Shown: positions 1 through 33,783 of the stretch, in pieces
How the letters are laid out: each line of letters begins with the position of its first letter
Position numbering within the stretch: the stretch's first letter is position 1
From: a bacterium
GTDB lineage: Bacteria; Patescibacteriota; Minisyncoccia; Phycocordibacterales; Phycocordibacteraceae
Length of the DNA: 33,783 nt
Direction of reading: 5' to 3'
Assembly (NCBI GenBank): GCA_030651285.1
Contig: JAUSCN010000025.1
Span: 1 to 33,783 of the forward strand
The notes under the pieces: model-generated
What the model saw: only the letters and a program-made list of their open reading frames with translations
What the model was told of the DNA's origin: nothing
Database searches by the model: none
Position numbers and translations under genes: made by a program

Positions 1-428
1 GTTCCATTCACCTGCAAATTCCCCGGAATAGTCGGATTTGATGTCTTCGCCCAGCTCTGAACAGTAGGGTCCGTTTCAGCTCCAGCGCCACTCGCCGCAG
101 TTGTTTGAACAGTCCCATCAGGAAACTTAATCCCACCCGTCATTGATTGAATGATTCCATTTACTGAAAGTTCCTGGCTTGGACTTGCTGTACCAATTCC
201 CACCTTCCCACTTTGCACAATGAGCCCGTTTGTCGCACCACCAGTATTGAGAAGAAGCCCACCCGTCTTCGCTTGCGCAGTAGGGCTGGTATTGAGCGGA
301 GCATATGCGTCAGCGTTCGGTGGGGTTGTGGTCGGCGGAGTAAAGACTGCGTAGGTTTGTAAGCCGGCAGAAAAAAGAACGGCACCTACGACAAGACCGG
401 CTTGTGCGAGAATGCGTCGCGAAGTCAT
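1..428 (-). CDS. Secreted tail-fibre/adhesin-like protein, N-terminal part (runs off left edge)
   Basis: The reading frame is open from an ATG at 428 to the window edge (142 residues) with no stop, so the C-terminus is missing. It starts with MTSRRILAQAGLVVGAVLF, a signal peptide or membrane anchor with an Arg pair, followed by a Pro/Thr-rich linker. Then comes KVGIGTASPSQELSVNG and GGIKFPDGTVQTTA, the beta-structured motif of phage tail-fibre-like surface proteins that is repeated many times in patescibacterial secreted proteins. It probably acts outside the cell in attachment, which is inference. There is no Shine-Dalgarno site; a TATACT -10 ends 8 nt before the ATG. The gene lies just after uvrB on the same strand, separated by a terminator. 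What the missing C-terminus carries (for example an endosialidase chaperone domain) cannot be seen. Confidence 0.8.
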   Translation of the reverse strand, partial: MTSRRILAQAGLVVGAVLFSAGLQTYAVFTPPTTTPPNADAYAPLNTSPTAQAKTGGLLLNTGGATNGLIVQSGKVGIGTASPSQELSVNGIIQSMTGGIKFPDGTVQTTAASGAGAETDPTVQSWAKTSNPTIPGNLQVNG

Positions 429-436
429 ATAGCGCT

Positions 437-442
437 AGTATA
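437..442 (-). promoter_or_regulatory. -10 element for the tail-fibre-like gene
   Basis: Minus-strand TATACT, ending 8 nt before the ATG at 428. The transcript would begin at or next to the start codon (leaderless). Confidence 0.6.
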
Positions 443-466
443 CGACTAAAAAAATCTAGACTGAAT

Positions 467-496
467 TTAGAAAAAGAGTGTTGTGTATAACACAAC
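467..496 (-). terminator. uvrB terminator
   Basis: A 7-bp hairpin (arms 480-486 and 490-496, loop ATA) followed on the minus strand by CTCTTTTTCT. The hairpin begins inside the uvrB stop codon. Confidence 0.6.
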
Positions 497-2529
497 TATG
501 ACCCGCTTAACGCTTTGCGTGCGCGAGGTTTTTTCTTTGGTCCGTTCCCTTCTAGTTTGTAGAGTTCATCGCGGATGAGTGCCGCGGTTTCAAAGTCGAG
601 TTTTTCGACCGCCTCTGCCATCTCCTCGCGCTTGCGCTTGATGAATGCGGCAGGATCGTCCTTGTACGCGAGCGTATCGAGCACAAGGAGTTCGTCGATA
701 GTCCGCTGATGCTCCGTGCGCATCGATGCTGCGATGTCATGAATCTCTTTCTTGATCGTCTGCGGCGTTATGTTGTGCTTCTCGTTATACGCCATCTGGA
801 GCGTACGGCGACGGTTTGTCTCACCGATAGCACGATCGAGTGATCCGGTCATAGCATCGGCATAGAGAATAACGCGACCAAGGACGTTGCGCGCAGCACG
901 ACCAATGGTCTGAATGAGTGAAGTCTCACTGCGCAGGAATCCTTCTTTGTCTGCGTCGAGAATGCCAACAAGCTCCACCTCGGGAAGATCGAGCCCTTCG
1001 CGCAGGAGATTTACGCCAATTAATATGTCGAATATGCCTTTGCGGAAATTCGTGAGGATATCAATGCGATCTATCGTCTTCACATCTGAGTGAAGATACT
1101 CAGCCTTGATACCCTTCTCGCGCAAAAATGAAGAAAGGTCTTCGGCCATCTGCTTCGTGAGCGTCGTCGCAAGCGCCCGACCACCTCGTTTGATAACTAT
1201 CTCTGCCTCGTTAATGAAATCAGCAATCTGCCCCTTATACTCCCCCGTCTCACTCACCGCACGCACCGTAAGCTCGGGGTCGATAAGACCAGTTGGTCGA
1301 ATGATCTGCTCTACGACCTGCTCAGAGTGCCCGCGCTCATACACTCCCGGTGTCGCACTCGTATAGATGACCTGCCCGGTGCGTTCTTCAAACTCTTCAA
1401 ATCGAAGAGGGCGATTGTCGCGCGCCGAAGGGAGACGGAAGCCGTACTCGACAAGCGAATCTTTACGTGACTTATCGCCTGCGTACATGCCACCGATTTG
1501 TGAGACAGTGACGTGCGACTCGTCGATGACGGTAAGGAAATCTTTTGGAAAATACGAAAGGAGAGTATAGGGAGGCTCGCCAGGCTTGCGGCCGTCAAAA
1601 TGGCGCGAATAATTCTCAATACCGCTCGTATAGCCGAGCTCGCGGATGAGAGCGAGGTCGTGGAGTGTGCGGCGTTTCAGACGCTCAGCTTCAAGCGGCT
1701 TCTCCTCACGCTTGAACTTCGCAAGCTGCTCCGCAAGCTCAAGCTTGATATCCTCAATGGCGCGCAAACGCTCTTCCTCATTCGTCACGAAGTGCTTCGC
1801 CGGGAATACAAAGACTGATTGCGGTTCCGCGATCTTCGCGCGCGAAACCGGATCAAGATGATCGAGCGAAGCAATAGTATCGCCATCAAACGTAATGCGG
1901 TAGATTGCGCGTTCATTGACTGGCATAAACTCAAGTGAATTGCCGATAGCACGTAACTGTCCAGGATTTAGGTCGGCATTCGTGCGTTCGAAGTAGATAG
2001 TAACGAGTTTGCGGATGAGCGCCGCACGATCTTCGACTCCGCCCTTTTCGATTTTGACATGCACCTTCTCGTACTCTTCAGGCGAACCGAGGCCGTAGAT
2101 CGCTGAAACCGAAGCGACAATGATGACATCCTTGCGAGTGAGAAGTGCTTGCGTAGCGGCATGTCGCAAACGATCGATCTCAGCATTGATCATTGCCTCC
2201 TTCTCAATATAGGTGTCCGAATGCGCAATATACGCCTCCGGCTGATAGTAGTCGTAGTACGACACGAAATAATGCACTGCATTTCCCGGAAAGAATTCTC
2301 GGTATTCTTGCGCGAGCTGGGCTGCAAGCGTCTTGTTGTGCGCAAGGACGAGTGTGGGCTTATCGTATTTCGCGATGACGTTCGCTATAGTGAACGTCTT
2401 TCCACTTCCGGTCACACCAAACAACGTCTGGTGTCGCAGACCCTTTTTCAGACCCTCTGCGAGCGCCCCGATAGCTTTCGGCTGGTCGCCAGCCGGCGGA
2501 AAGGGTGTATGGAGCTTGAAGTTACTCAT
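496..2529 (-). CDS. uvrB: Excinuclease ABC subunit B
   Basis: UvrB, 677 aa, is the damage-verifying helicase-like subunit of nucleotide excision repair; it is loaded by UvrA and recruits UvrC. Visible in order: Walker A GVTGSGKTFT near the N-terminus, the beta-hairpin region YYDYYQPEAY, YIEKEAMINAEIDRLRH, helicase motif II in its UvrB form VIDESHVT, motif V GVNLLREGLDLPEV, motif VI QTIGRAARN, and a C-terminal UVR domain (AEAVEKLDFETAALIRDELY) that contacts UvrC. Length is normal for the family. I start at MSNFKLHTPF (ATG 2529) and not nine codons upstream, because a TACACT -10 ends exactly 8 nt before this ATG and the upstream codons would lie at or before the transcription start. A terminator stands between it and the upstream gene, so it is probably transcribed alone. 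Confidence 0.97.
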   Translation of the reverse strand: MSNFKLHTPFPPAGDQPKAIGALAEGLKKGLRHQTLFGVTGSGKTFTIANVIAKYDKPTLVLAHNKTLAAQLAQEYREFFPGNAVHYFVSYYDYYQPEAYIAHSDTYIEKEAMINAEIDRLRHAATQALLTRKDVIIVASVSAIYGLGSPEEYEKVHVKIEKGGVEDRAALIRKLVTIYFERTNADLNPGQLRAIGNSLEFMPVNERAIYRITFDGDTIASLDHLDPVSRAKIAEPQSVFVFPAKHFVTNEEERLRAIEDIKLELAEQLAKFKREEKPLEAERLKRRTLHDLALIRELGYTSGIENYSRHFDGRKPGEPPYTLLSYFPKDFLTVIDESHVTVSQIGGMYAGDKSRKDSLVEYGFRLPSARDNRPLRFEEFEERTGQVIYTSATPGVYERGHSEQVVEQIIRPTGLIDPELTVRAVSETGEYKGQIADFINEAEIVIKRGGRALATTLTKQMAEDLSSFLREKGIKAEYLHSDVKTIDRIDILTNFRKGIFDILIGVNLLREGLDLPEVELVGILDADKEGFLRSETSLIQTIGRAARNVLGRVILYADAMTGSLDRAIGETNRRRTLQMAYNEKHNITPQTIKKEIHDIAASMRTEHQRTIDELLVLDTLAYKDDPAAFIKRKREEMAEAVEKLDFETAALIRDELYKLEGNGPKKKPRARKALSGS

Positions 2530-2537
2530 GGAAGTCG

Positions 2538-2543
2538 AGTGTA
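2538..2543 (-). promoter_or_regulatory. Extended -10 element for uvrB
   Basis: Minus-strand TGC-TACACT with 8 nt to the ATG at 2529. It decides the uvrB start. Confidence 0.55.
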
Positions 2544-2569
2544 GCACTTCACACATTCATATAAAAATG

Positions 2570-2601
2570 AAAGCGAGCAGATTATGTAATCTGCTCGCTT
2601 T
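2570..2601 (-). terminator. Hairpin terminator after the 2616-3155 gene
   Basis: Perfect 15-bp stem (2570-2584 with 2587-2601) and 2-nt loop, followed on the minus strand by CATTTTTAT. It separates the orphan secreted gene from uvrB. Confidence 0.85.
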
Positions 2602-2615
2602 GTGATGGGCTCAAA

Positions 2616-3155
2616 CTACTTGGGACTCAAATCGCTTGATGGAAGAGTCTTTGCTGCTTCGGTCCAGAACTCAAGAATGTCCCTGAATCTGGCGGCGACC
2701 CGCTCGTTCGTGATTAGATGAGGATGGCCGGGCTCATTGACGAGCGCCGCACGCAACTCCAACTTAGAGTTCGTCAGATACATGATAAGAGGAACGTCAC
2801 CCCTCGTCTCTATGATGATGATATCGTCGGTATTCGGCTTCAGGCTCACACTGAAATAGCACGTGCCGTCGGGGAAAGGAACTGAAACATATTTAGTCGG
2901 TATGCTTAAGCCAGCTACCTCCAGTCCCAGGAGCCTGGCGACGTTCGGTCCGATGCGTGATTGCTCAGGATTGGTAAGAGTGTACTCGCGCAGACGCATG
3001 AACGCGCCTTCACTAAATTCCGGATTGATAGGCGTTATGCCAAAAGCCGGGATGACGCTCCGTGCCGGGTCAATCTGGGAGTAAGTAGTGACAGCCAACG
3101 TAGGAACCGGAGACAGAGAGGCCAGAATGACGATGGCAGCAGCTAGTGCATTCAT
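2616..3155 (-). CDS. Orphan secreted protein
   Basis: A 179-aa protein with a clear signal peptide (MNALAAAIVILASLSPVPTLA). I recognise no family. The mature part has mixed alpha/beta character, including YVSVPFPDGTCYFSVSL and DIIIIETRGDVPLIMYL, with a single Cys. The frame stays open 48 codons further upstream, but ATG 3155 is chosen because a GGGAGGG Shine-Dalgarno site lies directly before it and the signal peptide starts there; the longer version would overlap tgt. It has its own terminator. A strong ribosome site plus a private terminator is the orphan-gene design seen repeatedly in this window and differs from the flanking uvrB and tgt. Confidence 0.75.
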   Translation of the reverse strand: MNALAAAIVILASLSPVPTLAVTTYSQIDPARSVIPAFGITPINPEFSEGAFMRLREYTLTNPEQSRIGPNVARLLGLEVAGLSIPTKYVSVPFPDGTCYFSVSLKPNTDDIIIIETRGDVPLIMYLTNSKLELRAALVNEPGHPHLITNERVAARFRDILEFWTEAAKTLPSSDLSPK

Positions 3156-3240
3156 GATTCCCTCCCATTGATTTGTTTGGTGCGCTGTAGAAAAGAACCG
3201 TGAATAACCATCTCCATGGAAGCACTCGAGATACGCTGCG

Positions 3241-4461
3241 TCAATACCTGCGATATTTTTCTGTGAACTCTGAACGGTACTGCTCGAACCGCCCATCAAG
3301 GATCGCTTGGCGCGCGCCTGCGACGAGGTTCAGGATGAAACCGACGTTATGCATTGAGGCGAGTGCTGACCCAAGCATTTCACCTGCCCGCAAAAGATGA
3401 GATACATATGCCCGAGTAAATGGCTCGGTGCCGGGCACAGAAAATTCCGGATCAAGCGGAGAAAATTCAGAGCGATACTTCTCGTTCTTGAGGTGAATGA
3501 TGCCGCGAGTCGTGTAGATGGAGCCGTGCCGCCCAATGCGTGTCGCGGCGACACAATCAAAGAGATCCATACCATTTGCAATGCCTTCAAGAATGTCGCC
3601 TGGCTCGCCGATACCTAGGAAGTGTCGCGGCAAATCCTCAGGAAGTTCCCCCACTGCCGCCGAAAGCGCACCGCGCATATCTTCTTTTGAAAATGATCCG
3701 CCGATGCCGATACCATCGAAACCCATACTTGCGATTTCGCGTGCAGACTCTTTACGCAAGTCCTCATGCCTACCTCCCTGTACGATACCGAAGAGCGCCT
3801 GCTTCCCTGTCGCGTCGATATTTTGCCGATGCGCTTTAAGAGAACGTTCCGCCCAGCGATGCGTACGCTCCATTGCCTCTCTTTGATATGCATACGGCTC
3901 TGTTGGCGACGTACATTCATCGAATGCGAAGAAGATGTCGGCGCCGAGAGCGTGTTGAATCTCGACTGATCGCTCAGGCGTGAAGCGATGCAGCGAACCA
4001 TCAAGGTGAGAAGTAAACGAGACACCCTCATCATCAATAATCGCAAGCTGCCCATGCTGACTCGCCACGCCCTCGTCGTATACAGTGACAGACTCCTCCT
4101 GAGGAGCATCTCCCTTCACGAATTTTGAGATGGTTTTTCCAAACGCAGCACCTAGTGAAAACACTTGGAACCCACCTGAGTCGGTCATAGTAGGTCCCTG
4201 CCAGCCCATGAATTTCCCGAGACCGCCCGCGTTCTTCACGATCTTTTCGCCAGGCTGAAGATACAGGTGGTAGGTATTTGCAAGAACCACTTCAGCGCCA
4301 AGTGCTGCGAGCGCGCCTGGGAACACACCTTTCACATTGGCCTTCGTGCCGACGGGCGCAAAAGCGGGTGTGCGAATGATGCCATGCGGCGTGGAGAGAA
4401 CGCCCGCACGGCCGACTCCGTCGGCCGTGCGCTTCTCTATTTTGAAATTAATCGCACTCAT
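3241..4461 (-). CDS. tgt: tRNA-guanine transglycosylase, zinc-ligand-less variant
   Basis: A 406-aa TIM-barrel enzyme that exchanges guanine 34 of Asp/Asn/His/Tyr tRNAs for a queuosine precursor base. Seen: TPAFAPVGT, TYHLYLQPG, the general-base motif DSGGFQVFSL, FAFDECTSP, FGIVQGG, and FDCVAATRIGRHG with the catalytic Asp. Three oddities. (1) Where the family has CxCxxC before the ...RAY..HL motif, this protein reads PEFSVPGTEPFTRAY, so all three Cys are replaced; the HN of MHNVGF remains. (2) About 30 extra residues follow DSGGFQVFSL. (3) The substrate-loop GGLAVGE-like motif is GGSFSKEDM. It may use another deazapurine or a metal-free fold. ATG 4461 is preceded by GGTGAGGTG and by a TATGGT -10 8 nt away, so the mode of initiation is ambiguous. 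Confidence 0.9.
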   Translation of the reverse strand: MSAINFKIEKRTADGVGRAGVLSTPHGIIRTPAFAPVGTKANVKGVFPGALAALGAEVVLANTYHLYLQPGEKIVKNAGGLGKFMGWQGPTMTDSGGFQVFSLGAAFGKTISKFVKGDAPQEESVTVYDEGVASQHGQLAIIDDEGVSFTSHLDGSLHRFTPERSVEIQHALGADIFFAFDECTSPTEPYAYQREAMERTHRWAERSLKAHRQNIDATGKQALFGIVQGGRHEDLRKESAREIASMGFDGIGIGGSFSKEDMRGALSAAVGELPEDLPRHFLGIGEPGDILEGIANGMDLFDCVAATRIGRHGSIYTTRGIIHLKNEKYRSEFSPLDPEFSVPGTEPFTRAYVSHLLRAGEMLGSALASMHNVGFILNLVAGARQAILDGRFEQYRSEFTEKYRRY

Positions 4462-4469
4462 TACACCTC

Positions 4470-4498
4470 ACCATAGCGTATCCGATCGGCATTGACAA
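4470..4498 (-). promoter_or_regulatory. Promoter of tgt
   Basis: Minus-strand TTGTCA (4493-4498), 17-nt spacer, TATGGT (4470-4475), then 8 nt to the tgt ATG. Its -35 overlaps the -35 of the divergent lipoprotein promoter, so the two could compete. Confidence 0.4.
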
Positions 4499-4519
4499 AT
4501 GGGTATAATCGTGTACACT
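4492..4519 (+). promoter_or_regulatory. Promoter of the 4575 lipoprotein gene
   Basis: TTGACA (4492-4497), 16-nt spacer, TACACT (4514-4519). The leader is about 50 nt and carries an AAGGGGG ribosome site, unlike the leaderless neighbours. Confidence 0.6.
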
Positions 4520-4574
4520 TGCGAGCAGAGAGTTTTGTAAAAAACAATAAAAAAACCAACCAAGGGGGTTCATT

Positions 4575-5117
4575 ATGAGTAAAAAGTTCGGTGTAGCGAT
4601 TCTCATTACATCGCTACTAACAGCAGGGTGTGCCATGCAAGATGAGATGATAAAAACGCGGATTACGATGCCGGGCGGAGAGAAAAGGACTCTCGTCCAT
4701 TTCAACCACAAACTCCCAACCGTACTACGCGGTAGAGATAGCTTCACATTCAGTTATCTGATCGCCGAAGAGAGCCCTACCGACCAACAACTTAAAGCTA
4801 CAGCGGTAATTTGGGGACACTGCCGCGATCACGTCGACATTGTTCATCCTGACAGAATTGTGACGGTTATGGTACACGGGATATTGTTCGGAGCAGCCGG
4901 AGCAGCCGGAGGTGCTCTAGGTGCTCTGGCCTTCCCAACCGCAATAGTTGGTCAATACGCTCAGTATGGGGCGGCTTCTGGTGGCATGTTTGGATTAGCG
5001 TATGGCGCTACCATCCTTACCGGCGAACTCTATACGTTCCAAAATTGCGCTCGGGATTTGTTTAACGAGTTTACGAACTATGGGATCAAGGTCCTGATCG
5101 AAAGCCCAACTCCATAG
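4575..5117 (+). CDS. Glycine-zipper lipoprotein, orphan
   Basis: A 180-aa protein with a signal peptide ending in a lipobox, SLLTAGC, so it should be lipid-anchored at Cys19 on the outer face of the membrane. Residues about 97-155 hold a long Gly/Ala-rich hydrophobic stretch (FGAAGAAGGALGALAFP ... GAASGGMFGLAYGA) typical of glycine-zipper segments that pack in or insert into membranes. Two further Cys (WGHCRDH and FQNCARD) could form a disulfide. I recognise no specific family. The start is fixed by AAGGGGG upstream and by the signal peptide. It stands alone on the plus strand between tgt and the FKBP gene, with its own promoter and a palindromic terminator shared with the converging FKBP gene. 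Confidence 0.8.
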   Translation: MSKKFGVAILITSLLTAGCAMQDEMIKTRITMPGGEKRTLVHFNHKLPTVLRGRDSFTFSYLIAEESPTDQQLKATAVIWGHCRDHVDIVHPDRIVTVMVHGILFGAAGAAGGALGALAFPTAIVGQYAQYGAASGGMFGLAYGATILTGELYTFQNCARDLFNEFTNYGIKVLIESPTP

Positions 5118-5137
5118 TCTGGGTAACAACAAACGAA

Positions 5138-5167
5138 ATGGGCGGGAATCATATGATTCCCGCCCAT
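5138..5167. terminator. Bidirectional palindromic terminator
   Basis: Perfect 30-bp palindrome (arms 5138-5152 and 5153-5167) followed on the plus strand by AACTTTTTAT and on the minus strand by TTCGTTTG. It serves the converging lipoprotein and FKBP genes. Confidence 0.85.
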
Positions 5168-5186
5168 AACTTTTTATATGAGGATC

Positions 5187-5693
5187 TTATTTAGTCCCTT
5201 TCTGCACCTTCAGGAGTTCAACTTCAAATACGAGTGTGGAATTCGCTGGAATAACATCCCCGACTGCTCGGTCGCCATATGCAAGTGCTGCCGGAATGAC
5301 GAGCTTTCTCTTACCACCTTCTTTCATACCAACAATGCCCTGATCCCAACCCTGAATAACCTGCCCAACCCCGAGCGTAAAGGTGAAGCCGGTAGTGCCA
5401 TGATTTGCAGATGCGTCGAAGACTTTACCGTCAGTAAGTGAGCCGACATAGTTCACAGTAACCGTGTCGCCTGCTGCTGCTACAGCACCGTTACCGGCAG
5501 TTACATCAGTAATCTGAAGTTCAGATGGGCTTCCCGTAGGCATAGTAGTTGGTATTTGTGTATTGGTAGTAATTTCAGGAGCAGCCCCCGAAGGAGACCC
5601 TATCCCGAAGATGGAAGAGTCCGGAAGAATAAAGAATACGGTAACCACAGCGAGCGCAAGTGCGACTGCGATACTGGCGTGAGTTGGCTTCAT
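5187..5693 (-). CDS. Membrane-anchored FKBP-type peptidyl-prolyl isomerase
   Basis: 168 aa. An N-terminal hydrophobic segment (about residues 8-25) anchors the protein, a Pro/Thr-rich linker follows, and residues about 60-166 form one FKBP domain. Family hallmarks are VTVNYVGSLTDGKVFDAS, GQVIQGWDQGIVGMKEGGKR, LAYGDRAVG and IPANSTLVFEVELL, including the Tyr, Phe-Asp, Val-Ile, Trp and Tyr positions of the proline pocket. It should catalyse cis-trans isomerisation of X-Pro bonds in exported proteins, fitting a cell that secretes many Pro-rich surface proteins. There is no Shine-Dalgarno site; a TAGAAT hexamer ends 8 nt before the ATG. Confidence 0.93.
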   Translation of the reverse strand: MKPTHASIAVALALAVVTVFFILPDSSIFGIGSPSGAAPEITTNTQIPTTMPTGSPSELQITDVTAGNGAVAAAGDTVTVNYVGSLTDGKVFDASANHGTTGFTFTLGVGQVIQGWDQGIVGMKEGGKRKLVIPAALAYGDRAVGDVIPANSTLVFEVELLKVQKGTK

Positions 5694-5701
5694 ATGCAGA
5701 A

Positions 5702-5707
5702 ATTCTA
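5702..5707 (-). promoter_or_regulatory. -10 element for the FKBP gene
   Basis: Minus-strand TAGAAT with 8 nt to the ATG at 5693. An upstream TATAAC is an alternative. Confidence 0.45.
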
Positions 5708-5727
5708 TGTTATATCTTTGATTAAAT

Positions 5728-6024
5728 CTATGGGGCTTGAAAAGCCTTGAACCGCTTCACTTCTTCGGCAACTGCGACCTTCGCGAGACTTTCATGATCA
5801 GGAACCTCGCGATTGAGAAATACTTGCACAGCTGCCGCGTCTCCAGCCTGCGCAAGTTTTGTAAACTCATCGCGTGCCGCATCAGTCATCTTCCCCACCA
5901 CTGCAAGAGTGGCTGCTTTAAGTGCCACTTCGCCAAACTGTGCGATGAGCGACTTCTGCTCTTCTGCTGGAAGGCTAGCAATGCCGAGATCAGCTGCTAT
6001 TTGTGTGGCTAGTTCATTTTCCAT
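5728..6024 (-). CDS. Small DUF5663-like helical protein
   Basis: 98 aa, entirely helical and rich in Ala/Glu, with no signal peptide or Cys. The N-terminal ADLGIASLPAEEQKSLIAQFGEVAL resembles the short DUF5663 repeat of patescibacterial proteins (a leucine-rich pattern followed by P-EEQ and a helix). Function is unknown. The -10 TATGAT preceded by TG ends 8 nt before the ATG, so it has its own leaderless promoter although it follows the 945-aa gene closely. The family call comes from memory of the pattern and is moderate; the gene itself is secure. Confidence 0.65.
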   Translation of the reverse strand: MENELATQIAADLGIASLPAEEQKSLIAQFGEVALKAATLAVVGKMTDAARDEFTKLAQAGDAAAVQVFLNREVPDHESLAKVAVAEEVKRFKAFQAP

Positions 6025-6032
6025 ATGCGTGA

Positions 6033-6038
6033 ATCATA
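6033..6038 (-). promoter_or_regulatory. Extended -10 element for the DUF5663-like gene
   Basis: Minus-strand TGT-TATGAT, 8 nt before the ATG at 6024. Any -35 would lie in the end of the upstream gene. Confidence 0.5.
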
Positions 6039-6045
6039 ACATGAG

Positions 6046-8883
6046 CTATTTGATAATCTTCACAAACTCTTCCGGCTTTGGCGCATCCATAAATGAGGAG
6101 AAGAATCCCAGGAAGCCGCTTGTGCGCACTGGCTCGCCCGGAAGCGCGTGCCCCTCATATAGGGACCATGGAATTCGGTAATTCCCATTGTCGTCTGTAC
6201 CATAAATCACTTTGTCAGGATTCTCAGTGAGGAATTTCTGAACCACTTCTATTTTGCTCTCGATTGAACCTCCGTATGCGAATAAGTGCCCCCCAGAATC
6301 GGCATAGATAGCTGGTTGTCCGGTCGATATCGTAAGACCCGCCTCATTCACTATATGATCTGGGGTGGCAACCGTTTCTGCTGCATTTTTATCTCCACCG
6401 AACCAATCGGAAACTTTATCGAAAAGACTCTTGTCTACTACAGGTCGAGGGTCATGCATTGCATTCCTGAGCTCTGTCAGAGCATCTGCCTCCTGCTTAG
6501 TCATCGGATGACCATCCAAAGGATCACGTCCGTATGATGTTCCTGCCCCAGTCTCTTCGACATATTTTTTAATATCAGACATCCGCTGATCGATGTGTGC
6601 TTCTTTAGCGGATAATTCTTGAACAGCCGCGGTGGAACCCTCAGCTTGAGCAGTAGCCATGCCAGCATGAACCTGAGCACGCTCATCATATAACTTACTC
6701 CACTCGTCATTCAATCCCTTTACATGCGACCTCATCAGATCCTCCTGATATGCAGGAGAGGGGCCTTGTACAGGTACTTGCTCCACATGACTTTCACCGG
6801 CAGATGTATCAGGGACGGAATTTGTAACACTGGACGATTCTTTGGAAAGTTCTTGCATAGTGTCGAGATGTCCTTTGAGATTTTCGATACCCGCATCTAC
6901 TTGCGCAGTAGGATATGCGCCCGTCGGCGAAAGAGCACTTGGATTATTTTTTGATTCCTCCAAATACTGTAAGAATGACACCCTCTCTGCAGGAGATAAG
7001 CTGCTAATGTGATTGTCGATAAGAGCCTGATGTTCAGGTCTCAAGTCTTTTATCAAAGAGTCCGCAGCTAGTGCCCGAAGCTGTTCCGGAGTTCTGTTGA
7101 ACCAAGCAAACTTGTCATATGTTTCCTGTATATACTGCCCCGAATAGTGCGGCGGCAACACAACCTCTGGTGCCGGACCATGAAGAATGTCTTCAGGATG
7201 TTCTGGGGCGACATATGCTAGTGCCGCAGCTTCAGCCTCTGGTGCCGGGATGGAATCTGGTGCAGTGTTCGAAACTACACCTTCGACGACTTCCTGATTA
7301 GGGGCATGATTGAGCATCTTGCTGAGCCAATCCCAATTCATAGCATCGTATGCTTTCAAAGTGGCGCTCGATAGTTCCTTAGCTTTTCCAAAGGCATCTA
7401 TTGACAACTCCTTTGCTTTTTCAACACCTTCATTAAAAACGTCACTCTCAGCGACCACTTTAACCGCTTCGACACCACCATGTACCGCGAGCGATGTTCC
7501 TAGCGACCACACCATTCCGAGTGCAAATGCATATGTATTTTTAGTAAATTCAGAACGATTTGCTAGCCAGGATTCTGGATTTTTTGCGACCTTCGCATCA
7601 ATTTCTTTTCGTCGATTGATAACCGTACCCAGACCTCCCACCATGCGCTGACCCCAAAGCGCTGCACCAAAAGCCGTAGAAACTGCCGGCATCGCAGTCG
7701 CACTAAGACCGGCTCCGACCATCAGACATCCAGTAATCGCGAGCTTCTTCTTCCAACCAAGCTTGTTGTACCCCTCGATAACCTCGAACACTTTCGGGCC
7801 ATATTTTTCTGAGGCCTCGTGCAACAGACTCATCGAGCGCTCTGCAAGATGTGTCTTCAGACGCTCGCCCTGCTCGGTCGTTTTTTCACCCTCTTTTGAC
7901 TCAACAGACTCCTCTGGGGAAATTCCTTCCACTTTCTTCGCTGCATACAACTTCCCCTCCGCTTTCTTGATCAGGCCACCCAAATAGCTTCGCTTCTCTT
8001 TATGAGTATCTCCCGTATCCTCCTCTGCCACATACTCTTCGCCTGCTAGCTCAGCAAATCGACGCCTCTGCGCATCACTGAAAAGCGCGCCTTTTGGAGC
8101 TTCCTCCACTTTCACTTCGGGTGCAGGCGTAGTCTCCGGCGAAGATTCGATCACGGGAGCACTTGTGACTTCTGGCATAGCTTCCTGCGAAGGCTCATTT
8201 GACTCAAGTTTCTTTCTTTTCCCCCGCCACTCTTCCACACTCTTAGTAAGGCCTTCTTCAAATTTCTTAAGCTCTTCTTCCGAGCCATGAGGAAGATTTC
8301 CTGGTACTTGTGGCGCTTCGACACTTTTCACTTCATCCGGTACTTTTTCGTTACCCGCTTGGTATGATTCAGGGATTACCTCCTCTTTAGGTATCTCTGG
8401 TTCATTCACAGAAGACGGCGAAACGATGGTTTGGAGTTTGTTAAATACATCCCTATCGAGCCTTTCTGAAGCCAGTGTCATTATTTTTTCAACAGCTTCC
8501 GGGGATGCACTTTTACCCCCAATATCATTGAGGTAGTTTAGAAACATTGCGCCAGTTAGATTTTTTTCGGCGGCAATCTTTGCAAGAACTGTGTCGAGCT
8601 GATTATCGCTTACCGCCTCTTTTGTTGATGGAGTTTCGCTGAAAATTTCCTCGGCTGGAAAACCTGGTTTGAAGTGGAGGGAATCAAATTTTCTGAGCTG
8701 ACTCTGCAATTGTGCGTCGTTTTCTCTACTGATTATGCGCTTCGAAGAAGCGTCTAGCTGGATTTCTTTTTTGGTTTCAGGAACATCACCTTTTGCCACT
8801 CGGGCAATGAGTCGTTCCAGTTCTGGATTGTGATCAGGTTCAAGACTTTCTTTCTTTTTTCTTCGTGGAGGTTTCTCAGACAT
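6046..8883 (-). CDS. Giant low-complexity membrane protein partnered with a TraG-like ATPase
   Basis: 945 aa, no recognised family. Residues 1 to about 370 are charged and Pro/Glu-rich with short helical blocks, likely disordered and cytoplasmic. Hydrophobic segments lie around residues 381-412 (LAITGCLMVGAGLSATAMP...) and 450-472 (TYAFALGMVWSLGTSLAVHG). The remaining 470 residues are again acidic, with Pro-rich linkers, coiled-coil-prone stretches (LKGHLDTMQELSKESSS; DEWSKLYDERAQVHAGMA) and a hydrophobic C-terminus ending FLGFFSSFMDAPKPEEFVKIIK. The start lies 3 nt after the stop of the ATPase gene with only a weak GAAG site, so translational coupling is likely. The pairing suggests a membrane partner or scaffold of a secretion or pilus-like machine; that is inference. 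Confidence 0.8.
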   Translation of the reverse strand: MSEKPPRRKKKESLEPDHNPELERLIARVAKGDVPETKKEIQLDASSKRIISRENDAQLQSQLRKFDSLHFKPGFPAEEIFSETPSTKEAVSDNQLDTVLAKIAAEKNLTGAMFLNYLNDIGGKSASPEAVEKIMTLASERLDRDVFNKLQTIVSPSSVNEPEIPKEEVIPESYQAGNEKVPDEVKSVEAPQVPGNLPHGSEEELKKFEEGLTKSVEEWRGKRKKLESNEPSQEAMPEVTSAPVIESSPETTPAPEVKVEEAPKGALFSDAQRRRFAELAGEEYVAEEDTGDTHKEKRSYLGGLIKKAEGKLYAAKKVEGISPEESVESKEGEKTTEQGERLKTHLAERSMSLLHEASEKYGPKVFEVIEGYNKLGWKKKLAITGCLMVGAGLSATAMPAVSTAFGAALWGQRMVGGLGTVINRRKEIDAKVAKNPESWLANRSEFTKNTYAFALGMVWSLGTSLAVHGGVEAVKVVAESDVFNEGVEKAKELSIDAFGKAKELSSATLKAYDAMNWDWLSKMLNHAPNQEVVEGVVSNTAPDSIPAPEAEAAALAYVAPEHPEDILHGPAPEVVLPPHYSGQYIQETYDKFAWFNRTPEQLRALAADSLIKDLRPEHQALIDNHISSLSPAERVSFLQYLEESKNNPSALSPTGAYPTAQVDAGIENLKGHLDTMQELSKESSSVTNSVPDTSAGESHVEQVPVQGPSPAYQEDLMRSHVKGLNDEWSKLYDERAQVHAGMATAQAEGSTAAVQELSAKEAHIDQRMSDIKKYVEETGAGTSYGRDPLDGHPMTKQEADALTELRNAMHDPRPVVDKSLFDKVSDWFGGDKNAAETVATPDHIVNEAGLTISTGQPAIYADSGGHLFAYGGSIESKIEVVQKFLTENPDKVIYGTDDNGNYRIPWSLYEGHALPGEPVRTSGFLGFFSSFMDAPKPEEFVKIIK

Positions 8884-8886
8884 AGA

Positions 8887-11658
8887 TTACTTCGTAAGAT
8901 AGCGCTCACGTATCATGTTTTCGACTGTAGCACGGTCGCGGCCGTAGGTAAGCGACGAAAGGTGAATAAGATCCTTCACCTGACCAGGATCTCCCGCCAC
9001 AATATCCGAAGTCTTCATGTCGAACGGCTTTTGCGGCACACCCTCTGAGAGGATCTTCACGTAAGCATTCCTGTTCTCAATATTCACAAAATCAAGCGCC
9101 TCGAAGACTGGTGCGAACTGCTTCGCAAATACTTCTGCATCTTCTTCACCCACGCGAAATACGGCCATGTTGCCTACGTTGCCAAATACTGCATCACGCG
9201 TCCTATCCTCGATCTGCTTGAGGAACTGGTGCGCCATCGTGAGAGAAAGCTTGTATTTGCGCGCTTCGGAAAGAATGCCGGGGATCGAGTCCGTCGTGAT
9301 GTTCTGAAACTCGTCGATGTAGAGATAGAACGGCGGATATTGCTTCTCTGGCGCATCTGCGCGGGAGAGCGCTGCCATGAAGAGCTTGCCGACAATGATA
9401 AGACCAAGCAAGTTCGCATTTCGCTCGCCGAGGCGACCTTTCGAAAGATTGATGAGGAGAATTTTCTTCATATCCATTACCTCGCGGAACCTGAATGAAG
9501 ACTCCTGCTGCCCGACGATCGGACGAATGAAATCGTTTGCCGTGAAGTCATCGAACTTATTGGTGATGTACGGGACGATATTCTCAAGCGCAGCATCACC
9601 ACCAGCTTTTGTCGCGATCTCATTCCAGAATTGGTTCACGACCGGATTCATACTCTTCGCGAGCTTCTCGGTGCGGAACTCCTTATTTGAAAGAACGCGA
9701 GCGATATCGAGCATAGTTGAACCGCTTGTCGGGTCTTCCATCACGAGCAGCGTAGCGTTACGGAAATACTGCTCAAAAGCAGGACCCATACTCTCGGGCA
9801 CATCGCCGTACAAACGACGGAAAATCATCAAGAGTTCGTTTACGATGAAGGTCTTCTGCTCCGGACGCGAGAGATCGTATTCGAGGAAATTTAATCCGAA
9901 TGGTCGCGACAGATCTGCCGGATCGAAATAGATGACATCTTTGTATCGCTCAGGTGGAACAGCTGCAAGAATATCCAAGATATCCGAGCCGTGCGGATCA
10001 ATGAAGCAGCACCCCTCGCCATTCCTGATGTCCTGAATGATCATCGACTTCATGAGCCCTGTCTTACCAGTACCGGTCTGCCCGATGATATAGAGGTGCC
10101 GTAGACGATCTTCAGGGCTGAGATGTACGCTCGTCTCCATGCTTCGATACGTATTTATACCAAGCAGCACACCGCTCTTCGGGAGCGACAGCGGCGCGGG
10201 CGCATGAGTAAAGCGCGCCTGCTTCAAGTGCGGCGAGCTCTGGATGCCTGACGGCGGGAAGTGGTACAGGGCCGTAAGCTCTCGAAGAGACATCGGCAGC
10301 GCATTCGAAGAATCAGGTAGACGGAATGAGAAATCATCAAGCGTTTTCTGCAGTCGTCGAGGCGCCGTACGCATAAATTTCAAGCGATTTCCTTGTGTAT
10401 TTGCAAACTGATTGAACGCCGACTCGAGATCATCAAGCACTTGCGCCGCCTTGCTTTCATTACTTGAAGAAACTACGAGCCGCATCGTCACTCCCGCGAT
10501 AGATGCAGACGTCTTCTTTTCCACCTGCTCTATGTATGACTTGTTCGTCTCGGCTTGCCGAATTTCAGCCTGCTTAGCTTTTTCTGCGTCCTTCGGTTTG
10601 GTTGAAAAAAGAGTTTGCTTAATTTCGAGTGCAATAGAACCAAGCACTGTGCTAGGAATATTAAATGCCACGGAAGATTTTTCACCCTTACGCAAAGCCT
10701 GGAGAACTTTTCGATAATGCTTCACATAGTGTTCTCCTTGCGGCTCGACGATAATCTGCAGCGCCGCACCTTCGCCGATGTGTTCTATCTTCGCAAACGC
10801 ATTCGTAATCGTGTTTATCGGGTCATAGTCAAAATCTGCGTAATCCTTAAGCGGAAGCGCCGGATTTTCTGCAAAAGCAGCGGTCGAGACGAGCGAGACA
10901 CCGCCTGCTGCGAAGATGTTGTAATCTCGCGGCTGCGGCACCATGTGCGCATCAGGAAATATCGCGAGGAGCTGCTTCTCAAACAAATCATGCTTCCCGT
11001 TCGGCACTGCAGCATAAAACTGAAGCTCGGGACTGTCCGACGGGACCGCAAGTTCGAGTACGAAATAATTCGGCTCATCCGATGCGCCTTTTTCTACGGA
11101 CAAAAGCCCCGCGTAGAATTGCTCCATTCTGGAAATAAGCTCTTTTAGCGTCTTTGAACGGTCCTGCTCTGCATTTTTCGGTCCAGGAAGTGCAATTTCA
11201 TAGAGCGTCATCTTGAGCGCACGGAAGCGCGGCGCTTTCTCATTAAATCCAGGCGCAATGAGACCTGTTGCGATGTATCGCACGAGATACCGATGAAAAT
11301 CATCCGCCAAGCGCGGATTCTGAAGCGTATCAAGCACTGAAAAAGCATTTTTGATGCCTTTCTCCTCCATTGTGTGCAGCAATCCCTTTATCGCCTCCTC
11401 ACCGTCGCCCAGATTAAGACTTGCGAGCACCTTCTCCGCTGTACTATTTACCGAAGATTCGGTAATGCGAAATTCAGGCGACAGCACTTTCTCTGGAGCC
11501 GTACGATGTTCATGAATCTTTTCGGAGATAATCTGTACTCGCTCAGACATATTGGGAGCCTTCCCGCGCCCTGCGAGCTCGGCCTCTTTGTGCATCACCT
11601 GCTCGCGCAGATACTGCAACTCCTCTTCGGGCGTAGACAGCCTTGGTACCGATTCCAT
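8887..11658 (-). CDS. DUF87/TraG-VirD4-like conjugation-type ATPase
   Basis: 923 aa. The N-terminal half is patescibacteria-specific alpha/beta sequence. The C-terminal half is a hexameric AAA-like motor of the type IV coupling / FtsK-HerA class: Walker A GQTGTGKTGLMKS near residue 525, then CCFIDPHGSDILDIL, Walker B-like PPFYLYIDEFQNI near residue 779, and LTMAHQFLKQIEDRTRDAVFGN followed by MAVFRVGEEDAEVFAKQF, typical of TraG-like proteins. No transmembrane segment is visible, so membrane attachment could come from the partner encoded 3 nt downstream. It probably energises DNA or protein transfer or a type IV pilus-like apparatus. Leaderless start: TATACT ends 8 nt before the ATG. It diverges from dedA. 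Confidence 0.85.
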   Translation of the reverse strand: MESVPRLSTPEEELQYLREQVMHKEAELAGRGKAPNMSERVQIISEKIHEHRTAPEKVLSPEFRITESSVNSTAEKVLASLNLGDGEEAIKGLLHTMEEKGIKNAFSVLDTLQNPRLADDFHRYLVRYIATGLIAPGFNEKAPRFRALKMTLYEIALPGPKNAEQDRSKTLKELISRMEQFYAGLLSVEKGASDEPNYFVLELAVPSDSPELQFYAAVPNGKHDLFEKQLLAIFPDAHMVPQPRDYNIFAAGGVSLVSTAAFAENPALPLKDYADFDYDPINTITNAFAKIEHIGEGAALQIIVEPQGEHYVKHYRKVLQALRKGEKSSVAFNIPSTVLGSIALEIKQTLFSTKPKDAEKAKQAEIRQAETNKSYIEQVEKKTSASIAGVTMRLVVSSSNESKAAQVLDDLESAFNQFANTQGNRLKFMRTAPRRLQKTLDDFSFRLPDSSNALPMSLRELTALYHFPPSGIQSSPHLKQARFTHAPAPLSLPKSGVLLGINTYRSMETSVHLSPEDRLRHLYIIGQTGTGKTGLMKSMIIQDIRNGEGCCFIDPHGSDILDILAAVPPERYKDVIYFDPADLSRPFGLNFLEYDLSRPEQKTFIVNELLMIFRRLYGDVPESMGPAFEQYFRNATLLVMEDPTSGSTMLDIARVLSNKEFRTEKLAKSMNPVVNQFWNEIATKAGGDAALENIVPYITNKFDDFTANDFIRPIVGQQESSFRFREVMDMKKILLINLSKGRLGERNANLLGLIIVGKLFMAALSRADAPEKQYPPFYLYIDEFQNITTDSIPGILSEARKYKLSLTMAHQFLKQIEDRTRDAVFGNVGNMAVFRVGEEDAEVFAKQFAPVFEALDFVNIENRNAYVKILSEGVPQKPFDMKTSDIVAGDPGQVKDLIHLSSLTYGRDRATVENMIRERYLTK
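10724..10747. repeat. 24-bp exact repeat, copy A
   Basis: Lies inside the TraG-like ATPase gene, encoding EPQGEHYV; identical to 15690-15713. Confidence 0.85.
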
Positions 11659-11666
11659 TTGATATC

Positions 11667-11672
11667 AGTATA
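11667..11672 (-). promoter_or_regulatory. -10 element for the TraG-like ATPase operon
   Basis: Minus-strand TATACT, 8 nt before the ATG at 11658. No good -35 is visible. Confidence 0.5.
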
Positions 11673-11729
11673 CCTCGTAGAATATCCAGACCTCCCTACG
11701 TTATTCACTTACGAGCCGATATCATGATG

Positions 11730-11735
11730 TATACT
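11730..11735 (+). promoter_or_regulatory. -10 element for dedA
   Basis: TATACT, 8 nt before the ATG at 11744. It mirrors the divergent ATPase promoter about 60 bp away. Confidence 0.5.
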
Positions 11736-11743
11736 GCACCAAA

Positions 11744-12361
11744 ATGATGAATTTTCTTTTGGCGTGTATACACCTCGACCCGATTGAGATTGTGCGGGCT
11801 GGAAGTTATGCCGGCATCGCGGCACTCGTGTTCGCTGAGAGCGGACTTCTTATCGGCATGTTCCTTCCTGGTGACTCGCTTCTCTTTACTGCTGGCCTAC
11901 TATCCGCAGGTGGCTTTCTTGCTCCAGGACCGCTCATGATAACCGTCATCGCGGCAGCAATACTCGGCGACTCGGTAGGGTACTGGTTTGGTGCAAAAGT
12001 GGGCGACCACCTTGAGGACCGCGAGGACTCGTGGTTTTTCAAAAAGGAATATCTGCGTCGTACTGAACGCTTCTACCAGAAATACGGCGGACGAGCCCTT
12101 ATCCTCGCTCGCTTTGTGCCGATTGTACGTACACTCACACCCATTCTTGCTGGTGCTGGCTCTATGACCTATCGAAAATTCCTTTCATTTAATATCATCG
12201 GCGGATTCATATGGGGCGGCGGCATGGTATTACTCGGCTTCACTCTCGGCTCAATCATCCCAGATAGTGAAAAATACGTTGTACCGATCTCGCTCGTCAT
12301 CATTATGATTTCCCTTCTCCCTATCCTCATGAACCTTGCCAAAGGAAAGCGCGGCATTTAA
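11744..12361 (+). CDS. DedA-family membrane protein
   Basis: 205 aa with about five hydrophobic segments. DedA (SNARE-associated/VTT) hallmarks are the acidic-Pro motif FAESGLLIGMFLPGDSLLFTAGLL, the GDSVGYWFGAKVGD segment, RTERFYQKYGGRALILARFVPIVRTLTPILAGAGSMTYRKF with the paired essential arginines, and FNIIGGFIWGGGM. Family members act as proton-dependent lipid transporters or flippases that maintain envelope integrity. No Shine-Dalgarno site; TATACT ends 8 nt before the first ATG, and a second ATG follows directly. It is monocistronic; no clear terminator is seen before the next promoter at 12371. Confidence 0.93.
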   Translation: MMNFLLACIHLDPIEIVRAGSYAGIAALVFAESGLLIGMFLPGDSLLFTAGLLSAGGFLAPGPLMITVIAAAILGDSVGYWFGAKVGDHLEDREDSWFFKKEYLRRTERFYQKYGGRALILARFVPIVRTLTPILAGAGSMTYRKFLSFNIIGGFIWGGGMVLLGFTLGSIIPDSEKYVVPISLVIIMISLLPILMNLAKGKRGI

Positions 12362-12370
12362 TTGCAGACC

Positions 12371-12399
12371 TTTACAATCTCACCAAAAAGTATTATTAT
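12371..12399 (+). promoter_or_regulatory. Promoter of the 12476 orphan gene
   Basis: TTTACA (12371-12376), 17-nt spacer, TATTAT (12394-12399). It predicts a leader of about 70 nt ending in AAAGGAGG. Confidence 0.5.
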
Positions 12400-12475
12400 T
12401 TCAAAAGTTAGTTCCTTTCGCATTTAGAAATACTTCGTTTTCCCCAACACCACCCATCATTCAAAGGAGGCAGTT

Positions 12476-12739
12476 ATGAGCACCGAAACCGTTCCTCATG
12501 TGGGAGTTACACCCCAGTGTCCTATCCTGCATCAAGTTGCGGGAGTGGAATTGGACTTGAATATCTTCCGAGAAAAAGAAACATTCACTGGATGCAGCCT
12601 ACTCCATACTGGAGAAGACTGTAGCCACGAATGTCTCGCCACCCCCGAGGCAAAGAGAAGTCTTGCGGAACTGATCAAAATTGAGCAAGCGAAACATCTC
12701 AAAGATCTCGGTACAGTCGGCCCAGACGTCCTCGTGTAA
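12476..12739 (+). CDS. Orphan small Cys-containing protein
   Basis: 87 aa, no family recognised and no signal peptide. Cys residues occur at QCPIL, TGCSLL, EDCSHEC (two), so a Zn site or disulfides are possible; two His lie nearby (HTGEDCSHEC). The C-terminal third is a charged helix (AKRSLAELIKIEQAKHLKDL). The start is fixed by an ideal AAAGGAGG at 12463-12470. Its own promoter lies upstream and a strong terminator directly downstream, which also stands before the cupredoxin-like gene. Confidence 0.7.
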   Translation: MSTETVPHVGVTPQCPILHQVAGVELDLNIFREKETFTGCSLLHTGEDCSHECLATPEAKRSLAELIKIEQAKHLKDLGTVGPDVLV

Positions 12740-12756
12740 AGATGGTGTCTGCACAT

Positions 12757-12790
12757 GCTCTACTGCCTCGCCCGTGAGGTAGTAGAGCTC
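12757..12790 (+). terminator. Terminator or attenuator between the 12476 and 12812 genes
   Basis: A 13-bp stem (12757-12769 with 12776-12788) containing one G-U pair that fits only the plus-strand RNA, followed by TCTCTTTTTT. No promoter fits between it and the next start, so the downstream gene probably depends on read-through. Confidence 0.75.
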
Positions 12791-12811
12791 TCTTTTTTAT
12801 TGGGAGGAAAT

Positions 12812-13291
12812 ATGGGCAAGGATACAAAGTTCGCATTGATAGTAGCCTCGGTATTGGTTTTTTCTGGCGCAGTGATAGTTACTATGGTTCTTCCAGCAAT
12901 GAAGCCTGCACCAGTTGCAGAGACACAGATGAAGTATCTGCCCGACGAAATACATATTGATGTTAGTCCGAGAGGATATTTCGTGAGGGGTGGAAACTTC
13001 ATATCCAAAACCCTGCGACTACAACGCGGGCGTCATGTGAAAATAATCTTTCACTACGACTATCCGGCAAGCGACGCTGAATTGCCGAGCCATCAATTCA
13101 CGATTCTTGCGCCCAAGACTCAAGACAGAGAGGAGTTCCGCCTACAAAGCGAATCTCTTACGTCTATGAATCGAGAAGTGGTGATGGAGTTGAATGTTGG
13201 TGAAAACAACATCGATCGATACCTGCTGGGCTGCAGCATATCTTGCGATGCGATGGCACAACTGTTTAGGGAGATCGAGGTTATTGGTTGA
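12812..13291 (+). CDS. Membrane-anchored cupredoxin-like protein
   Basis: 159 aa. An N-terminal transmembrane segment (KFALIVASVLVFSGAVIVTMVL) is followed by a beta-rich domain. The pattern RGRHVKIIFHYDYP...SHQFTIL...REVVMELNVGENNIDRYLLGCSISCDAMAQL...EIEV follows the cupredoxin layout, where His (SHQF), Cys (LLGC) and Met (DAM) would bind copper. The second His is Asp here, so copper binding may be altered or lost. The start is ATG 12812, preceded by GGGAGGAA; the longer frame from 12755 begins inside the terminator and is rejected. A cell-surface electron carrier or structural cupredoxin is plausible. Confidence 0.65.
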   Translation: MGKDTKFALIVASVLVFSGAVIVTMVLPAMKPAPVAETQMKYLPDEIHIDVSPRGYFVRGGNFISKTLRLQRGRHVKIIFHYDYPASDAELPSHQFTILAPKTQDREEFRLQSESLTSMNREVVMELNVGENNIDRYLLGCSISCDAMAQLFREIEVIG

Positions 13292-13296
13292 TCATT

Positions 13297-13336
13297 CACC
13301 CCCGGCTACATACGTAGTTCCGGGGGTGTTTCTTTT
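13297..13336 (+). terminator. Terminator of the cupredoxin-like gene
   Basis: A 9-bp GC-rich stem (13297-13305 with 13320-13328) with an inner 4-bp CTAC/GTAG stem, then TTTCTTTT. Confidence 0.85.
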
Positions 13337-13354
13337 GAGTGATTACGCAGTATG

Positions 13355-13384
13355 AAGCCCCGCGTACGAGTGTACGTGGGGCTT
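13355..13384. terminator. Hairpin between convergent orphan genes
   Basis: A 13-bp stem (13355-13367 with 13372-13384), loop GAGT. One pair is G-U in plus RNA but a mismatch in minus RNA, and neither side has a clear U tract, so its role after the 13394 gene is uncertain. Confidence 0.45.
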
Positions 13385-13393
13385 GAAACAAGA

Positions 13394-13900
13394 TTATACT
13401 GATATCGTCCTATCGATCTCTTCGAAGACGCGCTCAAAGAGTTTACCTATCGGCTCACTGTACCAGTGATACTTTCTAAATACATCATTCAGCTGAATGA
13501 GCCTAATTAGATCATGCCGTTGATAGGGTGTAATGGCTGGCGCTCTCTTATTTTTATACTGCCTCTTAACGAACTCCTCTATCCTTCCATTGAAGACCTG
13601 CTCATGTTCAGCTGCAAACACAGCCCGTACTCCAGACTGGTCAGCCAGAACCCTTCTTTCCTCTATCGTTTTTAGAGGAGGATCAGAGGAAAGAGAGTCC
13701 ATCACCCCTGAAGCAATTCTTTCATCCTCACCGGAAAGTCTTTGAGTCTTCTTCTCCTTCTCGAAAAATTGCAAGACACTCTTGTTGAGCTTTTCCACAA
13801 GAACATCTCGCTCTTTAGGATTGGAGCCCTGCGCTTTCGTACCCATGAATACCACAAACACCGGGACGCAGATGAGCAGGACTACTATTGTCCGACGCAT
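13394..13900 (-). CDS. Orphan secreted helical protein
   Basis: 168 aa with a signal peptide or anchor (TIVVLLICVPVFVVFMGTKAQG). The rest is highly charged and helical (FEKEKKTQRLSGEDERIASGV; FVKRQYKNKRAP) and ends in helices rich in aromatics. I recognise no family. The ATG at 13900 follows AGGGAGGTG with good spacing. An extended -10 TGG-TATAAA lies about 50 nt upstream. It is transcribed towards the cupredoxin-like gene, each with its own hairpin. Confidence 0.7.
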   Translation of the reverse strand: MRRTIVVLLICVPVFVVFMGTKAQGSNPKERDVLVEKLNKSVLQFFEKEKKTQRLSGEDERIASGVMDSLSSDPPLKTIEERRVLADQSGVRAVFAAEHEQVFNGRIEEFVKRQYKNKRAPAITPYQRHDLIRLIQLNDVFRKYHWYSEPIGKLFERVFEEIDRTISV

Positions 13901-13946
13901 GTAGCACCTCCCTGTTGATGTGATGTTTCAAGTTCAATCCGCACGA

Positions 13947-13952
13947 TTTATA
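13947..13952 (-). promoter_or_regulatory. Extended -10 for the 13394 gene
   Basis: Minus-strand TGG-TATAAA, about 46 nt before the start. No good -35 at normal spacing. Confidence 0.4.
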
Positions 13953-13991
13953 CCACACTTTCAAGACTCTCCCATGCGCCGCCTGTGTGTA

Positions 13992-14201
13992 TTAGTACCC
14001 GATACTATTGAACGTCGACGTATATGAATCGATAAATTGTGGAATGACGAAAGCGAGTCCGATCATAGGCAACACAAGAAGTGCGACCGTCACAACACCT
14101 GTCCAGAAAAGATATTTGCGCGTCGACTCAGCAGCATGATACGCACGATCCGCTTTCTCAGATATTTCACTCAGTTTTGCCGCCAACTCAGGATCGATCA
14201 T
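13992..14201 (-). CDS. Small membrane protein with N-terminal coiled coil
   Basis: 69 aa: an amphipathic charged helix (AAKLSEISEKADRAYHAAESTRKY) followed by one or two hydrophobic segments (LFWTGVVTVALLVLPMIGLAFVIPQFI). Family unknown. Its ATG lies 1 nt after the stop of the holin-family gene, so the two are probably co-translated. Small proteins of this design are common in patescibacterial genomes next to envelope genes. A weak TGG-AATCAT hexamer 7 nt before the ATG could also give a separate leaderless transcript. Confidence 0.7.
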   Translation of the reverse strand: MIDPELAAKLSEISEKADRAYHAAESTRKYLFWTGVVTVALLVLPMIGLAFVIPQFIDSYTSTFNSIGY

Positions 14202-14202
14202 A

Positions 14203-14538
14203 TTAAGAATGATTCCATGAGTTAAAAACCCAATTCACGACAGAGAGCGCAATCGCGAAGAAAAAGGCCGACCAGAATCCAAACACCGAAAATCCTGGAA
14301 CGAGCTCAGAAGCAAGCACCACCAGAAACGCATTAATGACGAGGGAGAAAAGCCCGAGAGTAAGAAGATTTATGGGGAGCGTAAGAATGATGAGAATCGG
14401 GCGAATGAAGAGGTTGAGTGCCCCTAGCACGACTGCAGCAATAAACGCCCCAGCAGGAGTCGTCACAACGCCCGGCACAAGATACGCTGCAATCGCAATT
14501 GCGAGAGCCGAAATGATCCACTGTAAAAATAATTTCAT
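14203..14538 (-). CDS. Phage holin family 4-like small membrane protein
   Basis: 111 aa with four hydrophobic segments. GALNLFIRPILIILTLPINLLTLGLFSLVINAFLV is the characteristic core of the phage-holin-4 / mycobacterial holin superfamily, found widely in bacterial chromosomes as a housekeeping membrane protein of uncertain role; nothing here suggests a prophage. An extended -10 TGG-TATAAT overlaps the ZIP stop codon and ends 8 nt before this ATG, so it can be transcribed separately from the ZIP gene. The downstream small membrane gene starts 1 nt after its stop. Confidence 0.88.
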   Translation of the reverse strand: MKLFLQWIISALAIAIAAYLVPGVVTTPAGAFIAAVVLGALNLFIRPILIILTLPINLLTLGLFSLVINAFLVVLASELVPGFSVFGFWSAFFFAIALSVVNWVFNSWNHS

Positions 14539-14546
14539 TGAAATGA

Positions 14547-14552
14547 ATTATA
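14547..14552 (-). promoter_or_regulatory. Extended -10 for the holin-family gene
   Basis: Minus-strand TGG-TATAAT, overlapping the stop codon of the ZIP gene, 8 nt before the ATG at 14538. Confidence 0.6.
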
Positions 14553-15261
14553 CCAAATGCACGACGAGATAGATCACAGACGCACCGAAGAGCGTCATAA
14601 TCGTCGTAAGCGCCCGCGGATGCCGATGATGACTCTCGGGAATAAGATCGCTCGCTGAAAGGTACAGGAACGAACCAGCGAACACCGCCAAAAGAAGACC
14701 GATATATGATTCGGGCACGTTGAAGAAAAGAGTTGAGACTACTCCAGCAGCCGGCGCAAGGGCGTCGACGAGCAGCCATCTGAAAGCGCGTTGCAAGCTG
14801 CCGCCATTACGCAATACGAGATTTACCGTATTGATACCGTCAGAAAAATCATGCGTAAGAACTGCAAGAGTGATTACGATGCCAACAGCAGCAGAAGCCT
14901 GGAAACCGATGCCGATCGCGACGCCATCAATAAAACTATGTGCTGAGAGCATGAAGGCGCCGAGGAATCCGCGAGGCGCATTCTCCTCCTCATCTTCTTC
15001 ATGCGTATGAAGAAGGATGAGTCGGTCGAGGATGAGGTATCCGAAAAGTCCGAGAGCTACGAAAAGCGCGATAGTCGAAGAATCGTGATACTGGGTTCCG
15101 ATCTCAATGGCTTCCGGAAGAAGGTCAAAGAGCGCGACGCCTGCCACTGCCCCAGCAGAAAAGCCAAGAATGAGATGGAGTTTGTCTCGAAAGCGGAGTG
15201 CGAAAAACCCTCCAATAAACGTGGCTACGGCTGTGGCTAGCGCGACATAGGTAAGCGTCAT
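14548..15261 (-). CDS. ZIP-family divalent metal transporter (GufA-like)
   Basis: 237 aa with about seven or eight transmembrane segments. Metal-path motifs are AHSFIDGVAIGIGF in TM4 and LTHDFSDGINTVNLVL in TM5, with a His/acid-rich cytoplasmic loop LLHTHEEDEEENAP between TM3 and TM4 typical of ZIP proteins. It should import Zn2+, Fe2+ or Mn2+. I start at MTLTYVALA (ATG 15261): a TATCAT -10 lies 6 nt upstream, and the 27 extra upstream codons are basic, not hydrophobic, and overlap the -10. It runs ahead of the holin-family gene on the same strand. Confidence 0.9.
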   Translation of the reverse strand: MTLTYVALATAVATFIGGFFALRFRDKLHLILGFSAGAVAGVALFDLLPEAIEIGTQYHDSSTIALFVALGLFGYLILDRLILLHTHEEDEEENAPRGFLGAFMLSAHSFIDGVAIGIGFQASAAVGIVITLAVLTHDFSDGINTVNLVLRNGGSLQRAFRWLLVDALAPAAGVVSTLFFNVPESYIGLLLAVFAGSFLYLSASDLIPESHHRHPRALTTIMTLFGASVIYLVVHLV

Positions 15262-15267
15262 TTCGAT

Positions 15268-15273
15268 ATGATA
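15268..15273 (-). promoter_or_regulatory. -10 element for the ZIP gene
   Basis: Minus-strand TATCAT, 6 nt before the chosen ATG at 15261. Confidence 0.4.
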
Positions 15274-15280
15274 CACCACC

Positions 15281-15724
15281 CTAGAGATGAAGGCGTTTCG
15301 GCGATGCAAGCACCGCCTTAGGGTCTTTCTTCCATTCGTCACTCACATCGGCATATAGCTCGAGCTCGTTCCCATCCGGATCGAGGATGTAGATACTGTG
15401 CGTAACATGATGATCAGTCATTCCGACTATCCTGACCCCTTGCTCCTTAAGCTCTGCATACGCGGCTTTCGCCGCTGCGGGACCATCACCAATCTTGAAA
15501 CCGATATGGTAGAGGCCGGGTCGCATTTCATGCACATGTTCGACTCCTCGCGGATGACCGCCCACCTCGATAAGCAGCAACTCATGATGCGTACGACCGC
15601 CTGAGAAAAGCGCCATCGGCCACTCCCGCGAGATCTGATGGAAACCGAGCGTATGCTCATAAAAATCCGCCATTCGCGTGAGATTTGTGACATAGTGTTC
15701 TCCTTGCGGCTCGTAGATTTTCAT
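15281..15724 (-). CDS. Glyoxalase/bleomycin-resistance (VOC) family protein
   Basis: 147 aa, vicinal-oxygen-chelate fold with two beta-alpha-beta-beta-beta units: MADFYEHTLGFHQISRE..., HHELLLIEVGG, GLYHIGFKIGDGPAAAKAAYAELKEQGVRIVG, and SIYILDPDGNELELYAD, which carries the metal-ligand Glu. His residues at HHEL and YHIGF are in ligand positions. Substrate unknown. The start is MKIYEPQGEHYV at 15724, with TATTAT 6 nt before the ATG. The codons for EPQGEHYV are identical over 24 bp to a segment inside the TraG-like ATPase gene, which is unexpected. Confidence 0.88.
   Translation of the reverse strand: MKIYEPQGEHYVTNLTRMADFYEHTLGFHQISREWPMALFSGGRTHHELLLIEVGGHPRGVEHVHEMRPGLYHIGFKIGDGPAAAKAAYAELKEQGVRIVGMTDHHVTHSIYILDPDGNELELYADVSDEWKKDPKAVLASPKRLHL
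15690..15713. repeat. 24-bp exact repeat, copy B
   Basis: Identical to 10724-10747 and read in the same frame on the same strand in both genes (EPQGEHYV). See the findings. Confidence 0.85.
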
Positions 15725-15730
15725 GCGGCC

Positions 15731-15736
15731 ATAATA
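15731..15736 (-). promoter_or_regulatory. Extended -10 for the glyoxalase gene
   Basis: Minus-strand TGC-TATTAT, 6 nt before the ATG at 15724. The TGC falls in the arm of the preceding terminator hairpin. Confidence 0.45.
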
Positions 15737-15772
15737 GCAAACCCCGCGCTCCAAATGAGCGCGGGGTTTGCT
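15736..15772 (-). terminator. Terminator of the DsbA-like gene
   Basis: A 16-bp GC-rich stem (15736-15751 with 15757-15772), loop of 5 nt. It sits 9 nt after the DsbA stop. The U tract is poor because the next promoter begins at once. Confidence 0.65.
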
Positions 15773-15781
15773 AGCATCCTA

Positions 15782-16474
15782 CTATTTCAAAGCCTCCTCT
15801 ATCGCCGTTTTGAAGTTCTCGTACGGATACGCACCTATGATCGACCGTGTACCTACGATTACAGCTGGGGTCGCATTGATACTAGCCTTCTTAGCATCAT
15901 CCTTGTCAGATTCCATTTCGGTCTTGTAGCTAGCCTCATTTACTTTCACATCTGCGGCAACCTTCGCAACGTCGATACCTGCGACCGTTGCAGTAAGCTT
16001 ATCGATAGATGCAGCATCGCCGAACCCCTGATCACCTTCATCATCCTGAGCACTATACATCGCCGTGCGCCACGCGAAGTACTGGTTCGGATATAGCTTC
16101 CATACCGCACGATTGTACAGACCTGCGGTGGTCGAATCATTGCCAAGGAATGCAAAATCCATGAATACCACCTTCGCCTTACCCGTGTCGACATAATCCT
16201 TAATAATGAGAGGGAGGGTTTCTACCTCAAACTTCTTGCAGAATGGGCACTGGAAATCACTCCAGAAGGCGATCGTGATCGGAGCATCCGCCTTACCAAT
16301 AAATGGATCGCCATCGGTCTTCACATTCTTGATATCCACCTTAGGAGCATCACCTGTGCCGGATGGTGCAGCCACTGGATGCGAGCCACTCCAAAGAACC
16401 GCTCCCGCTATTAGAAGTCCTGCGACAATAACTGCGACTGGTAAGAACTTGTTGCTTGATTCATTATTTTCCAT
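15782..16474 (-). CDS. DsbA-like membrane-anchored thiol:disulfide oxidoreductase
   Basis: 230 aa. An N-terminal transmembrane anchor (FLPVAVIVAGLLIAGAVLW) is followed by a linker and a thioredoxin-fold domain of the DsbA/thioredoxin_4 type. The active site is FWSDFQCPFCKKFE (CPFC), and the cis-Pro loop is NATPAVIVGTRSIIGAYPYENF. It should oxidise cysteines in exported proteins; the Cys-containing orphan proteins in this window are possible clients. I start at MENNESSNK (ATG 16474), since TATTAT preceded by TGG ends 9 nt before it. Its start context closely resembles that of the DUF5663-like gene (CGCATATGGAAAAT in both). Confidence 0.92.
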   Translation of the reverse strand: MENNESSNKFLPVAVIVAGLLIAGAVLWSGSHPVAAPSGTGDAPKVDIKNVKTDGDPFIGKADAPITIAFWSDFQCPFCKKFEVETLPLIIKDYVDTGKAKVVFMDFAFLGNDSTTAGLYNRAVWKLYPNQYFAWRTAMYSAQDDEGDQGFGDAASIDKLTATVAGIDVAKVAADVKVNEASYKTEMESDKDDAKKASINATPAVIVGTRSIIGAYPYENFKTAIEEALK

Positions 16475-16483
16475 ATGCGGGAA

Positions 16484-16489
16484 ATAATA
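16484..16489 (-). promoter_or_regulatory. Extended -10 for the DsbA-like gene
   Basis: Minus-strand TGG-TATTAT, 9 nt before the ATG at 16474. It is divergent from the MazG-like promoter. Confidence 0.5.
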
Positions 16490-16532
16490 CCACAAAGCAA
16501 AAATACAAAATCAACGCGGCGCATGGGTGAGA

Positions 16533-16538
16533 TATACT
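16533..16538 (+). promoter_or_regulatory. -10 element for the MazG-like gene
   Basis: TATACT, 6 nt before the ATG at 16545. Confidence 0.5.
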
Positions 16539-16544
16539 TGCCAC

Positions 16545-16847
16545 ATGATCCACTACGAAAAACTCGTGCGAGACAAGATTCCCGAGATTCTCGATAAAAA
16601 GAGCGTTTCCTATGAAAAAAGAATCGCCTCTCCCGAGGAATACAGAACCGCGCTCATAAAGAAATTAGAAGAAGAGGTAGACGAATTTAGTAAGGAAGGA
16701 AATCCCGAAGAATTAGCCGATATTATGGAAGTCATTGGGGCACTTAAAAAACTTCCCGAGTACCAGGACGTTGAAAAAATCCGACTCGAGAAACTACGAG
16801 AACGCGGAGGATTCTCTGAAAAGATAATCTTGAGAGGGGAAAAGTGA
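16545..16847 (+). CDS. MazG-like nucleoside triphosphate pyrophosphohydrolase
   Basis: 100 aa, all-alpha. MIHYEKLVRDKIPEIL is the typical start of the small phosphoribosyl-ATP-pyrophosphohydrolase/MazG-like family, and the metal-binding pattern is visible as LIKKLEEEVDEF...NPEELADIMEVI. Members hydrolyse (d)NTPs or modified nucleotides to monophosphates, cleaning the nucleotide pool. ATG 16545 is chosen over 16527 because TATACT lies 6 nt before it and the family begins with this motif. It is a single plus-strand gene between DsbA and a converging secreted protein. Confidence 0.85.
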   Translation: MIHYEKLVRDKIPEILDKKSVSYEKRIASPEEYRTALIKKLEEEVDEFSKEGNPEELADIMEVIGALKKLPEYQDVEKIRLEKLRERGGFSEKIILRGEK

Positions 16848-16858
16848 CTCTACCCTGT

Positions 16859-17899
16859 TTACTGGTATTGAATGTAGATCGGTACGGGCATGAAATCGAG
16901 CACTTCGCCAGTAGTAAGCAAGCCGGTTGAAGGCGGCTTCAGATCATTCTTATAGAAAAGCTTAACGCCCGTGAACTGCACCGGCTCTGGAAATATGACA
17001 TGGTTGTACGTCCCCTCCTTCTTTTCCTGTGAGCCCCAGCCATCCATATCCATCACGATCTGCACTTCCGGTAATGGGCGTATCTTCTTATAGTTCGTCA
17101 CCATATTCTGCGTAAATCGATGTATGACAATGATCTTGGGTGGCAGATGATACTTGTGCACGAGACCCGCGAGATACTCCGCAGCATAATTGATATCCTC
17201 TGCATCAAACGTGCCGATAACGGAACCAGGACGATTCCCGTATTTCATCGAGAACTCAGGATCGACAGCGAGGTGTACTTGCCGCATTTTCAGATACTTC
17301 TCGAGAAGCGGCAGCTCGTACTGCAAGGTGCTTTTCCCTACCTGAATATCGAGGATCATAATCCCATGAGCCCGCCTTGCCAGATCGAGCGCATGATCGA
17401 CCTGGTCATCCGGCATGCGGAGGATATATTTTCCGTCCTTGCCGGCGGTGTCTTGCGCCACCACGGCTATGTACTGAATAGCGGGTAGCACAGGTGTCGA
17501 AGGGTCGGCCACAGCCCACGCAGCCGTCGTACTTGCAAGCATCGTGAGCATTTCTTCCGCTGGATACTCGCCAAGCACGCCCATATTTCTTGAATAGAAG
17601 TTCCCATAATATGCGACGATACGCTTAAACGGCAGGATGGCGTCGGCATTGGGGTACGCCGCGTTCACTGGCCAGAGAGGTGTTGTTGAACCAATATCTG
17701 ACGTGCTAGTTGCGTGTGCAAGCGCACGGAGTCGGGCATCGTAGTCGACTTTGTCGAGCTCGGGGAGCGGGATGAATCGCTCCGCCACATCAGCAAATGC
17801 AGAACGATACTCGATCGCGAAGAGATCTGAATACCCAAACGTATAAACAGCAGCGATAGCAACTCCAATGAGCCCCAGTACTCGCGGTGCGAAAGACAT
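16859..17899 (-). CDS. Secreted protein with probable TIM-barrel-like domain
   Basis: 346 aa with an N-terminal membrane segment or signal (VLGLIGVAIAAVYTFGY). The mature part has alternating beta/alpha character (RIVAYYGNFYSRNMGVLGEYP; AIQYIAVVAQD; HGIMILDIQVG; VHLAVDPEFSM; PKIIVIHRFTQNMV; VQIVMDMDGWG), suggesting an eight-stranded barrel of glycoside-hydrolase or deacetylase type. DPEF and MDMDGWG could hold acidic catalytic residues; this is inference. I recall similar patescibacterial proteins but cannot name the family. Start: ATG 17899, with TAGAAT 9 nt upstream; a GTG three codons earlier is the alternative. Confidence 0.75.
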   Translation of the reverse strand: MSFAPRVLGLIGVAIAAVYTFGYSDLFAIEYRSAFADVAERFIPLPELDKVDYDARLRALAHATSTSDIGSTTPLWPVNAAYPNADAILPFKRIVAYYGNFYSRNMGVLGEYPAEEMLTMLASTTAAWAVADPSTPVLPAIQYIAVVAQDTAGKDGKYILRMPDDQVDHALDLARRAHGIMILDIQVGKSTLQYELPLLEKYLKMRQVHLAVDPEFSMKYGNRPGSVIGTFDAEDINYAAEYLAGLVHKYHLPPKIIVIHRFTQNMVTNYKKIRPLPEVQIVMDMDGWGSQEKKEGTYNHVIFPEPVQFTGVKLFYKNDLKPPSTGLLTTGEVLDFMPVPIYIQYQ

Positions 17900-17908
17900 G
17901 TTGCGCAC

Positions 17909-17914
17909 ATTCTA
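17909..17914 (-). promoter_or_regulatory. -10 element for the 16859 gene
   Basis: Minus-strand TAGAAT, 9 nt before the ATG at 17899. Confidence 0.4.
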
Positions 17915-17970
17915 TCTGACGTACGCGGAAAATACTAAAGATTCACTGTTTGTTAAAAATAAGTATCGAA

Positions 17971-17999
17971 TTGATAGGAAATGAGATGCGTAGTACTAT
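17971..17999 (+). promoter_or_regulatory. Promoter of the 18041 orphan gene
   Basis: TTGATA (17971-17976), 17-nt spacer, TACTAT (17994-17999). Leader of about 35 nt with a GGAGGT ribosome site. Confidence 0.6.
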
Positions 18000-18040
18000 C
18001 GCGTCTGGCAGGTCCTTATAACAACCATGGAGGTACCCCC

Positions 18041-18406
18041 ATGAAAGTCGACCCATCGGTTTCCCCGCACCTGTTGGTAGAATTACTTCAGGCAACCTGG
18101 TGCAAAATCAGCGCCCTGCACGATGATCATAAACTTGAGATTGTTCATCTGCCGAACCAGCCAGGGGTTTCCTACTACCGCAAATGCCTCAAGCCGCATC
18201 AGGTTTACGTGGCAAAAACGGGAAATAGAAAATATATGAACTGCCTAAGTTGCGGATCAGCCGTACTTAGTGTCCGTGTCGCACACCCAATTCATCACGC
18301 ATTATTTCCCCTTGCCGCCAGCGAGCAATACCACTACGAAGACGCTCCGTACTGTCCCGATTGCGAGACAGCACCGAAACCTAACGGAGGTAGCATCAAT
18401 ACCTGA
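18041..18406 (+). CDS. Orphan zinc-ribbon-like protein
   Basis: 121 aa, soluble. Two CxxC pairs (NCLSCGSAV and YCPDCETAP) about 45 residues apart suggest a Zn ribbon in the C-terminal half; the N-terminal half (LLVELLQATWCKISALHDDH...) is helical. No family recognised. The first ATG in frame (17981) lies before the predicted transcription start, so ATG 18041, preceded by GGAGGT, is used. The gene has its own promoter and terminator and converges on the GIY-YIG gene. Confidence 0.72.
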   Translation: MKVDPSVSPHLLVELLQATWCKISALHDDHKLEIVHLPNQPGVSYYRKCLKPHQVYVAKTGNRKYMNCLSCGSAVLSVRVAHPIHHALFPLAASEQYHYEDAPYCPDCETAPKPNGGSINT

Positions 18407-18435
18407 TACTACCTCCAAATAATCAACGCCCGTTC

Positions 18436-18470
18436 AAAAGGCCACCCCCGCGGGGTGGCCTTTTTTCTTT
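18436..18470 (+). terminator. Terminator of the zinc-ribbon orphan gene
   Basis: A 9-bp stem GGCCACCCC/GGGGTGGCC (18440-18448 with 18452-18460), flanked by AAAA and TTTTTTCTTT. It may also serve the converging GIY-YIG gene. Confidence 0.9.
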
Positions 18471-18721
18471 CATTGACTCGAGGCGATCAGTGCAAGTTTC
18501 TGCTTGCGCGTCAACCTCTTGAGAGCAGCTTCCCGCGCACGAGCCTCTCCCAAGCTCGGAAGCGTTTCAGAATATCTCAGAACGACCGGACGACGTATCT
18601 TTGTATAGTGGGCACCCTGTTTTGATGTGTTGTGCTCTTTCAGGCGCTTCTCAAGATTGTTTGTGGATCCGACATATAGCGATGTGTCGGCGCACTCAAG
18701 GATGTAGACGAAGTGCGGCAC
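18470..18721 (-). CDS. GIY-YIG nuclease domain protein (UPF0213-like)
   Basis: 83 aa, a single GIY-YIG domain. FVYILECADTSLYVGSTNN contains the two motif halves (YIL...YVG), followed by LEKRLKEHN, GAHYTKIRRPVVLRYSE and EARAREAALKRLTRKQKLALI, all standard for small stand-alone UPF0213 proteins whose cellular role is unclear. The start is GTG 18721, which lies 1 nt after the DUF4342 stop with AGAGG upstream, so it is translationally coupled to that gene. Confidence 0.92.
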   Translation of the reverse strand: MPHFVYILECADTSLYVGSTNNLEKRLKEHNTSKQGAHYTKIRRPVVLRYSETLPSLGEARAREAALKRLTRKQKLALIASSQ

Positions 18722-18722
18722 A

Positions 18723-18962
18723 CTACCTCTTCACCACGACAATGGTGCACTTAGTCACCAGCGCGGCGATCGTACCGACCGCTGCGAGAGCTGGCGCAAT
18801 GAGTACGCCGACCGCACCGAGCGTGAGCGGAATCTCGATGATTGTTTCGCCCGACTCGTTTTTAATAATAATGCGTCGAGCATTTCCCGCGGCGATCAAT
18901 TCTTTCACTTTCGCGATAAGCTCTTCTCCATTTACCTTGAACTCTTCTTGGTTAGTGTCCAT
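18723..18962 (-). CDS. DUF4342 family protein
   Basis: 79 aa. EEFKVNGEELIAKVKELIAAGNARRIIIKNESGETIIEIPLTLG followed by a hydrophobic segment and ALVTKCTIVVVKR matches the DUF4342 pattern over its full length: an N-terminal helical/ubiquitin-associated-like part and a Gly/Ala-rich membrane-seeking segment. Function unknown. It sits 17 nt after the DoxX gene and 1 nt before GIY-YIG, forming a three-gene minus-strand unit. Confidence 0.88.
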   Translation of the reverse strand: MDTNQEEFKVNGEELIAKVKELIAAGNARRIIIKNESGETIIEIPLTLGAVGVLIAPALAAVGTIAALVTKCTIVVVKR

Positions 18963-18979
18963 AGGTATTGAGTTAATGG

Positions 18980-19372
18980 CTAATATTGCACCGTCGCGAT
19001 GGATGCATTCATCTTCTTGCCCGCGTAGATTACGCCTACCAAAAGCACCGAGAGCATCACCGCCGGAACCATAGTTGTCATAGGATTAGCATCATTGAGC
19101 AGGTGACTAACGACAGCTCCAACCATGATCACAAGTAGCCCAAAAGCGGCCAGACGTGGCAATCGACGATCAATGACCTGACCAAGCACGAGTCCGAACC
19201 CGCCAGCCAATTCACAAGCGCCAATGAAATACATGAATAATGCCGAATATCCGAACTTGTCGAACATCTCTACGGACATAGGGTTTCCAGAGAGCTTCGA
19301 AAAGCCAGCGAAGCCGAAAGCAAGTGCGAGTAGCACTGCGAGAATCCAATAAGCAATTTTACTTTTAGACAT
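18980..19372 (-). CDS. DoxX family membrane protein
   Basis: 130 aa with four hydrophobic segments: ILAVLLALAFGFAGFSKLSG (the DoxX N-terminal motif), ALFMYFIGACELAGGFGLVLG, AAFGLLVIMVGAVVSHLL and MVPAVMLSVLLVGVIYAG. DoxX-like proteins are small quinone-associated or redox-related membrane proteins; the exact role here is unknown. A weak extended -10 (TGC-AATAAT) ends 7 nt before the ATG. First gene of the unit with DUF4342 and GIY-YIG. Confidence 0.9.
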   Translation of the reverse strand: MSKSKIAYWILAVLLALAFGFAGFSKLSGNPMSVEMFDKFGYSALFMYFIGACELAGGFGLVLGQVIDRRLPRLAAFGLLVIMVGAVVSHLLNDANPMTTMVPAVMLSVLLVGVIYAGKKMNASIATVQY

Positions 19373-19447
19373 GCGTATGATTATTGCATTAATAATGTCT
19401 ACAGACAGTGTACCACTTAAGGAAACCTCCTGAGTCGAGACTCTTTT

Positions 19448-21232
19448 CTACGCGTGCAGACCTATCTGCAGTTCATAGAGCCTGCGGTATTCTCCACCTT
19501 CAATCTTGCACAATTCGTCATGAGTGCCTGACTCGATGATGCGCCCCTCTTTGAATACAAAGATGCAGTCTGCCTTGCGGACTGTGCTTAAGCGATGAGC
19601 GATGATGAATGTGGTTTTACCTTTCATGAGCTCGTCGAGAGATTCCGTGATGATCTTCTCCGAGCCCGCATCGAGCGCCGACGTCGGCTCATCGAGCACG
19701 AGGATGCGCGGATTGCGGAGCATTGCGCGAGCGATCGCGATACGCTGTTTCTGCCCGACTGACAACTTCACACCACGTTCGCCCACGAGCTGCTCCCACT
19801 TTTGCGGAAACTTCTCTATGAAATCGAGCGCATGCGCCTTTGTTGCTACCTGCCGCACCTCCTCATCGGTCGCCTGGAAGTTACCGTACTGGATGTTCAT
19901 CTTGAGCGTATCATTGAAAAGCACTACTTCTTGTGGCACAACCGCGATCTGACTGCGCAAGCTCCGGAGATTTATATCCTTGATATCGTGCCCGTCTATA
20001 AGCACCTCGCCTTTCGTAGGGAAATGATATGCGGAAATGAGATCAATAAGCGTACTTTTGCCGACGCCCGACTCACCCACAAGCGCCACCACCTGCCCTG
20101 CCTTCACTGTGAAGGAAATATCTTCGAGCACCTGCTTACCAGCCTCGTACTGGAAGAAGACGTTCTTGAAGGTGATGTCTCCCTTCATGACGAGCTTCAC
20201 TGAGCCCTCTGCATCATAGTTTTCAGGAGCAGTCTGGAGAATCTTTTCAGTCGCCTGAATATTTACGATACCGTTCTGAATTGCCTGCCAATTGCGTGCG
20301 ATCGTAGTAAACGGACCGAAAATCATAGCCGCATACGCATTAAACGCCATCAGCTCGCCGATCGTCATTGTGCCTTGCTGAATATACGAGACTGAGATTA
20401 TGAAAATAACGATCTGCGTCGTAAGGATCGTCATGCGCTGCAGGAGCGTGAGGCTTCCCCAGAGATTGGTAAGGCGCATCCAGAGCGGAACTGCGCTCTT
20501 CATCTTCACCGACAGCCTGTTACGCTCATACTCTTCGGCTGCTGCTTGTTTAATTGCAAGCGCATTTCCCACCACATCGTACGACTCACCAAATACGAAA
20601 TTAAGCACGTCCCAATATTCTTTCTGATAGATAGCTGTGTGCTGTATTTTTGTCGAAAAGATGCCGATATACACAATCACTCCGAGCAGGAGTACTGATG
20701 CAAGCACAGGCTGCAACGTAAACGTGATCGCAAACGCGATAATGATGCTCAGTATCTGCGGCGAGAGATCAATCACAATGCGGCCAGCAATAGTCTCGAG
20801 AAGATTCGCTGCCGTACTGATCTTGCTACTGATCTCGCCGATCTTATTAGTCTTGTGAAATGAGACTGGCAAGAGTAGTAAGTATCCGAAGCCATTGCTC
20901 AGATAGTCGAGCCAGATGGTATTCGAGAATTTTTCGCTCAAAATGTTGATACGCCAATCGAGCACATAGGTGATGAGCTGAATGACCGCCCAGATGACGA
21001 GCACTGTGGCGTACAAGGGAACAGTATATGAAAGGAACATCACTGTTACAGAGCTGGTGATGGTGTCGAAGAAACGCCCGGCGATATACGGGATGACACC
21101 ATTCCCAAGCGCGGAAAAGATGCCCATCACGCTCAAAGTGATGATTTCTTTCTTGTACTGGCCAATATACTTGAAAAGCACCTGCAGACCGGTATAAAGG
21201 TTTTCTAGGCTTATCTTATCTGAGGTTTCCAT
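19448..21232 (-). CDS. ABC exporter, fused permease and ATPase
   Basis: 594 aa half-transporter of the MsbA/multidrug type that works as a homodimer. Residues about 1-330 hold six transmembrane helices; the nucleotide-binding domain follows with Walker A VGESGVGKST, Q-loop VPQEVVLF, signature LSVGQKQRIAIARA (LSVGQ in place of the usual LSGGQ), Walker B ILVLDEPTSALD and H-loop FIIAHRLSTVR. It should export lipids, peptides or drugs; the substrate cannot be read from sequence. No strong Shine-Dalgarno site; an extended -10 TGC-TATAGA lies about 24 nt upstream of the ATG, so this gene is less clearly leaderless than its neighbours. Confidence 0.95.
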   Translation of the reverse strand: METSDKISLENLYTGLQVLFKYIGQYKKEIITLSVMGIFSALGNGVIPYIAGRFFDTITSSVTVMFLSYTVPLYATVLVIWAVIQLITYVLDWRINILSEKFSNTIWLDYLSNGFGYLLLLPVSFHKTNKIGEISSKISTAANLLETIAGRIVIDLSPQILSIIIAFAITFTLQPVLASVLLLGVIVYIGIFSTKIQHTAIYQKEYWDVLNFVFGESYDVVGNALAIKQAAAEEYERNRLSVKMKSAVPLWMRLTNLWGSLTLLQRMTILTTQIVIFIISVSYIQQGTMTIGELMAFNAYAAMIFGPFTTIARNWQAIQNGIVNIQATEKILQTAPENYDAEGSVKLVMKGDITFKNVFFQYEAGKQVLEDISFTVKAGQVVALVGESGVGKSTLIDLISAYHFPTKGEVLIDGHDIKDINLRSLRSQIAVVPQEVVLFNDTLKMNIQYGNFQATDEEVRQVATKAHALDFIEKFPQKWEQLVGERGVKLSVGQKQRIAIARAMLRNPRILVLDEPTSALDAGSEKIITESLDELMKGKTTFIIAHRLSTVRKADCIFVFKEGRIIESGTHDELCKIEGGEYRRLYELQIGLHA

Positions 21233-21289
21233 AATATTTCTCGACTATTGAATCTATCTATAGCACGATAGTCGTGTAGCGACACGCTT

Positions 21290-21643
21290 TTAGGCAGGCC
21301 CTATGAACTCAAGAATACGCTCCGGCAGGCGCCCAACTATAGCAGTGCTGCCACGCTCGAGTATCGGCCGCTGCATCAGATCTGGATATTTGACCATCAA
21401 ACCAATGACCTCATCGTCATTCAGATTCTTGTAGTCGATCTTCAGATCTCGCGCATCGTCTGCTCTCACAAGCTCTCTGGGAGATATCTTGAGCTTAGCG
21501 ATCAACTCCTTCAACTTCTTCTTCGTGAGCGGCGTGTCGTGGTATCGCACTTTGCGATATGCGACTCCGCTCTTGTCGAGCGCCTGAATCGCCACACGAC
21601 ACTTTGAGCAAGTCGGTTTCTCGTATATGACAATCTCTTCCAT
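21290..21643 (-). CDS. ArsC/Spx-family thioredoxin-fold protein
   Basis: 117 aa. IYEKPTCSKCRVAIQAL places the catalytic Cys in a CxxC-R motif, closer to Spx than to the CxxxxR of classical arsenate reductase. ARDLKIDYKNLNDDEVIGLMVKYPDLMQRPILERGSTAIVGRLPE carries the conserved RP motif and the second Arg of ArsC proteins. It could be a glutaredoxin-dependent arsenate reductase or a redox-responsive regulator. It begins 3 nt after the stop of the flavin reductase gene, which suggests coupled expression and a redox role. Confidence 0.85.
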   Translation of the reverse strand: MEEIVIYEKPTCSKCRVAIQALDKSGVAYRKVRYHDTPLTKKKLKELIAKLKISPRELVRADDARDLKIDYKNLNDDEVIGLMVKYPDLMQRPILERGSTAIVGRLPERILEFIGPA

Positions 21644-21646
21644 ACT

Positions 21647-22360
21647 CTAGTACCCACTGAACTCTTCTGCGCGAATGTCGTCATTGCTGACTCCGTTTTC
21701 GTTCAGCATCTTGCGCACAGCTGCCACCATGGCTGCAGGTCCTGCGATGTAATAGATCGGCATAGATGCCGCATCTACATATTTCTTCAGCATGCCAGCA
21801 TTGATATATCCGCGCTCACCACTCCACTCTCGAGTCGAAGTAGACATATCGGTCATAGTACCCACGAACATGAAGTTCAGATTCTGCTCAGGAAGGTGCG
21901 AAAGCTCTTCAAGAAATGCAGCATCTTCTGGCCGGCGATTCGAGTAGAAGAGCGTAATCTTGTGCGGAAGATTCCTCTCCGTCGCATCAACCGCCATGGC
22001 ACGGAACGGGGTGATACCTATACCGCCCGCAAGGAATACCGCCGCACGCTTTATGTTCTCATGAAGCGTCATATCACCGAACGGACCCCCTATACTAAGC
22101 TCGGTACCAGGAGTCATATTCTTCAACACACGCTTAAACGCCGTATCGCGCATGCGAGTAGCAATAGCGAGATACTCGTTAGCAGGAGCACTCACAAGCG
22201 AGAATGCGCGAGTATTTCCTTCAGCATCGGTCTCGGACGGATTCACGAGCGAAAGGTCGATGCTCTGCCCGGCTTTATAGATAAAGTCAGCGGGCTTCTT
22301 AAGCTTGAAAAGCATGGTGCCTTCAGCGATCGTCTGTGAACTAATAAATGTCGTCTGCAT
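21647..22360 (-). CDS. Ferredoxin reductase-like FAD/NAD(P)H oxidoreductase
   Basis: 237 aa with the two-domain ferredoxin-NADP reductase fold. The FAD part has GQSIDLSL and RAFSLVSAP (RxxS motif), phosphate-loop GTELSIGGPFGDMTL; the NAD(P) part has AVFLAGGIGITPFRAM, ITLFYSNRRPEDAAFLEEL and YYIAGPAAMVAAVRKML. There is no iron-sulfur domain, so it must pass electrons to a separate acceptor. It is encoded directly before the ArsC/Spx-like protein with a 3-nt gap. No clear Shine-Dalgarno site. Confidence 0.9.
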   Translation of the reverse strand: MQTTFISSQTIAEGTMLFKLKKPADFIYKAGQSIDLSLVNPSETDAEGNTRAFSLVSAPANEYLAIATRMRDTAFKRVLKNMTPGTELSIGGPFGDMTLHENIKRAAVFLAGGIGITPFRAMAVDATERNLPHKITLFYSNRRPEDAAFLEELSHLPEQNLNFMFVGTMTDMSTSTREWSGERGYINAGMLKKYVDAASMPIYYIAGPAAMVAAVRKMLNENGVSNDDIRAEEFSGY

Positions 22361-22415
22361 GTGTCTCTACTATTTTAGTTCTTTGGTAAGTTTCTGTACG
22401 AACCCACTCTCGATA

Positions 22416-23297
22416 TTAAACCTGCTGCCCAACTGAAACGTTGTAGGAGCACCTCTCAGAACAAAATGTCCCCTCTTCTTTTTGGCACACCTCGCAGGCA
22501 AGGAAATGCAGATGGCACGTATCGTCAGCACAGTTTACATACGACTCAGTCTTTGCACCACAGAGGAAGCACTTCCCGACAATTTCCCTGTCACCACCGA
22601 AATCCATCGTGAGACGCCCATCAAACGTATAGAGCGTGCCGAGGTAATCTTTACCTGGATATTTTTCCATGTACCCATGTATGCCATTATCCAGCTGGTA
22701 CACATCGGCAAACCCTTCTGAAAGAAGGTACGCTGACATCTTTTCGCAACGCACTCCGCCCGTACACACCGTGAGCACTGTCTTGTTCTTGAGGGGCTCG
22801 AGAAGCGGAAGCGCCTCGGGTAAATCGCGGGAATTATTAAGTTTCGGATTGATCGAATTTCTAAAATGCCCCGATTCAAATTCATAATCATTTCGCATAT
22901 CGACGACCACGAAGTCCTTCTGGCTTTCGTACCATGAGCGGAGCTCTTCAGGGCGTAAGTGCCGTGCCGTCTGCTTGCGCGGATCAACCCTTTCCTTATC
23001 AAAACGAGTTCCGACTATTTCGTCGCGCACTTTTACGGAGAGCTTTGGAAACGAAGCGCCATTGCCCAGACTTGTTTTGACCTGTACATCACTAAAGCGA
23101 GGGTCTTCAAGAAACTCGTCCTTGAATATATTCGTATGCTCTAGTGAGCCCTCGAGGGTTCCATTGATTCCCTCTTCTGCCACGATCACTCGGCCGGCAA
23201 GGCCGAGTGATCGTGCACGCGCAGTTACCCACCCTTTCAAGGTCTCGGGATCGTCGATCGTCACATATTTATAGAAAAGCAGCACCTGGTGTGTCAT
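22416..23297 (-). CDS. trhO: tRNA uridine(34) hydroxylase, rhodanese family
   Basis: 293 aa. An N-terminal acylphosphatase-like domain (VIVAEEGINGTLEG, SFPKLSVKVRDEIV) is followed by a rhodanese domain with active site VCTGGVRCEKMSAYL, and a Cys-rich C-terminus (CFLCGAKTESYVNC, CHLHFLACEVC, CSERC) that probably binds zinc. This is the TrhO (YceA, UPF0176) layout; TrhO hydroxylates uridine 34 of certain tRNAs in the first step to 5-(carboxy)methoxyuridine. With tgt and dus it is a third tRNA-modifying enzyme here. Leaderless: TATAGG ends 8 nt before the ATG. Confidence 0.94.
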   Translation of the reverse strand: MTHQVLLFYKYVTIDDPETLKGWVTARARSLGLAGRVIVAEEGINGTLEGSLEHTNIFKDEFLEDPRFSDVQVKTSLGNGASFPKLSVKVRDEIVGTRFDKERVDPRKQTARHLRPEELRSWYESQKDFVVVDMRNDYEFESGHFRNSINPKLNNSRDLPEALPLLEPLKNKTVLTVCTGGVRCEKMSAYLLSEGFADVYQLDNGIHGYMEKYPGKDYLGTLYTFDGRLTMDFGGDREIVGKCFLCGAKTESYVNCADDTCHLHFLACEVCQKEEGTFCSERCSYNVSVGQQV

Positions 23298-23305
23298 GGC
23301 CCCAT

Positions 23306-23311
23306 CCTATA
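23306..23311 (-). promoter_or_regulatory. -10 element for trhO
   Basis: Minus-strand TATAGG, 8 nt before the ATG at 23297. Confidence 0.4.
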
Positions 23312-23350
23312 ACGAATTTTAATAGTTGTAGAGCGTGCACAAAATAAAAA

Positions 23351-23381
23351 GAGTCCCCAGCGCATCGTGCGCTGGGGACTC
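23351..23381 (-). terminator. Terminator of the 23401 orphan gene
   Basis: Perfect 14-bp stem (23351-23364 with 23368-23381), loop of 3 nt, followed on the minus strand by TTTTTATTTT. Confidence 0.9.
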
Positions 23382-23400
23382 ACAAAAATAGAACTGGGCT

Positions 23401-23997
23401 CTACACAGCCTTGCGAGGGCGAAGACGGAAAAGGAACGGGGTTTGCAATTTAAAACAAACATGCGGGGCCGCACCCCTCGCCGACAGACAAAGACCGTTG
23501 CTAGACTGCCGCATGAGGCGGAAGATGAATGGCTTACGATGAGGCACCTCAATCGGAGCCATTGCGATCAGCAGATGCTCCAAATCATACTGATTCGGAA
23601 ACTGAGACCAGATGTATGGACCGACCTGTGCAGGCAAAATGTCGATGACATGATCTTCCGGAAGAAGCGAGGCATTCTGTTCGCTCCACATCGCGAGGCG
23701 ATCCGGATTAATCAACTCACTCAGCGACATTTTCCTTTGTCCGAAGTCATTTGGTGAAAGCCTGATTGTTGCAATTTCCTGTGTAGGTTCCTGCACATCA
23801 AGCAGGTTGTTCTGCACAACCATTAGAGCCACCTTTGACATTGAGATGTTGTCTGTAAACACTTTTTTCTGCAGCTTCGCAGCGTAGGCGCCACCAATGA
23901 AAACGGTCCCCCAGGGGGCGAACTTCGGCACAGCAAGAGCAGGTTCCCGACGCGCCCTTTTGGTGGCTCGCAAGCTGATTGTAGCAACAGATTCCAT
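23401..23997 (-). CDS. Orphan basic protein with structured mRNA leader
   Basis: 198 aa, basic at both ends (RATKRARREPALAVP near the start; RPRKAV at the end). No signal peptide and no recognised domain. The middle part (SEQNASLLPEDHVIDILPAQVGPYIWSQFPNQYDLEHLLIAMAP) looks globular. The start is ATG 23997, preceded by GGAGGTG; the frame extends nine codons further but without a ribosome site. Its promoter lies about 130 nt upstream, and the leader holds a long hairpin, so expression may be controlled at RNA level. It has its own terminator. Confidence 0.68.
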   Translation of the reverse strand: MESVATISLRATKRARREPALAVPKFAPWGTVFIGGAYAAKLQKKVFTDNISMSKVALMVVQNNLLDVQEPTQEIATIRLSPNDFGQRKMSLSELINPDRLAMWSEQNASLLPEDHVIDILPAQVGPYIWSQFPNQYDLEHLLIAMAPIEVPHRKPFIFRLMRQSSNGLCLSARGAAPHVCFKLQTPFLFRLRPRKAV

Positions 23998-24050
23998 GAA
24001 CACCTCCATCGTGACAATATGCATCGCTGTTCAAGCTGGTCCGTGATCGG

Positions 24051-24102
24051 ATTCGCCACAGCAGAAAATGGCAGAAACCTGCCCCTTTCTGCTGTGGCGA
24101 AT
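24051..24102 (-). promoter_or_regulatory. Long hairpin in the leader of the 23401 gene
   Basis: A 17-bp perfect outer stem (24051-24067 with 24086-24102) encloses a 5-bp inner stem GGCAG/CTGCC, separated by a 2x2 internal loop. Neither side shows a U tract. It lies between the predicted transcription start (about 24127) and the start codon, so a regulatory or mRNA-stabilising leader is favoured over a terminator of the upstream gene. Confidence 0.65.
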
Positions 24103-24133
24103 GCGCAAGGTTTTCTCAAAGAACTACCGCAGC

Positions 24134-24162
24134 AATATGTCACTAATACATATAAACGTCAA
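24134..24162 (-). promoter_or_regulatory. Promoter of the 23401 gene
   Basis: Minus-strand TTGACG (24157-24162), 17-nt spacer, CATATT (24134-24139). Confidence 0.45.
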
Positions 24163-24245
24163 TCTAAACGTAATGGTTCAATAGCTTGGAAACACCCGGA
24201 CGATTTAACCACCTACTTCCGAGCGGTTGATAGAATACGTTGTGA

Positions 24246-24686
24246 TTAATTCCGTCTTGAAATCACCTCGTCGAAGGCAAACATTTTTAATTTCTCTACC
24301 AGATCCTGAGTATCGGACCATGTAAAAGTCGCGGTACCTACACCTGGAAGATAGGTCTTGGTCACATCCTCTTTCACCGCGACAACTACTGGGATGCCGC
24401 GGGCCATTGCGTACCCTACCTCCAGAAGTATTCCTTCGCTTTTCTCATCTGAAGTAAGAAGCACGAACAGGAGATCCATGTCATTTAATTTTGAGAATGC
24501 GTGGAATACGTAGTGATGGGCTGCGAAATTCTTATAATTATCAGTCCCAGGCTGAAGCTCAGGGTCGTGGAACGTTGAATATGCAACATGCCCTGCTTCA
24601 GTCAGCGCATCGCACACAGGAGCCAGAAGCTTGTCAAGAGCTTCAGCTTTCTCTCCTGAAAATTTGTATGCGATGAAGATTTTCAT
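24246..24686 (-). CDS. Nucleoside 2-deoxyribosyltransferase-like protein
   Basis: 146 aa, Rossmann-like. MKIFIAYKFSGEKAEALDKLLAPVCDALTEAGH is the usual beginning, and MDLLFVLLTSDEKSEGILLEVGYAMARGIPVVVAVK holds the (G/S)xxxEvGyA motif with the nucleophilic Glu. Family members cleave or exchange N-glycosidic bonds of nucleosides or nucleotides in salvage; some relatives act in nucleotide signalling. The -10 (TAAGAT, 9 nt before the ATG) is at the edge of the 39-bp direct repeat, so its upstream promoter region was shaped by the insertion next door. Confidence 0.83.
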   Translation of the reverse strand: MKIFIAYKFSGEKAEALDKLLAPVCDALTEAGHVAYSTFHDPELQPGTDNYKNFAAHHYVFHAFSKLNDMDLLFVLLTSDEKSEGILLEVGYAMARGIPVVVAVKEDVTKTYLPGVGTATFTWSDTQDLVEKLKMFAFDEVISRRN

Positions 24687-24701
24687 ATGTTCTGTATCTT
24701 A

Positions 24702-24740
24702 TAATGGATCGCTTCGCTTGGAAAAAACTTCAATTCGGCT
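24702..24740. repeat. 39-bp direct repeat, left copy
   Basis: Identical to 25772-25810. It flanks the DUF4238 gene on the side away from tRNA-Gln, between that gene and the deoxyribosyltransferase promoter. Probable attachment-site-like duplication. Confidence 0.9.
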
Positions 24741-24768
24741 AGCCTTATCGGTCTCGTACATTATACCG

Positions 24769-25623
24769 TCAAGCTCCCATTGGTTTTTCTGGAGACTTTT
24801 TTGAGCCCACTTCGATGCTACTCGAAACGTTGATGTTCGGATCAATGTAATACTCAAAAGCACGCTCACAGACACAACGGTTGATAATGTCAACAAAGTC
24901 ATTGTCTATTTCTCTATACTCGATTGTAGATACTTGGTTGGTGGCTCCCACTTTTCCCATCAATTCAAGAGCTGTTCTTGCTTTGGGAAAGATCAATGCA
25001 TGAGAGGGAGAAATTACAATCACCGCTACCCCGTCAAATTCTTCTCCTATGGAAATAGAACCATTGTCACCGATAGCAAATTTTCTATCGCTAGCTGTGT
25101 AAACAATACAAATGGGAGTGAGCGCGCTCATTTGGTAAGCGGCGTCTTTTCTATTTATGACATCTTGTATGGCTCTTAGCTGTGATCTTTTTATATCTTC
25201 TTCCAGATTCCCTAGTTCAAATATGCCATTAATACGTCGCCAGTCTGACCTTTGGTCAGAACCACCTCCTCCTCTGTCTTTTTTGTATGTATGAAAGCCT
25301 ACAAACTCATTGGATCTGTAATATGTAACGTGCCTGAACTCAATGAGGGTCTCATGTTCTTGGAGCGTAAGTTTCCCTTTTGAGATTATTTTGTCAACCA
25401 ACGGAGCGTATATAGTTTCTCTGGTTTTGAGCAAATCTTCAATTTCGTTAGGATTAAAATCATCATGCTCATAGAAGTACTCCCCATACATACTTCCTGT
25501 TGGAGTTTTTGGTAGAAATTTCTTATACCTTTTGTCGAAGAAATTCAAACTACCAGAATTGAGAAATTTCTTCAGGATAAACCTGGGAATATAATGCTGA
25601 ACTTTTGTTTGTTGATTTGTCAT
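24769..25623 (-). CDS. DUF4238 family protein on a repeat-flanked insert
   Basis: 284 aa. VQHYIPRFILKKFLN at the N-terminus is the signature of DUF4238 (HYxPrfyLknF). The rest fits the family: LLKTRETIYAPLVDKII, LIEFRHVTYYRSNEF, RKFAIGDNGSISIG and SPSHALIFPKA. Function is unknown; members are sporadic and often near mobile or defence genes, which is general knowledge and not shown here. ATG 25623 is preferred over the GTG at 25638 because the family signature follows it closely; no Shine-Dalgarno site is seen. The DNA is clearly more AT-rich than its neighbours and lies between two 39-bp direct repeats, one touching tRNA-Gln, so recent acquisition is likely. Confidence 0.85.
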   Translation of the reverse strand: MTNQQTKVQHYIPRFILKKFLNSGSLNFFDKRYKKFLPKTPTGSMYGEYFYEHDDFNPNEIEDLLKTRETIYAPLVDKIISKGKLTLQEHETLIEFRHVTYYRSNEFVGFHTYKKDRGGGGSDQRSDWRRINGIFELGNLEEDIKRSQLRAIQDVINRKDAAYQMSALTPICIVYTASDRKFAIGDNGSISIGEEFDGVAVIVISPSHALIFPKARTALELMGKVGATNQVSTIEYREIDNDFVDIINRCVCERAFEYYIDPNINVSSSIEVGSKKSPEKPMGA

Positions 25624-25673
25624 AAAAACACTCGGCACTCTCTTTGGAGTCCGAACCTACCTCAAAAAACCTC

Positions 25674-25697
25674 CGTCGAAATTAGCAAATTTCGACG
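25674..25697. repeat. Hairpin upstream of the DUF4238 gene
   Basis: A 10-bp perfect stem (25674-25683 with 25688-25697), loop AGCA, followed on the plus strand by CGATTTTTACG. It could end plus-strand transcripts or lie in the leader of DUF4238. No plus-strand gene is known here. Confidence 0.5.
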
Positions 25698-25771
25698 CGA
25701 TTTTTACGCTTCCAATTCTAATACCTTCTTGTACCTAAGACGGCACTGCGAAGCGAATCAAAGCTTTTTTC

Positions 25772-25810
25772 TAATGGATCGCTTCGCTTGGAAAAAACTT
25801 CAATTCGGCT
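25772..25810. repeat. 39-bp direct repeat, right copy, abutting tRNA-Gln
   Basis: Identical to 24702-24740. Its end covers the discriminator base and last acceptor base of tRNA-Gln, as expected for an integration site at a tRNA 3' end. Confidence 0.9.
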
Positions 25811-25879
25811 GGGAGGCTAGGAATCGGACCTAGATTGAGAGATTCAAAGTCTCCCGTCCTACCATTAGACGACCTCCCA
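25809..25879 (-). tRNA. tRNA-Gln (anticodon TTG)
   Basis: 71 nt with discriminator. Acceptor TGGGAGG/CCTCCCA, D arm GTC-TAATGGTAG-GAC, anticodon arm GGAGA-CTTTGAA-TCTCT (anticodon TTG), T arm CTAGG-TCCGATT-CCTAG. Discriminator G fits glutamine. CCA is not fully encoded (GCCG follows). The T loop has C where nearly all tRNAs have U (pseudouridine 55). The upstream helix-turn-helix gene on the same strand ends inside this tRNA. Confidence 0.93.
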
Positions 25880-26552
25880 ATGAAGCAACGATACCATGAA
25901 CCCATCCATTGATTTTTCGATTCAGAACCGTGCTTGAATTCACTTTAATCCTTATCAGGCCGTGATACAAGTCAGCAACATTTTTTCGCTTTGTTTTTGG
26001 ATTACCCTTCTTTAAATATACTCGGTCAAGCTGTTTTGGAGATATGCTGAGCTCGCGTATCCACCAACGTTTAAAAGTTTCTGTTTCAGATTTACGCGTT
26101 TCGTGGACATACAGTTCAAAACAAATTGCTGACGGCGGGACTTTCATTTGCCGAAGCCATTTCAAGAAGACAAGAAGCATCCGCGCATCGGAATTGTTAA
26201 ATGTAACGCCCGTGCTCGGTGAGTGATCATACTGCTTGGAACCTTCAGCCCAATAAAGAGCGACGCCAATGAGCCAAAGTTCGCGAGCTGAAAGCCTATT
26301 TACATCAATGAAGCCTTGTTTCTCAAGCGCTTCTACTTCTGAGATTCGATTCTGGTGTCGTACCTGAGCGCCGCGCAGAGCTGCAGACTTTCGTTTCTTA
26401 GTGATGCGCTGTTTCTGAGGAGTCGCGAGCTGAACGGATTTGAGCCAGTCGGAGAGAGTTGATTTGGCGATTGGGATTTCAGAAAGGATTTCCGAGTACG
26501 TTTTACCCTCTTTACGCAACTGAATCGCCTGCTGCTTTTCAATAGACTTCAT
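25830..26552 (-). CDS. Helix-turn-helix / LAGLIDADG-like protein overlapping tRNA-Gln
   Basis: 240 aa. Residues 1-45 form a resolvase-type helix-turn-helix (QAIQLRKEGKTYSEILSEIPIAKSTLSDWLK). The rest contains ELWLIGVALYWAEGSKQ and VTFNNSDARMLLVFLKWLRQM, the pattern of a widespread patescibacterial family that resembles LAGLIDADG homing endonucleases, so a DNA-binding protein, perhaps a nuclease, is likely. The last 17 codons (positions 25830-25879) coincide with the 5' part of tRNA-Gln on the same strand, ending SLGGRLMVGRETLNLSI. Either the natural stop was lost or the tRNA is processed from this mRNA. TAATAT ends 9 nt before the ATG. Confidence 0.8.
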   Translation of the reverse strand: MKSIEKQQAIQLRKEGKTYSEILSEIPIAKSTLSDWLKSVQLATPQKQRITKKRKSAALRGAQVRHQNRISEVEALEKQGFIDVNRLSARELWLIGVALYWAEGSKQYDHSPSTGVTFNNSDARMLLVFLKWLRQMKVPPSAICFELYVHETRKSETETFKRWWIRELSISPKQLDRVYLKKGNPKTKRKNVADLYHGLIRIKVNSSTVLNRKINGWVHGIVASLGGRLMVGRETLNLSI

Positions 26553-26561
26553 ATAGGTAGC

Positions 26562-26567
26562 ATATTA
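26562..26567 (-). promoter_or_regulatory. -10 element for the helix-turn-helix gene
   Basis: Minus-strand TGC-TAATAT (extended), 9 nt before the ATG at 26552. It may also drive tRNA-Gln. Confidence 0.45.
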
Positions 26568-26601
26568 GCACTAGAACAATATACTACCTATTTTGTGTGG
26601 A

Positions 26602-27627
26602 TTATTCGGGAAAGAGCTCCAAGACAGCGAGTTCGAGCGGGAGGGCGGGAATAGGGGCGTAGCGAATGCGGTCTGCGGCATTTAGGAACGCGAGCAGGGC
26701 TGCGGGAGTGATGCCTTTTTCTTTTGCGAAGGTTTCGAGTGCGGCAAAATCGTCCGCGCCGAGCTCGCTCTGGAGCGAGGCGCGGAGGTCTGGTGCGTAG
26801 CGCATGAGAAGTGTGGCGCGGAGTGTTTCGAGCACGAGCTCAAGGAAAAGCTTCATGTCGACTCCAGCTTTTGCTGCCTGCTCAATGGCAGTAAGCGCTT
26901 TGTTGCGGTCAGTCATAGCAAGTGCAGAAATGAGCGCGTGCACTTGCTCGCGGCGCGGTGCACCCGTCGCAGCTTCTACAACTTCTCGCGAAAGCGACTT
27001 CCCTTCTACTCCAGAAAATACTCTTTGCAACACCGAGAGCGCGTCGCGATACGAGCCTCCTGCAAGCATCGCCACAAGCTCTGCAGCATCGCTTGCGAGC
27101 ACAAAGCCCTCTTTCTTTGCAACAGCCGCAATCATTCTCGCGAGAACTGCGCGCGTCGGCTTTTTGAATTCAAACACCTGACAGCGAGACTGCACGGTCT
27201 CTGGCACCTTCTCAAGCTCGGTCGTAGCAAGGATAAACACTGCGTGTGCTGGCGGCTCTTCGAGCGTCTTTAGGAATGCATTCCAGGCACCTTTCGAGAG
27301 CATGTGCACCTCGTCGAGAATGTACACCTTGTACGGAGACTGAAATGGAAGCGTATAGACGCCCTCAGTAAGCGCGCGAATGTCTTCTACACTGTTATTG
27401 CTCGCCGCGTCGACCTCATAGAGATCATTCTCGGTACAGCCGATAGCGCTCGCGAATATACGGGCGACCGACGTCTTACCAAGACCACGCGAGCCGGAAA
27501 AAAGATATGCATGTCCGATCTTCTTGCTCTTTGCGGCCTCCTCGAGCGGCTTAGTGACCTGTTCCTGCCCCACGACATCCGCAAAAGTTGCAGGCCGGTG
27601 TACGCGATAGAGAGACTGATGCGCCAT
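26602..27627 (-). CDS. dnaX: DNA polymerase III clamp-loader subunit gamma, short form
   Basis: 341 aa, the AAA+ ATPase that loads the sliding clamp. Seen: YRVHRPATFADVVGQE, Walker A GSRGLGKTSVARIF, Walker B/DExx YILDEVHMLS, sensor 1 FILATTELEKVPETVQSRCQVFEF with the arginine-finger SRC motif, and a C-terminal collar domain. Two oddities: the Cys4 zinc module normally between Walker A and the EIDAAS motif is absent (SAIGCTENDLYEVDAASNN), and the protein stops after domain III, so there is no tau region to bind DnaB or the polymerase. Both fit patescibacterial reduction. ATG 27627 is chosen: TATACT preceded by TGC ends 8 nt before it. Confidence 0.95.
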   Translation of the reverse strand: MAHQSLYRVHRPATFADVVGQEQVTKPLEEAAKSKKIGHAYLFSGSRGLGKTSVARIFASAIGCTENDLYEVDAASNNSVEDIRALTEGVYTLPFQSPYKVYILDEVHMLSKGAWNAFLKTLEEPPAHAVFILATTELEKVPETVQSRCQVFEFKKPTRAVLARMIAAVAKKEGFVLASDAAELVAMLAGGSYRDALSVLQRVFSGVEGKSLSREVVEAATGAPRREQVHALISALAMTDRNKALTAIEQAAKAGVDMKLFLELVLETLRATLLMRYAPDLRASLQSELGADDFAALETFAKEKGITPAALLAFLNAADRIRYAPIPALPLELAVLELFPE

Positions 27628-27635
27628 GTGCTCCG

Positions 27636-27663
27636 AGTATAGCAAATTACTGGTCTCGACCAG
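27636..27663 (-). promoter_or_regulatory. dnaX promoter with palindrome
   Basis: Minus-strand TGC-TATACT (27636-27641), 8 nt before the ATG at 27627. A perfect 14-bp palindrome CTGGTCTCGACCAG (27650-27663) sits where an operator would overlap the upstream promoter part; the operator role is a guess. Confidence 0.45.
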
Positions 27664-27724
27664 AATGTCTCGCTCGCTTTGTGGCGTGGATGCCGAGACA
27701 GGCTAACTGTTTTACTAAAACAAA

Positions 27725-27753
27725 ACGGCTAGCTGGAAAATCCAGCTAGCCGT
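27725..27753 (-). terminator. Terminator of the 27782 orphan gene
   Basis: A 13-bp perfect stem (27725-27737 with 27741-27753), loop of three, followed on the minus strand by TTTGTTTTAG. Confidence 0.9.
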
Positions 27754-27781
27754 CACTACTCAAAAAACAAACTAAGACTTC

Positions 27782-28210
27782 CTATCTGGAAGCCAAACTT
27801 TCACCGTTTTTTATTCTTAGGAGCGCTCTCCAAGGGAAACTTCCAACCCTCCGTCCCAATTCACTCAATAACCCACTATGATTCTTACCGAGTGGTATCC
27901 GAAAACCCACATGACCATTGGCTACGGTGGCGAGATAATACTTCGATCGCCTCCACTGAGGGCTACTGATCTTAGGAAAAGTCCTTCCTACTCCTCGGCT
28001 TCGAGGGAAATACCGCTTGATGACCTCTTCCTTTTCCTCCCTTTTGTCTTTCAGATGGACGGTGACATATTTCCCTGACCCAATTTCTTTTAGACATAAC
28101 AGGAATCGGAAGTACTTATCAACAGGGTCTTCAACCTGAATCAAAGAGACGTAATACTTCTTATTGCCTCGAGTAATCTTGCGTCGCAGTATCTTCTCAG
28201 CGTAGAGCAA
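27782..28210 (-). CDS. Orphan basic protein (array gene 4)
   Basis: 142 aa, very basic (KILRRKITRGNKKYY; KDKREEKEEVIKRYFPRSRG; RRSKYYLATVANGHVGFRIPLG). No signal peptide and no recognised domain; nucleic-acid binding is possible from charge only. Initiation appears to be at TTG 28210: GAGGAGG lies 8 nt before it, whereas another in-frame TTG two codons earlier would be only 2 nt from the ribosome site, and no ATG is available. It has its own promoter (TTGCGA-17-TACACT) and terminator. Last of four consecutive orphan units. Confidence 0.68.
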   Translation of the reverse strand: MLYAEKILRRKITRGNKKYYVSLIQVEDPVDKYFRFLLCLKEIGSGKYVTVHLKDKREEKEEVIKRYFPRSRGVGRTFPKISSPQWRRSKYYLATVANGHVGFRIPLGKNHSGLLSELGRRVGSFPWRALLRIKNGESLASR

Positions 28211-28248
28211 TTTCAAAACCTCCTCGTTAAAAGTTCAAACCCCGAGGG

Positions 28249-28277
28249 AGTGTACACTTACAAAATATATTTCGCAA
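28249..28277 (-). promoter_or_regulatory. Promoter of the 27782 gene
   Basis: Minus-strand TTGCGA (28272-28277), 17-nt spacer, TACACT (28249-28254). Nearly the same as the next two array promoters. Confidence 0.7.
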
Positions 28278-28293
28278 CGATACTTAAAAAATG

Positions 28294-28322
28294 CCAGCCG
28301 GCTAGAAAATCTAGCCGGCTGG
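28294..28322 (-). terminator. Terminator of the 28311 orphan gene, overlapping its stop
   Basis: A 13-bp perfect stem (28294-28306 with 28310-28322), loop of three, then CATTTTTTAAG on the minus strand. The upstream arm contains the TAG stop codon. Confidence 0.9.
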
Positions 28323-28613
28323 TGGTAAAAAATACATCTCTTCCTTTGTCGCCTGAATGGCCGCATGAACGCGGTCGATCTCTTCCTGAAGGTTTCTTAT
28401 CTGCCCAAAAACCTGCTGATACTTTACTCTATTCTCTTCAGGAATAATTACCCGACTGAAATTCGGATCCAACCGTACCCCGAGACTTGAGAGAGCGATC
28501 TGCAACTCAACCTTCTCGACATACAGCCCATGAAGACGCCCTTTTCGAGCGAGAAGTATGTGGTACATATTTCCGAACTGTAGATGCGTCCTTCCTCGCA
28601 GGGAAAACGGCAT
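28311..28613 (-). CDS. Orphan small protein (array gene 3)
   Basis: 100 aa. The first half is beta-like and basic (FGNMYHILLARKGRLHGLYVEKVELQIAL); the second half is a likely coiled coil (KYQQVFGQIRNLQEEIDRVHAAIQATKEE). No recognised family. ATG 28613 is preceded by AAAGGAGG at ideal spacing. The stop codon lies within the terminator hairpin, a very compact unit. It has its own promoter. Confidence 0.7.
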   Translation of the reverse strand: MPFSLRGRTHLQFGNMYHILLARKGRLHGLYVEKVELQIALSSLGVRLDPNFSRVIIPEENRVKYQQVFGQIRNLQEEIDRVHAAIQATKEEMYFLPPAG

Positions 28614-28654
28614 GAAAACCTCCTTTCAAATAAAGAACGAGATGTCTGAGGAAA

Positions 28655-28683
28655 AGTTTACGCGCAGGATGTATATTTCGCAA
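28655..28683 (-). promoter_or_regulatory. Promoter of the 28311 gene
   Basis: Minus-strand TTGCGA (28678-28683), 17-nt spacer, TAAACT (28655-28660). The TTGCGAAATATA block is shared with the 27782 promoter. Confidence 0.7.
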
Positions 28684-28695
28684 TCATAAAAAGAT

Positions 28696-28723
28696 GACGG
28701 CCACTCCCGTAGGAATGGCCGCC
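28696..28723 (-). terminator. Terminator of the 28735 orphan gene
   Basis: A 12-bp stem (28696-28707 with 28712-28723) with two G-U pairs that form only in minus-strand RNA, then ATCTTTTTATG. Confidence 0.85.
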
Positions 28724-28734
28724 TAAAACTCCCA

Positions 28735-29343
28735 TCAACAACGTTCAAGAATACTCAATGGTCCTCTACGCCTGAATCCAAGCTCCTCAGGAATTACCTC
28801 ATGCTGCACATGCAGATCCTCCTGAAAAGCCTTGATTTCCTCGAGCGACATACTATCGCCGAAATCTTGATTTGTATATGGATTGTAGAATGACCTTTCG
28901 GGCGGACAGACGCGAAGGCACCTGTGGCCAATCGTCCCAGCAAAGTCATTGCGAATCTCAATAAGCACACTATATAGAAGCCTCTCCCAATGAACGCCGT
29001 CGAGGTATTCTGTGGCACCATTCACACGACGTAGCCGATGAACAGTGAGATCTTTCAGCCCTCCCTCGAATCCAAGGACAGCAATCGGCACCTTCTTTGA
29101 GCCTATTACCGCACAAAGAATGAGTCCGTACCGAGTATTCCACCAATTGATATGTTCTGAATACTTTTTACACTTTCCCCTTGAAGTAGAGAGGTCGAGC
29201 GCGTAGCACCCACTCAAATCGGATCCCTGTATGGTCGCATGAGCCTGGACCAGAGCCTCGAATCGAGAGCGCAACCGCTCAACGGAAGACTTGAGTTCAT
29301 AAGTCAGCGTGAAAAGAGAAACAACACTCCTTATGATCTTCAT
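28735..29343 (-). CDS. Orphan protein (array gene 2)
   Basis: 202 aa, soluble, no recognised family. Features: an N-terminal helix, a core with hydrophobic strands (YGLILCAVIGSKKVPIAVLGFEGGL), five or six Cys (SGCYALD, GKCKKY, LCAV, HRCLRVCPPE, LERC) and an acidic helix (SMSLEEIKAFQEDLHVQHEVIPEELG). ATG 29343 follows GAGGAGG. A TTGACA-16-TAAAGT promoter with extended -10 lies about 60 nt upstream, just after the 178-nt inverted-repeat element, and a terminator lies 12 nt after the stop. Confidence 0.7.
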   Translation of the reverse strand: MKIIRSVVSLFTLTYELKSSVERLRSRFEALVQAHATIQGSDLSGCYALDLSTSRGKCKKYSEHINWWNTRYGLILCAVIGSKKVPIAVLGFEGGLKDLTVHRLRRVNGATEYLDGVHWERLLYSVLIEIRNDFAGTIGHRCLRVCPPERSFYNPYTNQDFGDSMSLEEIKAFQEDLHVQHEVIPEELGFRRRGPLSILERC

Positions 29344-29394
29344 GTTTCCTCCTCTCTTTTTTAGAGAATGGTTTATTTTTGAACTTCCACGCGT

Positions 29395-29422
29395 ACTTTA
29401 GCACTGAAACTGGCCCTGTCAA
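29395..29422 (-). promoter_or_regulatory. Promoter of the 28735 gene
   Basis: Minus-strand TTGACA (29417-29422), 16-nt spacer, TGC-TAAAGT (29395-29400). Confidence 0.6.
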
Positions 29423-29446
29423 CACATCCCATCATCTCTCTCGACA

Positions 29447-29624
29447 CTAGAACCGGTCTCAAAAATAATGGCCTAGCGAGAGCCGGATTTTTCGAGCGAG
29501 AACCGCCGGCGCAGACTGAAGTGTATCGAGATACGCTGAAGGCGAGCCGTTGCGGTTCGCAGCCGAAAAATCCGGCTCGCAGCGGCCACGCGTTTCAAAA
29601 GGTTATTTTTGAGACCGGTTCTAG
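29447..29624. repeat. 178-nt nested inverted-repeat element
   Basis: Outer perfect 22-bp inverted repeat (29447-29468 with 29603-29624), each end CTAG; TGGCC/GGCCA continues it, then a perfect 15-bp inner stem (29480-29494 with 29564-29578) and smaller stems GAACCGC/GCGGTTC and GTATC/GATAC inside. GGCGAGCCG at 29541-29549 can pair alternatively with CGGCTCGC at 29573-29580. No open frame of note. It fills most of the 29344-29650 gap. It could be a structured RNA, a MITE-like element with 4-bp CTAG ends, or a recombination site. Confidence 0.8.
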
Positions 29625-29650
29625 CATCTGTTCGTATTTAAAAAAATATC

Positions 29651-29679
29651 GAGGCCGACTGGTTGGAAACCAGTCGGCC
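29651..29679 (-). terminator. Terminator of the 29705 orphan gene
   Basis: A 13-bp perfect stem (29651-29663 with 29667-29679), loop of three, then CGATATTTTTTTAAA on the minus strand. Confidence 0.9.
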
Positions 29680-29704
29680 TTTTGTATCCCAAAATGGATC
29701 GCTA

Positions 29705-30391
29705 TCATACCAGCTGCAGCTTCCTCTCCGTGCTGCTAACCAACCTCAGGGGCGGCTTCAAGAATTTAGCATCAATGCTGCGCTTCATGGTCGCCACCCG
29801 CAAAATTTTCCCATTTATTCTGTCTATGCGCGTACCAAGACGTTCATATTCATCCAGATTTAGCGGCAAAACCATGTAGCGCCGCTCTTTTGCATTGTAA
29901 CCCTTGAGAATACGCCGCCTGCGCCACAGAGCAGCTCTTTGGTACTTGAGAACCTGAATTTCTTCGAGTTTACGAATTTCCGTCTCGCTGTGCTCAATGG
30001 TTACAGCAGTTTTTGACCGCTTTCTCCTCCACTGTTTTGGCATACTCACTTTTACCCATGGAGGTGAGCTGTACCACCCATCGATCCCGGCATCAGAAAT
30101 TCGAGGAGTTGATTCCTCCCATCGAGAATCGTACTGAAGAACTTGTCTTTCTACATCTTCTTCATTTGCTGGCCAGAAATGCTTTGCCACTGCCTCAGGA
30201 TTTTTCGAACCAAGCGACATCATCTTAAACTCGCTCTGTTCCGAATCCTCCACGCTCACCAAATGCCTGACGAGCAGAAACTTGATGGGCAAAGCACCTT
30301 TCTGGTGCGAAAGTCCAACGAGAGACAAGAAGTAGAAATACAGGCCCATGTCATACGCCACATATCGCAACTCATGCGCAAAAAGCGCCAT
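29705..30391 (-). CDS. Orphan protein (array gene 1)
   Basis: 228 aa, no recognised family. The N-terminal 60 residues are hydrophobic/aromatic (YDMGLYFYFLSLVGLSHQKGALPIKFLLVRHL), the centre is acidic then Trp-rich (GIDGWYSSPPWVKVSMPKQW), and the C-terminal half is very basic with helical repeats (RKRSKTAV, RRRRILKGYNAKERRYM, RIDRINGKILRVATMKRSID). ATG 30391 follows GAGGAGG at good spacing. The promoter reaches back into the end of dus; the terminator lies 26 nt after the stop. First of the four-gene orphan array. Confidence 0.7.
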   Translation of the reverse strand: MALFAHELRYVAYDMGLYFYFLSLVGLSHQKGALPIKFLLVRHLVSVEDSEQSEFKMMSLGSKNPEAVAKHFWPANEEDVERQVLQYDSRWEESTPRISDAGIDGWYSSPPWVKVSMPKQWRRKRSKTAVTIEHSETEIRKLEEIQVLKYQRAALWRRRRILKGYNAKERRYMVLPLNLDEYERLGTRIDRINGKILRVATMKRSIDAKFLKPPLRLVSSTERKLQLV

Positions 30392-30430
30392 GATTCCTCC
30401 TCTCTAAAATGTTCAATAACCCCCGAAGAA

Positions 30431-30459
30431 AGTGTACTAGCCGATACTATGATTCGCAA
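30431..30459 (-). promoter_or_regulatory. Promoter of the 29705 gene, overlapping the dus stop
   Basis: Minus-strand TTGCGA (30454-30459), 17-nt spacer, TACACT (30431-30436). The -35 and spacer are the last dus codons. Confidence 0.7.
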
Positions 30460-31411
30460 TGACAGTTACCAACTCTTCTGCGTTTTCAACTTCCATAAGT
30501 CGTGCACGCAGTTCAGCTGCACCGTCAAACCCCATAACGAACGCTTTGATGTGTTTCTTCAATATTGAAAAATTCCTGCGCGGAACAAGCTTTTCGAAAT
30601 CCTGCGCAAGCTCAATAAGTGCGGCGAGTTTTTCGACGAGCGGAGCGTCAGCATCTGCCCTACCAGCAAAAACCCACGGATTACCGAACATGGCGCGACC
30701 GAGCATTGCACCCTCGCACCCTGAATCCGCAATCTTCGTGCGCGCATCTTCAATCCCCTGCACATCGCCATTACCGATGAGGAGTACACTTGGATTTACA
30801 CGATTACGAATCGCGACAGCCTTTTTCATGTACTCCCAGCTCGCAGGCACGAGTGACATCTCTTTTCGTGTACGCAAGTGGAGCGTGATTGCTGCTGGTG
30901 CCGTTTCAAGAAGCACCGGGAGCCATTCATCGAGCGACTCTTTATCGTACCCTACACGCGTCTTCACTGACACTGGCAGTCGAGTCGCCCCTTGTGTTGC
31001 GCGAATTATTTCCTGAGCAAGTTTAGGATTCTTGATCATCGCAGCCCCGCACCCCTGCTTCTCGACTGCACGATCTGGACATCCCATATTGATGTCGACC
31101 CCATCAAAACCCAGATCTTCAATGAGTTTCGCTGCGTACGCGATCGTATCTGGATTTGATCCGAACACCTGTGCGATGATCGGACGCTCTTCGGCGGTTT
31201 TCGCAAGGATTCCCATGAGCGGATTCTCCTCATCTTTCATCTTCTTGATCTCCCGGGTGTGATATAGACCGTCAGCCGAGACGAACTCAGTCCAGAAGAT
31301 ATCGGGAGCCCCGCGCTTGGCGATAAGCTGCCGAAACGCAGCGTCAGTTACGTCCGCCATAGGCGCCATGACAAAAAATGGTTTTCGCAGCTGATTCCAG
31401 AATGAATCCAT
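30437..31411 (-). CDS. dus: tRNA-dihydrouridine synthase
   Basis: 324 aa flavoenzyme that reduces uridines in the tRNA D loop. TIM-barrel and family motifs: FVMAPMADVTDAAFRQL (FMN site), FVSADGLYH, FGSNPDTIAYAAKLIEDLGFDGVDINMGCP (substrate loop), EKQGCGAAMIKNP with the catalytic Cys, PVSVKTRVGY, ITLHLRTRKEMS, LLIGNGDVQ and GAMLGRAMFGNPWVF. Length is usual. No Shine-Dalgarno site; TAGGGT preceded by TGG ends 9 nt before the ATG. It follows the ftsQ-like gene by about 35 nt. Confidence 0.95.
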   Translation of the reverse strand: MDSFWNQLRKPFFVMAPMADVTDAAFRQLIAKRGAPDIFWTEFVSADGLYHTREIKKMKDEENPLMGILAKTAEERPIIAQVFGSNPDTIAYAAKLIEDLGFDGVDINMGCPDRAVEKQGCGAAMIKNPKLAQEIIRATQGATRLPVSVKTRVGYDKESLDEWLPVLLETAPAAITLHLRTRKEMSLVPASWEYMKKAVAIRNRVNPSVLLIGNGDVQGIEDARTKIADSGCEGAMLGRAMFGNPWVFAGRADADAPLVEKLAALIELAQDFEKLVPRRNFSILKKHIKAFVMGFDGAAELRARLMEVENAEELVTVIANHSIG

Positions 31412-31420
31412 ATACAGAGC

Positions 31421-31426
31421 ACCCTA
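31421..31426 (-). promoter_or_regulatory. Extended -10 for dus
   Basis: Minus-strand TGG-TAGGGT, 9 nt before the ATG at 31411. Confidence 0.35.
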
Positions 31427-31445
31427 CCACAGAGGGTCGTATGTG

Positions 31446-32297
31446 CTATTTCGCGTCCCGTTTCTTAAGATAGACCTTCCCTGGGAAGCGCAGGTCGACG
31501 TACTGCAATTCTGGGTCAGAAAGATCCATATTCCCTTTTGCAGAGACGAGCGCCGTAAAAGCATTCTGCGCATCCCCGAGAAGATAGGTGATGCGCGCAC
31601 CAGTAGCCGAGATAAAAAAATCCACTTCATCATTGCGAATCACGATTGCATGGATCGGCGAACCAGAAGACCCGACCTGTCGTGCAAAATCGAAAACTGC
31701 TGGAAACTTGTCAGCGTTCTTGAGGGTTGCACCGATCGGCGCAATACCATCGTCGATAAGCGAGCCGAACAAAATAAATGGCGTAAGAGGTTTCTCTGCA
31801 CTCAGCTCGACCTCACCTGGAAGGGTCGCAGTAGCGTATACGAACCCGTTTGCATCAAATAGGTAGCACCCTTCGCCCACGAAAGCCTCAGAAGAAACCC
31901 CGCACCATCGCGCGATAGGCACCCGCTCATTCACCTTGAGCGAAATGCTGGAGAGTCCGGCCCTCGCTATCGAAAGTGCGGCCACACCCGGGTGTGCGGC
32001 AAGTATGTCTGAACGGATGCTTGAGCTAGGAAAGAAGAGTATCGAATTGCGCGGAATGATGCCGAGATAACTTCCCTCCATCGCTTTAGTAGCGATCATA
32101 TCTAGTGGCATACCCGTACCTTCCACCGTGATATGCGAGATGCGCACGCCCGGGCGCCACAACCCATAAATACCTGTGCCGAGCAAGACAAAGAAAAGTA
32201 CTGCCCCGACTACCTGGACGCGGCGACGCTGCTTGCGGCGACGCACCGCAAGTCGTTCGGTATTATTGCGGGCCGCTGAGTGTGGTCTTACCGACAT
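31446..32297 (-). CDS. ftsQ: FtsQ/DivIB-like cell-division protein
   Basis: 283 aa. A basic cytoplasmic N-terminus (RLAVRRRKQRRRVQ), one transmembrane helix (VVGAVLFFVLLGTGIYGLW), then a POTRA-like domain (VRISHITVEGTGMP...MEGSYLGIIPRNSILFFPSSSIRSDILAAHPGVAALSIARAGLSSISLKVNERVPIARWC) and an extracytoplasmic beta domain. This is the layout of FtsQ/DivIB, the divisome scaffold; low sequence conservation makes the exact name moderate. ATG 32297 gives a 35-nt overlap with the 3' end of serS, so the two genes are probably transcribed and translated together. Confidence 0.75.
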   Translation of the reverse strand: MSVRPHSAARNNTERLAVRRRKQRRRVQVVGAVLFFVLLGTGIYGLWRPGVRISHITVEGTGMPLDMIATKAMEGSYLGIIPRNSILFFPSSSIRSDILAAHPGVAALSIARAGLSSISLKVNERVPIARWCGVSSEAFVGEGCYLFDANGFVYATATLPGEVELSAEKPLTPFILFGSLIDDGIAPIGATLKNADKFPAVFDFARQVGSSGSPIHAIVIRNDEVDFFISATGARITYLLGDAQNAFTALVSAKGNMDLSDPELQYVDLRFPGKVYLKKRDAK

Positions 32298-33534
32298 ACG
32301 ACACAAGAGCGTCAGGCACTTTAATCGTACCGTCAGCTTGCTGGTAATTCTCTACGATAGTTGCGAGGAATCGTGGTGTCGCGAGCGCGGTGTTATTGAG
32401 TGAGTGAGCAAACTTCATCTCTCCCTGTTCATCGCGATACCGAATATTCAGGCGACGGGTCTGGAAATCATGGAAATACGAAGAAGAGTGCGTCTCCCGA
32501 TATTTCCCCTCAGTAGGCATCCAGCATTCGATGTCATATTTCTTCACCTGTCCTAGCCCAAGATCTCCGCCGCAATTCACGACGACATGGTACGGGATAC
32601 CAAGCGCCTGAATCATCTCCTCGGCGTTCGCAGTCAGCTCTTCATGCAGAGCGACACTCATCGCATGAGATGCTTCACAAAGGACCACCTGTTCGAACTT
32701 ATAGAACTCGTGCACGCGCACGAGACCCTTCGTGTCTTTGCCGTGTGCGCCGGCTTCGCGACGGAAGCATGGCGAGAATGAGAAATATTTGATCGGAAAC
32801 TGCTTCACATCAAGTACCTCGTCCATGTGATAGCCCATGGTGCCGACTTCGGCGGTACCAGAAAGATATTCACCATCCTGTGTCTTGTACAGATCTTCCT
32901 CCGACTGTGGTAGATACCCTGTCCCAAGAAAAGATTCGCGACGAACGAGAGACGGCACTAGAAGCGGAGTAAATCCGCCCTTTTTTATGAAATGATCGGT
33001 AATAAAATGCCAGAGAGCATACGAGAGGAGTGCGCCGTCGCCTTTAAGAAAATATCCGCGGAAGCCAGCGACTTTTGCACCACGCTCGAAATCAGCCATG
33101 CCAAGCGCAGTCATGAGCTCGACATGATCCTTCGGCGCAAATTCAAACTTGATCGGCTCGCCCCACTTCTTCACTTCCACGTTTTCAGCGTCGCTCGCGC
33201 CATCTGGTACGGATATATCTGGAACATTCGGCACCGTCACCATGAGCTTCTGCCACTCGACCATTACAGTCTTCAGCTTCTCCTCGCTCTCGGTCATGCC
33301 GTTTTTCAGCTGTCGCATCGCCTCAAGCAGCTCCTCACGTTCTTCTCCTTGCGCACGCTGGATTTCTGAACTGCGGCGATTCTGCTCCGCGCGCTTCGCA
33401 TCTAGCTCTTGGCGGAGGACCTTGCGCTCCTCATCTACAGAAATAAGACGATCGATGTCTGCCGTGATATGCTTTTTCGCAGCACCAGCTTTGATAATGT
33501 CGGCATTTTCCCGAATGAAATGTATATCGAGCAT
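32263..33534 (-). CDS. serS: Seryl-tRNA synthetase
   Basis: 423 aa class II synthetase. Residues about 30-100 form the N-terminal coiled-coil arm that grips the long variable arm of tRNA-Ser. The catalytic core has TAEVGTMGYHMDEVL, motif 2 FSFSPCFRREAGAHGKDTKGLVRVHEFYKFEQV, the serine-binding ETHSSSYFHDFQTRRLNIRY, and motif 3 LNNTALATPRFLATIVENYQ. All expected elements are present. TATACT preceded by TGA (extended -10) ends 9 nt before the ATG. The ftsQ-like gene overlaps its end. Confidence 0.97.
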   Translation of the reverse strand: MLDIHFIRENADIIKAGAAKKHITADIDRLISVDEERKVLRQELDAKRAEQNRRSSEIQRAQGEEREELLEAMRQLKNGMTESEEKLKTVMVEWQKLMVTVPNVPDISVPDGASDAENVEVKKWGEPIKFEFAPKDHVELMTALGMADFERGAKVAGFRGYFLKGDGALLSYALWHFITDHFIKKGGFTPLLVPSLVRRESFLGTGYLPQSEEDLYKTQDGEYLSGTAEVGTMGYHMDEVLDVKQFPIKYFSFSPCFRREAGAHGKDTKGLVRVHEFYKFEQVVLCEASHAMSVALHEELTANAEEMIQALGIPYHVVVNCGGDLGLGQVKKYDIECWMPTEGKYRETHSSSYFHDFQTRRLNIRYRDEQGEMKFAHSLNNTALATPRFLATIVENYQQADGTIKVPDALVSYVGKTTLSGPQ

Positions 33535-33543
33535 GTTCCGAAT

Positions 33544-33549
33544 AGTATA
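33544..33549 (-). promoter_or_regulatory. Extended -10 for serS
   Basis: Minus-strand TGA-TATACT, 9 nt before the ATG at 33534. Confidence 0.5.
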
Positions 33550-33645
33550 TCACTCGTCAAATATATAAAAAGAAACCGCCGACTGAGAGAATCATTATCG
33601 ACATCTCACCAATATTTTATCAAAAATAAGTCAACGTTCACCCCC

Positions 33646-33783
33646 TCACCTCCCCAACACCACCCTCACCCTCGCAATCACTGCAGTATCTGCTCCGAAG
33701 GACTGGAGGAGAGCGATGATCGAGTCTGCCTGTGCCGGAGTGAGCGTGGAGGTAGAGGCATAGGAAGAGGAGGTGCCGTTTAG
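33646..33783 (-). CDS. C-terminal end of a patescibacterial surface-type protein (runs off right edge)
   Basis: The minus-strand frame is open from the window edge to a TGA at 33646, giving 45 residues ending STLTPAQADSIIALLQSF and GADTAVIARVRVVLGR. A Ser/Thr/Gly-rich linker followed by a short helical hairpin (LTPAQ..SII.LLQ.FGAD...I..V...LG) is a recurring C-terminal tail of secreted and cell-wall-associated proteins in Paceibacteria; this is from memory and moderate. The N-terminus and main domain lie outside the window. No clear terminator is seen between it and serS. Confidence 0.65.
   Translation of the reverse strand, partial: LNGTSSSYASTSTLTPAQADSIIALLQSFGADTAVIARVRVVLGR

Follow-up and report, generated by a model that had tools for sequence, protein, structure and literature searches.

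The segment behind the tRNA-Gln gene in the stretch of DNA analysed here (33,783 nucleotides in total, hereafter termed the window) is most probably a small mobile gene cassette, which is located at the 3' end of the tRNA gene, lacks a recombinase of its own and is moved in trans. It would belong to an order-wide family of the Patescibacteria whose members are recognizable by a conserved distal terminus, designated R. To our knowledge, the gain and loss of antiphage genes in these streamlined and mostly uncultured bacteria is poorly understood, and an earlier description of such elements was not found in the open-access literature.

An exact 39-bp direct repeat is present at positions 24702-24740 and 25772-25810 of the window, embedded in a 42-nt repeat with 98% identity (24699-24740 and 25769-25810; spacing 1070). 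By estimate, two exact occurrences of a 39-mer within 33.8 kb have a chance probability of the order of 1e-15. The right copy overlaps the last four bases (A72-G73-C74-C75 according to ARAGORN) of a tRNA-Gln(ttg) gene on the minus strand (25807-25879; ARAGORN and Rfam RF00005), which is the insertion target and whose 3' end reads CCAGCC followed by G. Position 76 of this tRNA is a G, and CCA is encoded in many relatives. The GC content of the insert is 39.8%, compared to about 49% in both flanks. A first-pass annotation, made from the letters alone, had described an AT-rich segment flanked by such a repeat with the right copy over the tRNA end, and the repeat search, ARAGORN and the GC content bear out this description. 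The possibility it raised that the repeat might be a common dispersed sequence was not confirmed: no third copy occurs in the genome when up to three mismatches are allowed, and no exact match was obtained in GTDB genome contigs or IMG/VR, sets which may omit records near the window. A single gene, encoding a DUF4238 protein, is located between the repeats and no integrase or recombinase was found there, as had been stated; the mobilization in trans proposed on this basis is hence regarded as supported, and an autonomous tRNA-targeted integrative element was rejected for the same reason. In the broad sense, the segment is a tRNA-targeted integrative element, as the tRNA gene at whose 3' end it lies is intact and a copy of this 3' end is found at the far end of the insert, a CCAGCC-type core being present both at the tRNA and at R.

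In the direction of transcription of the tRNA gene, the window contains tRNA-Gln, the left-end modules Lb and La, the DUF4238 gene (24769-25638), the terminus R (24737-24801), a further Lb and the next gene, all on the minus strand. The tRNA-proximal copy of the 39-bp repeat consists of the tRNA core AGCC and the beginning of Lb, and the distal copy likewise of AGCC and Lb; beyond the repeat, the former continues with GAAAAAAGCTTTG and the latter with TAAGATACAG. The distal copy looks like the start of a next, older element. The gene behind it (24246-24686, minus strand) codes for a nucleoside deoxyribosyltransferase or TIR-like protein of 146 amino acids (PF05014, E 1e-6; weak PADLOC match to TIR) and might be the cargo of this older element; a second R closing that segment was not detected in the window. 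Two further features of the region are a 240-amino-acid HTH-domain reading frame between dnaX and tRNA-Gln (25830-26552), which runs into the tRNA gene and is absent at this place in relatives, and an inverted repeat with 27-bp arms (89%) at 24048-24105, the start of the reading frame 23401-24024.

The terminus R is defined by an alignment with G028, the relative nearest in tRNA sequence, and by the model R1. At the same site, G028 contains a 20-bp repeat composed of the last 7 nt of tRNA-Gln and 13 further nt, which encloses 1.95 kb with two HEPN-like ORFs. The last approximately 48 bp of the two elements align with a score of 41.5, compared to a maximum of 24.5 in 2000 shuffles, and their cargo is unrelated. 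R has a length of approximately 65 bp, contains the final codons of the DUF4238 reading frame and ends in CGAGACCGAGGAGGCCAGCC, i.e. the 3' end of tRNA-Gln. The match of R1 in the window (E 1.9e-16) is the only one in the genome. The proposal of a mini-island at the tRNA gene thus stands with respect to insertion at the tRNA 3' end, but the repeat is not its true boundary, as the element ends at R.

Further genomes of the genus carrying R were found by pattern search, and the R profile recovered held-out copies, including those located between consecutive cassettes in loci L273 and L275. A calibrated sequence model of 68 positions detected R in 21 of the 93 genus members and, across the order, in 34 genomes (out of 347) that represent 30 genera; its distribution across species, each represented by one genome, is sporadic. 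For testing, 20 R loci were fetched, none of which had been used in building the model. In 11 of them, the nearest upstream tRNA gene on the same strand is tRNA-Gln (ttg or ctg) at a distance of 666-3207 bp, and no other tRNA gene is as near in any of the 20. Assuming two tRNA-Gln genes per genome of approximately 750 kb, the chance of this association is approximately 2e-21. The other nine loci have no tRNA gene within 3.3 kb upstream (tRNA-His is found at 6 kb in one of them), and R sites therefore also exist away from tRNA genes. In two loci, L296 (G002:C8:4022) and L295 (G019:C1:210225), weak variants of R end in other tRNA-like 3' sequences, e.g. GGTTCCAGACCGAGCCGGGGCACCA, hinting at possible sister families that target other tRNAs.

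R is non-coding or situated at gene ends, and some left-end modules, including that of L278, resemble terminators, properties also expected if R were a conserved element that regulates the tRNA-Gln locus or marks the end of its transcript, the repeat being a local duplication and no mobile cassette being involved. We consider this explanation very unlikely for the following reasons: R is positioned distally, behind unrelated genes and often with no tRNA gene nearby; it was detected in about 10% of the genomes only, but these belong to 30 genera; it also separates successive cassettes; and at 14 of 15 sites its folding is unremarkable.

The elements that extend from tRNA-Gln to an intact R have sizes of 0.7-3.2 kb and carry one to a few accessory genes. 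Their GC content is mostly below that of the flanks, and the cargo ORFs, with few exceptions, point in the same direction as the tRNA gene. The cargo changes from element to element and is often defence-like. Three loci (L273, L275, and L328) are tandem arrays in which R occurs between successive cassettes; L328, from genome G084, has a single tRNA-Gln followed by three successive R sites and carries, in this order, a type II methyltransferase with a PDDEXK-like nuclease, an AbiH/SIR2-like gene, and an LmuB-like ATPase. Other R elements contain genes for a RiboL-PSP-HEPN-like protein, a DpnI-like restriction protein, HNH and GIY-YIG nucleases, or a PDC-S32-like protein. Several of the family matches of the cargo genes named here score below the curated cut-offs. 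The order Dus-dnaX-tRNA-Gln is conserved across the genus and the stretch behind tRNA-Gln is variable: it is occupied by an IS30-type transposase in G006 and by unrelated small genes in other relatives, and in G023 a serine integrase gene ends over tRNA-Gln. The same arrangement in all relatives, which the first-pass annotation had named as evidence against a mini-island, was accordingly not encountered.

The origin of the long repeat becomes apparent by comparison with G588 (locus L332), a genome from another family of the order, in which R is followed by GAATTGATGTTTTTTACAAGCGAAGTGCTCG. Over 62 bp (25748-25809), this sequence can be aligned to the repeat of the window and the bases that continue it with a score of 74.5 (shuffled maximum 29). 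For La (25664-25718), the stretch of the same locus that immediately follows tRNA-Gln gives a score of 69.5 (shuffled maximum 27). The tRNA-proximal Lb module of the window thus comprises approximately 62 bp (25748-25809); in the distal copy, only its initial part of approximately 40 bp is present. The repeat had initially been taken for a simple attachment-site duplication; as a full account, this was rejected, as no more than 4-7 bp (CCAGCC) are common to the repeat and the tRNA and the other approximately 35 bp belong to a left-end module that also follows R in L332. Judging from these alignments, the most plausible interpretation of the long repeat is that of putative tandem left ends of stacked elements, since stacking within one family would be expected to produce a repeat composed of the tRNA core and Lb.

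The assembly comprises 855 kb in 30 contigs with an estimated contamination of 5.28%, and a repeat of 39 bp is short for some assemblers, so that unrelated sequences might have been joined through it. Such an artefact is extremely improbable in view of the fact that the order of tRNA, left end, cargo, R, and left end recurs in the independent assemblies of G028, G588, and G084.

Concerning the recombinase, the host genome possesses one chromosomal Xer-like gene (C11:39097-39996) and two large serine integrases, whose reading frames (C30:63034-64770 and C16:42303-43916) end inside tRNA-Asn and tRNA-Ala genes, respectively. The Xer-like gene is the only tyrosine integrase gene apart from one on the foreign-looking contig C22. 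This contig of 45 kb contains a P4-type integrase gene and other genes of proteobacterial appearance and probably is contaminating proteobacterial DNA in the assembly. An R-like motif was found at only one serine integrase end, next to tRNA-Ala on C16 of the own genome (E 0.15), and no recombinase tied to R sites was found. Among the 11 genomes with strong R sites, 10 encode a serine integrase, compared to 49 of 82 others (Fisher P 0.04, with the groups having been chosen after looking at the data). This co-occurrence is no more than suggestive of a serine integrase as helper; the R-like motif on C16 and an integrase remnant near an R/L site in G034 (see below) are further hints in this direction. 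Two points speak against it: G490 has R sites and no serine integrase, and cores of several common bases are typical rather of tyrosine recombinases. A serine recombinase may be a slightly better candidate than Xer or another tyrosine recombinase, neither being more likely than not, and an enzyme of some other kind is less likely.

Since serine integrases are situated at tRNA 3' ends in the host genome and at tRNA-Gln in G023, and since an integrase remnant is located approximately 50 bp from an R/L site in G034, the segment might also be regarded as a remnant at tRNA-Gln, left after an originally larger island or phage satellite with an integrase had been stripped of the rest of its genes, in which case a standing family of minimal cassettes would not exist. 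This is improbable: there are many independent elements of 0.7-3.2 kb with an intact R, whose independent decay to one minimal form is not to be expected, and R was not found in IMG/VR except for one 20-bp match within a coding sequence. The latter was judged to be coincidental, and on the basis of this IMG/VR search carriage of R by phages was rejected.

For the preferred reading, that of a cassette moved in trans, we propose the following mechanism. A site-specific recombinase supplied in trans would join the R/L junction of a circular form of the cassette to the 3' end of tRNA-Gln, with the crossover occurring within the short CCAGCC core, so that the tRNA gene would be left intact. The new R end would regenerate a site resembling the tRNA-Gln 3' end, at which further cassettes could be inserted. 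In this manner, cassettes would stack in co-oriented tandem arrays, and the long repeat of the window could have been formed.

Several known systems have properties in common with the R cassettes. Hitcher elements at tRNA hotspots, which include small islands, phage satellites, and tycheposons (reviewed in PMC11389934), likewise insert at tRNA 3' ends, carry accessory or defence genes and rely on functions of others. In contrast to them, R cassettes have only one to a few genes including neither an integrase nor a packaging gene, target a single tRNA species, carry a conserved distal terminus that mimics the tRNA, and are found in Patescibacteria. Assignment as a phage satellite or tycheposon was rejected, as packaging, replication, and helper-phage genes are absent and the cargo is a single gene in the window and few accessory genes in relatives. 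The integrase-less arrays of integron cassettes designated CALIN (PMC11389934) also are co-oriented arrays of cassettes with one or a few genes, as observed in L273, L275, and L328, in which each cassette ends in a recombination-site-like sequence and is moved in trans if at all. The R/L sites differ from attC sites in lacking paired core boxes and a strong hairpin, no IntI was found, and the arrays are anchored at tRNA-Gln. An integron attC site was rejected as an explanation of R, as both RYYYAAC...GTTRRRY boxes are present in none of 15 sites and the folding does not exceed that of shuffled sequences in 14 of the 15. The large serine integrase elements of the genus resemble the R cassettes in their location, two in the own genome ending inside tRNA genes and that of G023 at tRNA-Gln, and differ in that the window cassette has no integrase and an R-like motif is present at just one of their ends.

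Other types of elements are also located at tRNA ends in the host genome. Behind tRNA-Lys(ctt), tRNA-Leu(tag), tRNA-Trp, tRNA-Leu(taa), tRNA-Asp, and tRNA-His, gene-less hairpin elements of about 90-340 bp are present (C17:24769-25260, C17:14104-14300, C17:23452-23740, C3:52930 on the minus strand with two in tandem, and C11:113351-113590). Each begins with an inverted T-arm and ends with a direct copy of 13-22 bp of the 3' end of its own tRNA, and the sequence GAACCGCGGGCCGCAG is common to two of them. They constitute a second kind of tRNA-end element. In addition, a module consisting of a terminator and an inverted T-arm is located behind tRNA-Glu(ctc) and recurs 0.7 kb further on (C30:34976-35840), with a pyridoxamine-oxidase-like gene in between; this segment is a cassette-like unit at another tRNA.

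The DUF4238 protein encoded by the cassette consists of 289 amino acids when translation starts at GTG, or 284 amino acids from an ATG at 25623, and belongs to PF14022 (E 8e-22; 78.3 bits at a curated cut-off of 27). It shows about 20% identity to other members, contains the invariant residues Q9, H10, E62, E69, and R103 as well as the near-invariant D186 and N248, and has GDNG where the family has SDxP. The AlphaFold model (pLDDT 80, pTM 0.80) gave no significant match in a structural search of the PDB, and the fold comparison with VIA-align yielded Z values of 2.5 at most, which carry no weight in either direction. The sole significant match in a structural search of BFVD was a protein of Stenotrophomonas phage Smp131 (E 6e-9), which we take to be a P2-like phage. 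No PADLOC model matched the protein. Rousset et al. 2022 (PMC9122126) reported that E. coli becomes strongly resistant to T7 through a single DUF4238 protein from a hotspot in P2-like prophages. The two systems have in common the Pfam family, the single gene and the location at a mobile-element hotspot, and they differ in that the window gene is part of a bacterial tRNA-Gln cassette rather than a P2-like prophage and contains GDNG instead of SDxP. By analogy to this homologue, a defence role, which had been mentioned as a possibility at first, is likely, and in the host studied here the cargo most likely would work as a single-gene antiphage system.

DUF4238 genes are sporadic, as had been assumed, being present in 5 of 99 relatives and in 16 of 384 genomes of the class. 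In 8 of the 16 class genomes (that of the window excluded), the gene is located within 1.3 kb of a tRNA gene, compared to an expectation of 1.2 (P 6e-6), which assumes uniform placement and is crude, as accessory genes in general may favour sites near tRNA genes. All eight are on the 3' side of the tRNA (five tRNA-Ser, two tRNA-Gln, one tRNA-His), and outside of the Patescibacteria the corresponding figure is 4 of 69. The other DUF4238 loci searched gave no match to the R profile, so that the link between DUF4238 and tRNA genes elsewhere may reflect other element families. In other genomes, no convincing direct repeats were found to flank the DUF4238 genes, save for short copies of tRNA 3' ends in L045, L109, and L110.

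A more far-reaching interpretation, which we put forward with reservation, is that Patescibacteria might have a new type of integron-like system, composed of cassettes with one to a few mostly defence-like genes, an R/L site mimicking tRNA-Gln, co-oriented arrays behind tRNA-Gln genes, and a resident recombinase acting in trans, possibly a large serine integrase. Recombination in trans is amenable to a test with a defined pair of sites, the R/L junction and the 3' end of tRNA-Gln. The conserved and searchable terminus makes it possible to compile many candidate mobile accessory genes from assemblies alone, among them functionally uncharacterized ones that accompany restriction-modification, HEPN-like, and DUF4238 genes. 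The presence of the same cassette end behind many different genes across the order suggests a so far undescribed route by which these minimal bacteria may exchange genes.
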